Source of the DNA: Cytophagaceae bacterium | GTDB lineage: Bacteria; Bacteroidota; Bacteroidia; Cytophagales; Cytophagaceae | DNA length: 64,000 nt | Assembly (NCBI GenBank): GCA_029237685.1 | Contig: JAQZBV010000026.1 | Location: 1 to 64,000 of the forward strand | Reading direction: 5' to 3' | Shown: positions 1 through 64,000 of the stretch, one piece after another | How positions within the stretch are numbered: position 1 is the stretch's first letter | How the letters are laid out: each line of letters starts with the position of its first letter | The notes under the pieces: generated by a model | Database searches by the model: none | Told to the model about the DNA's origin: nothing | The model's input: the letters and a program-made list of their open reading frames with translations, nothing else | Translations under genes and position numbers: made by a program

Positions 1-844
1 CAAACAGACCGGCGATTATACCGGCTTCTGCCATGCCTAACTGAAAGTTATCGATGAAGTATAAGGCGGCAATGTTGTCGATGGTAATCTCAATACCAAA
101 ACAAGCACCGTATACCAAAGCGAGGATCCATACTCTGTAATCACTGATTACTTTTTTAAAACTGCCTTTAGGATCCGCGGCCTTCGCGCGAAAATCAGGA
201 TTGCTTTTTCTCAACTCCAACACATTGCCTTCCGGAGTATCTTGTGTACAGAAGTAATACACAAAAGCCATGATGAATAATGCAGCTCCCGGAATGATCA
301 TGCTGTATCTCCAGGCCAGGCCAGTAGAGTAACCCAATCCTATAAAACCAGCGAAGATCAATGGCATCACCATTTGTGTTACACCGCCGCCAAGATTCCC
401 CCAGCCTGCTGTGGTAGCGTTGGCTGTGCCCACTACATTCGGCGCAAACATGACAGAAGTATGGTATTGTGTAATAACAAAGGATGCACCGATGACACCG
501 ATGGCTAACCTGAACAATAAGAAAGATTCATAACTATTACTCAGTCCTATACACATCACAGGTATAGATCCCAACAATAACACTGCGGCATAAGCGATTC
601 GCGGTCCAACACGATCACACAACCAACCTATGATAATGCGTGCAAAAATCGTAATGGATACCGAAGCGATCATGATGTTGCCAATCTGCGCTTTCGACAG
701 ATCCAGTTCCTCTCTGATGATACCCATCATAGGAGCAATACCAAACCATCCGAAAAAACATAAAAAGAAGGTCATCCATGTGATATGAAAGGCCCTCATG
801 TGAGGCTTTCCAAAACTGAATAAGTTGATTTTCTCTGCTTTCAT
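1..844 (-). CDS. narK: NarK-type nitrate/nitrite MFS transporter, 3' partial
   Basis: This gene is absent from the ORF track because it runs off the left edge. Reverse translation from the ATG at 844 gives MKAEKINLFSFGKPHMRAF, then many hydrophobic segments. It contains the glycine-rich signature AGWGNLGGGVTQ, diagnostic of the nitrate/nitrite porter (NNP) branch of the major facilitator superfamily, and an MFS loop (GWLCDRVGPR) after the second helix. About 281 residues are visible, and the C-terminal helices lie outside the window. The protein should sit in the inner membrane and move nitrate in or nitrite out. The upstream region is long and AT-rich with a short palindrome (separate entry). 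No nitrate reductase gene is visible here, so assimilation versus respiration cannot be decided. Confidence 0.9.
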   Translation of the reverse strand, partial: MKAEKINLFSFGKPHMRAFHITWMTFFLCFFGWFGIAPMMGIIREELDLSKAQIGNIMIASVSITIFARIIIGWLCDRVGPRIAYAAVLLLGSIPVMCIGLSNSYESFLLFRLAIGVIGASFVITQYHTSVMFAPNVVGTANATTAGWGNLGGGVTQMVMPLIFAGFIGLGYSTGLAWRYSMIIPGAALFIMAFVYYFCTQDTPEGNVLELRKSNPDFRAKAADPKGSFKKVISDYRVWILALVYGACFGIEITIDNIAALYFIDNFQLGMAEAGIIAGLF

Positions 845-1221
845 CTTTACCTATATTTAACTAAGTATTTATAACTAATAAAACCTACTCTCCAATTGAC
901 TATAAAACCTTTTTATGTTATTTTATAGTATTTTTTAGTAGTTATAGTCTATTTTTAAAGCGTTTTTCATATAAATTATCCATTATTGGTCAAAACAGCC
1001 TAAAAAAACAACCAGTATTTTACTTATGCCACAATCTATACAAACGAGTATTTATACTCAATTTATTACTCTGTTTTTTTTCAAAATAACTGGTATTGTC
1101 CTACTGCATGGCAAAAAAATACTATAAGGAAGTTAAAACATGCAGTTTTTTCACAAAAAAAGGTTAAAAAATGACTCAGTATTAGCTTAGGGATAAAGGA
1201 AATCAATGACAGGGCACAAAA
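845..1221. other. AT-rich intergenic region upstream of narK
   Basis: There is no credible reading frame in these ~380 bases. The region is very AT-rich and presumably holds the narK promoter. The only ordered feature seen is the 14-base inverted repeat at 1046-1059. No clear TAnnTTTG Bacteroidota -7 element could be placed convincingly. Confidence 0.5.
1046..1059. promoter_or_regulatory. Perfect 14-bp palindrome, possible operator
   Basis: The sequence GAGTATTTATACTC has 6-bp perfect arms around TT. It lies about 200 bp upstream of the narK start, in otherwise disordered AT-rich DNA. It does not match the FNR/CRP consensus (TTGATnnnnATCAA). A regulatory role is inference from symmetry and position only. 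Confidence 0.25.
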
Positions 1222-1246
1222 AAAGACCGATGGAATCGGTCTTTTC
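1222..1246 (-). terminator. Intrinsic terminator after the alpha/beta hydrolase remnant
   Basis: AAAAGACCGAT-GGA-ATCGGTCTTTT forms an 11-bp perfect stem with a 3-base loop. It is flanked by A-runs on the + strand that become a U-tract on the minus strand. It lies 19 bp past the stop of the minus-strand hydrolase frame, so it most likely ends that transcript. Confidence 0.8.
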
Positions 1247-1264
1247 ATAACATTAACAAACTAC

Positions 1265-1903
1265 TTATACAGATCTCAAATCTCCTACTCCTACTGGTAG
1301 CTTTTCCAGCCATTGATCAGAAAAGTCGGCCACCTCTTCCCAACCCGGTTGGTTGCAGATGTAGTGACCGCGATTGGAAAATTCTTTATAAGTAGCTAAA
1401 CCTTCTTCATATGCTTTCGCATTTTTTTCATTTAACTCTGCAGGAATGATTTGGTCTTTTTCAGCAGCGATGAACAACATCGGTTTGTTGCTGTTGTGCA
1501 ATTCCATTTCCCCGTCTGCCAGCATGCAATCGCGTAGCACATTGCGGCTATCGTGTAAGGCAGTTTTTTCATAGGCAGCGTTGGATTCCTCTTCTGTCAT
1601 GGCATTGCAGAAACTGGCATGAAAACCTTCCGGACTCATGTAAAACGGTTCATCTCCTTTGAACGGATTAGCAATTGAAATACTATTTTTGAAGAATCCC
1701 CAGTCCAAGGATAACATCCGATTGGGAGCTACAGAACTGATGCAAATACCGGCACTTCCTAAACCTTTATTAAGGAGTGATTGAACGATGAGTCCACCTA
1801 CCGAATGACCGATCAATACAGCATCCCGGTCCGTTCTGCAAATCAATCCTCCGTAGTAGTTGACGACTTCTGCCAAACGGAGATCGCCTAAACCTTCCGG
1901 CAC
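1265..1903 (-). pseudogene. Alpha/beta hydrolase, N-terminal part lost
   Basis: The 212-codon frame has the nucleophile elbow GHSVGG about 33 residues from the GTG start, a late acid region (AAEKDQIIP) and a C-terminal catalytic His (SNRGHYICNQPGW). In this family of small alpha/beta hydrolases the GHS motif normally sits near residue 90, preceded by the beta-strands and HG oxyanion loop. Those are missing here. In the same frame upstream of the GTG the sequence still reads like the family (KEFHTDLRRN) until an in-frame TAA about 12 codons back, and a little further (NGLHFLYPL) beyond it. I read this as a gene decayed by a nonsense mutation and loss of its 5' end. A short functional protein from the GTG is the less likely alternative. 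Confidence 0.75.
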
Positions 1904-2029
1904 ATTTCTTCTTAAGTCGGTGTGAAACTCCTTTCTTTACAAGGGATACAGAAAGTGCAATCCATTCGCTTCGATACGAAAGAGAATATTATTCCTCAAT
2001 CTGACCGCATGTGCTAAAATAATGACCTG

Positions 2030-4477
2030 TTATTCAGGAAGCACAATGTGAAACACCGCACCTTGACCTTCTTTTCCTGTAGCGTAAATATCACCTTGAT
2101 GATTCTGAACGACTTTTTTACAAATGGCCAAACCTATGCCTGTTCCGGCGAATTGCGTTTTACCGTGCAAGCGCTGAAAAATATTAAAAATTTGCTCTGC
2201 ATATTCATCGTTGAAACCTATTCCATTATCTGAAAAAATAATATGGTAAAAAGATTTGTTGAAGTCTAATTGCGGAAGTTTCTTCACTTCCTTATCGGTC
2301 ATTTTCTCAACTTGTATAGAAATAACAGGGGCCACTCCTTCCCTTTTAAACTTTAAGGCATTCGAAATCAAATTGCCAAACAGCTGAGCCATTTGAAGTG
2401 GTATGGCTTGCAGTACAGGAAGAACATCGGATTGAATGGTAGCGTCTTTTTGTTCAATCAATAGTTCAAAATCAGTTTTTATATCCGCAACGATCTTATT
2501 GAGATCTACAGCTTCAAACGTTCTGTTTTCTTTTGATAACTGTGAGTAAGCCAATACATCGCGCACGAGATTGATCATTCGATGAGTAGAGTCGTTAATT
2601 TTAGACAAATAGCGTTTAGACTTGTCGCTTAACTCTCCTGTCGATTGTTCTAACATCTGAGAGAACATGCTGATCTTTCTCAACGGTTCTTGCAGGTCAT
2701 GCGAAGCAATATAGGCAAACTGCTCTAATTCAGCATTGGAGCGTTGCAAGTTATGGTTACTGGAGGCCAGTTCTTTTGTACGTTCACTTACCACCTCTTC
2801 TATTTTTTGCCTGGCCAATACTTGCTGCGTTACATCTATAGAAATAGCGAGTACTCCTAGTATTTTGCCGTCAACATCTTTATATGGTTCATAGACAAAA
2901 TTTTGGTATACAGATTCCAACTTCCCCTTACGCAAAAGAGAGACAGGCATCTCATTGGCATGAAACGGCAAACCGGTTGAATACACATCGGCCAATAATT
3001 TTTCTAAGCCTTGTTCTTTCGCATCAGGGAGTCCTTCGAAAATAGGTTTATTCATCACATCTTCTACAGGCTTACCCCACAATTCGATCATGAGTTCATT
3101 TGCTACTTCTACTACATGGTCCGGTCCAAGCATGATGCACATGGCAACAGGAGCTTGCAACACCATGTTGCGGAAGTTCCATTCACTTTGCTTTATCTTT
3201 TGCGTAGCGAGGTTAAGATCCGTCACGTCTGCAGCGGTATTCATGACACCGTATACCTTATTGTTCTGATCAAACAACGGTGTAAAACTATAATTGAACC
3301 AAAACGGTTTGATCTTACCTTCATGCATCAAGTCTACCTGTTCATTCTTCGCATGGAATGGAATAGCAGTGGCATAGACTTGTTCCAGCTGATTGAAAAT
3401 TTGTTGGTTATCCAGTTCTGGTAATATTTCTCTATACAGTTTACCGATCACATCGTATCCTTTGCCCCATACATCCAAAATATTTTTATTGGCGAACTCA
3501 ATTTTCATTTCTTTACCGGTATATACGCCGATCGGGAAAGGAACACTTTCAACCAGGCTACGGATACGCTGCTCGCTCTGCTCCAGCTTTTGGCGATCCA
3601 TGACTTGTTTGGTCACATCGATGGCGATGTCCAGTATCGCATACACTTCACCGTTCGCATCCAAAACTGGCGTGTAGGTAAAATCGTAATAGTACTGATT
3701 CAATACCCCATCTTGTAAAATCTGTATAGGAGAACTCTCTAGTTGAAGCGGCTTGCCGGAAGTAAATACATCATCCAATATTTTCAGAAAAGGTTGTCCT
3801 TGTAATTCTGGAACCGCCTCTGCTAATTTCTTTCCTATAATATCTTGCCCCTTTCCTGCGATATCAATAAAAGACTGATTAGGCATTTCAATGACCAGAT
3901 CACGTCCTACAAATAAAGCGATTGCAGCAGGGGCACTGTCGAGGATGGCGCGGAGTTGCGCTTCATTTTTTTTGAGCCGCTCACGGCTTTTGATTTCAGG
4001 AGTTGTTTCTGTACCCATGGACAAGACACCTCCAACGGTGCCGTTTTCCTCATACACGGGACTATAGCTGAATGTCCAGTAAGTATCTTCCAGCTTGCCA
4101 TTGCGGTAAAAAGATACCAATTGATTCTCCTGACGAATGGCTTGTTGCGTAGCTGAGACTTGTTCGACCAAGCCTAGCAAAAGATCGTTCCTGTCACTCC
4201 AGGCATCTGTTTTTTTTCCAAGTATGGGATGAGGACCTTCAAGGCCCAGGCTAGGTATAAATGCATCGTTATAAAAGAAAATACTTTCTTTTCCCCAGAA
4301 CAAAGCCATAGGAAGAGCAGCATTTAACAATATGCTGACCGTATGGCGCAAACTGCCCGGCCACTGGTCAGGAGTACCAAGCGAAGTCGATGACCAATCG
4401 TAACCTCTCATCAGCGCTCCCATTTCTCCGCCGCCGCGCAGAAAATAATAATTCTCGGATTTCGATAATGTTTCCAA
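2030..4477 (-). CDS. Multi-PAS sensor histidine kinase
   Basis: This 815-residue protein appears soluble, with no clear membrane span. An N-terminal PAS-like module starts with RGYDWSSTSLGTPDQWP, a motif typical of this kinase class, and is followed by about three more PAS/PAC modules up to residue ~560. Then come HisKA with H-box [14 protein letters not shown] (phospho-His), N-box FGNLISNALKF, G1 FSDNGIGF and G2 GTGIGLAICKK, so all ATPase and dimerisation motifs are present. The likely start is a TTG one base after the TGA of the upstream response regulator (TGA-T-TTG), implying translational coupling. The ligand sensed by the PAS domains is unknown. Confidence 0.93.
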   Translation of the reverse strand: METLSKSENYYFLRGGGEMGALMRGYDWSSTSLGTPDQWPGSLRHTVSILLNAALPMALFWGKESIFFYNDAFIPSLGLEGPHPILGKKTDAWSDRNDLLLGLVEQVSATQQAIRQENQLVSFYRNGKLEDTYWTFSYSPVYEENGTVGGVLSMGTETTPEIKSRERLKKNEAQLRAILDSAPAAIALFVGRDLVIEMPNQSFIDIAGKGQDIIGKKLAEAVPELQGQPFLKILDDVFTSGKPLQLESSPIQILQDGVLNQYYYDFTYTPVLDANGEVYAILDIAIDVTKQVMDRQKLEQSEQRIRSLVESVPFPIGVYTGKEMKIEFANKNILDVWGKGYDVIGKLYREILPELDNQQIFNQLEQVYATAIPFHAKNEQVDLMHEGKIKPFWFNYSFTPLFDQNNKVYGVMNTAADVTDLNLATQKIKQSEWNFRNMVLQAPVAMCIMLGPDHVVEVANELMIELWGKPVEDVMNKPIFEGLPDAKEQGLEKLLADVYSTGLPFHANEMPVSLLRKGKLESVYQNFVYEPYKDVDGKILGVLAISIDVTQQVLARQKIEEVVSERTKELASSNHNLQRSNAELEQFAYIASHDLQEPLRKISMFSQMLEQSTGELSDKSKRYLSKINDSTHRMINLVRDVLAYSQLSKENRTFEAVDLNKIVADIKTDFELLIEQKDATIQSDVLPVLQAIPLQMAQLFGNLISNALKFKREGVAPVISIQVEKMTDKEVKKLPQLDFNKSFYHIIFSDNGIGFNDEYAEQIFNIFQRLHGKTQFAGTGIGLAICKKVVQNHQGDIYATGKEGQGAVFHIVLPE

Positions 4478-4478
4478 A

Positions 4479-4889
4479 TCAGATTAGCGGTTTTAGTTTA
4501 TTCACCAACTCATCGAACTTATCTGGCTTCGTAACAAAATCATAGGCCCCCAACTCCTTCGTTTGCTGAATGGTTTGAGGATTAGAAGAGGTAGAAATAA
4601 TGATAACAGGTATATGCTGTGCATTTACTGTATTCTTTATTTCTTTTAAGAACTGTTGTCCGTTCATGATGGGCATGTTCAAATCCAGGAATATAAGATC
4701 AGGCTTAACCTGCCCACCTTTCAGCAATTTCAATGCCTCTATTGCAGAAGACAAGGGTTTAAAAACACCCGGATACGACAATTCTTCTAGAGCAGCAAAA
4801 AAAATTTCCTGATCGTCTTCATCATCATCTACTAATAAAATACTAGCATGTTTCACAGGTATAAAAATAATGCTTTGACATGAATTCAT
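4479..4889 (-). CDS. Single-domain (CheY-like) response regulator
   Basis: This is a stand-alone receiver domain of 136 residues. The acidic pocket is in ILLVDDDEDDQ, the phospho-acceptor Asp in IFLDLNMPIMNG, the Thr/Ser switch in IIISTSS and the conserved Lys in FVTKPDKF. No output domain is present. It is the first gene of a two-gene minus-strand unit with the PAS kinase 1 bp downstream, so the two very probably form a phosphorelay pair. The extra N-terminal residues (MNSCQSIIFIPVKHA) may mean translation really starts slightly later. Confidence 0.92.
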   Translation of the reverse strand: MNSCQSIIFIPVKHASILLVDDDEDDQEIFFAALEELSYPGVFKPLSSAIEALKLLKGGQVKPDLIFLDLNMPIMNGQQFLKEIKNTVNAQHIPVIIISTSSNPQTIQQTKELGAYDFVTKPDKFDELVNKLKPLI

Positions 4890-5075
4890 TGTTACTTAGA
4901 TTCAAATCTTTTAAATAAATCCCGAACAAACAAGTTTAAGAATCCAGGGGTTGTGGATTTTAATACACACTTTTTCTTACTATCTTTTCAGGTCTATAAG
5001 AGTTCTAAATTCCTATGATCTCCGACTGGAAATCAGGTCATGTTATTGAAAAAAGTTGGCCTAAACAACTGCAAA
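4890..5075. other. Intergenic, nothing recognised
   Basis: The region is AT-rich and presumably contains the promoter of the minus-strand regulator/kinase pair. No reading frame, hairpin or repeat is supported. Confidence 0.4.
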
Positions 5076-5195
5076 ATGGAGAACCATTCCACACAGCGCA
5101 CCGCTATCATTTTTATTTCCTTGGTCGTGGTTCTGTTTACGATTATTAGTCAGGGATTGCCGCTTCCTTTGTTGGTAAATAAGTTAGGTATCTAA
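5076..5195 (+). pseudogene. Fragment of a CPA1-type Na+/H+ antiporter
   Basis: A 39-codon frame reads MENHSTQRTAIIFISLVVVL and continues FTIISQGLPLPLLVNKLGI before TAA. This matches the characteristic last transmembrane stretch of NhaP/CPA1 antiporters (QRxxIIFISFxVVLFTxxxQGLTLPxLxxKL). Nothing antiporter-like precedes or follows it, so it is a relic of a deleted gene and not a functional micro-protein. The family assignment comes from memory of the motif and rests on one helix. Confidence 0.6.
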
Positions 5196-5291
5196 AACGA
5201 TAAGGTTTCAGTACTAAATCATGATTAATATAAAAGCCATACGTTTCAAACAATGACTTTTCTTCTTTAGAAAATTACTGAGAGAACTATT

Positions 5292-5351
5292 TTACGACTG
5301 CACATTAGTATAAAGAAGAAGTAAGGCCAGCAACAATAACCACTTCTGCAT
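5292..5351 (-). pseudogene. Signal-peptide remnant of a secreted protein
   Basis: In the 3' part of the 83-codon ORF, MQKWLLLLALLLLYTNVQS followed at once by TAA has the exact layout of a Bacteroidota signal peptide with a missing mature part. The upstream portion of the ORF (MKQKETKSPAVCFG...) overlaps another decayed frame and looks non-coding. I interpret it as the 5' end of a lost secreted-protein gene. A chance hydrophobic frame is possible. Confidence 0.35.
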
Positions 5352-5523
5352 AAATCTACCATGTGATAAAAAACATTCAACAATTGGCAAAAGATATACC
5401 GGTGGTTGGTGTTCTACAACTATTGGAATTACATTACTTTTTATTGAAGTATACGTTTTTTGTTTCATATATCGATTAAAGAAAAATAGTAAGGGAGTGC
5501 AGCCAAAGCAAACAGCAGGCGAT

Positions 5524-5826
5524 TTAGTCTCTTTTTGCTTCATCAGACAATTTCTGTATTGCTTTTTTCAGATTACCTATATCTTCTTTCACTTGGTCCT
5601 TAAATAAGATCCAACTCTCTTTTCTCTCAGATTTATAATCACAAACAAGTTTTTTGATGCTCAGAATTTTATCCTGCATCTCTTCAATACTTGTATGTGT
5701 GGATGGAGTCTTTTTTTTATCATCATTTTATCGGTTAGTATTCATCAGAGTCATATATGATGCCATAAACACCCAGATCATTAAAACTTACGAGATTAAC
5801 AGGCCTACATAAGTGTCTATTTTCAT
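5524..5826 (-). pseudogene. Small membrane protein with two in-frame stops
   Basis: Reading from the ATG at 5826 in a single frame gives MKIDTYVGLLIS-stop-VLMIWVFMASYMTLMNTNR-stop-NDDKKKTPSTHTS and then a charged coiled region ending QKLSDEAKRD before the final TAA. This equals 100 codons with TAA at codons 13 and 33. The reading frame stays coherent across both stops, with a hydrophobic helix followed by a Lys/Glu-rich cytoplasmic tail, so this is a once intact small membrane protein inactivated by point mutations. The last 51 codons (ATG at 5679) remain open and could be mistaken for a gene. No family recognised. Confidence 0.5.
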
Positions 5827-5980
5827 TTTTCAGATAGTCATTCTAAGAAAGGTACTTTAAGAGTCCTTATGGCTCTTTATGAAGAATTGCTAAATGCTTT
5901 GTTATTTATAAAAAGAAGATGGTTACACCTTTAATAACTATTCTACTCTACTTTGCGAAGCAACAGATGATTCGCTTAAA

Positions 5981-6178
5981 TTAACAAATCACACATTTAA
6001 TACCCACAATGGGAAAAGCCTCTGGAATACTGAGATTAAGAAGATACGGTAAAAGTAATTCCGGCACAATGCTATTAATTACTCCTATAGTGACACCTAT
6101 TACTGCTCAGAGAATTAGTACTAATTGAGCCGCTTCATACTCTTCGAAGAAGGATGAGATAAAACTTTCCATTTCCAT
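5981..6178 (-). pseudogene. Small hydrophobic protein interrupted by TGA
   Basis: From the ATG at 6178 the frame reads MEMESFISSFFEEYEAAQLV, then LIL, then TGA at 6109-6107, then AVIGVTIGVINSIVPELLLP and further to a TAA at 5983-5981. Removing the TGA leaves a 65-residue protein with one long membrane segment split by the stop. Same-frame hydrophobic coding on both sides suggests a recent nonsense mutation. Family unknown. It lies next to the similarly decayed 5524-5826 frame. Confidence 0.45.
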
Positions 6179-6279
6179 TTCATACCCTATTTTATACTAT
6201 ATTACAATAGCTCTAGGTTACCTCACTTACCTCATCAAGCCTATAGCTTTAAATATTCCCCTTCCAGGAATTCAAAGCT

Positions 6280-9200
6280 ATGATGAGAACAACCAACCCA
6301 GATGAAATCATTCGCTCCACTAATGCCTTTTGGGTAGTCGGTATTGGAGCATCAGCCGGCGGCTTGAACGCATTCAAACCCTTGATAAAAGCCATACCTA
6401 TTGATTCTGGTATGGCCTATATTATTGTTCAGCATTTAGATCCCAGTCATGAAAGTATTCTTGTAGAGTTGCTTCAAAAAATGACCACGATACCTGTTCA
6501 TGAAATTACAGATAAAGTAGAAGTCTTGCCAGACCATATCTATGTCATACCATCTAATAAATTACTGACAGCAAACGACGGCATATTGAACCTGACCGCA
6601 AGGCCAGTTAAAACACAAAAAAGTATTGACTTGTTTTTTACTTCTTTAGCGGAAGTTCATCAAAATCAAGCGATAGGTGTTGTCTTATCCGGTACTGGTA
6701 AAGACGGAACCTTAGGATTGCAAGCCATTAAGCAATTCGGCGGACTTACGTTTGCTCAGGAACAACAGACTGCAGCTTACGATGAAATGCCTCAAAGTGC
6801 CATTAAGCAAGGAGTAGTAGATTATGTACTCACACCTGAAAAAATCATTCATAAATTAATAGAATTAAATACTATTTATAAAAACAAACTAAGTTCGCCT
6901 GAAGATCCAGTAGAACTAAAAACTGAAACTGTTTTCCACAAGCAAATTTTAAATTTACTCGAAATACAAAAAGGTGTCGACTTTGCATATTATAAACAAA
7001 CAACAATAGGGAGAAGAATTGCGCGGAGAATGGATCTGTTGCACTTGGAGAAAAAAGAAGACTATTTCAACTACTTGAAAGAGAACAATACAGAGATCGA
7101 GTATTTGTACCAAGACATGCTAATCTCGGTTACGGATTTTTTTCGTGACCCTCTGATGTTTGATGCACTTTGTAATAAGGTAGTGCCGTTACTTACTGCA
7201 AACAAAACAAACAATGAAAGTGTGCGCGTTTGGATTGTTGGTTGTTCAACCGGACAGGAAGCCTATACCATCGCCATGTGCCTCTATGAGTTCATCTCAC
7301 AAGAAAACAACAAAGTTCAAATACAACTATTTGCTACAGATCTTTCCGAAATAGCTATCGCTAAAGCTCGTGCTGGATTTTATTCAGCCAGTGAAGTGGA
7401 GAACATTTCAGAAGAACGATTGAATCGTTTCTTTTCAAAAACCCAAAACGGTTATCAGGTAAAAAAAATCATACGAGATCTATGTGTGTTTGCCACTCAT
7501 AATATTATCTCTGATCCACCTTTTGCGAAAATGGATCTGGTCAGTTGCAGAAACGTACTTATTTACATGGACGCCTTTCTGCAGCGAAAAGCCATGACAA
7601 CTTTTCATTATGCCTTAAAAGAAAACGGAATATTGATACTTGGAAAATCTGAGTCGTTAAGTAAATCCGCCGATCTCTTTAACGTATTGAATGAACAAGA
7701 AAAAATGTATGCTAAAAAAATTGTATCTGGCAGGTTTATTCATGTAGCAGCTAAATCTCAAAACCACTCCTCGCCTAGTTCTGTAAAATCGATGAAAGAT
7801 CAAAAACTTAATGACGACTTTCAAAAAAACGCCGAACAAGTTATTTTGTCCAAATCACCGGCCGGAGTGATTGTGAATGAACAACTAGAAATTGTTCAGT
7901 TTCGTGGGGCCACCGGAGATTGGTTAGAGTCGGCATCTGGAAAGCCGAGTCTCAATGTTCTTAAAATGGCGAAGTCTGAATTGGCGATTGATTTGAGAAG
8001 TATTTTATTGAAAGTAAAAACAACTCTACAACCTCACGTGAAAGAAGGTATTTCTATGCTGATTCAGCATCAGATGACATGGGTGACCATTGAAGTGATT
8101 CCTTTGCTTCATACCATCAATCCATACTTCCTGATACTATTTACCAATGTTAAACAAGTTCCTATCCTTTCCTCCAAACATTCAACTACTGAAGGAAAAA
8201 CAGAAATTAATCCACATGAAATCCGTGCGTTACAATTAGAGAAAGAACTTTCTCAAACGCGTGATGACATGCGCACCATCACAGAAGATCAGGAAGCAGG
8301 TAACGAAGAACTATTAAGCGCAAACGAGGAGCTTGTTTCAGGCAGTGAAGAATTACGCAGCCTGAATGAAGAACTTGAAATATCCAAAGAGGAATTACAA
8401 AGCACGGTAGAAGAATTATCTGCTGCGAATGGAATATTACAGAACTGCGCGTTTTATTGGAAAGAACGTTGCTGGAAGATGACTTTCATGAAAGTTATGA
8501 AGTCAAACGTACATTCCCAGTCTTGGGAGATCGTATCATGCTTTTGAATGCGCGCAAATTTTTCAGCGAAGGCAATCATGAATGTCTGATTTTGCTGGCC
8601 ATTGAAGACATTACGGAGAGGAAAACAGTGGAAACGCAACTCAAAGCCAATGCTGACTATCTGAAAGCCGTATTTGAATCCAGTCCCCAAATCGCTACGA
8701 TCGCTTCTGCTGACGGTTCAGTGAATTATTTCAATCAATTCTTTCTTGACTACTCCGGTCTCAGCATAACAGAAGCTATAGATCGCGGCTGGCAATCTGT
8801 GTTGCGTCCTGAAATCTATCCGCAGTTTATGGAAATTTGGGCACACTCCATAAAATCCGGGGATAATTTTGACATGAAACTAATGCTCAAAAGAAGTGAT
8901 GGTACATACCGTTGGCATATTGCCCGAGCATTGGCTATACGCAATAGCAATGGAGAGATTACCTCGTGGGTAGGGACAGCTACGGATATCCACGATCAAA
9001 AAACATTCTCTGAAGAACTGGAGAAAAAAGTCATCGAAAGAACGCAATCACTTATAGAATCTAACTCAGCGATCGCACATTCCAATAAAAACCTAGAGCA
9101 ATTTGCTTTCATTGCTTCGCATGACTTACAAGAGCCTTTGCGAAAAATTAGAATATTTTCCAATATGCTAACGACGAGTTTCGGCAAACATTTGCCTAAT

Positions 9201-9884
9201 GAAGCAGTAAAATTAATTGACAGAATAAATACATCCGCCGAGCGCATGTCCGGGTTGATTAAGGCAGTGCTCAACTTTTCAAAATTAGAAAGTGCCAAGG
9301 AGCAGTTTTCAGAAGTAAGTCTGGATGATATTTTAACACAAGTATTAGAAGACTTTGATGTATTGATCACGGAAAAGCATGCGACCATTTCTAAAAATAC
9401 GTTATGCACCATTCAAGCCGTGCCGCTACAAATGACACAGCTTTTTCACAACATAATAGGTAACTCTTTAAAATTTACTCATCCCAATTTATCACCAGCC
9501 ATCACAATTGCTTGCCAAATCATGACTCCTCAAGAGCTCATGAACTACCCTGAGTTAAATCAAAAGCGATCATATTGTAAAATTACAATTGAAGACAATG
9601 GAATCGGATTTGAGAAAAAATATGAACACCTCATTTTTCAAATTTTCAAACGACTCCATTCCAATGAACAATTTTCAGGCACAGGAATTGGCCTGGCCTT
9701 GTGCAAAAAAATTGTATTGAATCATCAAGGGGGAATATCTGCCAAATCAAATGGGAGTTCGGGATCCATTTTTCACATTATTTTACCTTTAGTACAGCAC
9801 GTCATTTACAATATAGAGATTGAACCATTAGTGATAGCGTCTGCACCTGAGCTATTGGCTAAAGAGGATCCTAAGGGTGTTTAG
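6280..9884 (+). pseudogene. CheB-CheR-PAS hybrid histidine kinase, frameshifted by an internal deletion
   Basis: ORF 6280-8547 and ORF 8457-9884 are two halves of one gene. The first half has CheB methylesterase (Ser in GIGASAGG, His in QHLDPSH, Asp in GTGKDGT), CheR methyltransferase (GCSTGQEAY, DLVSCRNVLIYMD) and a coiled coil rich in EELxSxNEEL. The second half has the end of a PAS domain, a full PAS/PAC, HisKA ([14 protein letters not shown]) and HATPase (EDNGIGF, GTGIGLALCKK). At ~8430 the frame shifts by one base. In the second frame, EWNITELRVLLE matches the family motif (N)GxWNIPxLRxLLE, which normally lies tens of residues after the coiled coil, so about 45-60 codons are missing as well. 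Neither half can give the full protein, although the first could still make a CheB-CheR polypeptide. Confidence 0.8.
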
Positions 9885-9936
9885 TTGTTAGTTGTTAGTT
9901 GTTAGTTGTTAGTTGTTAGTTGTTAGTTGTTAGTTT
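9881..9936. repeat. Tandem heptamer (TTAGTTG) x7 plus partial
   Basis: Seven perfect copies of TTAGTTG run from 9881 to 9929, with a partial eighth. The first TAG of the array is the stop codon of the kinase frame ending at 9884. This resembles the heptameric simple repeats seen between genes in several phyla. Related arrays occur at 48321 and 63380. Confidence 0.95.
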
Positions 9937-10034
9937 ATTAAAATACTTGTCATCTACTAGTGGTCTTTATGTAGTACAAGATTTGAATATGACTTGTGCT
10001 TTTAATGGACTATATTATGTAAAACCCTACCACT

Positions 10035-10145
10035 ATGGCCAAAGAAAAATCACCACAAAAAGGAGACAAGAAAGCAGCTGGAAAAAGTCTGACGGAAAAA
10101 AGAGCGGATAAGAAAGCTAAAAAAGAAAATAAAAAGAATACTTAA
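10035..10145 (+). CDS. Small Lys-rich protein (36 aa)
   Basis: This gene is too short for the ORF track. It reads MAKEKSPQKGDKKAAGKSLT and then a basic Lys/Ala/Glu tail to TAA. Very short proteins beginning MAKEKSxxK and ending KRAxKKAKKE are common in Bacteroidota, usually annotated as hypothetical. There is no cysteine, membrane span or signal peptide, so it is probably disordered and may bind nucleic acid (inference). A strong terminator follows 28 bp later, supporting a real transcription unit. The ORF-track frame 9920-10111 in another phase is a shadow. Confidence 0.75.
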   Translation: MAKEKSPQKGDKKAAGKSLTEKRADKKAKKENKKNT

Positions 10146-10173
10146 GTCTTATCAAGTATTTAAACTAAAATAG

Positions 10174-10208
10174 AAATCCCCTTTATCACGACATGATAAA
10201 GGGGATTT
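10174..10208. terminator. Bidirectional intrinsic terminator
   Basis: AAATCCCCTTTATCA-CGACA-TGATAAAGGGGATTT is a perfect 15-bp stem with a 5-base loop, followed by a T-run on the + strand and preceded by A-rich sequence. It separates the convergent small Lys-rich gene (+) and the glucan synthase gene (-) and can serve both. Confidence 0.92.
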
Positions 10209-10214
10209 TTTATT

Positions 10215-13200
10215 CTACTTTGCAATGGCAATGAATACTTCAACTAAATGTTCTTTCTCATCATCCACAAGAGGAATACTATTTCCTTGTCCTGATCGCT
10301 CACCCATTTTCCAATACGATGCAGCTGCATGTACCTGGTAAACCGTCATGCGGTACATCGACTTTCCATAGCGGTAATTGATTTGTACCGAAGGCCATTC
10401 CAAAGGAAAGCATGGATTGAATCGTAACTGATCGGTATGTACTTCCATGCCTAGCAAAGAACCTGTAATGAATTGATACATCCATCCGGAAGAACCCGTG
10501 TACCAGGTCCAGCCACCGCGGCCTTGATGAGATTCATTGGCATATACGTCGGCAGCCATCACATAAGGTTCTACTTTATAGATATTGCTCGATGCTTCAT
10601 TCTCTGCATGACTCAAGGGCTGTACCATACTGAATAACTCCCATACCTTTTCACGATCGCCCATAGCGGCGAAAGCCATCAAGGCCCAGATGGCAGCGTG
10701 TGAATACTGTCCGCCATTTTCCCGCACACCGGGCACATAGCCTTTGATGTATCCGGGATTCATGCCGTCTACATTAAACGGAGGATCTAACAATTGAATC
10801 AATCGAAGATCTCTTCGTACCAAATACTTGTCCATGGAATCAATGGCCATTTCTCTCCTGTCCTTTGGTGCGGCACCAGATAGCACCGACCAACTTTGAG
10901 CAATGGCATCGATGCGACATTCCGTATTGTCTTTAGAACCCAAGGCAGTGCCGTCATCGAAATACGCACGCTTATACCACTCTCCGTCCCAACCCGATTC
11001 TTCGATATTGGCTTGAAGCAAAGCCGCTTCTTTCACACAACGTTCCGCAAATACGGTGTCACCTTGTTGCGTAGCTACCTTTTCAAAATTGACCAATACA
11101 TCATACAAGAAGAAGGCAAGCCATATGCTCTCTCCTTTTCCTTTATGCCCTACCTGATCCATGCCGTCGTTCCAGTCACCTGATCCGATCAGCGGCAAAC
11201 CGTGTACACCGAAATGCAAACTGTGTGTAATGGCACGTACACAATGTTCGTACAAGGTATCGGATAGATTACCACTCACCGGCAAATCGTACAACGTTTC
11301 TTCTTCAGGCAATAACAAACGACTCTCCAGAAAACCGACCGGTGTAGCCAACAGTGTTTTGTCTCCTGTAGCAGTCAAGTAACGGCTGGTAACAAAAGGC
11401 AACCAAAGCATATCGTCTGAGCAACGGGTACGTACTCCTCTGCCTTCGGGAGGATGCCACCAATGCTGTACATCGCCTTCCACAAACTGTCTGGAAGCAC
11501 TGAGTAAAATTTGTTGGCGGGCCAGCGAGGGTTGAGTATTTAATAAGGCTAAGACATCCTGCAACTGATCCCTGAAACCAAAGGCCCCGCCGGATTGATA
11601 AAATCCACTGCGTGCAAATATCCGGCAAGCAATGGTTTGATACGTAAGCCATCCATTGGCTAATGTATTCAATGCTACATCCGGTGTGCTCACCTGTACG
11701 GCGCTGACTGTTTCCTCCCAGTATTCTTTTACTTTTCTCAAAGATTCCGCCACAGCTTTCGGATTGGCAAATTTGAAAATAACAGCGTGTGCAGATTGCG
11801 CATTGATTTCACTTCCCATTTGGAAAATGATTTCCTTTTCTTCTCCATCCAGCAAATCTAGCTTCACCTGTATCGCTGCACAGGTATCCATACCTGCTCC
11901 TATCCTGCCTGACAGCTTGGAGCGATATAGCGCTCTGGGATCAGAAAGGCATTTGTTCTTCCCTATAAATTCTAAACGATCGGTTGTAAAACTTTGTCGG
12001 GGTCCCTCTACTTTAAAGAACATCACCCGTTCAGAAAAAGCAGAGTTATACCTGTTTCTAAATAGCAAGGCGCCATTTTGATTATTCTGTTCCGATAATA
12101 TATGCATGTTCGTCTTAGAACGCACATCTCCCAATATCACTTCCAGGTAACCGGTAGCTGATAATTTACGTTCCCTGCCGGAATTATTCTTTATTTTTAT
12201 AATGACAAATTTGATCGACGTTTCTTTATCTACAAAGGTGGTCATCTCTGTCTCTATTCCTTGTTCATCGTGTTCGAATGTACTGTAACCGAAGCCGTGT
12301 GTCACAATATAAGGAGACGCAGCTTTCACTGGGAAAGCAGAAGGAGACCAAAATAACCCCGTTTCCTCATCGCGCAAATAATAAGCCTCGCCTCCTACAT
12401 CGCTTACCGGATCATTGCTCCAAGGTGTCAAACGGTATTCATGCGCATTGATCGCCCAGGTATAAGCAGAACCGCTTTCTGAAACGACCGTACCAAAATC
12501 AGGATTGGCAATGACATTGACCCATGGTGCGGGTGTTGTTTGCTTTTGATCGATCTTAATTTTGTAGGCTTTACCGTCTTTTGTAAATCCTCCGGTTTCG
12601 TTAAAGAACAGTAAGTCTTCCGGTAAATTTAAGGTACTGACGATGTGTTCGGCTGTAACAGGTTTCACATCCAATAATACCGGCAATGCCTTTTCATTCA
12701 TTGACTTGCTCATCTGTTCTGACAGCGTGCCTTTGTTATCGTGGATGATGACACGTGCTACACTCTCAAACAAAATCCGGTCTTCAGAAGACAGTTGATC
12801 GGCCGATTTCACAAAGACTGCACCAGGTTTACTATAGACTGGATGATTGCTATTGCCTGCATCTGCCGTAATCAATCCGAGTATTTGGTCATGCAGGAGT
12901 TGTCGGTAAGAACCGTAGTCTTCATTCCAAATGACCAGGTCAACCGCTAAGCCCTTCAATCTCCAATAGGCGTGGGCCTGTATCATTTGCTTGACGAGGT
13001 CCATGCTCTCGGTATCGTACACGTGCAACAATACGATGGGCAGATCACCGGAAACAGAGTGACTCCATAATCCCGACTGACCTCTTAGATTGGATTGCAA
13101 AATATTGCTGTCTGCCCTCAGTGCCGGGTTGGCATAAATGACTGAAGCCGCTAAGCGGGCATACAATTGTGCATCGGATTCGGTGGCATTGATTTGACGT

Positions 13201-16200
13201 AAGAGCACCTGACTATGTGTCCAGGAAAGTTCAAAGGCACGATTCTTCAAATGCTGATCTCTGTACTTCTGCATGAGACTTTCACATCCCTCTTTTGTTT
13301 CACTGATGCCATAAATCAAATCTACTGTAGCGGTCTGATTGGGTTTGATGCTGATCCGATAACGAATGGCCAATACCGGATCTAATACAGATCCTTGTTT
13401 TCCGGAAAGCGTTGCCGCATCCAAAGCTTGGGGACGAGCAATGGTATAGCCTCTTCCAATAAATTGCATACGATCCGTTTCGTAGGAAATCGCTTCCACT
13501 GCGGCTCCGCGCACTTCCATGGAATGAAACATCCAAGGTGGCAATTCATTATGAGAACGAGCTCTTCGAGTACAGAAAATGGCTTTATGTTCAGGTACTA
13601 TTTCTGTCTGTACAAATAAATTACTAAAGGCCGGATGTGCTTCATCGGAAGCCTGACTAGCCATGACCACCTCTGTATAGCTGGTGATCTCCAATACTTT
13701 TACAGATTGTGTTCTGTTGGTCAATTTTATTTTCCTCATCTCCGTATCATCTTCCGGAGAAACGATGATCTCTGTATAAGTATCTACGCCATGGTCATGC
13801 CTTCGAAACTCTACATGGCCCTGAGAGAAAATAGCCTGGTAACTTTTAGCCGGCTGTAAAGTAGGCTGATGAGTGTTCGACCAGAAATTACCGGTACTGA
13901 TGTCTTTGATGTAGCAAAAAATTCCACGATCGTCTTTTGTCACGTCTTCCCTCCAACGCGTCACCGAAAGATCTTTCCAACGGCTGTATCCTGCGCCTGA
14001 ATTGGTAATCATCACTTGGTACCTTCCATTGCTTAAAAGCTGTACTTCCGGCAAAATGGTATTAGGGGTGTTGATCGTACGCACCTGCATATCGGTTTCA
14101 TTGGTATGCGTTTCTACCAAATCCGCCGTATGAGCATAGAACAAAGTCGCTCTTGGTATACGTTCCTGAAGCAATAACAAGGTCGCCTGAAAACGAAGTT
14201 CTGCGGAGAAACGTTGTTGCATTGGTTTATTCAACAACACATACGCCAGTGAAAGAAATCCCATGCCTTGATGATGCACCATGTATGAATGCACCACACT
14301 GTAAGACTTACCTCTCGGCAAACGACTTGCGGTATAATCAACCGCCTCATAAAATCCATGCTCTCCTTCAAATCCTTGTGCAGACAATTCCTGTAAGTTA
14401 TCACAAGCTTTTGCAGGGGATACCATCAAAGCCATCATGGAAGCATAAGGTGCGATGACAAGGTCTTCTTCCAATCCTCTTTTCAATCCTAATCCCGGAA
14501 CACCAAAGGCACGGTATTGATAGGTAAGATTGGCATCCACGGTATTGTAGCCGGATTCTGAAATTCCCCAGGGCACTCCACGTTGTGTGGCATACTCTAT
14601 TTGTCTCTTCACCGTTGCTTTAGCCGTTTGATGCAACAACGTATTCTCAAAAGAAGGCATCACCAATTGCGGCATTAAATATTCGAACATCGAACCGCTC
14701 CACGATAACAAAATAGGATCACCGCCTGAGTTGGTCAATAAACGTCCCAAGGCAAACCAGCTTTCCTGCGGAAGTTTACCTTGCGCAATAGCAACAAAAA
14801 TTCCTAATCGTGCTTCTGAAGCGAGCAGATCGTAAAAACTATTATCCTTCCGTTGTTCGTCTACATTAAAACCAATGCGCAAAAGCGCTGTTGATTTTAC
14901 ATATAGAAAATCGTAGGCCACATCGGAAAATTGCTCACACTGCTGTGCCATTTTATTCAGTGTAATCAAACGTTCCGCAGCGATGCTGTTGCCTTTTAAC
15001 AAACAATAACGAAGTAATTCCAACCCATCCTTTTCCTGAACACTCAGTCCTTGTTCTTCGTACTGTTTGATGTATTTCAGCGCCAAATCCGTTGTGCCTT
15101 CCATCGATTGCAAAGTAGGAATTTCGTTCAGGATAAGGAGTTGATCAAAACGTTTGGGAATGACCACTGCTTGCAGCCAGGAGTTCAGGTATATCAATTC
15201 TTCGAATTGCTGCTGCACCTGAGCTGCTAATTTCACTGTCCACTTATAGAATGTGGATTCTTTCTCCGCTTGTAGCTCTACTAATGCCTTTGCCCGTGCA
15301 TTTAATTCTTCCAGGTATTCTTTTTCTGTGCTTAATAAACGATGTTCATCGTTTGCGGCTACATTCAGCAAGGCTTGGATGTTTTCAATTTTTTCTATGT
15401 GCTGTCCTTTGGAAAGATCCCAAACGATTGAAGTGGTAGTGATTAAGCCGTCATAGATATTTTTAGTCATTACCGGCTGAACAGGTAAAGCTAAAAGTCC
15501 TTGGCGAAGTGTGAGTAAATGTCCAATGAGATTACCGCTATCGACGGTAGATACATAGCGAGGTTGTAGAGGCAATAAAGTTAACGTATCGTACCAATTG
15601 TAAAAGTGTCCCTGGTAACGCTCCAGTTTCATCATGGTTTGTAAGGTATGATCACAACGTGCAATCAAGTCACCGCCGCTGATGTAACCAAAATCATAGG
15701 CTGTGAGGTTAGAAAGTAAAGCCAATCCTATATTGGTGGGTGAGGTACGGTGAGCGATTACCGGTGTGGGTTGCTCCTGGAAATTATCAGGCGGCAACCA
15801 GTTTTCCTCCGCATTGACAAACTGTTCAAAAAACGACCAGGTTCTTCGGGCCGATTTGTGAAGGAACACTGTTTGTGCTTCCGGTAAAGTAAAATCTTCC
15901 GCTGCTTCCGGTAGACTAATGCGCCAGGCAATGGCAGGTGCTGATAACCACAAGACAAGTATAGGGGAAGCGACACCCAATGCTAAAGGGTGTGAATACG
16001 CCAGCCAGGCACTAAAAACGACTCCTAATAAGGGAGACATCCACATGGTATAATAAGCAGACCAAATGCCGTGATCAGTAACTATAGAAGAGGCCGAGGG
16101 GGTCCATTGCAATAATTTTTTCCGTGACACAATCATGCGCCAATTGGTACGCCAGATGGCATCAACATTGCGATAGGCTTCGTAGGGCAATACAGCTATT

Positions 16201-18917
16201 CCGAATATAAAACGAATGAGTACATCCCGCACTGAAATACCCACTTCAGATAAATGGGCTTTCAACGTCAGATCAAGTGGCTTGTGAATCAACTGCCATC
16301 CCGCTGCGGCCATAACAGGAAGTAGAATAATAAGTGTTACGGTCCATGTCCATAACCAAGGGAAGGGCAATACAGACCAACCCATCACTAACAAAAGCAC
16401 TAAAGATACAGGTAGTAAACTCCTGCGAATGTTATCAAAAAATTTCCATCGGGATAAAGTAGATAGTTTGTTTTGGTGCAAATGCCCGTCTGCTCCTGTA
16501 ATCAGGGGCAGCATCCAGGCGCCTATTTGCCAATCTCCTCTTATCCATCGGTGATGCCGCTTGACATCTGTGGTGTACTCAGCAGGACCGTCTTCATAAA
16601 GCATGACATCGCTGATTAATCCAGATCGGATATAACAGCCTTCCAATAGATCATGACTTAGAATACGGTTTTCCTGAAACACATCGTTCAATGCTTTTTC
16701 AAATACGGCTACATCATAAATGCCTTTGCCGATAAAAGAACCTTCACCGAATAAATCCTGGTAAACATCCGATGATAATCTGGTATAAGGATCAATACCG
16801 GATGTATTGCCTTGCATCTTCAGGTATAAAGAGGAAGTGGACTTTGGAATACCAGAACTTACACGCGGCTGCAGCACTCCGTATCCATCGGTCACCCGCT
16901 TGAGTTCTTCATTATAAATCGCATGATTCAAAGGATGAGCCATGGTAGCAATAAACTTCCACGCCGCTTCTCTGGGAAGTTGAGTATCGGAATCGAGTGT
17001 AATGACGTATTTGATATTGGTCAGTATTTCATGGTCACCAATCACCGTTGAAAATTCTCCCTTGCTCCGACCTCGCAGTAACGCATTCAATGCCGCCAGT
17101 TTTCCTCGCTTGCGTTCGTAACCCATCCAACGCTCTTCTTTATTGTTCCAGGTTCTTGCACGATGAAACAAAAAGAAAATATCGTCCGATGATTTTTTAT
17201 ACTGTTCATTCAACGCTTCGATACGGCTACAAACTAATTTCAACAGCTCATTATCCTGCGGCATATGTTCTGAAAACGCATCTGAAAAATCAGTCAATAG
17301 ACCAAAATGCAAATGGTTTTCTTTATTGGCCAGGAAACGAATTTCAAGCGCTTCCATCAACTGCTCTATGTAAGCAGGGCTTGAAAGCATGGTAGGTATC
17401 ACTACTAATGTGCGATACTCCACCGGAATACCTTTGGAAAAATCAAGTCGTGGTAAAAGCGACGGCCGCACCAACAGCGTCGCCACCCAATTCACCAGAG
17501 ATACGGCTAATTGAGCTGCTCCCGAAACAAATAATAGAGCCACTAAAGTCAGTACCCAGGTATTGTGCATTCCGTGACGATAAGCCACTGCAAACATACT
17601 TCCTGCTACGAGCAAGGTGAAAATACTGAAGGATAAGAGATACAGAAAAACAGGAATGTGTGAAGCGGTCCGGATCAGTTTATGTTTTATACTAAAACGT
17701 CGTTTAGCGACCTGCTCTGTTTGCTGTAGTCCTTTGTCTATAAGGTAATACCCAACATGTTGTTCTCTTATTGAAAAAGAATTTGTTTCCCTATGTTTTA
17801 TCGTTAAGTCTAAAACTTTTTGAGCCACTTCTGTCTCTGTCAGCGCAGATGATTTTGAAATAGATTCTACTACATGCCTGTAACGGTCTCTTGTTTCAAA
17901 ATCCATTTGAGGATAGATCCCGGTGATGTCTTGATTTAATACACGCTCTACACTGCTCAGTGCTTCCACAAAATCACGCCAGTCTGTGGCACCTAATAAC
18001 CGTAAGGTACCGATGCTGTTGCGCACAGATACCTGGTCGGAAGCTTGCTTTTGATTTTCTTGTCTGACCAGTTCATTGCTGCTCAACCCCAGACCCGAAA
18101 GCTGTTGTTCCATCCAACTGAGTGGCAAAGCCAATGCAGGACCTTTACCTTGCAATTCACGCGTAAAACCCGCAACAAAAGAACTATCCAGAAGTGGTTT
18201 TGAACGAGCCATGTCAGCAATGGTCAGAATCAAATCTCCTGGTTCTTCCTGTACGGTGGTCATCATTTTATCTGCCCAGTAGTCAGCCAGGTTATGATCA
18301 ATCATGTCCAATGCTACTTTACCTGCCACCCGGCGCAGGTTTTCAATTACAGCCAAACGTAACATAATGGGAATGGCCCATAACTCACCTAATGTGAGTA
18401 ACTCACGGCTTTGATACGCATTAAGGAAATCATTTAGGCTTTTTACATCTACCCTTCCATCACTGTGTGAAATAATTTCCAACACAATATCATACACCCG
18501 AGGCAATCCTTTAGAGATACCGTTAGCAAGGTATGGAAGTCCTTCACTGTATCCTTTAGGTAAATGTTTCCTTGCAATAACAACCTGCTCTTCGATCAGG
18601 TAAAAATTATCTAAAAGCCATTCTGCTGCGGGAGTAATGGTCTTTCCAGCTCGTATGCTTTCTACTAGAAGATTGCGAACTTCCAGCAATGTTCTCTCAT
18701 TATCATCCAATCGTTTCAACAACTGATCAGAAGAACGATGATTTAATAATTTATGAGAACCGGCTACAATTTTTCCGTGTACTTCCATTTGATCTGAGTT
18801 GTAAAGTTCAGATCGAAAAGGTTCATCATTGGTATGATTGCGAACAGCATAACCCCTAAGGAAATAAATACGCAACCGTGACAAGATATCAAAAACATTA
18901 GTAGGCGTAGCCTTCAT
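10215..18917 (-). CDS. ndvB: Cyclic beta-1,2-glucan synthase-like (GT84 / glucoamylase-like / GH94) giant membrane protein
   Basis: At 2900 residues this has the usual length of NdvB/Cgs proteins (~2800-2900). Order seen: a cytoplasmic N-terminal region, a hydrophobic pair near 400-470, a GT84 glycosyltransferase with VITLDSDTQLP and RHHRWIRGDWQI, further membrane helices (~830-1010), a glucoamylase-like (PF10091) domain with YMVHHQGMGFLSLAYVLL, two beta-sandwich modules, and a C-terminal GH94 phosphorylase domain with GFRDQLQDVLALL and GSGDWNDGMDQVG (catalytic Asp region). By family knowledge the enzyme polymerises UDP-glucose into beta-1,2-glucan, cyclises it and trims length, producing periplasmic osmoregulated glucans. 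Transcribed alone, with terminators on the 3' side. The exact linkage in this phylum is not certain. Confidence 0.9.
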   Translation of the reverse strand: MKATPTNVFDILSRLRIYFLRGYAVRNHTNDEPFRSELYNSDQMEVHGKIVAGSHKLLNHRSSDQLLKRLDDNERTLLEVRNLLVESIRAGKTITPAAEWLLDNFYLIEEQVVIARKHLPKGYSEGLPYLANGISKGLPRVYDIVLEIISHSDGRVDVKSLNDFLNAYQSRELLTLGELWAIPIMLRLAVIENLRRVAGKVALDMIDHNLADYWADKMMTTVQEEPGDLILTIADMARSKPLLDSSFVAGFTRELQGKGPALALPLSWMEQQLSGLGLSSNELVRQENQKQASDQVSVRNSIGTLRLLGATDWRDFVEALSSVERVLNQDITGIYPQMDFETRDRYRHVVESISKSSALTETEVAQKVLDLTIKHRETNSFSIREQHVGYYLIDKGLQQTEQVAKRRFSIKHKLIRTASHIPVFLYLLSFSIFTLLVAGSMFAVAYRHGMHNTWVLTLVALLFVSGAAQLAVSLVNWVATLLVRPSLLPRLDFSKGIPVEYRTLVVIPTMLSSPAYIEQLMEALEIRFLANKENHLHFGLLTDFSDAFSEHMPQDNELLKLVCSRIEALNEQYKKSSDDIFFLFHRARTWNNKEERWMGYERKRGKLAALNALLRGRSKGEFSTVIGDHEILTNIKYVITLDSDTQLPREAAWKFIATMAHPLNHAIYNEELKRVTDGYGVLQPRVSSGIPKSTSSLYLKMQGNTSGIDPYTRLSSDVYQDLFGEGSFIGKGIYDVAVFEKALNDVFQENRILSHDLLEGCYIRSGLISDVMLYEDGPAEYTTDVKRHHRWIRGDWQIGAWMLPLITGADGHLHQNKLSTLSRWKFFDNIRRSLLPVSLVLLLVMGWSVLPFPWLWTWTVTLIILLPVMAAAGWQLIHKPLDLTLKAHLSEVGISVRDVLIRFIFGIAVLPYEAYRNVDAIWRTNWRMIVSRKKLLQWTPSASSIVTDHGIWSAYYTMWMSPLLGVVFSAWLAYSHPLALGVASPILVLWLSAPAIAWRISLPEAAEDFTLPEAQTVFLHKSARRTWSFFEQFVNAEENWLPPDNFQEQPTPVIAHRTSPTNIGLALLSNLTAYDFGYISGGDLIARCDHTLQTMMKLERYQGHFYNWYDTLTLLPLQPRYVSTVDSGNLIGHLLTLRQGLLALPVQPVMTKNIYDGLITTTSIVWDLSKGQHIEKIENIQALLNVAANDEHRLLSTEKEYLEELNARAKALVELQAEKESTFYKWTVKLAAQVQQQFEELIYLNSWLQAVVIPKRFDQLLILNEIPTLQSMEGTTDLALKYIKQYEEQGLSVQEKDGLELLRYCLLKGNSIAAERLITLNKMAQQCEQFSDVAYDFLYVKSTALLRIGFNVDEQRKDNSFYDLLASEARLGIFVAIAQGKLPQESWFALGRLLTNSGGDPILLSWSGSMFEYLMPQLVMPSFENTLLHQTAKATVKRQIEYATQRGVPWGISESGYNTVDANLTYQYRAFGVPGLGLKRGLEEDLVIAPYASMMALMVSPAKACDNLQELSAQGFEGEHGFYEAVDYTASRLPRGKSYSVVHSYMVHHQGMGFLSLAYVLLNKPMQQRFSAELRFQATLLLLQERIPRATLFYAHTADLVETHTNETDMQVRTINTPNTILPEVQLLSNGRYQVMITNSGAGYSRWKDLSVTRWREDVTKDDRGIFCYIKDISTGNFWSNTHQPTLQPAKSYQAIFSQGHVEFRRHDHGVDTYTEIIVSPEDDTEMRKIKLTNRTQSVKVLEITSYTEVVMASQASDEAHPAFSNLFVQTEIVPEHKAIFCTRRARSHNELPPWMFHSMEVRGAAVEAISYETDRMQFIGRGYTIARPQALDAATLSGKQGSVLDPVLAIRYRISIKPNQTATVDLIYGISETKEGCESLMQKYRDQHLKNRAFELSWTHSQVLLRQINATESDAQLYARLAASVIYANPALRADSNILQSNLRGQSGLWSHSVSGDLPIVLLHVYDTESMDLVKQMIQAHAYWRLKGLAVDLVIWNEDYGSYRQLLHDQILGLITADAGNSNHPVYSKPGAVFVKSADQLSSEDRILFESVARVIIHDNKGTLSEQMSKSMNEKALPVLLDVKPVTAEHIVSTLNLPEDLLFFNETGGFTKDGKAYKIKIDQKQTTPAPWVNVIANPDFGTVVSESGSAYTWAINAHEYRLTPWSNDPVSDVGGEAYYLRDEETGLFWSPSAFPVKAASPYIVTHGFGYSTFEHDEQGIETEMTTFVDKETSIKFVIIKIKNNSGRERKLSATGYLEVILGDVRSKTNMHILSEQNNQNGALLFRNRYNSAFSERVMFFKVEGPRQSFTTDRLEFIGKNKCLSDPRALYRSKLSGRIGAGMDTCAAIQVKLDLLDGEEKEIIFQMGSEINAQSAHAVIFKFANPKAVAESLRKVKEYWEETVSAVQVSTPDVALNTLANGWLTYQTIACRIFARSGFYQSGGAFGFRDQLQDVLALLNTQPSLARQQILLSASRQFVEGDVQHWWHPPEGRGVRTRCSDDMLWLPFVTSRYLTATGDKTLLATPVGFLESRLLLPEEETLYDLPVSGNLSDTLYEHCVRAITHSLHFGVHGLPLIGSGDWNDGMDQVGHKGKGESIWLAFFLYDVLVNFEKVATQQGDTVFAERCVKEAALLQANIEESGWDGEWYKRAYFDDGTALGSKDNTECRIDAIAQSWSVLSGAAPKDRREMAIDSMDKYLVRRDLRLIQLLDPPFNVDGMNPGYIKGYVPGVRENGGQYSHAAIWALMAFAAMGDREKVWELFSMVQPLSHAENEASSNIYKVEPYVMAADVYANESHQGRGGWTWYTGSSGWMYQFITGSLLGMEVHTDQLRFNPCFPLEWPSVQINYRYGKSMYRMTVYQVHAAASYWKMGERSGQGNSIPLVDDEKEHLVEVFIAIAK

Positions 18918-19213
18918 AAATAGTAGAGAAAAGGCTTCGGCTTAGAAAAAGAAGGATTACAAATCAGTGCGTACTGTTTGTTCTTTTCGATTTAGGAGAA
19001 AGAGCCAGTGAGGATAATTGAGGTATTTCATTAATATAGCTAAAAAGAGTGGTTATTCAACTTCAAATATCTATCAACACTTGCATCTAGCTACTGGTGA
19101 TCGGTTTGGGCAATTAATACCCGATTGTTTTTATTTCTATTTATCATTTAAAGTATTGATTGGCCACGTTTCTATGTATATAGCATGCATCCTTTTCACC
19201 ACCACATAACCAT
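18918..19213. other. Divergent promoter region (glucan synthase / ldhA)
   Basis: This ~296-bp gap separates two divergently transcribed genes, so it must contain both promoters. The 63-codon ORF at 19018 on the + strand has no recognisable features and was not accepted. No palindrome or repeat was noticed. Confidence 0.4.
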
Positions 19214-20206
19214 ATGAAAGTAGCCCTATATAGCATGAAGCCGTTTGAACAAGTCTACCTTGAACAATCGAATGCAAAAAAACATGAATTATCCTTTATC
19301 AAAGAGGCACTTTCTGTAGAGACAGCAAGCCTTGCGCAGGATTGTGAAGCCATTGCAGTGTTCACCAACGATGATGTTTCTTCAAAAGTATTGGATAAAC
19401 TCAACCAAATAGGTGTGCGGCATGTTGCCGTGAGGGCCGCGGGATACGATCAGGTAGATCTAAAAAAAGCCGGGGAATTAAAATTCAACGTAGGCAATGT
19501 GCCTGAATATTCGCCCTATGCCATCGCTGAATATGCCATCGCCATGATATTGGCGATGAACCGTAAAATCATCCGTGCAGACCATCAAGTGAAAGACTTT
19601 AACTTTTCATTAGATGAATTGATTGGTTTTGATCTTTATGGGAAAACAGTAGGTATTGTAGGAGTAGGTAAAATCGGAGCTATTGCGGCTAAGATACTGC
19701 ATGGGTTTGGCTGTAAGATTCTAGCTGTAGACATTCAGCCCAACCTTGAATTAACAGAAAAATACGGCCTCCGTTATACCACGTTAGAAGAATTGTGCAA
19801 GGAATCAGACATCATATCCATCCATGCACCACTTACTCCTGATACCAAATACCTCATCAATAAAAACACATTATCACAGATGAAAAAAGGTGTCATGATT
19901 GTCAACACTTCCAGAGGTGCGCTATTAAATACCAGCGATGCCATAGATGCTTTAAAAGAAGGAAAGATCGGCTACCTGGGATTGGATGTATATGAAAAAG
20001 AAAAAGGCTTATTCTTTTATGACCATTCAAATGAAATGATGAAAGATGATTTATTGAGTCGATTGCTCACCTTTAAAAATGTATTGGTTACGGGTCACCA
20101 AGCTTTTTTAACAGAAAATGCATTAAAGAACATCGCTGATGCAACGATCTATAACCTGGATTGCTGGGGTAAAGGAGAAGCGTCTAAGTATGAATTGATC
20201 AAGTAA
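19214..20206 (+). CDS. ldhA: D-lactate dehydrogenase (D-2-hydroxyacid dehydrogenase)
   Basis: The 330 residues match the size of fermentative LdhA. The NAD-binding Rossmann motif is GIVGVGKIGA, the substrate-side segment PEYSPYAIAEYAI is followed by the NTSRGALL signature, and the catalytic His is in VTGHQAFLT. The insertion DVYEKEKGLFFYDHS is typical of LdhA over other hydroxyacid dehydrogenases. The enzyme reduces pyruvate to D-lactate with NADH in the cytoplasm, pointing to fermentative or oxygen-limited growth. Monocistronic: the next gene is on the opposite strand 12 bp away. Confidence 0.92.
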   Translation: MKVALYSMKPFEQVYLEQSNAKKHELSFIKEALSVETASLAQDCEAIAVFTNDDVSSKVLDKLNQIGVRHVAVRAAGYDQVDLKKAGELKFNVGNVPEYSPYAIAEYAIAMILAMNRKIIRADHQVKDFNFSLDELIGFDLYGKTVGIVGVGKIGAIAAKILHGFGCKILAVDIQPNLELTEKYGLRYTTLEELCKESDIISIHAPLTPDTKYLINKNTLSQMKKGVMIVNTSRGALLNTSDAIDALKEGKIGYLGLDVYEKEKGLFFYDHSNEMMKDDLLSRLLTFKNVLVTGHQAFLTENALKNIADATIYNLDCWGKGEASKYELIK

Positions 20207-20218
20207 TGAGTACGAATC

Positions 20219-20893
20219 CTACTCTCCTGTTTCACTATGCGCTGCATTGACTTTCTTCGATTGAGAAGACCCCATCTGGCGAAGGTAAATAGATAAGAAT
20301 ACAATAGCGAATACGGAAAGAAATTCACTTTGCCAGTTTTGAAAAGATTCAAACCAAAGCCTGCTGGATGAACCGTATTGTAGAAATGTCTCTAAAGATT
20401 TTTGATTGAGTTTTTGTTCCAGATTATAATTCAGCCAGCTTCCATACCAATGCAAAATGAACGATAAAATATAGAGAAGCAATAAGCTGATCGATAGGGA
20501 ATGTTTATACAATGCGAGCCAAATCCCTCCCTTCTTTACAGGCCAAGGAGAATCACTATGAGGCTTGAGTTCTGAAGGCTCCACAATGGGTTCCTCACAT
20601 GATTTCGATTCGGAAGATCCTTTTTGCCTGAGGAAAATAGTAAAGATGACAAACAAAGCCATTTGCAGAAATTCACTTTCCCAATTTTCAAAGGTCGCTT
20701 GTATAAAGTGACCACTTATCAAATAGGATGAATACGTAATAGAAGGCTGATTATACTCCCCTAAGAAATCATTAAATTCTTTCCATCCATTGAAAGTTTG
20801 TCCGATTAAAGAAATGACAAACAGAAAAAGGAAAACCAATATAAGGCCGTTCTTAAACCAAAATGAATATTGCTTTTTTTTAAATGATAGCAT
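20219..20893 (-). CDS. DUF6766-like membrane protein with internal duplication
   Basis: The ORF track extends to 21049, but that part overlaps the oxidoreductase. The natural start is the ATG at 20893 (MLSFKKKQYSFWFKNG), giving 224 residues. Each half has a hydrophobic pair and then a matching segment: FENWESEFLQMALFVIF...LRQKGSSESK in the first half, FQNWQSEFLSVFAIVFL...LRQMGSSQSK in the second. This NWxSEFLQ...GSxxSK pattern is typical of DUF6766 proteins of unknown function. Four or five membrane segments are expected. It starts 28 bp after the Rieske oxidoreductase stop, so probably an operon. Confidence 0.8.
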   Translation of the reverse strand: MLSFKKKQYSFWFKNGLILVFLFLFVISLIGQTFNGWKEFNDFLGEYNQPSITYSSYLISGHFIQATFENWESEFLQMALFVIFTIFLRQKGSSESKSCEEPIVEPSELKPHSDSPWPVKKGGIWLALYKHSLSISLLLLYILSFILHWYGSWLNYNLEQKLNQKSLETFLQYGSSSRLWFESFQNWQSEFLSVFAIVFLSIYLRQMGSSQSKKVNAAHSETGE

Positions 20894-20921
20894 AGTCTGA
20901 AAGAAAAACGGCCGGTGTAAG

Positions 20922-22559
20922 TTATCGGTTAACCAACACTTTATCTTCTTTATGATATAGTAAATTTCTATTCGCCGGACCGTTGATGACTTGTCCTTCG
21001 TAAGTGAAACGACTACCATGGCAAGGACAATCCCAACTCTTCTCGTCACCGTTCCACTTGATAATACACTTCATGTGTGTACATTCAGCTTCTACTATAT
21101 GTAATTGATTGGCTTCATCCCGATATACTCCATAGGGTTTACCGTCCATCTTCACTATTTTCCCTTCGTCAGCAGGAATGGATTCCATTTCATTATCTTC
21201 CGGATGAGGCTTTGTCTTGATGTAACTGATCAAACCTTGAGCAACTTCTTTGAAGAATGTCTTGCCGGCAGTAAATAATTTGAACCTGGAAGGGTCATAC
21301 AAGTCGGCCCATTCATTTTCATTACCTACAATCAAATCTTTGATTAAGATACCGGCAATAGTAGCATGGGTCATACCATTACCGGAATCACCGGTGACGA
21401 TGTATACATTTTTATGATCCGTAGGATTTCTACCAATATAAGCCAGAGAGTCCATCGGTTCCAGCACCTGACCCGACCATTGATAAATAATATCCTCGAT
21501 CTCAAAATGTGCTCTTGTCCATTTTTCCAACAAGGCATAACGCTCCCCTTCTGTGATGTGTTCGGCATCTGCCAAACCCGTTCCATGATCCTCTCCACCT
21601 GAAATCAATAAATCATACTGATCATCTAAAGGTTGCAATCTTACATAATGATAAGGAGGGATTTCCGCATTGGCATTTACATCCCCTGTATCCCACCATA
21701 GCACATCAGGCAAGGTATCCTTTTTAACTCTTGCACCTATTACATAGGTACGATAAGCATATTGCTGCAGGTGTGGGATGTATTTATTGTTAACTGGGCT
21801 ATTGGTAGCTATTACTACATGATCTGCTTTTACCTCGTGCCCATCACGTGTTACGATGCCCGTGTGATCAATTATTTCCGCATGTGTGTTCGTAAATACT
21901 AGCCCTCCCTTCTCTATAATTGCCTTATACAAGCCCTCCAAATATTTCATAGGGTGAAACTTGGCTTGATCAGGAAATTTAAGACATGGCCCTGTGGAAT
22001 CATTTAGACCGGGGACTTCATCTGATATTTCTACTTGCAACCCTGCTTCATTGCAAGCTTTTAACTCTTTGTCCAAGGTAGAAGGTTCGTCACTTGGATG
22101 TAGAAATAGATAACCGTCTACTCTCTTAAACTCACACTCTATATTTTCAATCGCTATGATATTTTCTATAAAGTTAATAGCCTCCGTATGACTCGATGCT
22201 ACTAATTTTGTTTTGTCTTTTCCGAACATGCGTTCCAAATCGTAATAACGATCATCCAGCGCATTCACTAAATGAGCCGTGGTTCGGCCGGTTTCTCCAC
22301 TTCCTATATTACCATCTTCAACCACTACTACCTTCTTGCCCGCTTTTACCAAATTATAAGCAACAGATAATCCGGCTATACCACCTCCAACAATGACCAC
22401 ATCCGTTTTAAGTCCTTTATTCAGTATTTGACTAGACAAAGGTTGTGTGGATTCCAACCAATAGGTCGCATTAGAGCCTGAGGTAGCTGAGCCGTTAACG
22501 TTGTCGGTTGTTTTTATTTTTTGAGGAATTGCCAGTTCTTCTTCTAATTGTTCATCCAT
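20922..22559 (-). CDS. FAD-dependent oxidoreductase with C-terminal Rieske [2Fe-2S] domain
   Basis: The protein has 545 residues. The N-terminal dinucleotide fold DVVIVGGGIAGLSVAYNL with GSGETGRTTAHL belongs to the DAO/GlpD-like FAD superfamily. The C-terminal ~100 residues are a Rieske domain with CTHMKC and CPCHGSRF, supplying the two Cys and two His ligands. Such fusions are widespread, but their substrate is unknown; a soluble amine or amino-acid oxidation role is the usual guess. No signal peptide. The gene precedes the DUF6766-like protein in one unit. Confidence 0.93.
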   Translation of the reverse strand: MDEQLEEELAIPQKIKTTDNVNGSATSGSNATYWLESTQPLSSQILNKGLKTDVVIVGGGIAGLSVAYNLVKAGKKVVVVEDGNIGSGETGRTTAHLVNALDDRYYDLERMFGKDKTKLVASSHTEAINFIENIIAIENIECEFKRVDGYLFLHPSDEPSTLDKELKACNEAGLQVEISDEVPGLNDSTGPCLKFPDQAKFHPMKYLEGLYKAIIEKGGLVFTNTHAEIIDHTGIVTRDGHEVKADHVVIATNSPVNNKYIPHLQQYAYRTYVIGARVKKDTLPDVLWWDTGDVNANAEIPPYHYVRLQPLDDQYDLLISGGEDHGTGLADAEHITEGERYALLEKWTRAHFEIEDIIYQWSGQVLEPMDSLAYIGRNPTDHKNVYIVTGDSGNGMTHATIAGILIKDLIVGNENEWADLYDPSRFKLFTAGKTFFKEVAQGLISYIKTKPHPEDNEMESIPADEGKIVKMDGKPYGVYRDEANQLHIVEAECTHMKCIIKWNGDEKSWDCPCHGSRFTYEGQVINGPANRNLLYHKEDKVLVNR

Positions 22560-22715
22560 AAATTTTTACTTTTTCATTCTTTTCAGCAAAAACAGTTCCG
22601 CTCTATTTTATCGAAAAACCATCCATTAAAGTCTTTGAAACAACAATTTCTTCTACAAAAGCCCTTCATTTGTAGATATCACTACACACGGCTGATGAAA
22701 GTACACACACATAAA

Positions 22716-22997
22716 TTACTTGCCTGAAACCTTCCCTTTATTATCCCAATGGCTTTTACTTATCGCATTGTTTTCTCTTTGCTTTACTTGTCTGACGTAA
22801 TGTTCACCTGAGATATCGCCTCCAGACATTCTTCTTCCGATGTATAAATGCATAACTTCTCCTCGTTCGTTTGTAATAAAAGTAATATCAATCCCCCTGA
22901 ACTGATCATCAATCCTGCTGGAAGGAGGGTAAAGCTTATTCAGTTTATTTTGCAAAGATATACTGATCGTTTTTCTGATTTTTTCCAGATTGCTCAT
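22716..22997 (-). CDS. Conserved hypothetical protein, 93 aa
   Basis: The sequence begins MSNLEKIRKTISISLQNKLN and contains ITFITNERGEVMHLYIGRRM and an end region SGEHYVRQVKQRENNAISKS followed by HWDNKGK. Short Bacteroidota proteins ending in (V)KDHWDxKGK with a preceding GExYxRxL block look homologous. It is cytoplasmic and mixed alpha/beta in appearance. It stands alone on the minus strand, upstream of the Rieske gene by ~150 bp. Function unknown. Confidence 0.7.
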   Translation of the reverse strand: MSNLEKIRKTISISLQNKLNKLYPPSSRIDDQFRGIDITFITNERGEVMHLYIGRRMSGGDISGEHYVRQVKQRENNAISKSHWDNKGKVSGK

Positions 22998-23123
22998 ACT
23001 CTTTCATTCTCTCCATTGAACAAGTTTCAAATAGAATACCAATCTAGACATCCTTATGAAGATAGGATGTTTTCATCCTAGGCATAATTATTGAAAAAAA
23101 ATAGTCATAAGGTAAAGCATATG

Positions 23124-23522
23124 ACTATATCTCATCAAATATATTGGCTATTCCTATTGGCACTACCCATTGCTTCCGTGGCCTGGACCGTAACACATGA
23201 AGAAGTATTTCGTGAACCCAGAGATTATTGCATCCGCAATAGCCACGAAGGAAAAACGATTTGGAAGAGGAAGTTCTTTTACCTTTTCACCTGTGAATAT
23301 TGTTTCAGCCATTATATTGTCATTGCCTTTCTGATCCTTACGCAGTATCATTTATTATTTGATGATTGGCGTGGGTATATTATCGCCGGCTTTGCCTTAG
23401 TATGGATCGCGAATGCTTACATGAGTCTTTATGCGCTACTGAGACAAGGAATCGTAAAAGAAAAAACAGAAATCAAAGTCTTGAAAAAGCAAACGGATGA
23501 AACCCATATGGACGATAGCTAA
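23124..23522 (+). CDS. Conserved membrane protein with CxxC motif
   Basis: I choose the ATG at 23124 (MTISHQIYWLFLLALPIAS) over the ORF-track start 11 codons earlier, because the hydrophobic segment starts there. The protein has about 132 residues and three likely membrane helices. Conserved blocks are WTVTHEEVFREPRDYC, RKFFYLFTCEYCFSHY (CEYC could bind metal or form a disulfide) and DWRGYIIAGFALVWIANAYM. Proteins with these blocks occur widely as hypotheticals. It is convergent with the response regulator downstream. Function unknown. Confidence 0.75.
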   Translation, partial: TISHQIYWLFLLALPIASVAWTVTHEEVFREPRDYCIRNSHEGKTIWKRKFFYLFTCEYCFSHYIVIAFLILTQYHLLFDDWRGYIIAGFALVWIANAYMSLYALLRQGIVKEKTEIKVLKKQTDETHMDDS

Positions 23523-23564
23523 TGGAATTTTTTCCCCTATTGGTAGATCTATTACCCCTATTTA

Positions 23565-23987
23565 CTAGGTATTAGGGTGCAGACAATGCGTCCAATAATC
23601 GATGATGATTTTCATTAAATCTTTAATGTCCTGTAACCTTGATGCCTTTCTAAAAAAGCCCTGTACCGTCAATTGAGTATAGGCATAATTCACAGTAGGT
23701 TGATCGTCTGATGTAGAAAAAAAGACGAAAGGAATACTTTTTTTCCTCAGCATGGGATCTGCATCGATTTCAGATTTAAACTCTATTCCTGTCTTAATCG
23801 GCAAGTTAACGTCGCATAAGATCATAAAAGGACTATCGTGGGTCAATAAGAGATAATCCATGGCGGGAAGACAGGAAGTAAAAAAAAGAATTTCATTTTT
23901 CACCTCCAATTCTTTTAAAACTTGCGAAATAAACTCCTGATCGTCTTCGTCGTCTTCTATAATTATAATGGGACCTTTAACTGACAT
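23565..23987 (-). CDS. Orphan single-domain response regulator
   Basis: The 140-residue receiver has its acidic pocket in IIIIEDDEDDQEF, the phospho-Asp in LCDVNLPIKTG and the switch residues in VFFSTSDDQ. The conserved Lys falls in FFRKASRLQD. No adjacent kinase is on the same strand; the nearest is the PAS kinase at 24937. It may act in that relay. Confidence 0.88.
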   Translation of the reverse strand: MSVKGPIIIIEDDEDDQEFISQVLKELEVKNEILFFTSCLPAMDYLLLTHDSPFMILCDVNLPIKTGIEFKSEIDADPMLRKKSIPFVFFSTSDDQPTVNYAYTQLTVQGFFRKASRLQDIKDLMKIIIDYWTHCLHPNT

Positions 23988-24358
23988 ATTTGTTTTTTGT
24001 CAATAGAAGGAAAAAAATATGCCACAACAAGTAATTTGACGGAGGATCGAACAATTGAGCGCTATTCTTGTTTAAATAAACAGAATTAGTAATTTAGTTC
24101 ACCTTTGAAGATCTGGCAATAATCCAAGCACCAAATGACAAATAATAAATAAGCACCATTGACCAAATATTCAAATCTTGAAATGTTCTCTCTATGCGCT
24201 TATAAAAAGAATAATTGATTTGAAGCATTGGAACTTGTCATTTATTTGGCAATTGTGCATTGTTATTTGGTGCTTTAAAAAAGCCAGCCTGAGCATAGAG
24301 AGTAGGCGAACTAAATAATTAATTCTATAATAAATAAGCCGATTGATTACCTTTAATT
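23988..24358. other. Promoter region with interlocked inverted repeats
   Basis: This 371-bp gap lies between divergent genes. It holds two pairs of inverted repeats in the order A-B-A'-B': AAGCACCAAATGACAAA with TTGTTATTTGGTGCTT, and CTCTCTATGC with GCATAGAGAG. The AAGCACCAAATGACAAATAA-type text strongly resembles an intergenic repeat I have seen in many Bacteroidota genomes. No gene detected. Confidence 0.5.
24124..24309. repeat. Intergenic repeat with nested inverted arms
   Basis: One arm (AAGCACCAAATGACAAATA) is near 24129 and the complementary arm (TTATTTGGTGCTTT) near 24268. A second pair (CTCTCTATGC near 24188, GCATAGAGAG near 24294) is interlocked with it. If transcribed, the two stems could not both form as simple hairpins without a pseudoknot. 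Probably a non-coding dispersed repeat. Confidence 0.5.
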
Positions 24359-24940
24359 ATGAGTAAATCTCCTAAAGACATCAGCAGCATGCTATGTTTT
24401 GACCTCTATCTTTCTTCTCTCTCGGAAAAAGAACAGGCCAAACTTAGCCGCAAGATAAAGCCGATGACGAATAAATCTCATCCTTTATTATCGGGAGATA
24501 TATACACCAGTTATGTCCGAGAATTAGCCATCGAAGAGAAAAAGAAAAGTGACCTGCAAGTGTTAGTTCAGTTTCAAAAAAAATACCATTGGCTCAACAA
24601 CCTGGAAGAAATTATTCAAAAAGAGTATTACACGCTTGTACTTACGGATGCTCAACAAATCATACAATGGGCCAATAAATCCTTTTCTACAATGACGGGT
24701 TATCCGATCAAGCATGCTGTTGGACGTTCACCTAGATTTTTACAAGGATCCAACACTTCGGAAGAAACAAAAAAACGCATCCGTCAACAATTAGCCTTTC
24801 ACAAACCTTTTACTGAAACGGTCGTCAATTACAGGAAAAACAAGGAGGAATACCTTTGCCGGGTGACCATCTATCCCCTGACAAACGAACAACAGGAGGT
24901 TACACATTTTTTAGCATTAGAAAGCGAAACAACCCATTAG
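24359..24940 (+). CDS. LOV-like PAS protein lacking the photoactive cysteine
   Basis: The protein has 193 residues. A ~90-residue N-terminal helical part (containing KKSDLQVLVQFQKKYHWLNN) precedes one PAS domain. The PAS has the LOV-family block GRSPRFLQGSNT, where a photoactive LOV domain reads GRNCRFLQG, so the adduct-forming Cys is Pro here. The rest (ETVVNYRKNKEEYLCRVTIY) also fits the PAS/LOV fold. Blue-light adduct chemistry is therefore unlikely, though flavin or haem binding is not excluded. No output domain. Its stop overlaps the stop of the convergent kinase (24937-24940). Confidence 0.85.
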   Translation: MSKSPKDISSMLCFDLYLSSLSEKEQAKLSRKIKPMTNKSHPLLSGDIYTSYVRELAIEEKKKSDLQVLVQFQKKYHWLNNLEEIIQKEYYTLVLTDAQQIIQWANKSFSTMTGYPIKHAVGRSPRFLQGSNTSEETKKRIRQQLAFHKPFTETVVNYRKNKEEYLCRVTIYPLTNEQQEVTHFLALESETTH

Positions 24941-27222
24941 GTCAACGGAAAATACAATTCGAAGACAGAGCCTTGAGACAGCTTACTGGAAGCTCTGATG
25001 AATCCATGATGGTTCTCCATGATTTTCTTACAAAGAGCCAAGCCAATACCTGTGCCCTCATAGTGTCCCCTGTTGTTCAGCCGTTGAAAAATATTAAAAA
25101 TCTGATCGGCATACTGTTCATCGAAACCAATGCCGTTATCTGTACAAGTAATGAGCACATAGCGTTGGTAAGAATTCAATGGATGAATTCTAAACACCTC
25201 ATCTTTGGACAATTCCCTACAGGCAATGTCTATCACCGGATTCTGATCACAGAACTTCAACGCGTTTCCGATTAAATTATAAAAGAGCTGATTCAACTGC
25301 AAAGGTATACCCGATACAGCAGGTAAAGCGGCAATGTTCACGATCGCCTTTTTTTCAGCGATCATCAATTCGAAATCATTGTTGATCTCATCCAATACAT
25401 CGTTAAGCTTTACTTGTTCAAAAACTTGTTCTGAAATAGACAAACGTGAATAGTTCAACACATCTTTGATCAACGAAGACATGCGCTGTGCAGACAGGTC
25501 TATTTTATTAAAATATGATTTAGATTGTGCGTCCAAGTTTGGCAAACTGTCATGCAACAGCTCTGAGAAAGTTCTTATTTTTCTGAGCGGTTCTTGTAAA
25601 TCATGACTGGCGATGTAAGCAAATTGTTCCAGGTTGTGATTGGATTTTTCGAGTTCCTTGTTCTTTATTTCCAGTTGATTGTAAGCACGTATAAGCTCTG
25701 TATTGTCATGCGCGATCACCAGTACGGCATATACCCAATTGTTAGAAACCAACGGTATCATATAGGTTTCGTAAAAACGATTGGTAAGCAGCGATTGATA
25801 ACCTGAAATATGAGAGGCTTTTCCATCTAACGCTTCTTGAAGCTTATGATGAAACTCAGAATCTATCATCGATGGAAACACTTCCGTTAATTTCTTATTG
25901 ATCAGGCTTTCCGATGTGCATTGGTAAATTTCTTCAAATTTTTTATTGACGATCAAGTAACGAAGTTCATTATCAAATACAGAAATAATATCTACTGATG
26001 AATTCAAAATGATTTCCGCAAACTCTGTTTGTTTATTCAATTGTTCATCTTTGATGGCCAGTTCTTGTGTTCTTTCTTCTACTTTATATTCGAGCTCACG
26101 GGAAGCTATTTTTTGATCGTTAATATCGGTGCTTGTGCCCACCCACATCAGGATCTTACCTTGTTCATCTCTGTAAGCCACGGCCCTGCTCAACTGCCAG
26201 CGGTATTCACCTGTGCGTCCTTTCAACCTATGTTCAGCAATAAACGTCTCTCCGCTTAGCAGCGATTCCTCCCATTTCTTTTGGTTGGCAGCTTTTTCTT
26301 CCGGATGAATAATATCCAGCCAACCATTGTCTGTTATTTGTTCTGCCGACAATCCACTGTAGTCAAAAAAATTCTGACTATAATAATCCAACTTTCCGCT
26401 CGCATCACCTGTCCATATCAATTGAGGTAAAGCATCTGCCAAGAGTCTGAATTTCTTCTCATTCTTTTGCAAAGCGAGCAGAGCCACTTTCTCTTTGGTA
26501 ATATCCAATACCGTACCTGCAAAGTTTACAGGATTGCCGTGCTGGTCAAAAAAAGCTCTACCTTTCGCACGTATCCAACGCAGCTGGTCATCGGGTAACC
26601 CAACGATTCTATATTCGGATTCATAATTTTCCAGGATATCCGGATTGAGCGCCCGCAGCATTTTCTCAAGGGCCGCAGGTTGATCTTCCGGATGCATTTT
26701 CATCCAAAACAAATCCAGCGTTACAGGTGTATCCTGCGCCGTACCGAACAAGTCTTTGCAAGCACTGTCCCAACTCATTTCCTGGGTGATGGGGTTGTAA
26801 TCCCAAGTGCCCAATTCGCTTGACAAGGCGGCTATCCTAAGTCTTGCTTCGCTGTTTTTTATTTTTTCTTCAAACTCAATCCGTTCATGAATATCCATAC
26901 AGGCGCCTGAGTAGCCTTCGAATTTTCCGTTTGCATCGTAATTAGGAACACCCTTATCAGAAATCCAGCGGTATTGTCCATCGTATCTCTTTAAGCGATA
27001 CTCCATGTAAAACTCCTGCCGTGTATCAAATGATGAAAAATAGACATCGAGGCAACGATCAATATCATCCGGATGTATACCTGCTGTCCAACCGTTTCCT
27101 ATTTCTTGATCCAGTCTGCGACCCGTAAAATCCAACCAACCATTATTAAAAAAATTACATAGCTTATCAGGACCTGCAACCCAAATCATAACAGGCGTAT
27201 GATTAATGATTGTCTTAATCAA
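24937..27222 (-). CDS. Multi-PAS sensor histidine kinase, probably 5'-truncated
   Basis: The 761 residues contain four PAS/PAC modules (first at PVMIWVAGPDKLCNFFN, PAC motif YRLKRYDGQYRWI), then HisKA with [14 protein letters not shown] and HATPase with FYNLIGNALKF, TDNGIGF and GTGIGLALCKK. The annotated start is TTG. The frame stays open upstream to a TGA at 27310-27312 and there encodes IIFEDITRKSALKTPLKKHH. EDITRK is the usual end of a preceding PAS domain in CheB/CheR-type kinases, so the gene seems to have lost its 5' portion. The catalytic core is intact. No membrane span. Confidence 0.88.
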   Translation of the reverse strand: MIKTIINHTPVMIWVAGPDKLCNFFNNGWLDFTGRRLDQEIGNGWTAGIHPDDIDRCLDVYFSSFDTRQEFYMEYRLKRYDGQYRWISDKGVPNYDANGKFEGYSGACMDIHERIEFEEKIKNSEARLRIAALSSELGTWDYNPITQEMSWDSACKDLFGTAQDTPVTLDLFWMKMHPEDQPAALEKMLRALNPDILENYESEYRIVGLPDDQLRWIRAKGRAFFDQHGNPVNFAGTVLDITKEKVALLALQKNEKKFRLLADALPQLIWTGDASGKLDYYSQNFFDYSGLSAEQITDNGWLDIIHPEEKAANQKKWEESLLSGETFIAEHRLKGRTGEYRWQLSRAVAYRDEQGKILMWVGTSTDINDQKIASRELEYKVEERTQELAIKDEQLNKQTEFAEIILNSSVDIISVFDNELRYLIVNKKFEEIYQCTSESLINKKLTEVFPSMIDSEFHHKLQEALDGKASHISGYQSLLTNRFYETYMIPLVSNNWVYAVLVIAHDNTELIRAYNQLEIKNKELEKSNHNLEQFAYIASHDLQEPLRKIRTFSELLHDSLPNLDAQSKSYFNKIDLSAQRMSSLIKDVLNYSRLSISEQVFEQVKLNDVLDEINNDFELMIAEKKAIVNIAALPAVSGIPLQLNQLFYNLIGNALKFCDQNPVIDIACRELSKDEVFRIHPLNSYQRYVLITCTDNGIGFDEQYADQIFNIFQRLNNRGHYEGTGIGLALCKKIMENHHGFIRASSKLSQGSVFELYFPLT

Positions 27223-27530
27223 TTGTTCGCTGTTAGGAACCTTGGTTTCGTGATGTTTTTTAAGAGGAGTTTTCAGTGCGCTTTTTCTCGTGATGTCTTC
27301 AAATATAATTCATTATACATGAAATTCAAGATTGGGATCAGGGTTAAAATCAGCATTCCTCTAATATTGGCTTGTTATTGCTCGTGTGAGGGTTTTCGCC
27401 ACTCTTCCGCTAAATGGTAGAATCTAACAATGGCTCACCCTCCCATTTTACCTGGTAAACCCTGTAAGATTTTGCTTTTTTCCTGTATATTAATAGAACC
27501 TTAACCCAACGGTTCACCAGCTGTCTTCTC
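27223..27530. other. Region between truncated kinase and GH128 gene
   Basis: The first ~85 bases are in-frame PAS-linker coding of the kinase remnant (minus strand). The rest holds no gene and should contain the glucanase promoter. No clear operator or hairpin. Confidence 0.45.
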
Positions 27531-29411
27531 ATGAAGAAAATATACAGTTACCTCCTTTCTGTCTTTTCTATTTCGATCCCGAATACTTCCTATTCAGGAT
27601 CAAAAATAGCTATTGCTCTCACACTAGTTGCGCTATCAACTACCCAGGCACAAACTATCAGTCCCAAAAGAGGAATAGCCGGTCCGCTGCTTAACAATGC
27701 AGACTGTATAGTGGCGGACAGTTTATCCTGGTATTACAATTGGGCCAATACACCGGATCCTGCAGTAATCAATACACATCAAAACTACATTGAATTCTGC
27801 CCCATGCTGTGGAATGGCAATTGGAACCCCACTGCCTTGACCAATTACCTGAATGCCCATCCCGAAGTAAAATATCTGTTGGCTTTTAATGAGCCCAACT
27901 TTGATGTACAAGCCAACATGACTGCGGCACAAGCTGCTGCTTTGTGGCCACAAGTAGAAGCGATTGCCAATACCTATAATCTGAAAATCGTCAGTCCGGC
28001 TATGAGTTATTGTACCGGTACTTGTTTGCCTGGTTACGACAACTTGCATGGTACCGTATGGTTAGATGACTTTTTTAATGCCTGTCCAGGCTGTCGTGTA
28101 GACTATATTGGCTTGCATGTGTACGACACCTGGTATTGGGGTTTTTATGGAGTAACACAGCTTTATAAAAAATATAACCTTCCGATATGGATCACAGAAT
28201 TTGATTACAGCGGCTCCAACAATGCCATACAGCAAGGGTCCTTAATGGTTGATGTCATCGACTACATGGAAAAGGACCCTGCCATATTTCGTTATTCCTG
28301 GTTTATGACCCGTTCTTCTCCTACTGCCACAAGTACCGATATTTTCACACAAGCTACAGGAGGACTTACCGATCTTGGAAAAATATATGTGCACATGTCA
28401 TCCTATGACAAAAACTTTTTCCACAATGTCAATTCCATCATAGAAGCGGAGCATTACATCAGTAAAAGCGTCACGTATTGCAATTGGAACGGCTCCGCAT
28501 GTACATGGCCCTATTCCATTTTACTAGAGCCTACAACAGACGTTTCCGGCAGACTGGACGCCTACCACTTTGCCTCACCGGTAGCCCACGCTAATGATAC
28601 TCTTTATTACAACGTGGATATTCCCACGGCACAAACTTACACGATAGACTTCCGTGTCAACTCTACAACAGCCAGTACAATCGCCGTACGGACTTATCCG
28701 GGCAATGTATTGTTAGGCACGACTACCTCTTTAAATACAGGCGGTACATGGGCTACAAGAACACTCACTGGTATCAACCTTCCCGCCGGCCAGCAAAAAA
28801 TTTACCTGACGGCTAGTAACGGAGCTCCGCTCAAATTGAATTGGCTGCGCATCAATTGCAGCGCAAACTGTGGCACCTTGCCTGTTACACTGACTTCATT
28901 CGATGTTATTGCGTTATCCGATCATTCTGCTCAGCTTACATGGGTGACAGCCTCAGAAGAAAATAACAAAGAGTTTAGTATTGAGAAAAGCCATGACGGT
29001 ATAAACTTTACAGAAATTGGGATGGTTCCGTCTGGAAGTAACAGTAACTTAAAACAAGAATATTATTTTACGGATGAGCATGTTGCAGGCACAACAAACT
29101 ATTACCGATTAAAGCAAGTGGATCATGACGGAGAGTTTTCATACTCTCCCATAAAATCATTATCACGCTCCCCACAAACTGTGGTAGCAATTACGCCAAC
29201 CACTATCCTAACCACATTAGAGAACCCACAAGATATTTATTATCTTATTACTACCTCCACAGGTCAGGTGCTGGACCGAGGAAATTATAAGGCTTCATCA
29301 GGAGTCATGGAGAAGAAGCTGCAGCTTCGAGGATTATCAAGTGGTATTTATTTGATTCAGGTAGCTACTCAAGACATTTACTATTCAGGCAAACTATTTA
29401 TTCAGGAATAA
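27531..29411 (+). CDS. Secreted GH128-like beta-glucanase with CBM-like and T9SS domains
   Basis: The protein has 626 residues. It opens with an unusually long signal region (MKKIYSYLLSVFSI...) ending near ALSTTQAQT. The catalytic TIM barrel resembles glycosyl hydrolase catalytic core/GH128, with candidate acid Glu121 in LLAFNEPN and nucleophile Glu223 in IWITEFD. A beta-sandwich carbohydrate-binding-like module follows (from IEAEHYISKS to LKLNWLRI), then the LPVTLTSFDV...WVTASEENNKEFSIEKS block and a C-terminal sorting module ending IYLIQVATQDIYYSGKLFIQ, typical of T9SS cargo. Likely exported to the cell surface to cut beta-1,3-glucan. Exact specificity is inferred. Confidence 0.85.
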   Translation: MKKIYSYLLSVFSISIPNTSYSGSKIAIALTLVALSTTQAQTISPKRGIAGPLLNNADCIVADSLSWYYNWANTPDPAVINTHQNYIEFCPMLWNGNWNPTALTNYLNAHPEVKYLLAFNEPNFDVQANMTAAQAAALWPQVEAIANTYNLKIVSPAMSYCTGTCLPGYDNLHGTVWLDDFFNACPGCRVDYIGLHVYDTWYWGFYGVTQLYKKYNLPIWITEFDYSGSNNAIQQGSLMVDVIDYMEKDPAIFRYSWFMTRSSPTATSTDIFTQATGGLTDLGKIYVHMSSYDKNFFHNVNSIIEAEHYISKSVTYCNWNGSACTWPYSILLEPTTDVSGRLDAYHFASPVAHANDTLYYNVDIPTAQTYTIDFRVNSTTASTIAVRTYPGNVLLGTTTSLNTGGTWATRTLTGINLPAGQQKIYLTASNGAPLKLNWLRINCSANCGTLPVTLTSFDVIALSDHSAQLTWVTASEENNKEFSIEKSHDGINFTEIGMVPSGSNSNLKQEYYFTDEHVAGTTNYYRLKQVDHDGEFSYSPIKSLSRSPQTVVAITPTTILTTLENPQDIYYLITTSTGQVLDRGNYKASSGVMEKKLQLRGLSSGIYLIQVATQDIYYSGKLFIQE

Positions 29412-29555
29412 TTTGACGTATTCAGATCTATTTAGGACTCTTCCTTGCTAATCTAAAAGAATTATCTAAAAGAGATCGATCTGGAGTAGAGGTATACTTC
29501 CCTGTATTTTTTACAAATTCACATTTTATTCATTTTTCAACTGTAAGTTTGTATC

Positions 29556-30230
29556 ATGAAGATACTCGCCATTGCAGATGGCTCTACTTATACTTTGCAT
29601 GCTAAGTCTTTAGCAAAAGAAACTGGCTTTACCATAGAGCTTGTTTCTTCTTTTGCTGAGGCTTCGGAAAAGGTACATCTGTACGAGTACGATTGTATTT
29701 TATTATTCAGTGCTACTAAAGGCAACTGGCAACAAATCCTTACGGAACTCATACTTCAAAGTCAAAACAGCGGACTTATTTTATTAAAGCCGGAATTGGC
29801 GGTAGACGAAAAAGTCAACGCCTTTCAGGCAGGCGCTGACGATTGCCTTTCGATTCCATACCACACCGAAGAACTTAAAGCACGTATTCTTGCGATTGTA
29901 CGACGCAAAAAATTCAATACCCGCCATTTAATACATTTTGCAAATACTGTGATAGACCTGGGCAGTAAAAATGTTTGTGTATGGGACAATCCCATAACGC
30001 TCACACCCAAAGAGTACGACATTCTTCTTTACCTCATCATGAACAGGCACAAGGCTGTGCAAACAATCAGTCTAGCGGAGTACTTGTGGGGAGAAGAATC
30101 TGAAAACAAAGAATCCAACAACCTGTTGATTACACACATTCGCAACCTTAGGAAAAAATTAGTCCAAGCGAAAGCAGAAGTGGAAATCAAAAACATCTAT
30201 GCTGTAGGTTATCAAATTATAGAACTTTAA
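29556..30230 (+). CDS. OmpR-type DNA-binding protein with degenerate receiver
   Basis: The 224 residues form a receiver-like N-terminus plus a winged-helix Trans_reg_C domain (TLTPKEYDILLYLIMNRH, then NNLLITHIRNLRKKL). The receiver lacks key residues: where the phospho-Asp is expected the sequence is YDCILLFSATKGN (Phe instead of Asp), and the switch Lys position reads LSIPYHTEEL (Ile instead of Lys). Phosphorylation-independent control is therefore likely. It is the first gene of a tight chromate-type operon (9-bp gap to the ChrB-like gene), so it probably regulates it. Confidence 0.85.
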   Translation: MKILAIADGSTYTLHAKSLAKETGFTIELVSSFAEASEKVHLYEYDCILLFSATKGNWQQILTELILQSQNSGLILLKPELAVDEKVNAFQAGADDCLSIPYHTEELKARILAIVRRKKFNTRHLIHFANTVIDLGSKNVCVWDNPITLTPKEYDILLYLIMNRHKAVQTISLAEYLWGEESENKESNNLLITHIRNLRKKLVQAKAEVEIKNIYAVGYQIIEL

Positions 30231-30239
30231 TGTATCGCT

Positions 30240-30692
30240 ATGAAATGGATTACCAGAGAACGTCCTAAAATAGACCGCATCGCCTGTCCATGGCTGATCA
30301 AACGTTTCGTGGATCCGGAAGCGGAATTTATTTATGTTCCCACCGAACAAGTGATTGAAAAATCACAGGAATTGAATGCGATTCCTTATGATATAGCCGG
30401 TGTTGAATATACACACGAAGGAGAATTTTGCACCTTTGATTATATTCTTAAAAAACACCACTTGCAAGACGAAGGACTTCAACGCCTTGCTGTAATTGTG
30501 AGAGCAGCGGATACTGACGATTATAATTTATCTATACAAGCCGCAGGATTATTTGCCATCTCCGCGGGTCTTTCTTACAACTTCAAAAACGATCATGAAA
30601 TGTTAGGACACGGCATGATACTATACGATGCATTATACAGCTGGTGCAAATACGTGAGTACCGAAACACACGGTTGGGAATTCAAAAAATAA
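30240..30692 (+). CDS. ChrB-type chromate resistance protein (C-terminal domain family)
   Basis: The 150 residues correspond to the stand-alone ChrB C-terminal domain (PF09828). Typical blocks are MKWITRERPKIDRIACPWLI, FVDPEAEFIYVP, YTHEGEFCTFDYIL and VRAADTDD. Family members accompany ChrA and are implicated in chromate sensing or a metal-dependent enzymatic step. The gaps to its neighbours are 8-9 bp, so it is co-transcribed with the regulator upstream and the outer-membrane protein and ChrA downstream. Confidence 0.88.
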   Translation: MKWITRERPKIDRIACPWLIKRFVDPEAEFIYVPTEQVIEKSQELNAIPYDIAGVEYTHEGEFCTFDYILKKHHLQDEGLQRLAVIVRAADTDDYNLSIQAAGLFAISAGLSYNFKNDHEMLGHGMILYDALYSWCKYVSTETHGWEFKK

Positions 30693-30700
30693 TATATGCT

Positions 30701-31231
30701 ATGAATTACAAACAGCTTTTAATCATTTTAACTTTTTCAATAAATGCCCTGACACTTTTCGGGCAATCCGATTCTTTACAAAACAAAGTCGAAAACCATA
30801 AATACCCTGAAATTAAAGGTTACACAGGCCTTGTGCATCCGCTGTACAGTTGGAGCGACGATGGAAATCATGCGAACTTCACAGATTATTATGTAGTAGG
30901 AAATCCCTGGGGCATCAACATCTGGAAAAGCTCTAAGTTCGGCGTTTCTTTGGAGTTTACTCCTTTTATTAAGTTCGCGAATAACGACAGTAAACTTTCT
31001 AATTTCTTATTCCATCCCGGTGTCCTGTACCGTTTGGGACATGACTTTACACTCATAGGACGTGTAGCGTATGAAGCCTCTGGACGTTATGGTTTTACTC
31101 CTATACTAAACAAAGTCATTTACAGAGATCAAGGCAATACTGTTTTTATTGCGGCGCTGTTTCCTGCGCGTTATGGAAATCTCTCCGCCCCTTCTTATAC
31201 AGTAGCTTTTCAATTTGGCATCGGATTTTAA
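30701..31231 (+). CDS. Small outer-membrane beta-barrel protein of the chromate operon
   Basis: The ORF-track start overlaps the previous gene. The ATG at 30701 (MNYKQLLIILTFSINALTLF) gives 176 residues with a clean signal peptide ending LTLFGQS. The mature part has alternating aromatic/polar strands (TDYYVVGNPWGINIWKSS, GVLYRLGHDFTLIGRVAYEA) and ends in an aromatic terminal strand YTVAFQFGIGF, the usual outer-membrane insertion signal. It lies between the ChrB-like gene and chrA with 8-9 bp gaps. A role in chromate/sulfate passage is inference from context. Confidence 0.75.
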   Translation: MNYKQLLIILTFSINALTLFGQSDSLQNKVENHKYPEIKGYTGLVHPLYSWSDDGNHANFTDYYVVGNPWGINIWKSSKFGVSLEFTPFIKFANNDSKLSNFLFHPGVLYRLGHDFTLIGRVAYEASGRYGFTPILNKVIYRDQGNTVFIAALFPARYGNLSAPSYTVAFQFGIGF

Positions 31232-31240
31232 TCTATTGTT

Positions 31241-32392
31241 ATGCAGGCATTACCTTCTTATTCTCTAAAAGATTTAATTATCTACTTTCTGAAGTTAGGC
31301 ACCTGGGGTTTCGGAGGTCCGGTAGCACTGGTCGGTTACATGCACAGAGATTTGGTAGAACGCAAGCAGTGGATATCAGAAGACGATTACAAAGAAGGCA
31401 TAGCGCTTTCACAACTGGCTCCAGGCCCTTTAGCGGCACAGCTTTCTATCTACCTGGGTTATGTACACTATCATATACTGGGAGCCACACTGGTGGGCTT
31501 AGCTTTTGTACTCCCTTCCTTTTTAATGGTATTAGGCATTGGCTGGGCTTATGTTTCCTTAGGAGGTCTATCCTGGATGCAAGCCGTATTCTATGGTGTA
31601 GGCGCAGCGGTGATTGGTATCATTACGGTCAGCAGTTATAAACTGACCACTAAAAGTATTGGCAAAGACCTTTGGTTATGGAGCATTTTTACAGTGCTAG
31701 GCGTTTTTACATTTGTCACAGAAGAAGAAAACATTTGGCTCATTCTCGCTTCCGGTATTTTGATCTGGTTTAAGAAATGTCCTCCGACATTTCGAAGGCC
31801 ACAATTGGGTATGATCATCTGGCCTTCCTTGTTACAAATACCCGTAGCGACTGCCACAGGCAGTAAGCTTTGGCAGATTACCTGGTTCTTTACCAAAGCG
31901 GGGGCTTTTGTTTTTGGAAGCGGCTTAGCGATTGTCCCCTTTTTGTACGGAGGTGTAGTGAAAGAGTACCAGTGGTTAAATGAGCAACAATTTGTAGACG
32001 CCGTAGCCGTAGCTATGATTACTCCCGGACCTGTCGTTATCACAGTAGGATTTATCGGTTACCTCACCGCCGGTGCAGCGGGTGCTTGCATAGCCGCTTT
32101 GGCTACTTTTATTCCTTGTTATTTATTTACGATTTTACCGGCTCCCTATTTTAAAAAATATGGAAAACATCTGGGCATCAAAGCCTTTGTAGACGGCGTT
32201 ACTGCTGCAGCTATTGGTGCTATAGCAGGTGCGGTATTGGTGCTGGCTAAAAGAAATTTAATCGACATTCCCACTCTTTTGATCGCTGTCACTACGGCGT
32301 TGGTTTTATTGCGCTTCAAAAAACTACAGGAACCGCTGGTCATTTTAGCCGCTTCTATTATCGGTATTGTGCTCAAATTATGGATACTATAA
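31241..32392 (+). CDS. chrA: Chromate transporter ChrA (long-chain, two-domain)
   Basis: The 383 residues have two homologous halves, as in long-chain CHR proteins. First half: LGTWGFGGPVALVGYMHRDL and ALSQLAPGPLAAQLSIYLGY. Second half: FFTKAGAFVFGSGLAIVPFL and AVAMITPGPVVITVGFIGYL. The repeated PGP motif and FGG/GSG loops are diagnostic. About ten membrane helices; by family it exports chromate from the cytoplasm. It is the last gene of the four-gene operon. Confidence 0.93.
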   Translation: MQALPSYSLKDLIIYFLKLGTWGFGGPVALVGYMHRDLVERKQWISEDDYKEGIALSQLAPGPLAAQLSIYLGYVHYHILGATLVGLAFVLPSFLMVLGIGWAYVSLGGLSWMQAVFYGVGAAVIGIITVSSYKLTTKSIGKDLWLWSIFTVLGVFTFVTEEENIWLILASGILIWFKKCPPTFRRPQLGMIIWPSLLQIPVATATGSKLWQITWFFTKAGAFVFGSGLAIVPFLYGGVVKEYQWLNEQQFVDAVAVAMITPGPVVITVGFIGYLTAGAAGACIAALATFIPCYLFTILPAPYFKKYGKHLGIKAFVDGVTAAAIGAIAGAVLVLAKRNLIDIPTLLIAVTTALVLLRFKKLQEPLVILAASIIGIVLKLWIL

Positions 32393-32474
32393 AACCATTC
32401 TAGTAACATTTTAATTTCCAACACTCTACTAAATAAATACAAAATCGTAACCTCGGGAAAACTTTTACCGTATA

Positions 32475-32498
32475 AACTTTCAATAATATTTGAAAGTT
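32475..32498. promoter_or_regulatory. Palindromic operator candidate 1 for the GbsR-type regulator
   Basis: AACTTTCAA-TAATAT-TTGAAAGTT has perfect 9-bp arms and ends 25 bp before the regulator ATG. Its 18-bp core TTTCAATAATATTTGAAA has the same length and outer bases as the site at 33039-33056. A half-site (TTCAATA) follows immediately. An autoregulatory operator is the simplest reading. Confidence 0.6.
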
Positions 32499-32523
32499 CA
32501 ATAAGATTACTTAGGTTTACAGC

Positions 32524-33021
32524 ATGAAATATTCAGAAGCCAAAGAGAAATACATACAAGCCTGGGGTACCCTGGGGTCAAGCTGGGGTGTCAACCGCAC
32601 CATGGCTCAGATCCATGCCTTGTTGATGATCTCGACGGTACCTTTGTCTACAGAGGAATTGATGGAAGAACTAAAAATTTCACGCGGCAATACCAACATG
32701 AATGTACGTGCCCTGATGGATTGGGGCCTGGCAGAAAAAGTATTGGTACCCGGTGAACGCAAAGAATATTTCAAAGCCGACAAGAACATCATGAACATCG
32801 GTGTGCAAGTGGCAAAAGAAAGAAAACGCAGAGAACTCGATCCTATCATAAAATTATTGAATGACATTACACTGGTGGAAGGCGATACAGCCGAAGTAAA
32901 AGAATTTAGAAAAGTGACCAAGGACCTTCAAAAATTTGCCACACAAACTGAATCTGTACTAGATCTCTTTATCAAGTCTAATCAAAACTGGTTCTTTAAA
33001 ATTTTAGGAAAACTACGTTAA
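32524..33021 (+). CDS. GbsR/MarR-family transcriptional regulator
   Basis: The 165 residues form a winged-helix MarR-like domain. The opening YIQAWGTLGSSWGVNRTMAQ and the helix-turn-helix LSTEELMEELKISRGNTNMN are typical of the GbsR branch. A basic/acidic helical C-terminus follows. Matched palindromes lie just upstream of this gene and of the next gene, so it probably represses itself and the downstream membrane operon. Inducer unknown; GbsR relatives answer to small molecules such as choline. Confidence 0.9.
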   Translation: MKYSEAKEKYIQAWGTLGSSWGVNRTMAQIHALLMISTVPLSTEELMEELKISRGNTNMNVRALMDWGLAEKVLVPGERKEYFKADKNIMNIGVQVAKERKRRELDPIIKLLNDITLVEGDTAEVKEFRKVTKDLQKFATQTESVLDLFIKSNQNWFFKILGKLR

Positions 33022-33038
33022 AAAAATTTAAACCAATG

Positions 33039-33056
33039 TTTCAATAGTTATTGAAA
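33039..33056. promoter_or_regulatory. Palindromic operator candidate 2, before the membrane operon
   Basis: TTTCAATA-GT-TATTGAAA has perfect 8-bp arms and lies 19 bp upstream of the ATG at 33076. Together with site 1 it defines TTTCAATArTwwTTGAAA. Repetition at both transcription starts bracketing the regulator gene supports specific binding by that regulator. Confidence 0.6.
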
Positions 33057-33075
33057 GTTATGAAATAGTATAATT

Positions 33076-33438
33076 ATGAATCCTACTGTACTCACCTTCG
33101 TCTTATACTTACTGGTTGCCGGAAACACGACATACTTCCTGGGTCGGAGTTTGTATACCAACGGCGAACATTTTCTGGCTTCTATCTTTATACAACGTCC
33201 GGAGATTGTACAACCGCTGAATACTATTTTACTCATTGGTTTTTACCTCATCAACCTGGGATTTGTATTGTTGTTCTTCACTCAGCAAAAAGACTTGCAC
33301 AACAGCATCTCCATCGCAGAATTCCTGGCAGAAAAAATAGGTGTCGTATACCTGGTACTCGGCAGCATGCACCTCTTCAACATCTTTGTATTCATTACGA
33401 TTGAAAAAAGACTTTATACACCTAACCCTAAACGCTAA
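33076..33438 (+). CDS. Small membrane protein, paralogue of the next gene
   Basis: The 120 residues include about three or four helices. The middle block (GRSLYTNGEHFLASIFIQRP, then NTILLIGFYLINLGF) matches the next gene (ARTLFKNSKIFMLDIFHGRA, then NRLFEIGFYLLNVGA), so the two arose by tandem duplication. No catalytic motif. First gene after operator 2, 4 bp before its paralogue. Function unknown; context suggests a membrane-lipid system. Confidence 0.8.
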   Translation: MNPTVLTFVLYLLVAGNTTYFLGRSLYTNGEHFLASIFIQRPEIVQPLNTILLIGFYLINLGFVLLFFTQQKDLHNSISIAEFLAEKIGVVYLVLGSMHLFNIFVFITIEKRLYTPNPKR

Positions 33439-33442
33439 TTAT

Positions 33443-33835
33443 ATGGAAACTACACTAAGTACCTCAGAACTGACCAACAAACTGATTGTTCAAACTTACC
33501 TGATCTACCTGCCTATCGCAGTCATCATGACTATCCTGGTTGCAAGAACGTTATTCAAAAACAGTAAAATATTTATGCTCGATATTTTTCACGGCAGAGC
33601 TGAAATTGCGTTCGCCACCAATCGCTTGTTTGAGATTGGCTTTTACCTGCTCAATGTCGGCGCCGCGCTGCTTATTTTGAAAACGTACCACATTCACAAT
33701 TATCAGGAAATGATTGAAGCCTTGAGTGAAAAAATTGGAGGGTTTTCAATTTACCTTGGCGTGATTCTCTTCCTGAATTTATTGCTTTTCTTCCGCGGAA
33801 AAAGAAAAGCCAGTCAAAGCTTACAACGCAACTGA
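33443..33835 (+). CDS. Small membrane protein, tandem paralogue
   Basis: The ORF track begins at 33341 inside the previous gene. The ATG at 33443 (METTLSTSELTNKLIVQTYL) gives 130 residues and a 4-bp gap. The pattern is R-L-x-x-N...F...IF...R-x-E-I...N...IGFYL-x-N-x-G, as in its neighbour. It ends with a basic tail (FFRGKRKASQSLQRN) that fixes the C-terminus in the cytoplasm. Function unknown. Confidence 0.8.
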   Translation: METTLSTSELTNKLIVQTYLIYLPIAVIMTILVARTLFKNSKIFMLDIFHGRAEIAFATNRLFEIGFYLLNVGAALLILKTYHIHNYQEMIEALSEKIGGFSIYLGVILFLNLLLFFRGKRKASQSLQRN

Positions 33836-33931
33836 CTATGATAAAAATTAGACCTCTGTTTTAGTTAAGATCTTTTGTTTCCATGAAATGAATGATTTAA
33901 TGATTAACAGAATACTTGGTCTAACGAATAT

Positions 33932-34399
33932 ATGGAACTAAACAAATACAATCCCATGGAAGCGAACCGACCGATGATTTATAGAGTAGCGATTATGCTG
34001 AGTGCCATAGCCTTCACCGCTTTTACTCTTAGCCGATTTTCTCTCCTGATTCAATCGTTTTTGGCCATCCCTTATGATTGGAGACTTGAGCTGGCTATCG
34101 TTACAGGACAATTGGTGTTTCAATTTCCTTTTATATACCACAAACCCTTTGCTGTAAAATGGGTATATTTCGAAAACATGTTGATGGTTTCCATGATCGG
34201 TTCGCTTTTGTTGATTCCTCTTCTTGTGGTGAATCACTTTTATTCTCTACCGGTAGAAGTCAATGTGGGGTACTTTGCCTTGGTGCTAGCGACGCTCTTC
34301 TTTGAACACCGTCGCAGGATTCATCGTTTGCAATTGCCAAGCTACCTTTGCTATACCTGGATTCTGTATCGCTTATTGATTTTACCTTTTATCCTTTAA
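33932..34399 (+). CDS. Conserved membrane protein, 155 aa
   Basis: Four or five hydrophobic segments are visible (YRVAIMLSAIAFTAFTLSRF, NMLMVSMIGSLLLIPLLVVN, VGYFALVLATLFF), with a basic loop EHRRRIHRL. A 96-bp gap separates it from the previous gene, so a second promoter could lie there. Downstream genes follow at 4 bp or less. Not recognised as a named family. Context links it to the epimerase/MBOAT operon. Confidence 0.7.
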   Translation: MELNKYNPMEANRPMIYRVAIMLSAIAFTAFTLSRFSLLIQSFLAIPYDWRLELAIVTGQLVFQFPFIYHKPFAVKWVYFENMLMVSMIGSLLLIPLLVVNHFYSLPVEVNVGYFALVLATLFFEHRRRIHRLQLPSYLCYTWILYRLLILPFIL

Positions 34400-34403
34400 T
34401 CTT

Positions 34404-35291
34404 ATGAAAAAGAAAGTTGTACTTGCCGGAGGAACAGGTTTTATAGGAACGTATTTAGCGGAATACTTTTCTGCACAAGACTATCAGGTCGTCATTATTG
34501 CACGCAGCGCAGGAGCTGTATCATGGAACGATCAGCAAGGTATTGTCAATGCCTTAGAGGATGCTGAAATGCTCATTAACCTCGCCGGTAAATCGGTTGA
34601 CTGCCGTTACAATGAAAAAAACAAAACAGAAATTTTGTTGTCCCGTACTGAAACCACCAAAACTTTAGGTGAGGCTTTGCAAAAATGCCAGCGACCTCCT
34701 GAATTATGGTTGAACTCCAGTACAGCGACCATATACAGACACGCGGAAGACAGACCAATGACTGAAAGTCAAGGTGAAATAGGTAAAGGTTTTTCAGTCC
34801 ATGTGGCCACTAGCTGGGAAAAAGCATTGTTTGATTTTCAACTTCCTAAAACCCGTTTAGTCGCTTTGCGTATCGCTGTTGTACTCGGTAAACAGGCACC
34901 GGTTATGGTGCCTCTCAAACGCCTGGTACGATTTGGCTTAGGTGGTCATCAGGGAAACGGACAGCAGCTATTCAGTTGGATACACATAGAAGATTTGAAA
35001 AACATCATCCTCTTTATTCAGAAAAACAAATCCCTATCCGGTGCTTACAATTGCGCTGCCCCCCACCCTGTAAAGAATCATGTATTCATGCAAGAGTTGC
35101 GCAAAGCCATGGGGGTTCCCTTTGGATTGCCATCTCCTAAATGGCTGTTAGAACCCGGAGCTTTTCTCATTCGTACAGAAACAGAATTGATACTCAAAAG
35201 CCGTTGGGTGATCCCTGAAAAATTACTGGAAAGTGGATTCTCTTTTAAATATGAAAACATTGATCAGGCTTTTGAAGACATTATAAACTAA
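34404..35291 (+). CDS. TIGR01777-family NAD(P)-dependent epimerase (YfcH-like)
   Basis: The 295 residues begin with the Rossmann motif VVLAGGTGFIGTYLAEYF of extended SDR enzymes. Family blocks include MLINLAGKSVDCRYNEKNK, LNSSTATIYRH, WEKALFDF and LFSWIHIEDLKNII, which are hallmarks of TIGR01777. The substrate is not known for this family. It starts 4 bp after the membrane protein and is followed 4 bp later by the next, so it belongs to the GbsR-linked operon. Confidence 0.9.
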   Translation: MKKKVVLAGGTGFIGTYLAEYFSAQDYQVVIIARSAGAVSWNDQQGIVNALEDAEMLINLAGKSVDCRYNEKNKTEILLSRTETTKTLGEALQKCQRPPELWLNSSTATIYRHAEDRPMTESQGEIGKGFSVHVATSWEKALFDFQLPKTRLVALRIAVVLGKQAPVMVPLKRLVRFGLGGHQGNGQQLFSWIHIEDLKNIILFIQKNKSLSGAYNCAAPHPVKNHVFMQELRKAMGVPFGLPSPKWLLEPGAFLIRTETELILKSRWVIPEKLLESGFSFKYENIDQAFEDIIN

Positions 35292-35295
35292 ATAG

Positions 35296-35724
35296 ATGAA
35301 GACCGAGTATTTACACGTGTTAATTTTTCTTGCCGGGATAGCTCATATGGTGCTGAGTATCGCGAGTACCTTTATTCCTAAGGCACTGGAATGGCATAAA
35401 TCATTGAACACATTGCCGGTGCTTTTGAAACAAATGTTTTGGGCTTATGCAGGCTATATACTCATCATCAATTTTAGTTTTGGATTACTTTCTGTTTTAG
35501 GAACGAAAGAACTACTCGATCGTTCTTTTCTGGCTCAATACATCACACTGTTCATAACCATCTATTGGTTTGCAAGACTTCTGATTCAATTCTTCTATTT
35601 CGACACGACGCAAGCTCCAAAAGGTTTCTGGTATAAATCAGGAGAGATCGCATTAATTCTTTTGTTCGCATTATTCACAGGCATTTATTTCACCGCCTTT
35701 TTATACAATGGCACATGGATTTAG
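35296..35724 (+). CDS. Conserved membrane protein preceding the MBOAT gene
   Basis: The 142 residues include about four helices (LHVLIFLAGIAHMVLSIAST, MFWAYAGYILIINFSFGLLS, ALILLFALFTGIYFTAFLYN). The 3' end overlaps the MBOAT gene start by 10 bp, a strong sign that the two are co-translated partners. No catalytic motif. A partner subunit of the acyltransferase is possible (inference). Confidence 0.75.
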   Translation: MKTEYLHVLIFLAGIAHMVLSIASTFIPKALEWHKSLNTLPVLLKQMFWAYAGYILIINFSFGLLSVLGTKELLDRSFLAQYITLFITIYWFARLLIQFFYFDTTQAPKGFWYKSGEIALILLFALFTGIYFTAFLYNGTWI

Positions 35725-36668
35725 TCCTCTTCTATAGTGTGGCATGCTCCATCTTGTTACTCTTCACCGGATACTTTGTTCCTTTTATCAGAAATAAAAC
35801 AACGGCGAGAGGAATCAGCTGGACTATCGCTGTGATGAGTACCGTGATTTCTATCTACAGTACACTGGATCAGCCGCCACTGGTAAGAATGCTCCTTATT
35901 ACATCCATACAATTGTTAAGCATGAAGGGATTGGTGATGGTTGAAACATATACAGGAAAACCACGCCTTCACTTTTTGCAATGGTTGCCTTTTGCACAAG
36001 GTTGGTTTGGCATGAGACCTGTATTATTTGAAGCGTTGATTTCAAGGGCACAATCAGGCGTTTGGTATTTTATATTGAAAGGCTGTTCAAGAATCCTGTT
36101 GGGTCTCCTCTTATTGCTGCTTTCTACGTTCATCTCTTTAGAGTTCTTGTCCAATCTTCTCTTACTGGTTGGCTTAAGTTTTATCCTGCATTTTGGAATA
36201 CTAAATTTAAGCACCGGGCTGTGGAGAGCATTAGGGCTGGATGTAAAAGAACTCTTCATCGCTCCTTACAAAGCCAGGTCTCTAAAAGAATTTTGGGGCA
36301 AACGATGGAACATGGCTTTTTCTGAGATGACAGCAAGCATTGTGTACAAACCGTTTTTACCTGTTTTAGGCAAACAAAAATCCGTGGCCGCTTCCTTTCT
36401 ATTCTCCGGTATCTTGCATGAGGTTGCCATTTCTTTTCCCGTGCAAGCCGGTTATGGATTGCCTTTATTGTATTTTGCTTTACATGCATTCCTTATGTTT
36501 ATAGAAAACAAAACGATGGTTATTCAAAAAATTACGGCACATCGTGTATGGGGACATGTATGGGTAATGACTTGGTTAATACTACCTCTTCCTTTACTCT
36601 TTCATAAGAATTTCATAGATGCTGTAGCAAAACCTTTGGCCCTTTCTATTCTGCATTTAATCTATTAA
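35715..36668 (+). CDS. Wax-synthase-like membrane-bound O-acyltransferase (MBOAT)
   Basis: The 317 residues contain about eight helices. The block SLKEFWGKRWNMAFSEM followed by a VYKPF segment matches the plant-type wax synthase/MBOAT_2 signature (S-L-x-x-F-W-G-x-R-W-N). The proposed catalytic His lies in FSGILHEVAISFP. Such enzymes transfer an acyl group onto a hydroxyl acceptor in the membrane, e.g. a long-chain alcohol. The acceptor here is unknown. The gene overlaps the previous one and is followed by SRPBCC after 1 bp, so a lipid-tailoring operon is likely. Confidence 0.8.
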   Translation: MDLVLFYSVACSILLLFTGYFVPFIRNKTTARGISWTIAVMSTVISIYSTLDQPPLVRMLLITSIQLLSMKGLVMVETYTGKPRLHFLQWLPFAQGWFGMRPVLFEALISRAQSGVWYFILKGCSRILLGLLLLLLSTFISLEFLSNLLLLVGLSFILHFGILNLSTGLWRALGLDVKELFIAPYKARSLKEFWGKRWNMAFSEMTASIVYKPFLPVLGKQKSVAASFLFSGILHEVAISFPVQAGYGLPLLYFALHAFLMFIENKTMVIQKITAHRVWGHVWVMTWLILPLPLLFHKNFIDAVAKPLALSILHLIY

Positions 36669-36669
36669 T

Positions 36670-37143
36670 ATGGCAACAATACTTCTTGAAACCGCTATCA
36701 ATGCTCCCGTTTCACGAGTCTTTGACTTATCCAGAAGCATAGACCTTCATCTACAATCGATGGCGCACAGCAATGAAACGGCCATTGCGGGAAGGACATC
36801 CGGTCTGATTGAATGGAATGAAACAGTAACCTGGAAAGCCAAACACTTTGGTGTCTACCATCAATTGACTGTCAGAATAACTGCGTTAGAAAAATACAGT
36901 CATTTCACAGACATCATGGAAAAAGGAATCTTTGCTTCGATGGAACATATTCATTCTTTCAGAACACAGGGCGATGCAACCATTATGAACTGTCGGTTTG
37001 AATTTAAAGCGCCATGCGGTCCACTGGGGAGACTGGCCGAAACCCTGTTCTTAAAACAATACATGCGCAATCTTCTTCTGGAAAGAAACCGCGTCATCAA
37101 AAGAATCGCCGAATCTGACGAATGGAAAAATTTACTGAACTAG
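36670..37143 (+). CDS. SRPBCC-family ligand-binding protein
   Basis: The 157 residues open with the START/Bet v1-like strand [20 protein letters not shown], followed by [20 protein letters not shown] and the cysteine-containing strand [18 protein letters not shown] helical grip fold with a hydrophobic cavity is expected. Last gene of the GbsR-linked operon. SRPBCC proteins and TIGR01777 epimerases often sit together in Bacteroidota. Its stop overlaps that of the convergent response regulator (CTAG). Confidence 0.88.
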
Positions 37144-37550
37144 AACGAACAATATTTTTCCAAAACGAAATCCAGCATTTCCTTGGTTAAAGGCTTGGTT
37201 TGAAAATCAAAAGGAATACCTAATAGTTTAGCTTTCGTTTTATCGTCCGGGTCATCTGATGTAGTAAGCATGACAACGATCGCTCGGCTTTGAAGTTCTT
37301 TATCCAGTTTCCTGTACTCTTCCAAAAATTCCCATCCGTTCATACCCGGCATATTGATGTCCAGAAAAATAAGATCGGGATGCTCTTCCTTGTGCAATGA
37401 TCTTGCTTTCAGGTATTCTAACGCTTCTAATCCGGAAGGTTGAGTAATCACCTTGATACCGACCAGATTTTTCCTGATGACGCGTTCGTGAATAAAATTA
37501 TCATCCGGATTATCATCTACCAGCATGATGCAATTTACCTTATTATTCAT
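37140..37550 (-). CDS. Single-domain response regulator
   Basis: The 136-residue CheY-like receiver has its acidic pocket in [13 protein letters not shown], the phospho-Asp in [16 protein letters not shown], the switch Thr in VVMLTTSDD and Lys in [12 protein letters not shown]. Its start overlaps the stop of the PAS kinase upstream by 4 bp (ATGA), so the two are translationally coupled and very probably a relay pair. Confidence 0.93.
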
Positions 37551-38638
37551 TTTATATTTTTTGCTATAGTAAACGAAAACGTACTTCCTTCTCCAACTAC
37601 TGATTCCACTGTCATGTGTCCACGGTGCAATTCTATAATTTTCTTACAATTGGCCAATCCTATACCGTTTCCTTCGTATTGATCCCTTTGGTGCAAGCGT
37701 TGAAAGATTTCAAAGATCCGGTCAAAATGAATTTTATCGATTCCTATACCATTATCCTGAATGGAAAACTGCCATGCCTCTTCTTTTTCTTTGCAAGAAA
37801 TATTAATTGCTATTGCAGATTTTTTTTTCTTAAACTTCAACGCATTGGTCAATAGGTTCTGAAATACCTGGCGCATTTCTACCTCATAAGCATTGATGGT
37901 TGGTAATTGTTCGACTGTAATTTTTGCCGCTGAAGAGGTGATAACCTGTGAAAGATCATCGATGACTTCTTTTACCAACTTTGAAAAATCAACGGTCTTT
38001 ATTTCTCTGTCTCTTCCTAATCTTGAATAATCCAATAAAGCAGAAGTCAATTGACTCATGCGATGATTGGCTCGATTCATCACATCCAGGTATTTTAATG
38101 CAATTTCATCCAATTGATCTGAATAATCTTCCTTCAAAACACCTATATAGTTAGCGACCGTACGGATGGGTTCCTGTAAATCATGGGAAGCAATGTAGGC
38201 AAATTGTTCTAACTCTCTATTTTTCGCAGTCAATTCAGCCGTTCGTACTTTCACTTTCTCCTCTAATAAAGCATTGCTGTGTTGAAGAAAATATTCCGCT
38301 TGCTTTTGTTTCGTGACATCAAAAGATAATATTAAAACACCATCTGTTACAGGATCCATTCTTAATTCAAAATATCCGGTAGAGCCGTCCGGAAAATTAA
38401 ATTCATTAATCATCTGCACATGTTTCCGATCTGTCATGCATTGTTTCAGACTAGCAAACATCTCCGTAGTTTCTATTCCCGGATATTTTTCCATCATGGT
38501 ATAGCCCAATAATTCCTGTTTACTGTATTTCCCATGCAATGCCACGGTATTATTTACATATACATAACGCCAATCGCTGTCTACGATTTGCACGCCCTCT
38601 ATTATTTCATCAAAAACACTGTATTTATCCTGAGGCAT
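37547..38638 (-). CDS. PAS sensor histidine kinase
   Basis: The 363-residue protein has one PAS domain ([20 protein letters not shown] to [10 protein letters not shown]), a short coiled coil, HisKA with [16 protein letters not shown], and HATPase with [29 protein letters not shown] and [12 protein letters not shown]. Cytoplasmic, complete, no membrane span. It is the first gene of a two-gene unit with a response regulator. The PAS ligand is not evident. Confidence 0.93.
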
Positions 38639-38760
38639 TCCTGTTTCTTTTAATCCTTTATTGATGGATATTCAAAACAAGATAAATGTTTTATTGAATA
38701 AAATCAATGCTCTTTCAGCCGATATGCGCAGCCAATGAAGTAACTGTTTAAACACGCGTA

Positions 38761-40026
38761 TCAATCTTCACAACGCCACAACAATTGTTCTTCCGGCGTT
38801 GAATAATGATAATCGGGTTGCGTAAATTCTTTGACATAAATGACATCCAATCCTTGAATCGTTCGGTCCGGTTTTGCTTTTAAAATATACCAGCCATCGT
38901 CTTTAAATACACCGGGTGCAAACATTCCCCAACTCTGATCTAATCTTAAGCTGTAACCAATAAACCTCAACTGATCGGACAACTTACTATGAATAAAACT
39001 GAGGTTACTGAAATTCCAATCGAATACAAAAACGGTTAAAAAAATCAGCATTGCAGTCTGCGCATTTCTTAACCAAGAAGGCACAACAATAGATGGTTTC
39101 CAGGCTATAAAATTTTGTATGCGAAGCGCTATTGCTGAAACAATTATAATCAGGAGTGATCGCCCTTTCATAAACCAAAGATCGCCCCTATCCATGACAA
39201 AAGTAGGCAATATACCTAATGCTGTTACGATACCGATAAGAGGAAATAATCCGATGAATAAAGTAATGGAATTGAAAGCGTGAAATATAACAATCAATGC
39301 TACGGCAACCAATCGAAAGACAGAATGAGCAAAGGGTACGAAAAACAGAACAGGGATAAGCAATTCAAAATAGAAAGCGATGCGTGTCAATTCTTTCAAT
39401 AAACCGGGATGGTAATACAAATACTTGGTGATCGGATAAGCAATTTGGTCAAGACTATAGGTATAATATAAAGCCGTAAAATCACTGCTCCACTCAGGCC
39501 CTTTTAGCAAAGCAGATCCTGTATACAAATATGCCACTTGTACCAAATAAGCAAACAAAGCAACACTTGTCGGCATCACAACTATTTTAGGTACATAAGG
39601 CGAAGCTATACTATCGTAAGAGTAACGAAGACCCCATGGAATAAACATACACCAGAACAATACCATGCGCAACAAATCATCCCCGCCCTGTAGAATGAAC
39701 CCATTTCGATTATGAAGTGACAATAATAAAAACCAAGACAAAAAGGTAAACAATTGTGTGCGATACCCGATGAGCAACATCAAGGCGCAGAAGAAGGAAA
39801 GTAAAAACAAGATCAGTTGAACTTGCCAGAGACCACTCATGGTATGGACAGAAATGAAGTATTCGTTCCATCCGTAGCGAAATAACATTTCCAGCGGTAT
39901 TACACCGGTATCAGAATAGAAGGCTTCCAGATCAGTGGATCGAATGATCAGGTCGATCATAATGACAGCAGCCACGCCAATACGCATAAAGGCCAGGGCC
40001 CTTAAATCAAAAGACAAGTATTTCAT
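38761..40026 (-). CDS. HTTM (vitamin-K-dependent carboxylase-like) membrane protein
   Basis: The 421 residues have about ten helices. The N-terminal block DLRALAFMRIGVAAVIMIDL, AFYSDTGVIPLEML and LHNRNGFILQGGDDLLRMVL are diagnostic of the HTTM domain shared with vitamin-K-dependent gamma-glutamyl carboxylase. The C-terminus ends in LLWRCED. Bacterial HTTM proteins have unknown reactions. Stand-alone gene, with a hairpin terminator of the gene behind it lying just past its start codon side. Confidence 0.88.
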   Translation of the reverse strand: MKYLSFDLRALAFMRIGVAAVIMIDLIIRSTDLEAFYSDTGVIPLEMLFRYGWNEYFISVHTMSGLWQVQLILFLLSFFCALMLLIGYRTQLFTFLSWFLLLSLHNRNGFILQGGDDLLRMVLFWCMFIPWGLRYSYDSIASPYVPKIVVMPTSVALFAYLVQVAYLYTGSALLKGPEWSSDFTALYYTYSLDQIAYPITKYLYYHPGLLKELTRIAFYFELLIPVLFFVPFAHSVFRLVAVALIVIFHAFNSITLFIGLFPLIGIVTALGILPTFVMDRGDLWFMKGRSLLIIIVSAIALRIQNFIAWKPSIVVPSWLRNAQTAMLIFLTVFVFDWNFSNLSFIHSKLSDQLRFIGYSLRLDQSWGMFAPGVFKDDGWYILKAKPDRTIQGLDVIYVKEFTQPDYHYSTPEEQLLWRCED

Positions 40027-40042
40027 TGGTTAAAAAAAATAA

Positions 40043-40068
40043 GAAGCCGGTCCATCAAGACCGGCTTC
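40043..40068 (-). terminator. Intrinsic terminator of the Thr-rich protein gene
   Basis: GAAGCCGGTC-CATCAA-GACCGGCTTC is a perfect 10-bp stem. On the minus strand it is followed by ATTTTTTTT. It sits 14 bp after the stop of the Thr-rich gene and just before the HTTM start. Confidence 0.92.
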
Positions 40069-40081
40069 GATACATTCCTAA

Positions 40082-40540
40082 TTACATCGTTGTTCCTGTT
40101 GTTCCTCCTGTAGTAGTAGAAGTAGTTCCTGTGGTACCTGTAGTACCTGTAGTACGGGTTGTAGAACCGGTAGAACGTGTAGTAGAAGTACTTTTTGTAG
40201 AAGAAGTTGTTTTGGTAGTAGATGTTGTAGCAGTAGTTCCTGTACTGGAAGTAGTGCCTGTTGTAGAAGTTGTTCTGGTTGTGCTGCCAGTCGTACCGGC
40301 TGTGCTCGCATCGGTAGTTCCGTTGTGAGTGGTGCTTGTCGTACCATCGTTACCAGTTGTGGTGCTTGTAGTGGATGTGGTTCCTGTCCCGGACGTACTT
40401 CCTGTACCAGATGTAGTCGGATTACCAGTAGTCTGCGCAGTGCTACCTGTTGTATCCGCAAATGAATTTGTTCTGGTGAAACTCAATAATCCAACAGAAC
40501 CGCTTAAACATAAAGCAATAAATAAATGACTCTTTTTCAT
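40082..40540 (-). CDS. Secreted Thr/Ser-rich low-complexity protein
   Basis: The ATG at 40540 (MKKSHLFIALCLSGSVGLLS) gives 152 residues with a signal peptide ending near FTRTNSFA. The whole mature part is Thr, Ser and Gly with scattered Lys/Arg/Asn (e.g. TTSTTKTTSSTKSTSTTRST), without Cys. It is probably extended and surface-exposed, and could be heavily O-glycosylated, since Bacteroidota glycosylate at D-S/T-hydrophobic sites (inference; few such triplets are visible). Open frames on the other strand here come only from the repeat. It has its own terminator. Confidence 0.75.
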   Translation of the reverse strand: MKKSHLFIALCLSGSVGLLSFTRTNSFADTTGSTAQTTGNPTTSGTGSTSGTGTTSTTSTTTGNDGTTSTTHNGTTDASTAGTTGSTTRTTSTTGTTSSTGTTATTSTTKTTSSTKSTSTTRSTGSTTRTTGTTGTTGTTSTTTGGTTGTTM

Positions 40541-40669
40541 GGTAGTAAAATTTTGGTTGAAGATTTCACAACACATTCCAAAGACCGTGCCTTTGCTATT
40601 CCTGCATTTATTTACACTATTTAATAAATGTTAAAGGGAAACAATTACTCTCACTGTGCAAAAAATCCA

Positions 40670-41917
40670 CTATTCATTCTTCTTAATCAAATTGAGTTTG
40701 CGCAAGCGAGGAGCTTTAACCGCCGTATAGGCAACTACCAATAAAGTCATGCATCCTCCAAATACCACGGAAGGAATGGTCCCCATCAAGCGTGCAGCAA
40801 CACCGGATTCAAAAGCACCGATCTCATTAGAAGATCCAATAAACATAGAATTGACCGCCGATACTCTTCCCTTCATATGAGCAGGAGTCAGTGTTTGCAT
40901 AATAATAGAACGGATGACCACACTTACACTATCAAAAGCGCCACTCAATACAAGAAGCAGGAGAGAAAGATAGAAATATTCCGACCAGGCAAATAAAATC
41001 ATACACACACCAAATCCGGCCACTGATATGAGCAAGAGTTTTCCTGTGTTATACAAAGGGGGACGATAAATTTGATAAACAGCCATAGCGAAAGTACCCA
41101 AAGCAGGTGCTGCACGCAACAGCCCTAAACCCTGAGGCCCTGCATGTAAGATTTCTTCCGCAAATATAGGAAGCAAAGCGATGGCTCCGCCAAATAATAC
41201 GGCGAAGAGATCCAATGAAAGTGCTCCCAAAAATACCTGGTTGCTAAAAACAAATTTTACTCCGGCAAATATACTTTCCAACAAACGCTCCCCTGCTATG
41301 GGCAGAGGCTTGGGCTTGGGACTGATGAAGGTAATAGAGACTACAGCCATCATCAGCAGCGCAGCAGAAATAAAATAACTGGTGGCAAATCCGGTAAAAC
41401 CATAAATAACTCCGCTCATCGCTGCACCGGTCACTATAGACAATTGACCGATGGTGCTGTTCCAGGCAGAAGAATTCGGATATAAATGTTCGGGTACACA
41501 CTGAGTCATCAAACCAAACATAGCTGGTGAAATAAAACCTCGGGCAATACCTGTAATAAATATCAAGGTATAAATCGACAGTATAAGTTGGGCATTATTT
41601 TCTTGCTGAATGTTTGTAGACAAAATACCCAATGCCAAAGAACACAAAAACAAGGTCGCATAGGCTAGCCGCACAATGTGCTTGCGACTCGCCTTATCTG
41701 CCAGGTGTCCGGCATACAAACCCAGTGCAATAGCGGGTACTGCTTCGGCAAGCCCAATCATTCCCAAAGACAATGGATCTTTAGTAAGCATATAAATTTG
41801 CCAACCTACGAGCACACCTTGTATTCGAATGGCAACTGTAAATAGCACGCGGGCCATGATGAAAAACTGAAAGTCGCGGTGCTTTAATACGGCATATGGA
41901 TCTGTGTTTGATTTCAT
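40670..41917 (-). CDS. MFS transporter (MFS_3/EntS-like) under TPP-type riboswitch control
   Basis: The ORF track begins at 42058, but that overlaps a riboswitch and terminator. The ATG at 41917 (MKSNTDPYAVLKHRDFQFFI) gives 415 residues and ~12 helices. Motif A-like loop GHLADKASRKHIVRLAYATL and the later AHMKGRVSAVNSMFIGSSNE fit the enterobactin-exporter/MFS_3 family. Two thiamine-pyrophosphate-riboswitch-like elements with terminators precede it, so the substrate may be thiamine, a precursor or an analogue. That is inference from regulation, since this family is usually annotated as an exporter. Confidence 0.85.
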   Translation of the reverse strand: MKSNTDPYAVLKHRDFQFFIMARVLFTVAIRIQGVLVGWQIYMLTKDPLSLGMIGLAEAVPAIALGLYAGHLADKASRKHIVRLAYATLFLCSLALGILSTNIQQENNAQLILSIYTLIFITGIARGFISPAMFGLMTQCVPEHLYPNSSAWNSTIGQLSIVTGAAMSGVIYGFTGFATSYFISAALLMMAVVSITFISPKPKPLPIAGERLLESIFAGVKFVFSNQVFLGALSLDLFAVLFGGAIALLPIFAEEILHAGPQGLGLLRAAPALGTFAMAVYQIYRPPLYNTGKLLLISVAGFGVCMILFAWSEYFYLSLLLLVLSGAFDSVSVVIRSIIMQTLTPAHMKGRVSAVNSMFIGSSNEIGAFESGVAARLMGTIPSVVFGGCMTLLVVAYTAVKAPRLRKLNLIKKNE

Positions 41918-41960
41918 CTGCAATTTTCCCTTTAAAGATGCAATTAATGCATACAATAAA

Positions 41961-41988
41961 AAAGGGTTCCGTATGAACGAAACCCTTT
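41961..41988 (-). terminator. Terminator hairpin after riboswitch element 1
   Basis: On the minus strand AAAGGGTTTCG-TTCATA-CGGAACCCTTT is followed by TTTTATTG. It lies between riboswitch element 1 and the MFS gene start, where a transcription-attenuation hairpin is expected. Confidence 0.8.
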
Positions 41989-41991
41989 GAT

Positions 41992-42140
41992 GAATCTTTA
42001 AATCCCTACGGCAGCATGAACTGTTTTCCGATTCTGTGATGGTATACACAAGGGGCATAACATCTCAACAGATCCATACTTCAGCATGCAAGTGTCGGTT
42101 CTCCGGGTGACCTGACGGATCAGGAGCCCCTTAAAGATTC
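41992..42140 (-). promoter_or_regulatory. TPP-riboswitch-like element 1 (degenerate), proximal to the MFS gene
   Basis: On the minus strand the P1 arms GAATCTTTAA and TTAAAGATTC close the element. It opens with AAGGGGCTCC and ends CATGCTGCCGTAGGGATT, matching the thi-box end (CGTAGGGA). Inside, TTGAGATGTTATG stands where CTGAGA...ACC is expected, and GAATCGGAAAACAG where GAACCTGA..., so binding residues are altered. A longer P3 arm is present. It is clearly related to the element at 49714, but may be weakened or changed in ligand. Confidence 0.55.
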
Positions 42141-42311
42141 GTTGTATAGTAAGTATAGAAAATAGTATGCCATTGATCCAAAAACTATATTTATGCAGCA
42201 ATAAGCTACTTCTGGTAAAATTATTTTTAATGATTGATAAAAAGCCTCTACAATTCATCAGCTAGCTGGTTAATACACTACTCACACTTCTTATCAATTC
42301 TGGATATAAAA

Positions 42312-42341
42312 AAAGGATCCTGCTTTTCAGAGGGATCCTTT
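42312..42341 (-). terminator. Terminator hairpin after riboswitch element 2
   Basis: AAAGGATCC...GGATCCTTT with an 12-base loop, followed on the minus strand by an 8-base T-run. It directly follows riboswitch element 2, as in the other two elements. Confidence 0.85.
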
Positions 42342-42345
42342 GGTA

Positions 42346-42492
42346 AATCTTTAATTCCTTACGCAGTATGTATTACAGGCGCTAAAGGTATCTTCTCAGT
42401 TCTAGTGATGAAGCACCATATAAAGAGTCGGTAGTCATAGACTGTCTCAGTTGAGGGTTGCTGTTGTATATCCAAAAACCCTTTAAAGATTC
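42346..42492 (-). promoter_or_regulatory. TPP-riboswitch-like element 2 (distal, tandem)
   Basis: On the minus strand it starts CGAATCTTTAAAGGG and ends TACTGCGTAAGGAATTAAAG, with the internal thi-box block GAACTGAGAAGATACC. CTGAGA, ATACC, CTGTAAT and CTGCGTAAGGAA line up with the TPP consensus, but the ACCTGA block is shortened (GCGCCTGTAAT). It is followed by its own terminator, then ~170 bp later by element 1. A tandem arrangement on one leader is therefore likely. Confidence 0.6.
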
Positions 42493-42647
42493 GTTGTATA
42501 TATACTATTGAAAATTTTAAGCCTAATCAATCGATGAGGAGAAACAGAAGAAAATGAGCCAATTAGATCATGACAAAATAAAAACACATTAAAAAAAATA
42601 CCCAATTGCACAAAATATGATGACTCTATTACTCAAATTTCTGACAC

Positions 42648-43043
42648 CTATGAATCACTGGTCTTTCGTTGATCCTGGCTAACCAAAACATGTCGGCGCT
42701 TCAATATTTTTTTTCCTTTCATTTTCATGTAGCGCATGTACTCCTGATCAAAATTCTTTTCTGACAGGTCTTTCGCAGCAAAGATATTATTGTATACTAA
42801 CTTCCCTTTGGAATCTACGACCCACACTTCTACTTCTACAATGGTCTCTCCCATCAAAGAACTTTTGATATCAATATTGATCAATCCTGTAACGGGATAA
42901 GTAATGGCAGAGTCTACGACCTGAATAATATCCGGTTGAATCTCATTCTTCAATGCTTTGAGTTGATCCAGGGTCAGACTACTCTGAGCAGAAGTCCAGT
43001 GACTAATCAGCAAGAAGAGGCTTATGAATGCTGTCTTTTTCAT
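42648..43043 (-). CDS. Small secreted hypothetical protein
   Basis: The ATG at 43043 (MKKTAFISLFLLISHWTSAQ) gives 131 residues with a clear signal peptide cut after SAQ. The mature part has a beta-rich segment (ETIVEVEVWVVDSKGKLVYN) and a basic end (MKMKGKKILKRRHVLVSQ). The ORF-track start 11 codons earlier is less likely because it would bury the signal peptide. No family recognised. It lies just upstream of the tandem riboswitch leader, on the same strand. Confidence 0.65.
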   Translation of the reverse strand: MKKTAFISLFLLISHWTSAQSSLTLDQLKALKNEIQPDIIQVVDSAITYPVTGLINIDIKSSLMGETIVEVEVWVVDSKGKLVYNNIFAAKDLSEKNFDQEYMRYMKMKGKKILKRRHVLVSQDQRKTSDS

Positions 43044-43217
43044 GTCATTTTTCTTTAATCTGCTTAACGATCCCATAAGATACTAAAGATTAAAATTGAA
43101 CCCGCACGAACGGTTTAAAAAGAAGCGATCATACACTATTTTTGAAGATTTTTTAGCATTTTTAGAGGCCTGAAGGCTTTTAGAGAGCAACAAAATCACT
43201 TACACTTCAATAGAGCT

Positions 43218-43769
43218 ATGCCTATCGTACTAAATGAAGAGATCGTTTTCAACAATAAGCTTGTGGTTGAAAAAGCAACGATACAAGAAGACGAAAACAC
43301 ATCTTATACACGCCTTCGAATCAAAAGACAAGACGCATCGGCGGTATTGTTGTTCAATACCTTCACCAATAAAATTATACTGACCAGACAGTTTCGTTAT
43401 CCGGTGGCGGATCAAACGAATGAATACTTGCTTGAGCTGCTCGCAGGAAAAATAGATGAAGGAGAAGAACCACTAGAAGCAGCCATCAGAGAAGCCGAAG
43501 AAGAAACGGGATATACCATTAAAAAGGAAAACATTCGTTTCCTACTCTCCTGTTTCGCCTCTCCAGGTTATAGTTCCGAGCGCTTTCATATTTACTATGC
43601 TACCGTAACCCCTGCTGATCAACAATCAAAAGGCGGAGGACTAGCCAGCGAAAATGAACGTATAGAATTGGCGGAATTCGACTTGAATGAATTCAAATTG
43701 ATGGTAAAAGACGGACGGATACAAGACGCTAAAACCATATTGGCGGGTCTATATGCCTTTGCTGTTTAA
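43218..43769 (+). CDS. NUDIX hydrolase (ADP-ribose/GDP-mannose pyrophosphatase type)
   Basis: The 183 residues have a complete Nudix box GKIDEGEEPLEAAIREAEEETGY (G-x5-E-x7-REUxEExGU). The flanking RQFRYPVADQTNEYLLELLA and FASPGYSSERFHIYYA are typical of the NudK/ADPRase branch. It hydrolyses a nucleoside diphosphate linked to a sugar with a divalent metal. Single gene with a strong terminator behind. Confidence 0.9.
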   Translation: MPIVLNEEIVFNNKLVVEKATIQEDENTSYTRLRIKRQDASAVLLFNTFTNKIILTRQFRYPVADQTNEYLLELLAGKIDEGEEPLEAAIREAEEETGYTIKKENIRFLLSCFASPGYSSERFHIYYATVTPADQQSKGGGLASENERIELAEFDLNEFKLMVKDGRIQDAKTILAGLYAFAV

Positions 43770-43781
43770 GCAAAAAAAAAT

Positions 43782-43809
43782 AAGAACGGACAAAGGATTG
43801 TCCGTTCTT
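43782..43809. terminator. Bidirectional intrinsic terminator
   Basis: AAGAACGGACAA-AGGA-TTGTCCGTTCTT is a perfect 12-bp stem with an A-run upstream and TTTTATA downstream. It serves the convergent Nudix (+) and histone-like (-) genes. Confidence 0.93.
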
Positions 43810-43816
43810 TTATACA

Positions 43817-44137
43817 CTATGACTGTTTTTTAGTCGCTTTCTTTTTTGATGAAGCTTTCTTGGTCTTCTTAACAGCCTTCTTAACGGTTTTCGTAGCCTT
43901 GTCAACGACTTTCTTTGTCGCCTTTTTGATCGCTTTTTTGACCGCTTTGCCAGATGCTTTTTTGGAAACTTTCTTCGCTTTCTTTTCGCCTGTTCCAAGT
44001 TTATGAAGTACCTCCACCGCTAGTTCCAATGCTGCCGTCAATACTTTTCTTTTGCCTTTCTTAATTGCATCTTTTGCCAGTTGTTTAACATGGTCTATCG
44101 AAGATTCAGAAATAGCTTTAGCTTTCTTTTTTGCCAT
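43817..44137 (-). CDS. Histone H1-like Lys/Ala-rich nucleoid protein
   Basis: In the 106 residues, after a short N-terminal part (MAKKKAKAISESSIDHVKQL, then AALELAVEVLHKL) the protein becomes a run of Lys/Ala repeats (KKASGKAVKKAIKKATKKVV) like the C-terminal tail of histone H1 and bacterial Hc1-type proteins. Extremely basic, no Cys. Likely binds DNA non-specifically and compacts the nucleoid. Other frames here are shadows of the repeat. Confidence 0.82.
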   Translation of the reverse strand: MAKKKAKAISESSIDHVKQLAKDAIKKGKRKVLTAALELAVEVLHKLGTGEKKAKKVSKKASGKAVKKAIKKATKKVVDKATKTVKKAVKKTKKASSKKKATKKQS

Positions 44138-44339
44138 AGTAAATTTATTTGTTTTGAGTAAGGGATCTGTTGAATGAATATATCAATTATTCTATAAAAA
44201 CCAATATTATCTTTTTCATCCTTCCTCCAATTGGTATAAAACAACCAAAGCGAACCCAGAAATAAAAGGTTTCAAAGTGGTAATCAAAACAGAATTGCAT
44301 ATTTTAGTCCTCGCATTGGTGCAGCAAAGTCTAAAACAC

Positions 44340-45881
44340 ATGGCATTCCATAAACACTCTTTTCTTTTTACAGGCCTGTTGACCTTGTGCTTTTTTATCC
44401 TGAGTCTTTGGGGAATCCTCAACCATGAAATCTGGCTGGACGAAGCGCATAGTTTTACGCTGAGCAGAGACAGCGCTTCTTTTTGGGATTTGATAGTCAA
44501 CACCAGACAGGAAGGTCACCCGATGATCTGGTACATTTTGCTCTGGCTGATCACTAAAGTATCGCATGATGTGTTGTGCATGCAATTGCTGCATATCTTT
44601 ATCACTACCCTGTCCATTTTTTTAATGGCACGTTATGCACCCTTCAGCAAAATCAAGCAACTGTTGTTTGCCTTTAGCTATTTTTTCTTTTACGAGTACA
44701 ACATCATCAGTAGAAATTATGCGTTGGGTATACTGTTCATCACCTGTTATGCGTTGCTCCTCTGCCGTGAGCGAAAAAACTATCCTTTGATTGCCTTGAC
44801 TTTATTCCTGCTCGCCAATTCCCATTTCATTGCACTTATTTTGTCTATTCCATTGGCAGTGGTCTGTCTGCTGGAGATGCAACGAGAGGAAGCTGTCACA
44901 AAAAAAACGTGGGGCTTAGTCCTTACAGTAATGGCTACAGGTATACTCCTGGGGATTTTGCAAATACTTCCTGTAGAAGATACGATCTTCGCGCATGTAG
45001 CAAAACCTGCCTTCTTTAGTATGGATCGGCTGAGAGCATTTACTGTTCCCTTTAAAGCTTTTTATCACTTCCCGGATTTGCGAGAACCCTATCCATTGAA
45101 CACCAATATTTTCACCGCCAATAAACTCATAGGAACTGTTCTGGCACTGATTTTCCCTTTCATATTAATCAAGGCATTCGGAAATAAGCCGCTGTCTTTA
45201 CTGATTGTGCTGCTTACCTCTATTGGTATTTGTTCGTTCTTTTATACAGAGCTGATGTATAACTATACCGTAAGGCATTGGGGCTATATCTTTCTTGCTT
45301 ATTATGTGGCCGTATGGTTATCCTATGGATTGGATCAACGTAACTATACGCCATACCTCCACCGATTTATCCCTCCTTTTTTAACCAGGGAAAATAAATG
45401 GATCAGTCAGGGATTATTCTACAGCACATTGATTTTACAGGTCGTCGCGGCGGGTTATGCTTATACTATGGATCTTCAAAAAAACTTTTGCAATGCAAAA
45501 GAAGCGGCCCAGTATATTCAACAGCATCACTACGAAAATGAATTGATCATCCTCAGTAGCTTCAATGCCGGTGCAGCGGTATCGGCTTATTTGGACAAAC
45601 CCTTGTATTATCCTGAATATAAAGGCTGGGGAAGCTATGGAAAATGGACGGTCATGACCTGGCAAGTCAGTAAGGAAGAATTAATTGAACAGATTCATTC
45701 ACTTAACAACCACAAACAAGCCTATCTTTTGATGGATAGCGAAATTTTAACCATTGACAAACTAAGGGATGAAATTGTATTCAGTGACGAGTATTGTTCC
45801 ATACAATACATCACCCGTTTTGACGATGGTATAATCAACCATGAAAAATTTAAATTCTATAAAATCACTTACCTGAAATAA
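44340..45881 (+). CDS. Membrane glycosyltransferase-like protein (GT39/PMT fold)
   Basis: I prefer the ATG at 44340 (MAFHKHSFLFTGLLTLCFFI) over the ORF-track start. This gives 513 residues with about ten helices and the loop NHEIWLDEAHSFTLSRDS after helix 1, containing the D-E pair that in GT-C enzymes of the PMT/ArnT type sits at the active site (EIWLDEA). A soluble C-terminal domain follows (AAQYIQQHHYENELIILSSF). It probably transfers a sugar from a lipid carrier. Acceptor unknown. A hairpin terminator follows. Confidence 0.8.
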   Translation: MAFHKHSFLFTGLLTLCFFILSLWGILNHEIWLDEAHSFTLSRDSASFWDLIVNTRQEGHPMIWYILLWLITKVSHDVLCMQLLHIFITTLSIFLMARYAPFSKIKQLLFAFSYFFFYEYNIISRNYALGILFITCYALLLCRERKNYPLIALTLFLLANSHFIALILSIPLAVVCLLEMQREEAVTKKTWGLVLTVMATGILLGILQILPVEDTIFAHVAKPAFFSMDRLRAFTVPFKAFYHFPDLREPYPLNTNIFTANKLIGTVLALIFPFILIKAFGNKPLSLLIVLLTSIGICSFFYTELMYNYTVRHWGYIFLAYYVAVWLSYGLDQRNYTPYLHRFIPPFLTRENKWISQGLFYSTLILQVVAAGYAYTMDLQKNFCNAKEAAQYIQQHHYENELIILSSFNAGAAVSAYLDKPLYYPEYKGWGSYGKWTVMTWQVSKEELIEQIHSLNNHKQAYLLMDSEILTIDKLRDEIVFSDEYCSIQYITRFDDGIINHEKFKFYKITYLK

Positions 45882-45887
45882 AATTTT

Positions 45888-45923
45888 CGACCGATGGCCT
45901 ATCACCTGACAGGCCATCGGTCG
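45888..45923 (+). terminator. Terminator-like hairpin after the GT39-like gene
   Basis: CGACCGATGGCCT-ATCACCTGAC-AGGCCATCGGTCG is a perfect 13-bp stem beginning 7 bp after the stop codon. The trailing sequence is not a strong T-run, so it may end transcription inefficiently or protect the 3' end. Confidence 0.7.
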
Positions 45924-45940
45924 ATGTGAACCTCGTTTTT

Positions 45941-46030
45941 GGGTGTCAGGTTTTCAAACCTGACACTGTTGGACAATAGCAGGCAGTCAACGTTAACTCC
46001 ATCCGTGTCAGGTCTGAAGACCTGACACAC
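45941..46030. repeat. Paired-hairpin dispersed repeat, copy 1 (GTGTCAGG)
   Basis: Two hairpins lie 38 bp apart: GTGTCAGG-TTTTCAAA-CCTGACAC at 45943-45966 and GTGTCAGGTCTGAAGACCTGACAC at 46005-46028. The same layout, with CTGTT after the first hairpin and TCCGTGTCAGGTC at the second, recurs at 62120-62198. This REP/BIME-like element is probably multi-copy in the genome. Confidence 0.85.
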
Positions 46031-46046
46031 CAAGTCTAATAAAATT

Positions 46047-46571
46047 TTAAAGACTTTTCAAGTGTGCCAAAAGCGGTTCGTAGTCCCAACTGTTGCTGTA
46101 TTTTTCTCCATTGATAAAAAAGGAAGGAGTACCGTTTACCCCGCTGCGCATACCGCTTTCAAAGTCGTCTTCTACTTTTGTGATCACCGGTTCGCTGAGC
46201 ATGTCGTTTTTAAATTGTTCGACATTCAAACCCAATTCTTCTGCATAAGAGATCAAATGATGTTCAAGCAGTCTGTTTTGATGTTCAAAAATAACATCGT
46301 GCATTTCCCAAAATTTACCCTGTAGCCCTGCCGCTTCTGCTGCTACAGCTGCATTCATCGCATCCGGGTGTATATTGGTCAAAGGAAAATTGCGGAATAC
46401 AAATTTCAATTTGTCTCCCATAGCCTCTTGTATTTTTTGAATGATCGGATAAGCCCTCCCGCAATGGGGGCACTGGTAATCGCCATATTCAACCAATTCT
46501 ATAGCCGCAGAAAGATTCCCTTGTACCTGATCTTTGTCCGTCACTTTTTTTGTCAATAAAGAGCCGCTCAT
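46047..46571 (-). CDS. DsbA-family thioredoxin-fold oxidoreductase
   Basis: The 174 residues contain the active site EYGDYQCPHCGRAYPII with a C-x-x-C pair (CPHC), a DsbA-like helical insertion and the cis-Pro loop GVNGTPSFFINGEKY. No signal peptide, so it is probably cytoplasmic and may act in thiol repair or as a peroxide/organic thiol reductase. It starts 2 nt after the peroxiredoxin stop, in the order OsmC - Prx - DsbA. A redox-defence operon is likely. Confidence 0.9.
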   Translation of the reverse strand: MSGSLLTKKVTDKDQVQGNLSAAIELVEYGDYQCPHCGRAYPIIQKIQEAMGDKLKFVFRNFPLTNIHPDAMNAAVAAEAAGLQGKFWEMHDVIFEHQNRLLEHHLISYAEELGLNVEQFKNDMLSEPVITKVEDDFESGMRSGVNGTPSFFINGEKYSNSWDYEPLLAHLKSL

Positions 46572-46572
46572 A

Positions 46573-47043
46573 TTAATTTTGTTTCACGTTATCCAATTCT
46601 TCCAGGGCATTCAAAATGCCATCTGCTCCGGGATTCATACCCACCGGTGATAAGTAGGCCCAACGGATGATACCTTCTTCGTCGATGACATACAAAGCAC
46701 GCTTGGTCTCTCCTTCTTTATCGTCGTAGACATCGTACAAGCGAGCTACCTCACCCTTGGGTTCGAAATCTGCCAATAAAGGGAAATGAAATTTACGATC
46801 CTGACTAAAGGCGAGGTGACACCATTTGCTGTCTACAGAAATGCCGAGCAATTCGGCATTGTGCTTTTTGAAGAAGCGCAGCGTTTCATTGTATAAGCCC
46901 ATCTGATCGCCGCATACAGGACTCCAGTCTGCAGGGTAAAAAGCGAGAATCACTCTCTTCCCTCTCAATTCACTTAACTTCAATTTTTGATCCGGCGTGG
47001 AATGCAAGGCAAAATCCGGCGCAGGTGTTCCGATAGCTAGCAT
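46573..47043 (-). CDS. Peroxiredoxin (AhpC/TSA family)
   Basis: The 156-residue protein has the N-terminal start GTPAPDFALHSTPDQKLKLS, the peroxidatic Cys in FYPADWSPVCGDQM and a C-terminal arm. It lacks an obvious resolving Cys near the C-terminus, so it may be a one-Cys type. It reduces peroxides with a thiol donor. It lies directly upstream of the DsbA-like gene (1 nt) and 24 nt after OsmC. Confidence 0.92.
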   Translation of the reverse strand: MLAIGTPAPDFALHSTPDQKLKLSELRGKRVILAFYPADWSPVCGDQMGLYNETLRFFKKHNAELLGISVDSKWCHLAFSQDRKFHFPLLADFEPKGEVARLYDVYDDKEGETKRALYVIDEEGIIRWAYLSPVGMNPGADGILNALEELDNVKQN

Positions 47044-47067
47044 ATTATGATGTTTTGATTATTATGA

Positions 47068-47466
47068 TTAAAGTAAATGATTATTGATCTGAATCGGTTG
47101 CGAAAGCAGATGATGAACGGGACATCTTTTAGAAATATCCAACAAACTATACCGCTGTTCTGTAGTAAGCAATCCGCTAAGCTCTATGTGCTGATCCAAA
47201 ATAATCCCTTCTGTTTCTTCTGCCGCTTTTTCCATCGACAAGGTAACTTTGACACTGTCTAATGGCCACTGCTTGCGATCGGCATACATCCTTAAGGTCA
47301 TGCAGGTACAGGCAGCTAATGCCGAATAGAATAACTCTTTAGGAGTAAAACCTTCTTCTGTACCACCCACTGCTACTGGTTCATCTGCTACCAGCTGAAG
47401 TGTTCCATTGCTAACGATCGTAGTATAATGTTCTTTCCCAATGGTGGCTTCGATGACTTTAGGCAT
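47068..47466 (-). CDS. OsmC/Ohr-family peroxiredoxin-like protein
   Basis: The 132 residues contain the OsmC block TPKELFYSALAACTCMTLRM (first reactive Cys region) and RCPVHHLLSQP with the second Cys near the C-terminus. OsmC proteins destroy organic hydroperoxides. The gene is in a minus-strand cluster with FrnE-like, peroxiredoxin and DsbA-like genes, all thiol-dependent. Confidence 0.92.
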   Translation of the reverse strand: MPKVIEATIGKEHYTTIVSNGTLQLVADEPVAVGGTEEGFTPKELFYSALAACTCMTLRMYADRKQWPLDSVKVTLSMEKAAEETEGIILDQHIELSGLLTTEQRYSLLDISKRCPVHHLLSQPIQINNHLL

Positions 47467-47547
47467 TTGTACTCTGGATTAAATGATTGTCTATAATAAC
47501 AACAATTATCGGGTCAGGCAAAATTTGCAAGTAATTATTTTATTGCC

Positions 47548-48255
47548 TTAGCAATTTCCATCCACTCCACAGCTATCGCTGTTTTCAGTGGGTGTCACCT
47601 GGCTTACAGCATCAATCTTTTCTTTTTCTTTCCAGGCATGCTCAAGCGCTTCTAAAAACGTATCCGGCATTTGCGCGCCGGATATGCCATATTGTTGATC
47701 CACCACGAAAAAAGGAACGCCCCGTATGCCCAAACGCTGCGCAGTCGCTTCATCGCTTCTCACCTCTTCTGTAAACGCTCCTACTTGAAGTACATGTTCT
47801 ACTTCCTCTTTTTCTAATCCGGTATCGATGCCTAATTGCAATAAAGTAGGATGATCGGCGATATTGGCTCCCTCTGTGAAATAAGCTTTCAACAAACGTT
47901 CTTTGGCCTGATCTCCCAAATCTTTTGTCTTTGCAAACTGAATCAAACGATGCGCGTCGAAAGAATTAGCGACTACACACTTTTCAAAATTAAAAGTTAA
48001 TCCTGCTGCAGCTGCTGTGCCGGTCAATTGCTCGTGCATTTGCTCCGACCATTGCAAGGTTTGCCCTTTAATCTCCGCCAAATATTCCAAAGGATTTTTA
48101 TCGGGTTGTGTTTTCATAGCAGGATCCAGTTCAAAGCTGTGCCAAGTCACCTCGATATGATCCTTATGTTCAAAACGACTCAGTGCTTCTTCAAACCTGC
48201 GTTTTCCTATGTAACAAAACGGACAGCGGATGTCCGACCAAATGTCTACTTTCAT
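47548..48255 (-). CDS. FrnE-like DsbA family oxidoreductase
   Basis: The 235 residues open with MKVDIWSDIRCPFCYIGKRR, i.e. the CPFC active site of the FrnE/2-hydroxychromene-2-carboxylate isomerase group. The cis-Pro is in GVPFFVVDQQYGISGAQ. The C-terminus ends in a Cys-rich tail SDSCGVDGNC, as in several members. Cytoplasmic. Likely a thiol-disulfide isomerase in oxidative stress. An 81-nt gap follows to osmC. Confidence 0.9.
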   Translation of the reverse strand: MKVDIWSDIRCPFCYIGKRRFEEALSRFEHKDHIEVTWHSFELDPAMKTQPDKNPLEYLAEIKGQTLQWSEQMHEQLTGTAAAAGLTFNFEKCVVANSFDAHRLIQFAKTKDLGDQAKERLLKAYFTEGANIADHPTLLQLGIDTGLEKEEVEHVLQVGAFTEEVRSDEATAQRLGIRGVPFFVVDQQYGISGAQMPDTFLEALEHAWKEKEKIDAVSQVTPTENSDSCGVDGNC

Positions 48256-48320
48256 AACTATTCGCCATTAATGCTTTTGAAATTACTTAACCCTTTGAGG
48301 GGAAAAGAAGTTCCATGATA

Positions 48321-48363
48321 GTTTTCAGTTATCAGTTATCAGTTATCAGTTTTCAGTTATCAT
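48321..48363. repeat. Simple repeat of TCAGTTA/TTTCAGT units
   Basis: The tract TTTTCAGTTATCAGTTATCA and its continuation consist of 7-base units (CAGTTAT, CAGTTTT). It includes the last codons (Thr-Glu-Asn) and stop of the amine oxidase gene, whose minus-strand 3' end reads ACTGAAAACTGA. Related arrays at 9881 and 63380. Confidence 0.9.
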
Positions 48364-49653
48364 TTCCTTCACTACCTCCAATCCGCTTCCCAGTGCTGCT
48401 TCTACCGTGCCTGTACCATGCCCCCGGTCCAGTGCTTCACCGGCAAAAAACAGTCTTTGTCCTACCGGTTTCATGAATTGCTGCATGAATTTATCGGCCT
48501 CTAAAGTAGAATACGAATAGGCCCCTAAAGCATAAGGATCATTTGTCCAATGAAAGACACGGCTGGCCAGTAATTCTTTTCTTAACTCTTCTATTTCAAT
48601 TTTGAAAATATCAGACAGTGATTGTAAAGCATCGGTTGTCATGTGTTGTTCATCCCCTGTATACTGCAAGGCCGCAGGTCCCGACAGCCAACCGGTGAGT
48701 ACAGGAGCAGGATTGGGTTCTTGTGTCCACCAGGTAGGAACAGTGGCATCTGAAAATAAAAAGAAAAACTTATGCAAATCTGCACCTATAGCTTGCTGTA
48801 CCGATTTATCCTTCCAGAAAGCATGCTTGAATTCTAACACAAACTTCACCACATGTCCAAAACCCAAGGCATAAGCGGCTTCTACTTTTTTAGGCAAAGG
48901 AGGAAAAAAAGCGATCGCTGCTTCTGCTCCTTCAGGAGCCTGCCATACACCTAAGGGAACGGTAATCAATACTTGATCTGCCGTGTAAGTAGTCTTCACA
49001 TCTGTGATGACTTCCACATGCGAAGCGCTCCAATGAATTTCCTTGACCACTTCCGATAAGAATAGTTTTACACCGTGTTCATGACACTCCTGCCATAGGG
49101 CATGCATCAACATGCTGTAGCCTCCGTTGATGTGGTATTGTTCCCAGGGCTGTTCCTGCTGCCATTCCTCTTTGAAAGCCAATGTACTGGCTCGGGCTAT
49201 ATCTGCCGCATCATAACCTTCAATGTATCCGCGAATGGCATCCACCATTTCTTCATAGCGTTCACCGGAAAAGTGAGTGTTGATAAATTCTTCAATGGAA
49301 ATATCTTCTTTGATACCACGCAGCTTTTCTTCCAAAATTTCCTGGTGTTGAATCACATCATAGCCTTTAAAAAATTTACCTTTTCTAAAATTCCAGATCT
49401 CTCCTTCTACATGATGGTAGACAATGCCGTATTCCTGCAAGAGTTGTAAGGTCAGGGGAAGATTACCGTGTACAAATTCGGCTCCGGCTTCTATGCGCAC
49501 ATCAAAGCCTTCGCCTTTCATGCTGTGGATACGACCCCCTATGCGATCTCTTGCTTCAAGTATGATCACTTTCTTCCCTTTTTTGCTCAACTCACGTGCT
49601 GCCGAAAGTCCTGAAGCACCTGCTCCGATAATGATCGCATCTACTTTTGTCAT
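48346..49653 (-). CDS. Flavin monoamine oxidase-family protein under a TPP riboswitch
   Basis: The 435 residues start with the FAD-binding motif VDAIIIGAGASGLSAARELS and EARDRIGGRIHS, the GG-doublet typical of amine oxidases. The C-terminus has LFFAGEALDRGHGTGTVEAA, the second FAD-binding block. The family oxidises primary or polyamine amines. The leader carries a canonical TPP riboswitch plus terminator (49682-49816), so expression should fall when thiamine pyrophosphate is high. The substrate may be related to thiamine metabolism (inference). The stop codon lies inside the TCAGTT repeat. Confidence 0.88.
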   Translation of the reverse strand: MTKVDAIIIGAGASGLSAARELSKKGKKVIILEARDRIGGRIHSMKGEGFDVRIEAGAEFVHGNLPLTLQLLQEYGIVYHHVEGEIWNFRKGKFFKGYDVIQHQEILEEKLRGIKEDISIEEFINTHFSGERYEEMVDAIRGYIEGYDAADIARASTLAFKEEWQQEQPWEQYHINGGYSMLMHALWQECHEHGVKLFLSEVVKEIHWSASHVEVITDVKTTYTADQVLITVPLGVWQAPEGAEAAIAFFPPLPKKVEAAYALGFGHVVKFVLEFKHAFWKDKSVQQAIGADLHKFFFLFSDATVPTWWTQEPNPAPVLTGWLSGPAALQYTGDEQHMTTDALQSLSDIFKIEIEELRKELLASRVFHWTNDPYALGAYSYSTLEADKFMQQFMKPVGQRLFFAGEALDRGHGTGTVEAALGSGLEVVKEMITEN

Positions 49654-49681
49654 GGTTTTTTTTTCTTATCACAATATAAAA

Positions 49682-49710
49682 AAAGGATCCCGCTTTCAGT
49701 GGGATCCTTT
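49682..49710 (-). terminator. Riboswitch-linked terminator before the amine oxidase
   Basis: On the minus strand AAAGGATCCC-ACTGAAAGC-GGGATCCTTT is a perfect 10-bp stem followed by TTTTATATTG. It starts 3 nt after the riboswitch 3' P1 arm and ends ~28 bp before the gene start. Confidence 0.93.
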
Positions 49711-49713
49711 GAT

Positions 49714-49816
49714 GAATCTTTAAATTCCCTACGTCAGTATTACCTGCTTCAGGTCCGATGGGTATTTCTCAGTCTGTTCCGATGTGATCGGAAGGTATGA
49801 CACCCCTTAAAGATTC
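49714..49816 (-). promoter_or_regulatory. TPP (THI-box) riboswitch
   Basis: On the minus strand P1 arms GAATCTTTAA and TTAAAGATTC enclose AAGGGGTGTCATACC, a P3 stem (TTCCGAT/ATCGGAA), CTGAGAAATACCC, GGACCTGAAGCAGGTAAT and CTGACGTAGGGAA. These are the conserved thi-box elements (CUGAGA, ACCUGA, GGUAAU, CGUAGGGA). A terminator follows at once. The downstream gene is a flavin amine oxidase. Confidence 0.93.
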
Positions 49817-49939
49817 GTTACATTCTACTAAAGAGGAAATAACGTGCCAATGCGATGAGGTGTCCCGAAACAGTATTTTTATAGTATCCAATGGATAAAT
49901 GTGCCACAATTTGACTATAAATGTGGTTAAATTTCTATG

Positions 49940-52165
49940 CTAATTTCTTACGGCGTCTTCCAGGTCAATGCTAGTGATATCTACCAGAAATGAAAGCACC
50001 TGATGCTGGCCGGGTAAATTATATTGTGCATGCGTAGATTTATTACCAACTTTTATACTGTGTGCGTAAGAAGGTAAAGAAACAAACATATCTTCATCTG
50101 TCACATCATCGCCTATACATAAAATAAAATCGGGCTGAATGTATTGAATGAGTTTAGCTGCTATAATTCCTTTATTGCAATCACTGGGTTTGACTTCGAT
50201 GACCTTATTTCCATCGAGTACATTCAGATTAAATTGGTTACTGATCACATTACTCAGCTCTTCCAATAATTCTCTCGATCGTGTAAAAGAGAAACTGGCT
50301 TCTGCTTTACGATAATGCCAGCAAAGACCGGTCTCTTTGTTTTCAATAAATGTTCCGGGACAGCGGTTCACATATTTTTCAAATATCGGCATCACATACT
50401 CTTTCCATTTAGAATCCTGTACCCGATCGGATATCCAGGCTTCAGAAGGTTTTTTAAGAAAGGCACCATGTTCAGCCGATAAATAGACAGGAAGTTCGGC
50501 AAACACTTGCTGCATAAAATCCTTATCCCTTCCACTGATAATAGCAATCTGATTGTCCGATGAGGCAGCCAACTCTCGTATTAATGTAAATATAGATTCG
50601 GATGGAAAAGCTAAAGAAGGAATCAAATTAAACGCAGCCAATGTACCGTCGTAATCAAATAAGAACAAACGTTTGGTACTTTGACTATAGTCTTCATGAA
50701 TGCTTCGAACAATCTTCTGATCCACCAAACGAGTTTTCATTCTATTCTGCTTGTTTTTAATGGCATCCAATTCACTGATAAAGTCCTCTGACCATCTGAA
50801 GATATCGTATGATTTAATTCTATGCTGCATATTTTCCATCCGCACATTTTTCTCTGCGGCAGACATATTTAAGGCCTGGTATAAAGAATGCGCGATTTGG
50901 CTTTTATCTGTAGGATTAATTTGAATAGCACCTTCCAATTCGGCTGCGGCTCCTGCCATTTCACTTAAAATTAATACTCCGTCTTTATCTTTCCGGCTTG
51001 CAATAAATTCTTTGGCCACCAGATTCATTCCGTCTCTTACAGGTGTGATAAGAGCTACATCGCACACAGAATACAAACCCAAAAGTTCTGAGAAACTCAA
51101 TGACGTATACATGTAAATAATGGGACGCCAGTTAAAACTGCCATACTTCCCATTGATACGACCTATGGTTTCTTCCAATTCGTGCTTCATGTCCTGGTAT
51201 TGAAGAATGGTATCTCTTGATGGTACAATGACCATAATAAACACCACCTTTTCTTTCCACTCCGGATAAGCTTCCAGGAAAGCTTGGTAACCTGTCAAGC
51301 GATGAATCAGACCTTTGGAATAGTCCAAGCGATCCACAGAGAAAATAATTTTCTTTTCTTTCTGTTCTGTTTTTACTTTTTCACGAAATTCAATTACTTC
51401 CGGTAGATCATACGCCTCATTGAATTTCTTATAATCAATACTGATGGGAAAAGTATCCGTACGCACCGGCCGATCTTCCACCATGATATCTTTCAACGCG
51501 TAATCGTAACCCAGCACACGCGCTACAGCTTTGGCAAAGTATTGCGTATAATCATTGATGTGAAAGCCTGCCAAATCTGCGCCTAAGATGCCGTTCAACA
51601 ATTCTCTTTGCCATTGTCGTGGCAATAACCGAAACAATTCAAAAGAAGGAAAAGGAATATGAAGAAAGAATCCGATAGTAGCCTTGTTGTATTTTTGTCT
51701 AAGAAGATCAGGCAGCAACAGCAAGTGATAATCATGAACCCATATCAAATCGCCTTCTTCATAGAGCGGTTCAATGGCTTTGCAGAACAATTCATTGGCT
51801 TCTTTGTAGGCGTGAAAATTCTCTTCTTCGAATTGTGTGATAAAGGGATAGTAATGAAACAAAGGCCATATTGTACTGTTACAAAATCCTCCGTAGAATT
51901 TTTCATTGAGACTTGTCTCCAAATAAACGGGAGCCAATTCAAATTCTTTATTCTTTAAAACTTCTGGTGAAGTATCTTCCGGTAAGCCATCGGCACAGCC
52001 TACCCAAGTTATCTTTTGATCCGCAGGCAGCTGTCCCGTTTGTTTCAACTGACTGGCCAAAGATAAAATAGCCGATACCAATCCTCCTGAATTTTGTACC
52101 AATACCCCTTCTTCCAGTTTGAAAGGCATTCGGTAAGCAACGATGATGAGTTTGTTAATCTTCAT
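49940..52165 (-). CDS. otsAB: Fused trehalose-6-phosphate synthase/phosphatase
   Basis: The 741-residue bifunctional enzyme has an N-terminal GT20 trehalose-6-phosphate synthase ([64 protein letters not shown]) and, after a linker near residue 470, a HAD trehalose phosphatase ([25 protein letters not shown]). Together they make trehalose from UDP-glucose and glucose-6-phosphate. It lies 15 bp downstream of a GH15 gene, a pairing typical of trehalose modules. Trehalose would support osmotic/desiccation tolerance. Confidence 0.95.
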
Positions 52166-52180
52166 AGTGTATTCGTTTTA

Positions 52181-53953
52181 TTAATAGAAGGTAGGATGAT
52201 CCTGCTTGGCAGATATCCGATACACCGCATTCATCAAACCTACATGGCTGTATGTTTGCGGGAAGTTGCCCCACTGACTGCCGTCTACTCCTACATCCTC
52301 GCTGAAAAGATTCAAATGATTGGCATGCTGAATGACGCGGTCCAATGTTTTAACGGCATCGTCTACCCTTCCTACACAAGCCAGGGCTTCTACATACCAG
52401 AAAGAACATACCAGGAAAGTAGTTTCAGGGAGACCGAAATCATCTTTATGTACGTAACGATAAAACAATCCATTGTCGGACATCAATTCTTTTTCCATAG
52501 CCTGCAAATGAAGTTGAGCTTTTTCGGAAGAAGGATCCAGGTAATGCATGGTGATCAGTTGCAAACAGCTTGCATCAAGGTGTTTGGAATCCACAGCCTG
52601 CATATAGGCCTTGCGTTCCGGATCGTAAGCCCGTTCGATGTATGAAGCCGCTTTATCCATCAGTACTTCGGCTTCTTGCTGCATAGCCTCGTCTTTTGTA
52701 AAGATCGCAATGCGTTTGGCTGCTTTCGCTCCTGCCCAATGGAACAAATAGGTATAAGTATGATGCTGACTAAGATTTCTGAACTCCCAAATACCGGCAT
52801 CTTTTTCTTCCATTGTTTTTGAAATCAAACGCATCAATTGACGTATGTTTTCATGATCAAGCCTGCCAAGATGAACGAGTCGCGCATCTATGTACATCGG
52901 CAGAATACTCGCCAAGACTTGTCCGTATACATCGTTTTGTATATGTGTAAACGCATCATTCCCTATTCTTACAGGAGTATTACCTAAATAGCCGCTCAAA
53001 GGAATTTCTATTTCGGTAAGTTTGTGTTCGCCTGTAATAGAAAATAAAGGTTGAATCCTGTTGCTCTCTTTGCGTATGATATTTACAATGTATTCAAAGT
53101 ATTTTTCCGACTCTTCAAAATGGCCGATACTGTTTAACGCGTTGAGTGTATAATAGGTATCACGCATCCAGCAATAACGGTAATCCCAATTTCTTGTACT
53201 GCCTGGAAACTCTGGCAAACTCGTCGTACCGGCTGCGATAATGCCTCCTGTATCTTCGTATTGGTGAAGTTTCAACACTAAACCTGAACGGATGACCTGC
53301 TCCTGGTACAACTGTGAAATGGACATCGACTTCACCCACTTTTGCCAATACTGTGTCGTCTTAAATAAAAACTCTTCTGCGGTTTCCGCTAAGGGCGCTT
53401 CCAGCGGAATACCGTAACTAAAACACAAATATTTGTTTTGTGTCAGTACAAATTCTTTTTCTTCTTTAATGTATGCTAAAGGCACATCGGTTGTTAATCG
53501 CACCTGATCATTATATCCTAAAAAACGCAAGTGATTACTGCCTTCAGAAACCTCCGCTTTATGCTGTCCATAGTGATGTGTAGGAGTACATACAATTTTT
53601 ATCTGTGGTGCGCCATTCAATAATTCTATTTTCCGAAACAACATTAAAGGCTTAAACGCACGACTAACCTGCAAAAATCGCGGGGCATAATCCAATACTC
53701 TAAACCGGCTTCCATCTGACATCACAAATTCTGTAGCCAGAATATTTGTATTGGGTAAATAATACTGATGGCTTTCTGCACGGCTATCTACCGGCCGAAT
53801 AGAAAACTCGCCTCCTTTTTCTTCATCCAACAAAGATCCAAACAAAAAATCACTGTCAAACCGAGGCATACACATCCACCGCACATTAGACGAAGTGTCT
53901 ACATAAGCCATGAACGAGCAATTCCCTATCAATCCCATTTTATACTTATGCAT
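52181..53953 (-). CDS. Glycoside hydrolase family 15 protein (glucoamylase/trehalase-like)
   Basis: The 590 residues have the GH15 N-terminal block YKMGLIGNCSFMAYVDTSSN...WMCMPRFDSDFLFGSLLDE. The catalytic barrel contains PGSTRNWDYRYCWMRDTYYT, and the end is ...DVGVDGSQWGNFPQTYSHVG. It hydrolyses an alpha-glucoside. The genes sit in the order GH15-otsAB (15-bp gap), so trehalose or a glucan precursor is a likely substrate. No signal peptide, so cytoplasmic. Confidence 0.9.
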   Translation of the reverse strand: MHKYKMGLIGNCSFMAYVDTSSNVRWMCMPRFDSDFLFGSLLDEEKGGEFSIRPVDSRAESHQYYLPNTNILATEFVMSDGSRFRVLDYAPRFLQVSRAFKPLMLFRKIELLNGAPQIKIVCTPTHHYGQHKAEVSEGSNHLRFLGYNDQVRLTTDVPLAYIKEEKEFVLTQNKYLCFSYGIPLEAPLAETAEEFLFKTTQYWQKWVKSMSISQLYQEQVIRSGLVLKLHQYEDTGGIIAAGTTSLPEFPGSTRNWDYRYCWMRDTYYTLNALNSIGHFEESEKYFEYIVNIIRKESNRIQPLFSITGEHKLTEIEIPLSGYLGNTPVRIGNDAFTHIQNDVYGQVLASILPMYIDARLVHLGRLDHENIRQLMRLISKTMEEKDAGIWEFRNLSQHHTYTYLFHWAGAKAAKRIAIFTKDEAMQQEAEVLMDKAASYIERAYDPERKAYMQAVDSKHLDASCLQLITMHYLDPSSEKAQLHLQAMEKELMSDNGLFYRYVHKDDFGLPETTFLVCSFWYVEALACVGRVDDAVKTLDRVIQHANHLNLFSEDVGVDGSQWGNFPQTYSHVGLMNAVYRISAKQDHPTFY

Positions 53954-54157
53954 CCTTACGAGGGTTAATGATTAACAATAGCTGTACTTCTGCAATAATT
54001 GATCCTTGGGTAAAAAAAAGAAGCCGAATCTGTCATCACAGTAAAAGTAAAACTCATACTACTGGTGACCAGTACCTAAAAAAAAGGAATAAAATCCTCA
54101 AAACTATTTTTTTTATGCTCAGCAATTCCACATTATGAGGAATTAGTACACAAAAAA

Positions 54158-54188
54158 AATAAGCCAGCGAATTACTCACTGGCTTATT
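54158..54188 (-). terminator. Intrinsic terminator after the SRPBCC gene
   Basis: AATAAGCCAG-CGAATTACTCA-CTGGCTTATT is a 10-bp stem followed on the minus strand by a T-run (A8 on the + strand). It lies about 20 bp beyond the stop of the gene at 54210. Confidence 0.88.
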
Positions 54189-54209
54189 GAAATGAATAAT
54201 CATGAGATA

Positions 54210-54935
54210 TTATTCATAGATGATCTTATTATTACGATCCAACAATAAATACTCTTCTGTTTCAATGTAATTTCTAAAGTTTTCTATGTCATCTTTCACT
54301 AGCTTCTCGAACAAAGGTGTAAACAGACGAGCTACTTTTTCTCCTGCTATACCTAGCGGAGCACGGTAAGAAATGACCGCTTCTATACCTGTTGTATTTT
54401 CATCTATTTCCCTGAATCGAACATTACCGGCATTTTCAATCGTTGCACCATGCAGCGATTGCCAGCCAATCATGTGATTGGGATATTGTTTTACAATTTC
54501 TGCTTTCCAGGTGATGGTACCCAAACCTCCCGGAACTTTTGCTTTCCATTCTGATAAGGTTTCATCCCACTCTTCTACACTCTTCAAATGTGTCATGAAC
54601 AAAGGAAGATTCTCCAGTCTTCTCCAAAAGGCATACACTTCGCTTACCGGTTTGTTCACAATCAGCGCAGTTTCAATGGTAATGTTCTTGGCCGGATTGG
54701 GTAATCTTTTTTTATTGAAAGCAGAATATACGACGCAATTGCCCGTAGCACCACGATAAACCAAATAGGCACCCAATGCTGCGTTTAAGATACTTTTATT
54801 TTTTCCTGTCAGGGCTTTATATAACAAGGCGGAACCGGCAGTGACTGAAACAAGGCGTTCAGGTCCCGATACGTTGATGTTTGATTTTACTTCCATAATG
54901 GTAAGGTTTGATGAATACGATTGAATTGTATTCAT
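54210..54935 (-). CDS. Membrane-anchored SRPBCC protein with YgaP-like (DUF2892) N-terminus
   Basis: The protein has up to 241 residues. The N-terminal part (VSGPERLVSVTAGSALLYKA, AALGAYLVYRGATGNCVVYS) is a DUF2892-like membrane-associated motif. The rest is an SRPBCC/polyketide-cyclase-like domain (IETALIVNKPVSEVYAFWRR, HMIGWQSLHGATIENAGNVR). The true start may be the ATG at 54896 (MEVKSNINV) 13 codons in. Such fusions occur widely as hypotheticals, probably binding a lipid at the membrane. Convergent neighbours; own terminator. Confidence 0.82.
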   Translation of the reverse strand: MNTIQSYSSNLTIMEVKSNINVSGPERLVSVTAGSALLYKALTGKNKSILNAALGAYLVYRGATGNCVVYSAFNKKRLPNPAKNITIETALIVNKPVSEVYAFWRRLENLPLFMTHLKSVEEWDETLSEWKAKVPGGLGTITWKAEIVKQYPNHMIGWQSLHGATIENAGNVRFREIDENTTGIEAVISYRAPLGIAGEKVARLFTPLFEKLVKDDIENFRNYIETEEYLLLDRNNKIIYE

Positions 54936-55303
54936 AAATTATACCAGTATGGATAGACGATTTGTCTTGCCCCTAAATTGAGAGCGGCGTGCAATCACTG
55001 TTCTCCGCTCTGCTTAATTTCTCTTTCTCTGTTACTCTTGCTGTCCTGCCCCTAAATCCCCTAAAGGGGACTTATTTATTATTCTGTTTTTTAGCTATAG
55101 GCATGTCGTCCCGCTGGGGACGAATGATAACATGATTTAATGCACCCCGCCACACTGAATGGCTGGTTGTCTCGGAGGGACAAAATGTCTATAATCTTTA
55201 TTAAGACGGGAAATAAAGTCCCCTTTAGGGGATTTAGGGGCAAGCCGGATAGAGTTAACGCAAGCTTTTTACTAATGTCCGACAGTCAGCTCCGCTCTCT
55301 TAT
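54936..55303. other. Spacer with MITE-like element copy 1
   Basis: No gene. Besides the ~200-bp repeat (separate entry), inverted GAGAGCGG/CCGCTCT arms occur near 54980-55015. Sequence similar to 55000-55045 also precedes the second MITE-like copy at 59665-59717. Confidence 0.5.
55047..55243. repeat. MITE-like element, copy 1
   Basis: Terminal inverted repeats TGCCCCTAAATCCCCTAAAG...CTTTAGGGGATTTAGGGGCA bound ~197 bp, with an internal GTCGTCCCGCTGGGGACGA hairpin and a TGTCTCGGAGGGACA block. The same order and sequence occurs at 59718-59925, in direct orientation. No reading frame, so non-autonomous. The family name is unknown to me. Confidence 0.85.
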
Positions 55304-56458
55304 TCATGCTCCTATCGCACGTCCCAATATATGTTCGCCATGTTTCGCTCTGATCTTATCCATGGCCTGGTACAGATTGATCGTACGCTTGGGATCATCG
55401 AACAGACTGATCTGGTAATTGCCATGCACCAAATCGCTCAGGCGAACACCAATCAAGCGAACCAGCATGCGCTTGTTGTATAATTTTTCAAATAGATCCG
55501 TGACTTTCTCCATTAAAAATTCATCCGAGGAGGTATAGAGAAAAGAACACTGCTTGGTTTGTGTATCAAAATTGGAGTAACGCAGTTTCACCGTCAGGCA
55601 ACCGGTCAGAAAATTTTCTTTGCGCAAACTAAAACACAACTCTTCCACCATCTTCAGCATCTTGGCACGCAGCATTTTTACATCGATGGTATCGGTTTCG
55701 AAAGTCGTTTCTGTAGAAAGTGATTTGCGTTCGGAATAAGGTTCTACCGGTGTATGGTCGATGCCATTGGCGCGCTGCCAAAGCAATGGCCCTGTTTTAC
55801 CAAACATCGATTCCAATAGTTTAACCGGCATGGCGCTTAATGTTTTTACATCGACCACACCTACCTGCTGCAATTGTTCTGCAGTTTTTCTGCCGATCAT
55901 CGGTATTTTCTCTACGCCTAAGGGAGAAAGAAATTGTTTTTCATTGCCGAATGGAATTTGCATTTGTCCATTGGGTTTCGACTCTCCCGTAGCCACTTTG
56001 GAAACCATTTTATTTTTAGACAAACCAAATGAAATGGGAAGCTCTGCTTCTTTCATTACGTATTGTCGGAGTTCGCTTGTCCATTTCATGCAACCGAAAA
56101 ATTTATCCAATCCTGAAATATCCAAGTAAAATTCGTCAATGGAGGCTTGTTCAAATACCGGTGCCTTCTCTGAAATAATCTCCCGAATCACTTTCGATTC
56201 CCGGCTGTATTCTTCCATGTCTCCTTTGATCCATATCGCATGCGGACAAAGTAAGCGAGCCATTTTAGAAGGCATGGCGGAATGCACACCGAACTTTCTC
56301 GCTTCATAACTGCAGGAGGCTACCACTCCACGATCACTTGAGCCTCCTATGATGACAGGTTTACCGGCAAGTTCTCTGCGCTTTTTCACTTCTACTGAAA
56401 CAAAAAAAGAATCCAAATCCATGTGTACGATGGAGCGTTTTTCATTGTCCTGCATCAT
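55304..56458 (-). CDS. dinB: Y-family DNA polymerase IV
   Basis: The 384-residue protein contains the active-site blocks IVHMDLDSFFVSVEVKKRRE and ASIDEFYLDISGLD, the YEARKFGVHSAM motif, and the helix-hairpin-helix PMIGRKTAEQLQQVGV. The C-terminal little finger has SLSTETTFETD. It performs translesion synthesis, typically SOS induced. Its ATG overlaps the stop of the dnaE2-type gene (ATGA), so both are translated together. No imuA or imuB is present here. Confidence 0.95.
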   Translation of the reverse strand: MMQDNEKRSIVHMDLDSFFVSVEVKKRRELAGKPVIIGGSSDRGVVASCSYEARKFGVHSAMPSKMARLLCPHAIWIKGDMEEYSRESKVIREIISEKAPVFEQASIDEFYLDISGLDKFFGCMKWTSELRQYVMKEAELPISFGLSKNKMVSKVATGESKPNGQMQIPFGNEKQFLSPLGVEKIPMIGRKTAEQLQQVGVVDVKTLSAMPVKLLESMFGKTGPLLWQRANGIDHTPVEPYSERKSLSTETTFETDTIDVKMLRAKMLKMVEELCFSLRKENFLTGCLTVKLRYSNFDTQTKQCSFLYTSSDEFLMEKVTDLFEKLYNKRMLVRLIGVRLSDLVHGNYQISLFDDPKRTINLYQAMDKIRAKHGEHILGRAIGA

Positions 56459-59397
56459 ATGATTTCTTTTTGCACGAGGGGTAATTTTTCCATGTAATCC
56501 ACTTCCAGTGTGGGGTAATTAAATTCTTCCGAGATCTTGCCCGTCAGTTTGTAAAATCCGTTTCCTTTAAAAGGATAGCGCTTTAACGAAGGAGGAAAAT
56601 GTACCGTATCAAACGTTTTACTTTCCCTGTCGTAGAAATGACCGAAAGCCATGCGCTCTCCTTTTGAAGTATAACTATTTTTTAACGTAACGAAATAACC
56701 GACCATCGTTACTTTTTTATTCAGGTACTTCAATTGTTCCGAAGCGAGAATGCCTGTGTTGTATTTTTCAGGAAGCAGATCAAAAGGAAAGCACAACGGA
56801 AACTCCAGCAATTCGATTTGATCGTAGGCTTCTTCGTAAGAGTAATTTTTCAATTCCGGTAGTTCAAGATCTTTCAGATCCGGTTCAAAGAGCTCTGCAC
56901 CGCGGGAGATGTGAGCCGTTTTGGAGAACAAACGAAAACCTTCGAGTAACAATACCTTTTTTGATTTGCCTGTAAACCGAAAAGCATCCATACGAATCAA
57001 CAACATCAGTTGCTGATGAGAAACAGGAATGCGTTTGGTAAAATCATACAGATCTTTGTAAGGCCCATTGATCGAACGCTCCAAGGCAATGACCTCTCCT
57101 ATTTTACTTTCCAGGGAATGAATATACCGGAAGCCGATATACAGTTGTACCCCTTCAATGGTATCTCTGTAATCGCCCTTGTTTACACAAGGTGCGTTGA
57201 TGACTGCGCCCGCCATGCGCGCCTGCTGTACATAATATTCGCGGGGATAGAAGCCGCCTTCATTGTTCAGCACAGCGACATAAAACTCCATGGGATAATG
57301 TACCTTCAAATACAAACTGTGGTAACTCTCCACGGCAAAACTTGCGGAGTGCGCCTTAGAAAAAGAGAAACTCGCAAAGCTCTCGATCTGACGCCATATC
57401 TCTGTGACCACAAATTCTTCGTGTCCCTGCTTAAAACAAGATTCAAAGAATTCTTCTTTGATCATATCGAAGCCTGTAGATCCTTTGTACTTACCGCTCA
57501 TGGCACGACGAAGGATATCCGATTTTCCCATATCTAATCCGGCAAACTCATGCGCGATTTTAATCACGTCCTCCTGATACACCATGACACCATAAGTTCC
57601 TCCTAACAATTCTTTTATTTTGGGATGTAAATATTCCACCTTATCGGGATCCTGGAAATTGCGTACGTATTGATTCATCATCCCGGATTGAGCAACTCCA
57701 GGCCTGATGATCGAACTGGCGGCCACGAGGGTGAGGTAATCCTTGCACTTCAACTTTTTAAACAGCATGCGCATGCCTGGAGATTCTACATAAAAACAAC
57801 CGACGGTATCCGCCGTATACAAAGCCTCTTGCACCAAAGGATCATCTATCGCTTTTTGTGTATTGAATGCTATGTCTTCCCCTCTGTTCTTTTTCACAAT
57901 CTTCACCGTATCGCGAATGTGTCCCAGACCGCGTTGACCCAAGATATCGTATTTGTACAAACCCATTTCGTCTGCATCAAACATATCGAAATGCGTCAAG
58001 GGATAACCTTTGGGAGGAAGATCAGTAGCTGTATAGCAATTCACCGGTTCTTCCGAAATCAAAATCCCTCCGGCATGAATGGATAAGTGATTGGGTATAC
58101 CTTCCAGCTCTACTCCATATTTAAAAATCAAATCAATGATTTTATCGCGGTCTGCATTGTTGGTCTTTAATACTGCACGGTTATCAACCAGTGCATCAAT
58201 CTCCTGTTTGGGTAAGCCAAAGACTTTTCCCAACTCACGTAAAATGGATTTGCCTTTGAACCTGTTGTAAGTGGCCAGCAAAGCGGTATGTTCCAGCCCG
58301 TGTTTTTTGAAAATATATTCTGTAATTTTTTCCCGCTCGTAATGTTCGAAATCTAAATCGAAATCCGGCGGTGACGTGCGGTAAGGATTAAGGAAGCGTT
58401 CAAAGTACAAATCCAGTTTGATGGGATCCACTTCTGTAATGAACAAACAATAAGCGACAATGCTATTGGCGCCACTGCCTCTGCCCACATAAGCAAAATC
58501 TTGTGATTGCGCATACTGCAAAATATCCCAGGTGATGAGAAAATAAGCGTTAAAGTTTAACCGCTGAATGACTTCCAGCTCTTTCTTCACACGCTGCAAG
58601 GCTTCTTCATCGTTTGGCGGATAGCGTTTCGCCAAGCCTTCCATGGCCAGCTGCTCTAATAAACGATGATCTTCTTCCACCGTGCCGGTAAACGTTTTTC
58701 TATTTTTACTCTGAGTATCAAATACGATTTCACATTGATCCAACAGCTGTTGTGTAGTTTGAATCACTTGTGGTACCTCTTCAAATCTTTGATGCAGCTC
58801 GGCAACAGTCGGCATGCATTCATCCGGCTGTGCTTGTTGTTCCGGAAGAAGTTTAGACAATAAAGTATTCTTATCAATGGCCCTCAGCAAACGGTGTACG
58901 TTATAGCCCTTCTTATCCATGAACGTCACCGGATGCCAGATGACACAGCGGTCTTGTTGCTTGGCTTCCTTAGAAAATCTAAAACGGTTAAGATCCGACA
59001 CGCGGATACCAAGGTATTCGTTTTCTGCCAATTCTTCGATCCGCTTCTGTTTCCAGGGATAAATAAAAAAAACATGTTCCAGTTCAGGCGCCGATGCCGG
59101 TAGAGGAAGCGATGAACGATTGTGCTCGGATAGAAATTGATTCAGGAGTTGAAAGCCTTTGTTGTTTTTTGCCAACCCGATATACAGCAAACGATCATCT
59201 TGATGAAAGGCGATACCAAGTACAGGTTTTATGTTTTCTTTTTTACAGGCTTTGTAAAAAGAAAAGGAAGCAGAAGTATTGTGAATATCTGTGAGTGCCA
59301 GAACGGTCATTCCTTGTTTGACCGCTTCAGCAACCAGATCAGCGGGAGCCATGGTACCGTAGCGAAGGCTAAAATGACTGTGTGCGTTGATGATCAT
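56455..59397 (-). CDS. dnaE2: Error-prone DNA polymerase III alpha subunit (DnaE2/ImuC-like)
   Basis: The 980 residues begin with a PHP domain (INAHSHFSLRYGTMAPADLV), followed by the C-family palm with SPPDFDLDFEHYEREKITEY and GRGSGANSIVAYCLF. It is shorter than replicative DnaE (~1160), as for the DnaE2 group, and has a late OB-fold region (LKNSYTSKGERMAFGHFYDR). It is coupled to dinB, forming a mutagenesis cassette. A 37-bp palindrome overlaps its start codon. Whether it is a second polymerase or the replicative one cannot be proved without the rest of the genome; context favours the former. Confidence 0.85.
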   Translation of the reverse strand: MIINAHSHFSLRYGTMAPADLVAEAVKQGMTVLALTDIHNTSASFSFYKACKKENIKPVLGIAFHQDDRLLYIGLAKNNKGFQLLNQFLSEHNRSSLPLPASAPELEHVFFIYPWKQKRIEELAENEYLGIRVSDLNRFRFSKEAKQQDRCVIWHPVTFMDKKGYNVHRLLRAIDKNTLLSKLLPEQQAQPDECMPTVAELHQRFEEVPQVIQTTQQLLDQCEIVFDTQSKNRKTFTGTVEEDHRLLEQLAMEGLAKRYPPNDEEALQRVKKELEVIQRLNFNAYFLITWDILQYAQSQDFAYVGRGSGANSIVAYCLFITEVDPIKLDLYFERFLNPYRTSPPDFDLDFEHYEREKITEYIFKKHGLEHTALLATYNRFKGKSILRELGKVFGLPKQEIDALVDNRAVLKTNNADRDKIIDLIFKYGVELEGIPNHLSIHAGGILISEEPVNCYTATDLPPKGYPLTHFDMFDADEMGLYKYDILGQRGLGHIRDTVKIVKKNRGEDIAFNTQKAIDDPLVQEALYTADTVGCFYVESPGMRMLFKKLKCKDYLTLVAASSIIRPGVAQSGMMNQYVRNFQDPDKVEYLHPKIKELLGGTYGVMVYQEDVIKIAHEFAGLDMGKSDILRRAMSGKYKGSTGFDMIKEEFFESCFKQGHEEFVVTEIWRQIESFASFSFSKAHSASFAVESYHSLYLKVHYPMEFYVAVLNNEGGFYPREYYVQQARMAGAVINAPCVNKGDYRDTIEGVQLYIGFRYIHSLESKIGEVIALERSINGPYKDLYDFTKRIPVSHQQLMLLIRMDAFRFTGKSKKVLLLEGFRLFSKTAHISRGAELFEPDLKDLELPELKNYSYEEAYDQIELLEFPLCFPFDLLPEKYNTGILASEQLKYLNKKVTMVGYFVTLKNSYTSKGERMAFGHFYDRESKTFDTVHFPPSLKRYPFKGNGFYKLTGKISEEFNYPTLEVDYMEKLPLVQKEII

Positions 59398-59426
59398 AAT
59401 GCTAATATATTTAGTATTATGATCAT
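59390..59426. promoter_or_regulatory. Long palindrome over the dnaE2 start codon (operator candidate)
   Basis: ATGATCATAATGCTAAT-ATA-TTTAGTATTATGATCAT forms two 17-bp arms with two mismatches and a 3-bp spacer. The dnaE2 ATG sits inside the first arm (CAT at 59395-59397). A bound repressor here would block expression, so it is a candidate SOS/damage operator, although it is not the known LexA box. A -7-like TAAATTTG lies upstream at 59460-59467 on the minus strand. Confidence 0.55.
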
Positions 59427-59977
59427 AAAAAAGCTGTTAAGCCAATTTATTTAGTATTTCAAATTTACATAAGAGTCTATTTACTAATAATTTAACACAA
59501 GAAGAATATTTAAAAAATCCATAAGGGGCCTAGGAGAACCTAATAGGTTCACAGGAGGACTTCGGAAGTACAAAAATAGTAGTTCGAGGTACGACGGAGG
59601 GCTTCTGATGTACTAAAGTAGTGACGAGTACTAAATCGAAATGAAAAAACTTTGACATGAGCGATTGTAAAAACTGTTTCTACGCTCTGTTTCTATTTCT
59701 ATTTTTATTCTGTCTGTCTTGCCCCTAAATCCCCTAAAGGGGACTTGATTTATTATTATATTTTTTGCCATAGACATGTCGTCCCGCTGGGACGAGTTAT
59801 TAATCGTTCCATGATTTTAATATGACCCCGTAGATAAAATAGCTGCTTGTCCCAGAGTGACAAAATGTCTATAGTCTTTTATTTAAACGGAAAATAAAGT
59901 CCCCTTTAGGGGATTTAGGGGCAAGACAGCATGAAGTGCGAGCGCGAGTATGGAGTAAGAAATCTTAATGCAAAGCC
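59427..59977. other. Spacer upstream of dnaE2 with MITE-like copy 2
   Basis: No gene was accepted. The first ~290 bp are AT-rich with GA-rich imperfect repeats (GGAGGACTTCGGAAGTAC, GGAGGGCTTCTGATGTAC) and presumably contain the dnaE2 promoter. The rest is the second copy of the ~200-bp repeat. Confidence 0.5.
59718..59925. repeat. MITE-like element, copy 2
   Basis: Terminal inverted repeats CTTGCCCCTAAATCCCCTAA...TTAGGGGATTTAGGGGCAAG bound ~208 bp, with the internal hairpin GTCGTCCCGCTGGGACGA and the TGTCCCAGAGTGACA block. Homologous and in the same orientation as copy 1 at 55047-55243. The two copies bracket the dnaE2-dinB operon. Confidence 0.85.
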
Positions 59978-60232
59978 TTACTTGATGCTTATAGGTATTA
60001 GTATACCATTTTTAGGTTGCAGAACATCAACTTTCTCGAATTGCACTTTTGTGTGGAGGTATTCATTAAAAAATGCATGGTACCTATCTAAATCTTTCAC
60101 CTTGTATGGAAGTACAAAAACAGGATCTATAATCTCAGTAACATCTTCATCCTGCTTATCGCTACTACTTGGTCTGTTGCAGCAATAAAAAATAGCACAA
60201 ACGATCAATAAATAGGAAATGCTATTCTTCAT
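59978..60232 (-). CDS. Small putative lipoprotein/secreted protein
   Basis: The 84 residues begin with a hydrophobic signal (MKNSISYLLIVCAIFYCCNR) ending in a Cys pair that could be a lipobox cysteine, although the -3 to -1 residues (IFYC) are not ideal. The mature part is acidic, then PVFVLPYKVKDLDRYHAFFN. No family recognised. The gene is 17 bp downstream of the DAC-type gene on the same strand and may belong to its unit. Truncation is possible, as its 3' end abuts the repeat zone. Confidence 0.55.
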   Translation of the reverse strand: MKNSISYLLIVCAIFYCCNRPSSSDKQDEDVTEIIDPVFVLPYKVKDLDRYHAFFNEYLHTKVQFEKVDVLQPKNGILIPISIK

Positions 60233-60249
60233 GATTTATCATTCTTCAA

Positions 60250-61413
60250 TTACAACAACAACGCATCAATCCGATGGGCCTGTACCATGTGTTCATATTC
60301 CGACCAGGTAAAGACCGTAAACTTTCCGTCCTGGGAAGCCACTAATGCCATAGCATCGCGTTGATCGAACACAAACTGTGCAGCAGACAAATGGCGCGTA
60401 CCTCCGTTTTGCGCGGGATCTACGACGAGTGCTTCTCCTCCCAATACAGGTTCTGTCATCACCACTTGTTCAATAGGATCACCGCCTGCTTTCCTTCTTA
60501 TTTTTTCTCCGAAGGCCAGCAATTCATACTTGTCGTTCATCACAATGGCTCCGTCAATAGCGGTCAATCCCGATATGATCTCTACTTCCTTGCTGATCGC
60601 ATTGCGCCACACCGTGAAATTGGTTTCACTCACATTTTCTCTCATGCGGTCCGACAAGCCGGAGAAAGCCGGATCAATGGAATGGTGTAAAGGATGGCGA
60701 ACCGACTGGCGCCAGTCGTCAGAGCCGGAAGGAACGAACAACAAGGTACCTCCTCTTTTATGCGCGCGCATGGAAACCGCCAACTGAAGTAAAACATTCA
60801 AGGCATCATTGGTATCTGTGGAAGATCCCTGATCAAGCATCTTCTTCAATAAAGTGGGGCTATCCGTTAAGCCCGCATTGTAATCGTCGACGATTTTCAC
60901 TTCATCACCGGTCAAAACGGCAACGTTTGAAAATTTACCCAAGGCATCGGAACGTCGGTGTTTAATGACTACTAGTCCGGGTTCGGACACATCGATGACA
61001 AAACATAAATTAGGAATTTGAAACGTAGCACCCCAAACGTACAGCTCTTCGTTTTTGCACCAAACGCCCAAATGCACACCGGCCCTTTCAAAACCCGGAG
61101 CAATTTTGGTCAGCATGGTAGGATCAAGTGGTATCGGCTGAGCAAATGATATCGGTTGGCCCGCTTGTTCAGGAGAAAGAAAAGCCAAAGAAATACGCGG
61201 TGAATGTCCTTCCTCTCTGCGAAGACTGATCCAGAAGGCTGCTTCAATGATCGCTTGTATTTGATGAGCTTTTGGTATATCGGCTAAATAATCTTTCCCG
61301 TTACTAAGCGCCTTGGACCTGTGGTTCTGAAAAATCTCTTCTACTATATGTGCTACCGTCTTGGCTGCCTGATAAGTGGACTCGCGGGTCATGGTGGATG
61401 GAAATAAATTCAT
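60250..61413 (-). CDS. Diadenylate cyclase-like protein (DisA_N with DACNV-type sensor domain)
   Basis: The 387-residue protein has an N-terminal ~200-residue sensor-like region (AFWISLRREEGHSPRISLAF, GVWCKNEELYVWGATFQIPN) followed by a DAC fold. The catalytic-type motifs are TAIDGAIVMNDKYELLAFGE (DGA) and GGTRHLSAAQFVF (RHL where classic DisA has RHR). This fits the group known as DACNV sensor plus DisA_N, predicted to make c-di-AMP or a related cyclic dinucleotide. The product is not proven. A small possible lipoprotein gene follows 17 bp later. Confidence 0.72.
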   Translation of the reverse strand: MNLFPSTMTRESTYQAAKTVAHIVEEIFQNHRSKALSNGKDYLADIPKAHQIQAIIEAAFWISLRREEGHSPRISLAFLSPEQAGQPISFAQPIPLDPTMLTKIAPGFERAGVHLGVWCKNEELYVWGATFQIPNLCFVIDVSEPGLVVIKHRRSDALGKFSNVAVLTGDEVKIVDDYNAGLTDSPTLLKKMLDQGSSTDTNDALNVLLQLAVSMRAHKRGGTLLFVPSGSDDWRQSVRHPLHHSIDPAFSGLSDRMRENVSETNFTVWRNAISKEVEIISGLTAIDGAIVMNDKYELLAFGEKIRRKAGGDPIEQVVMTEPVLGGEALVVDPAQNGGTRHLSAAQFVFDQRDAMALVASQDGKFTVFTWSEYEHMVQAHRIDALLL

Positions 61414-61444
61414 TACGAAGGTAGTAAAAAAGGTGGTTTTATCA

Positions 61445-61531
61445 ATCTACAGGATTTAGACAGATTAATAAAGTAGATTAATAGGATAGATGTATTTGTG
61501 ATGAAAACCAGTTATTGTTTAAAAACGTTCC
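61445..61531. repeat. 87-bp direct repeat, copy 1
   Basis: ATCTACAGGATTTAGACAGA and onward to AACGTTCC recurs at 61809-61894 with five single-base differences or so. Direct orientation, 278 bp apart. Confidence 0.9.
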
Positions 61532-61585
61532 CTATCATATCATTGGTTATTATAGGATAGATAAAGAGTCACATGGTGATAAATT

Positions 61586-61697
61586 GGGCGTGTCCCTTCG
61601 GGTCGGGCTATCCGCTCCAAGTCCTCGCTCGGAACAACCTTTCTCTCCAATAATACCTAGTTGCTCGCTGTGGGCTTTCCGCTCCTATCCCTCACGC
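61586..61697. repeat. GC-rich dispersed repeat, copy A
   Basis: GGGCGTGTCCCTTCGGGTCG...GGCTATCCGCTCC...TATCCCTCACGCA is inverted relative to 61961-62075. Its GGGCTATCCGCT...TATCCCTCACGC text resembles a widespread Bacteroidota intergenic repeat. A translation of it appears in the ORF track as a spurious protein. Confidence 0.85.
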
Positions 61698-61725
61698 AGC
61701 CACACCTATAAAAAACATTATTTTC

Positions 61726-61801
61726 TTGTCGGCATCCCGCCAACAAGTGATGGTATGAAAACGTGTTCATACAATCCAGTTGTTGGCGAGACGCCAACAA
61801 C
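61726..61801. repeat. Pair of GTTGGC hairpins
   Basis: TTGTCGGC-ATCCC-GCCAACAA (61726-61746) and GTTGTTGGC-GAGAC-GCCAACAAC (61779-61801) are two similar hairpins about 30 bp apart. REP-like. Confidence 0.75.
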
Positions 61802-61808
61802 CAATAAA

Positions 61809-61894
61809 ATCTACAGGATTTACACAGATTAATAAAGTAGATTAATAGATAGATGTATTTGTGATGAGAACCAGTTATTCTTTAAAGACGTTCC
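61809..61894. repeat. 87-bp direct repeat, copy 2
   Basis: This is the second copy of the segment at 61445-61531, ending GACGTTCC. The intervening DNA is the GC-rich repeat copy A and the GTTGGC hairpins. Confidence 0.9.
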
Positions 61895-61960
61895 AATTTA
61901 TTGAGATGAGAAATGTGAAATGAGAGATGAGACATGATAAATGGGAGGATGAAATACGAT

Positions 61961-62075
61961 TGCGTGAGGGATAGGAGCGGAAAGCCCACAGCGAGCCTGT
62001 GAGGTTTGTTATTCGCACAAAAAAGTTCCGAGCGAGGACTTGGAGCGGATAGCCCGACCCAGAGGGGCACGCCCT
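61961..62075. repeat. GC-rich dispersed repeat, copy B (inverted)
   Basis: TGCGTGAGGGATAGGAGCGG...AGTCCGAGCG-type text...GGGGCACGCCCT is the reverse complement of copy A with an altered centre. Facing copies could form a large cruciform or be a target of recombination. Confidence 0.85.
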
Positions 62076-62118
62076 AATTCTATACCCTACTTCACATGAC
62101 CAAAATAATTCCTTTCAA

Positions 62119-62198
62119 GGGTGTCAGGTCTTTCGACCTGACACTGTTTGAGTCACACGTACGCTGAACCTCCGTGTCAGGTCGAAAGACCTGACACC
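62119..62198. repeat. Paired-hairpin dispersed repeat, copy 2 (GTGTCAGG)
   Basis: GTGTCAGGTC-TTTC-GACCTGACAC (62121-62144) and GTGTCAGGTC-GAAA-GACCTGACAC (62174-62197) have the same layout as the copy at 45941-46030. The two stems use the same arms with complementary loops. Confidence 0.88.
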
Positions 62199-62299
62199 CA
62201 GAAAAACTCCTTAACTCCAATTTCTCTTTATTTATATAAAACTATAACAGACTAATTCTATATTAATACTTCAAAAGCATCCACTTTCAATCTATACCT

Positions 62300-63367
62300 A
62301 TGGCACAAAACATTTCAACCTTACTCGGCAAAGAATACGATGATTTAATCTCTCACGTATGTAAAACGATTCCAAAAGAAAACCTATACCTTCCGAATCC
62401 CAACAATGTCATTGACCAATTCGGACATTCGGACCGTAACCCGCAAACCCTACGAAGCCTGGGACAATTGTTTCAAAAAGGAAGGCTAGCCAATACCGGG
62501 TATGTCTCTATCCTACCCGTGGATCAAGGCATCGAACACAGTGCAGGCGCTTCCTTTGCTAAAAATCCTTTATATTTTAATCCGGAGAACATCATCAAAC
62601 TGGCCATTGAAGGAGGCTGCAATGCGGTAGCTTCCACGTTTGGCGGTTTGTCTTTGCATGCCAGAAAGTACGCGCATCAAATTCCTTTCATCGTCAAAAT
62701 CAATCACAACGAACTGTTAAGTTATCCCAACACCAGCGACGAGACCTTGTTCGGATCGGTACGCAACGCCTGGAACATGGGCGCTGCAGCTGTAGGGGCT
62801 ACAATTTATTTTGGGTCAGAACAATCGAGACGACAACTCATTGAAATCGCCGAAGCCTTTGAAGAAGCGCATAACCTGGGGATGTTTACGATTCTGTGGT
62901 GCTACTTGCGTAACGATGCGTTCAAGAAAGACAAAGATTATCACTTGTCTGCCGACCTTACCGGACAAGCGAATCACCTGGGTGTAACGATCAAGGCCGA
63001 TATCATCAAACAAAAATTGCCAGAGAACAACGGCGGTTACAAAGCCTTGAACACAGGCGGTTCTTCTTATGGCAAATTGGATGAACGCATTTACACCGAA
63101 TTAACCACCGATCACCCGATTGATTTATGCCGCTACCAAGTAGCCAACTGTTACATGGGCAACATCGGATTGATCAATTCCGGCGGAGCTTCTGCGGGTG
63201 CCGATGATTTTAAAGACGCCGCCAAAACAGCCATCATCAATAAACGCGCAGGCGGCATGGGATTGATCTCCGGAAGAAAAGCCTTCCAACGTCCCTTTGC
63301 AGAAGGAGTACAGATTTTGAATACGATACAGGATGTTTATTTGGATGGGAAGATTACGGTAGCATAG
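62300..63367 (+). CDS. fbaB: Class I fructose-bisphosphate aldolase (FbaB/DhnA type)
   Basis: The 355 residues match the bacterial/archaeal class I aldolase family. Typical blocks: [57 protein letters not shown] (Schiff-base Lys region) and [20 protein letters not shown]. It splits fructose-1,6-bisphosphate, or makes it in gluconeogenesis, without a metal. Monocistronic, preceded by the repeat-rich spacer. Confidence 0.93.
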
Positions 63368-63379
63368 AAGAGAGAACTG

Positions 63380-63536
63380 AAAACTGAAAACTGAAAGAAG
63401 AAAAGATCAGTTCTCTGTTTTCAGTTCTCTGTTTTCAGTTCTCTGTTTTCAGTTCTCTGTTGTCAGTTCTCTGTTTTCAGTTTTCAGTCAGTTTTCAGTT
63501 TTCAGTTTTCAGCTCTCAGCTCTCAGTTTTCAGTTC
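63380..63536. repeat. Simple repeat of TCAGTTCTCTGTTT / TTTTCAG units
   Basis: About 155 bp consist of 14-base units (TCAGTTCTCTGTTT) merging into 7-base TTTTCAG units. Complementary GAACTGAAAACTGAAAACTG precedes it, so a long hairpin is possible. It contains the stop codon of the minus-strand RelA/SpoT gene. Confidence 0.92.
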
Positions 63537-64000
63537 CTGCAATTCTCGCAGCATCCCGAATGCGAAATCGAATCTTCCATGTTAAACAAAGTGCCGCACT
63601 TTTCGCACAAGTGCCAGGATTGGAAAAGCGAAGAGGGTTCTGCCAGAAAACGGTTTGACAATTCACTTTCTTTGGACCGGATAAATAAATGATCGAGGCT
63701 GCTGCCTATTTCTAATTTGGTAGCCTGGTCTATTTTCAATGCATCGATTTTTTGCTTTAACTCCTCGATCATCTTTTCTCTTTCAATGATCGCATTACGG
63801 TGTGTCAAATCTTTTTTCGTGAGTTCTGTTTGCAGGTACTTGAGGTAAGTCCCCATTTCATCGGCATTGCCGGCCAGGCGGTTGAATAAGATGAGGTATT
63901 GCTTCAACAAAGGATTTTCCAAATCATACGGATAGCGTACGTTGTGATCGATTTCACTCCATCCCTCTTCAAATATGGTGCGCACCTGGAGTTCCGCTGT
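63530..64000 (-). CDS. RelA/SpoT-domain protein, C-terminal part with zinc-ribbon tail (5' partial)
   Basis: The frame is open to the window edge and only the C-terminal 156 codons are visible. It begins TAELQVRTIFEEGWSEIDHN, the E-L-Q-x-R-T...EEGWSEIDH motif of (p)ppGpp synthetases, then a coiled coil, and ends CEKCGTLFNMEDSISHSGCC-ENC, two CxxC-like pairs that may bind zinc. This is a small-alarmone-synthetase-like or RSH protein with an unusual tail. The N-terminal nucleotide-binding part lies outside. The stop TGA is within the TTTTCAG repeat. Confidence 0.8.
   Translation of the reverse strand, partial: TAELQVRTIFEEGWSEIDHNVRYPYDLENPLLKQYLILFNRLAGNADEMGTYLKYLQTELTKKDLTHRNAIIEREKMIEELKQKIDALKIDQATKLEIGSSLDHLFIRSKESELSNRFLAEPSSLFQSWHLCEKCGTLFNMEDSISHSGCCENCRN

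Follow-up and report, generated by a model that had tools for sequence, protein, structure and literature searches.

A CheB-CheR-coiled-coil-PAS-PAS-HisKA-HATPase kinase gene occupies positions 6280-9884 of the window (the whole 64,000-nt stretch of DNA analysed here), split over two reading frames. Has this gene been broken, and if so by what event, or does it now encode two working proteins? The preliminary description proposed a frame-shifting deletion arising from slippage between two copies of a short direct repeat.

Layout of the gene and its intact orthologue

The 5' ORF (6280..8547, frame 1, 755 aa) encodes CheB, CheR_N, CheR and a coiled coil ending EELQSTVEELSAAN, with the CheB and CheR domains matched in Pfam at E-values of 1e-54 and 1.7e-57. 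In frame 1 the last coiled-coil residues are STVEELSAAN, at 8430. The second ORF lies in another frame, open from 8427 to a stop ending at 9884; it starts EWNITELRVLLERTLLEDDFHESYEVKRTFPVLGDRIMLLNARKFF, reads EWNITELRVLLE, and contains the Pfam domains PAS_4, HisKA and HATPase_c. The two frames meet at GCGAAT/GG, that is GCGAATGG, at 8425-8432. The window copy has no complete PAS domain directly after the coiled coil, the first PAS being halved, and HisKA and HATPase_c are present but in a different frame from CheB-CheR and hence in a separate polypeptide. The features are as follows.

6280..8430, + strand: 5' part of the kinase gene, with CheB methylesterase, CheR methyltransferase and coiled coil to SAAN, 717 codons (Pfam PF01339, PF03705, PF01739; 82% amino acid identity to the orthologue, gapless)
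8428..8430, + strand: deletion junction; in the sister, AAT stands at each edge (left GCGAAT|CAG, right C|AATGG)
8428..9884, + strand: 3' part of the kinase gene, with the second half of PAS 1, intact PAS 2, HisKA and HATPase_c (Pfam PAS_4, HisKA, HATPase_c; 78% amino acid identity to the orthologue)
8431..8547, + strand: out-of-frame tail of the upstream ORF, 38 residues and a TGA stop
8538..8547, + strand: ATG that is in frame with the 3' part and overlaps the stop codon of the 5' part (ATGCTTTTGA); a putative reinitiation site

Whole-genome searches covered the window's genome and 38 relatives (39 genomes in all) and found one orthologue (G003:C134, 78% amino acid identity), in a metagenome-assembled genome of the same Chitinophagaceae genus (JAQBNS010000090.1; hereafter the sister). 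The sister gene is a single open frame of 1267 codons (L030:4033-7836), and its locus shares with the window a 2900-aa gene that is presumably NdvB-like (cyclic glucan synthase type). The window gene has the same domain order as the CheB-CheR-PAS-histidine kinase fusions of Bacteroidota represented by this 1267-aa orthologue. It matches the sister fusion at 78-82% amino acid identity in both halves and has the same NdvB-like neighbour, but 202 nt are absent from it and its frame changes inside PAS 1. No report from a literature search on this fusion class and comparable deletions is drawn on here.

Size, content and junction of the deletion

The deletion was placed using blast diagonals and codon registers. 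In blastn, window and sister align in two collinear blocks, which adjoin at window positions 8428-8430 and lie 202 nt wider apart in the sister; the register calculation likewise gives 202 nt missing, or 67 codons plus 1 nt. This comparison establishes the deletion and how large it is relative to the sister, and aligning the gene with an intact CheB-CheR-PAS kinase, as the preliminary description had suggested, bears out its claim of a frame-shifting deletion at GCGAATGG. The frame change and the missing codons were correctly called, whereas the estimated size of 45-60 codons was slightly low. The sister reads SAAN, then 66 residues, then QWDIPELRILLERTL, so the point at which the window has lost sequence is precisely GCGAATGG. 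Within the lost stretch is YAEAIVSTIREPLIVLDKDLRVKSTNSAFNKTF, which forms the N-terminal half of a PAS domain in Pfam; the stretch belongs to the region matched by PAS_4 at 741-849 in the sister. The 202 nt absent from the window thus correspond to the last part of the coiled coil together with the opening half of the first PAS domain, the half whose removal had been predicted. The Glu read before the Trp in that description comes from a chimeric codon; at this position three relatives in the genus have CAA (Gln). Programmed frameshifting as a source of the two frames was ruled out: with 66 residues gone, the product would not be recovered by a change of frame alone.

The deleted region is kept, with QWDIP, in a more distant paralogue of another genus member (G002, 48% identity), and the QWDIP motif region is kept in a match at a contig edge of a third (G001, 49% identity). 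Sequence was therefore lost in the window lineage, not gained in the sister. The missing PAS half was not found elsewhere in the window's genome, where the best match (35%) lies in another multi-PAS kinase.

The deletion might instead be an assembly artefact, or the allele of a minority strain in a metagenome assembly from a population whose gene is intact. The genome is a 93% complete draft in 199 contigs, and one genome of the window's species was compared. This explanation nevertheless appears unlikely: the genome contains the junction and its flanks only once, the 3-nt overlap at the junction is far below what a k-mer assembler could join on, and 202 nt cannot vanish through a single-base error. 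No duplicated junction flanks that could cause misassembly were found in the genome, and since the missing piece is also nowhere else in it, repeat collapse is an unlikely source of the deletion.

With respect to mechanism, the sister's left edge reads GCTGCGAAT|CAG and its right edge GACAATC|AATGGGATATT, the latter being CAA TGG (Gln-Trp) in all three same-genus relatives. At the junction register the two edges of the orthologue share only AAT (3 nt). Sharing of at least 3 nt occurs by chance in 7% of 202-nt deletions placed anywhere in this 800-nt region, and this makes it weak evidence for any microhomology mechanism; the AAT would fit either slippage or end joining. The proposal that two GCGAATGG-like copies slipped, a sub-question that does not compete with the deletion itself, would draw on the GCGAAT at the sister's left edge and the AAT at both edges of the junction. 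Against it, the right edge is C-AATGG in the same three relatives, and no repeat of at least 6 nt is common to the 80 nt around each edge in the sister. A GCGAATGG direct repeat pair was not found in the relatives, and the octamer is a product of the fusion rather than a pre-existing repeat. Repeats of some 6-8 nt or longer were thus not found at both edges in the sister, whose allele is that of a relative and not the intact form from the window's own species; the true ancestor of the window's species could differ from the relatives at the right edge. The repeat-mediated origin put forward in the preliminary description is accordingly very improbable.

Age of the deletion and fate of the two halves

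Apart from the deletion, no internal gaps or stops were found among the aligned codons (717 upstream, 484 downstream), with one gap at the very C-terminus. NG86 estimates of dN were 0.105 (upstream) and 0.124 (downstream), giving a dN/dS of about 0.07, which is rough because dS (near 1.5-1.8) is close to saturation. When unconstrained drift was simulated, 17% of runs at 0.01 substitutions per site left both ORFs free of stops, and at 0.02 this fell to 4%. The otherwise pristine state of both halves means that the deletion is very recent relative to the species split or that both halves are still under selection.

The second of these options corresponds to a deletion that yielded two still-functional proteins, CheB-CheR-coiled coil and a PAS-HisKA-HATPase kinase reinitiated at the ATG at 8538, which overlaps the upstream TGA. 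The overlapping ATGCTTTTGA is preceded by GGGAG, and the 448-aa product from this ATG would contain intact PAS 2, HisKA and HATPase; the conservation of both halves, whose purity would fit continued use as two proteins, points the same way. However, the ATG and the out-of-frame TTGA also occur in the intact sister gene (ATGCTGTTGA), where the same letters are incidental to MLLNA codons, so the overlap in the window is incidental as well. Conservation is explained equally well by a recent deletion, and the genus, with four genomes, yielded no split version of the orthologue. Retention of function by both products is thus improbable, and a two-protein system, with the free CheB-CheR protein and the reinitiated PAS-kinase acting separately, is even less probable.

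We consider it probable that a full-length CheB-CheR-coiled-coil-PAS-PAS-histidine kinase gene was broken recently by one 202-nt internal deletion. The ancestral gene would have been of this full-length type, in a Chitinophagaceae-type bacterium. The single deletion would have taken out the last part of the coiled coil along with the first half of PAS 1 and put the rest of the gene out of frame, leaving a 5' ORF whose predicted product is CheB-CheR-coiled coil with 38 out-of-frame residues, detached from the kinase core. The gene is presumably broken as a single kinase, with loss of function, and the deletion is probably recent, since both halves otherwise remain intact. Recent pseudogenes are recognised by an intact orthologue in a close relative, and the sister carries one in a single frame of 1267 aa, which makes the breakage recent and ordinary. 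Like recent bacterial pseudogenes from small internal deletions, as generally known, the window gene has one clean junction, a frameshift and an otherwise intact sequence, but its junction shows only 3 nt of microhomology and no demonstrable repeat pair. The window gene shows, in clean form, a sensor kinase soon after it was broken. This is ordinary gene decay; the window's genome holds dozens of paralogous kinases, and the case adds little beyond the normal turnover of signalling genes in Chitinophagaceae.

The surrounding locus

Decay extends beyond the kinase gene, as the neighbouring antiporter is only a remnant and a second kinase of the sister is gone. A 60-aa C-terminal remnant of a Na+/H+ exchanger (PF00999) lies at 5043-5219; the sister has an intact antiporter upstream of its kinase, and no intact copy was found in the window's genome. 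Between the remnant and the kinase, about 1 kb (5220-6180) is without convincing genes or a match in the sister. Immediately 3' of the kinase stop, at 9881-9935, the window carries a perfect 7-nt tandem repeat (TTAGTTG, 7.9 copies), where the sister has the second kinase gene (710 aa, L030:7864-9993) that is absent from the window. In G002 a response-regulator gene directly adjoins the NdvB-like gene, and antiporter and kinase are absent. The simplest reading is that an antiporter-kinase insertion common to the window's species and the sister is now being lost in the former.

The 2900-aa NdvB-like gene (10215-18917) is present in three of the four genus members, with 92% and 81% identity over the C-terminal 600 residues. 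Farther along the window, 40082-40576 encodes a small protein that consists almost entirely of Thr/Ser/Gly repeats (TTGTTSTTTG) behind a signal-like N-terminus.

Follow-up and report, generated by a model that had tools for sequence, protein, structure and literature searches.

In an uncultured Chitinophagaceae-like bacterium, an MFS transporter gene is preceded by two leader elements, el1 and el2, that are not TPP riboswitches by score, yet are derived from TPP riboswitches. We suggest, with somewhat more confidence than doubt, that they are genus-specific, successive, cis-acting attenuators of this gene, with double cores and altered ligand recognition. The window, i.e. the whole 64-kb stretch of DNA that was analysed, belongs to the genome here called G000 (contig C190, a fragmented assembly), and was compared with the same-genus relatives G001, G002 and G003. 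The features are as follows.

42345..42492, minus strand: el1, TPP-derived leader element (sequence, fold, 87-88% identity to same-genus G003)
42492-42483 paired with 42354-42345, minus strand: P1 of el1 (sequence)
42421..42482, minus strand: el1 core A, the first and very divergent, probable TPP-like core (alignment, one compensated pair)
42355..42420, minus strand: el1 core B (R1 model, 19.6 bits)
42308..42341, minus strand: predicted intrinsic terminator of el1 (fold and sequence reading)
41992..42140, minus strand: el2, TPP-derived leader element (sequence, fold, 75% identity to el2 of G003)
42140-42131 paired with 42001-41992, minus strand: P1 of el2 (sequence)
42073..42130, minus strand: el2 core A, GGGG...ACCC...GAACCGACACUUGCAUGCUGAAGUAUGGA (orthologous core and 20-nt repeat in G003)
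42002..42065, minus strand: el2 core B, with the GAAUCGGAAAACAGUUCAUGCUGCCGUAGGGA end (R1 model, 9.7 bits; G003 orthologue)
41961..41988, minus strand: predicted intrinsic terminator stem-loop of el2, followed by a T run (fold)
42155..42172, minus strand: promoter-like motif of el2, TGGCATACTATTTTCTAT, with sigma54-like GG-N10-TC spacing (exact TGGCAYNNNATTTTCTAT match)
40670..41917, minus strand: MFS transporter gene (MFS_1/MFS_3; EntS-like, below cut-off; profile matches)
49714..49816, minus strand: comparator, TPP riboswitch aptamer ahead of an FAD amine oxidase operon (RF00059, 49.0 bits)

Each element is closed by a 10 bp stem, P1, of the form GAATCTTTAA/TTAAAGATTY. Read on the minus strand, el1 extends from GAATCTTTAA at 42492 to TTAAAGATTT at 42345, and el2 from GAATCTTTAA at 42140 to TTAAAGATTC at 41992. 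Both are present where the initial annotation had placed them from the sequence; its headline range of 41917-42346 covers el2 but misses el1. The closing stem is the same in both, as had been observed. In brief, el1 (42500-42483) and el2 (42148-42131) have an identical P1 5' strand and flank, TATACAACGAATCTTTAA, these being the only two exact copies in the window, and the last P1 pair of el1 is a G-U pair (ATTT, not ATTC). A third TATACAACGAATCTTTAA site, with three mismatches, is the TPP element near 49816; the chance expectation at three mismatches is 0.2 per 64 kb. The 3' ends, CTGCGTAAGGA and CTGCCGTAGGGA, are fairly described as thi-box-like. Both elements fold with P1 closed and beat dinucleotide shuffles, with z of -3.3 for el1 and -3.1 for el2. 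The folds also bear out a terminator hairpin behind each element: AAAGGATCC...GGATCCTTTTTTT at 42341-42308 for el1, and a 12-bp stem with a T run at 41988-41961 for el2. The tandem layout of two P1 elements, two terminators and one MFS ORF is thus present in the window and also in G003, where the same tandem precedes the same MFS gene; the aptamer units within it are candidates. The elements span about 148 nt each, against 103 nt for the single-core TPP switch.

In a low-stringency scan with RF00059, el1 scored 13.9 and el2 13.3 bits (E 7-10). Both values are far below the gathering score of 54.3, and on this measure the proposed membership in the TPP family does not hold. The el2 of G003 scores higher, at 26.2 bits, which is likewise below 54.3. 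No Rfam family reached its gathering score anywhere in the 64-kb window, and this includes the TPP switch at 49714. That element (49817-49708) scores 49.0 bits to RF00059 (E 6e-9) and has all the nucleotides that do not vary across 31 TPP cores from the order, of which it is itself one. Its orthologue in G002 passes the gathering score with 60.2 bits, and the miss in the window is therefore a threshold effect. On the same evidence we regard the 49714 element as a real TPP switch, and el1 and el2, which are indeed more degenerate, as no members of the family by score. The other Rfam matches (STnc390, GibS, snoRNAs, mir) fall on terminator hairpins or AU-rich sequence and were rejected as chance.

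What stands of the TPP identity is descent. We used a covariance model without P1, R1, made from the 31 TPP cores of the order, the pairs of which are well supported. In the 64-kb window R1 ranked the 49714 element first with 66.5 bits, a sequence that belongs to its training set, followed by el1 core B (19.6 bits, E 0.0023) and el2 core B, the 9.7 bits of which are no better than chance. In the same-genus loci it matched el2 core B of G003 with 22.7 bits (E 1.6e-4), and core A of the same element was found separately with 12.6 bits (E 0.066 in 28.5 kb). Further matches were el1 core B of G003 (13.1 bits, E 0.048) and a related leader, el3, in G000 (33.2 bits, E 3e-7) and G003 (15.9 bits). The el1 core A gave no R1 match of its own. 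Since el1 and el2 have P1 and terminator in common with the 49714 element, and match R1, we conclude that they are of TPP ancestry. In addition to these parts, el2 has the promoter-like box in common with the 49714 switch.

Two successive TPP cores appear to be nested inside one P1, a layout with good support in el2 and a probable one in el1. In el2 of G003 a 20-mer, AAACAGTTCATGCTGACGTA, is repeated exactly at a distance of 74 nt, the length of one TPP core, and each copy corresponds to a TPP 3' half. Aligned over their whole interiors, el1 and el2 of G003 score better than 1000 of 1000 dinucleotide shuffles; the alignment of el1 with el2 of G000 alone is marginal and not significant (54/1000 shuffles). 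It is this repeat, and the end-to-end alignment of the G003 elements, that lead us to the nested double core. The el1 core A consists of a hairpin, GGGUU/AACCC, and a following stretch, AACUGAGACAGUCUAUGACUACCGA, which is homologous to the P4/P5 arm of el2 core A. In the alignment of G003 el1 and el2, the CTGAGA that comes first in el1 (42450 region) falls on ACCTGA of P4 and not on J3-2. The double core within a single P1, in el2 and probably also in el1, is new here.

In the TPP aptamer, CUGAGA in J3-2, together with GGGGUG/ACCC of P2, senses the pyrimidine, and the arm made of ACCUGA, P5 and CGUAGGGA senses the pyrophosphate; CUGAGA and the motifs of the P4/P5 arm are its TPP-contacting motifs. 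As far as they can be read from the alignments, these motifs are divided between the two elements, el1 having CUGAGA without the P5 arm and el2 the P4/P5 arm without CUGAGA. In brief, el1 core B keeps GGUG, CUGAGA and AUACC in both G000 and G003, as well as the GCGUAAGGA end, but the P5 5' strand is absent, the P5 arm is deleted and ACCUGA is not conserved. In el2 core B it is the P4/P5/CGUAGGGA arm that is preserved, in full in G003 and with ACCUGA altered to AUCGGA in G000, and the CUGAGA position reads UUGAGA (G000) or UUGACU (G003). Neither element keeps the nucleotides that are invariant in the 31 related TPP cores. A P4 pairing in el1 core B was also considered; its registers differ among three species, and we claim no support for it.

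Among 59 genomes searched, el1/el2-type sequence was found only in the same genus, short chance matches apart; the matches of el1 to G027 and G049 were of that kind, short and within unrelated sequence. The searched genomes hold three copies of el1 and two of el2. In G001, which has lost el2 and most of the MFS gene, only el1 is left, with a weakened P1 and beside a frame-broken MFS remnant (L047:4300-5001, minus strand). We count this joint decay in favour of a link between leaders and gene. In G002 no match to el1 was found, and the el2 query matches only the 49714-type TPP switch. The core of el1 is 87% identical between G003 and G001 despite the broken MFS gene in the latter; its retention there fits a recent loss of the gene, and would also fit a role in trans.

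Between G000 and G003, el1 is 88%, el2 75% and the 49714 TPP switch 91% identical. At four-fold degenerate sites the identity is 41% for the amine oxidase gene and 38% for the MFS gene, and little of the el1-el2 spacer can be aligned. The conserved part includes the aptamer interior and not merely P1 and the terminator. Given identities of 88% and 75% against about 40% at four-fold sites, the interiors of el1 and el2 are under purifying selection. The simple drift that had been proposed for the two copies does not agree with this, as both are far more conserved than synonymous sites. Covariation is nearly silent, with one compensated pair (G-C/A-U, in el1 core A) and the control not exceeded, because only the three el1 and two el2 copies were available.

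Three kinds of cassette, el2, el3 and the 49714 type, have the promoter-like motif, TTGGCAY...ATTTTCTATA, at a distance of 28-36 nt upstream of P1. The string TGGCAYNNNATTTTCTAT has eight exact matches in the four genomes, seven of which head a TPP-like cassette. One cassette headed in this way, in G002, was previously unrecognised and scores 22.2 bits to the R1 model. The spacing GG-N10-TC is that of a sigma54 promoter, with a T for G in the -12 box; one RpoN is encoded in the genome. From the spacing we infer that the box may be sigma54 dependent. The el1 is without a clear box, and the thiC leaders are without one, having a TATCTTTG-like -7 box instead. The best reading is that a TPP cassette, comprising promoter-like box, P1, aptamer and terminator, has multiplied in this genus, and that el1 and el2 were copied from such a cassette.

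Other cassettes of the genus are found in different settings. The leader el3 is likewise TPP-derived and has this promoter-like box, P1 and terminator as well (L102:1501-1690, plus strand; L103:1400-1590, L034:1501-1591 and L130:1410-1480, minus strand). In G003 and G001 the gene downstream of it is an EncFtn-like encapsulated-ferritin gene and in G002 a TPR-like gene; in G000 it is an orphan next to a tRNA-like gene. The TPP switch of the window (49850-49670, minus strand) heads an operon encoding an FAD amine oxidase, a DsbA-like protein, OsmC, an AhpC/TSA peroxiredoxin and a DsbA/thioredoxin-like protein. This operon contains no obvious thiamine genes and is conserved in four genomes of the genus. 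A further TPP aptamer, the C62 type, is found at L032:1501-1596 on the minus strand (G000:C62) and in G003:C70, G001:C207 and G002:C126; it scores 70.9 bits in G000, 45.4 bits in G001 and 52.0 bits in G002. It is flanked by a YihY-like and a YdcF/DUF218-like gene, both named by eye, but is on the opposite strand, and no sense gene was seen downstream. It is possibly an orphan TPP-responsive RNA. That this leader is the 5' UTR of YdcF was ruled out by its strand.

The MFS gene starts at 41917 and its product matches Pfam MFS_1 and MFS_3. The best NCBIfam match is EntS, with 155 bits against a cut-off of 324. Homologues in other genera, outside the genus, with 43-63% identity, have no TPP element nearby. 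The role in thiamine transport that was proposed earlier is therefore unsupported.

Canonical TPP recognition is broken in both elements, yet they are under purifying selection, and for this reason the ligand of el1 and el2 most likely differs from TPP or is only partly related to it, or is bound with much altered affinity or lower specificity. We infer that the elements are switches and act in cis on the transporter gene. A possible mechanism comes from the 49714 orthologues in G001, G002 and G003. In predicted folds of their truncated transcripts the P1 5' strand (GGAUCUUU or GAACCUUU) pairs with the 5' arm of the terminator (AAAGG...), excluding P1, and this predicted antiterminator pairing suggests that a ligand-stabilised P1 leads to termination. 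By inspection, el1 and el2 retain AUCUUU and AAAGG, and the same toggle is possible in them. It should be noted that folding of el1 and el2 showed no antiterminator toggle, the pairing being predicted for the TPP orthologues only. With ligand bound, the P1 5' strand would pair with the P1 3' strand, the terminator would be free to form and the gene would be off; with no ligand, the P1 5' strand would pair with the start of the terminator stem (AAAGG...) and transcription would read through. With two such units in series, RNA polymerase would have to get past both terminators to reach the gene, except where a transcript begins at the box of el2. The two-stage control suggested by the initial annotation is possible. 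A simple serial logic is complicated, however, by the promoter-like motif that el2 has for itself, since el1 may then belong to a different transcript.

Three other explanations were weighed against successive attenuators with altered ligand recognition. The elements may be relics of copied TPP switches, with aptamers that bind nothing and with P1 and terminators left as constitutive attenuators. The Rfam scores of 13-14 bits would fit such decay, as would the loss of CUGAGA from el2 and of the P5 arm from el1, and related leaders do decay in the genus, to 45.4 bits in G001 and 52.0 bits in G002. We nevertheless find this unlikely, mainly because the aptamer interior is conserved and not only P1 and the terminator, at 88% (el1) and 75% (el2) between species against about 40% at four-fold sites. 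It is improbable that el1 and el2 are functional tandem TPP riboswitches of unusual sequence, giving a steeper or two-stage response to TPP: el1 is without ACCUGA and P5 and el2 without CUGAGA, all invariant in the 31 relatives, the scores are some 40 bits under the threshold, and the MFS family has no link to thiamine. The descent from TPP switches speaks for it, and tandems of this type are not rare, contrary to the initial annotation: a survey from 2022 counted 213 of them and described them as pseudo-cooperative (PMC9481103).

Each cassette could also be an independent small RNA, its promoter-like box and terminator delimiting a separate short transcript that acts in trans. The conserved box at that distance ahead of P1, shared by el2, el3 and the TPP switch, agrees with this, as do the two cassettes without a downstream gene (G000:C174 and the C62 type) and the persistence of el1 beside the broken MFS gene in G001. 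Against it, el1 has no clear box, and at the amine oxidase (four genomes), EncFtn (two) and MFS (two) loci the cassette is directly upstream of a co-oriented gene, as in a cis-acting leader; we therefore hold small RNAs to be very improbable. A more far-reaching form of altered ligand recognition would be a duplication of the TPP aptamer inside its P1, after which the sensing task was divided, el1 keeping the pyrimidine half and el2 the phosphate half. The pair would form a two-input gate on an exporter, with ligands other than TPP, for example a free pyrimidine or thiamin-like compound and a phosphate compound. We regard this as a long shot; if true, it would be a case of a riboswitch neofunctionalised by internal core duplication.

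In the literature searched we found no description of these Bacteroidota elements. They resemble the TPP riboswitch (THI element, RF00059) in ancestry, thi-box 3' end, P1 closing stem and terminator platform, in the CUGAGA/AUACC arm of el1 and in the P4/P5 arm of el2. They differ from it in scoring 13-14 bits against 54.3, in having two cores per P1, in the missing invariant contact nucleotides and in having no thiamine gene downstream. Tandem TPP riboswitches of Bacillota thiamine operons likewise have two leader units, each with a terminator, before one gene (PMC9481103, PMC12452182), and TPP-TPP pairs are common ahead of Bacillota thiamine genes (PMC12452182). These known tandems have recognisable TPP aptamers and thiamine genes, whereas el1 and el2 are derived and precede an MFS gene, el2 with its own promoter-like box. 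TPP riboswitches in tandem with HMP-PP riboswitches function as logic gates (PMC6478431). Dual-aptamer riboswitches with one expression platform, such as glycine and others (PMC9481103), also combine two related aptamer-like cores with one terminator; in el1 and el2, however, both cores lie inside a single P1, and TPP is absent from the dual-aptamer classes listed in that survey. Some TPP-class RNAs prefer thiamin or thiamin monophosphate (PMC9481103) and, like el1 and el2, combine a TPP scaffold with changed ligand-contact residues. Those variants are still classed as TPP riboswitches and ours are not.

Riboswitch classes must arise from older ones, and only a few intermediates have been recognised. 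The genus studied here has a TPP switch, several derived copies that share its box, P1 and terminator, and conserved copies in which the TPP contacts are lost, in part through core duplication in P1. This small natural series could serve as a test bed for how an aptamer changes its ligand. It also illustrates that derived family members are hidden by Rfam thresholds.

Some minor features of the locus were recorded. Close to the MFS start codon, at 41941-41928, there is a half-copy, GCATCTTTAAAGGG, which was rejected, as it is not conserved in G003. An 86-aa ORF at 42258-41998 overlaps el2, which raises the idea of a leader peptide. Downstream of the MFS gene, window positions 40082-40540 (minus strand) encode a small repetitive protein, rich in Thr, Ser and Gly, with an apparent signal peptide.
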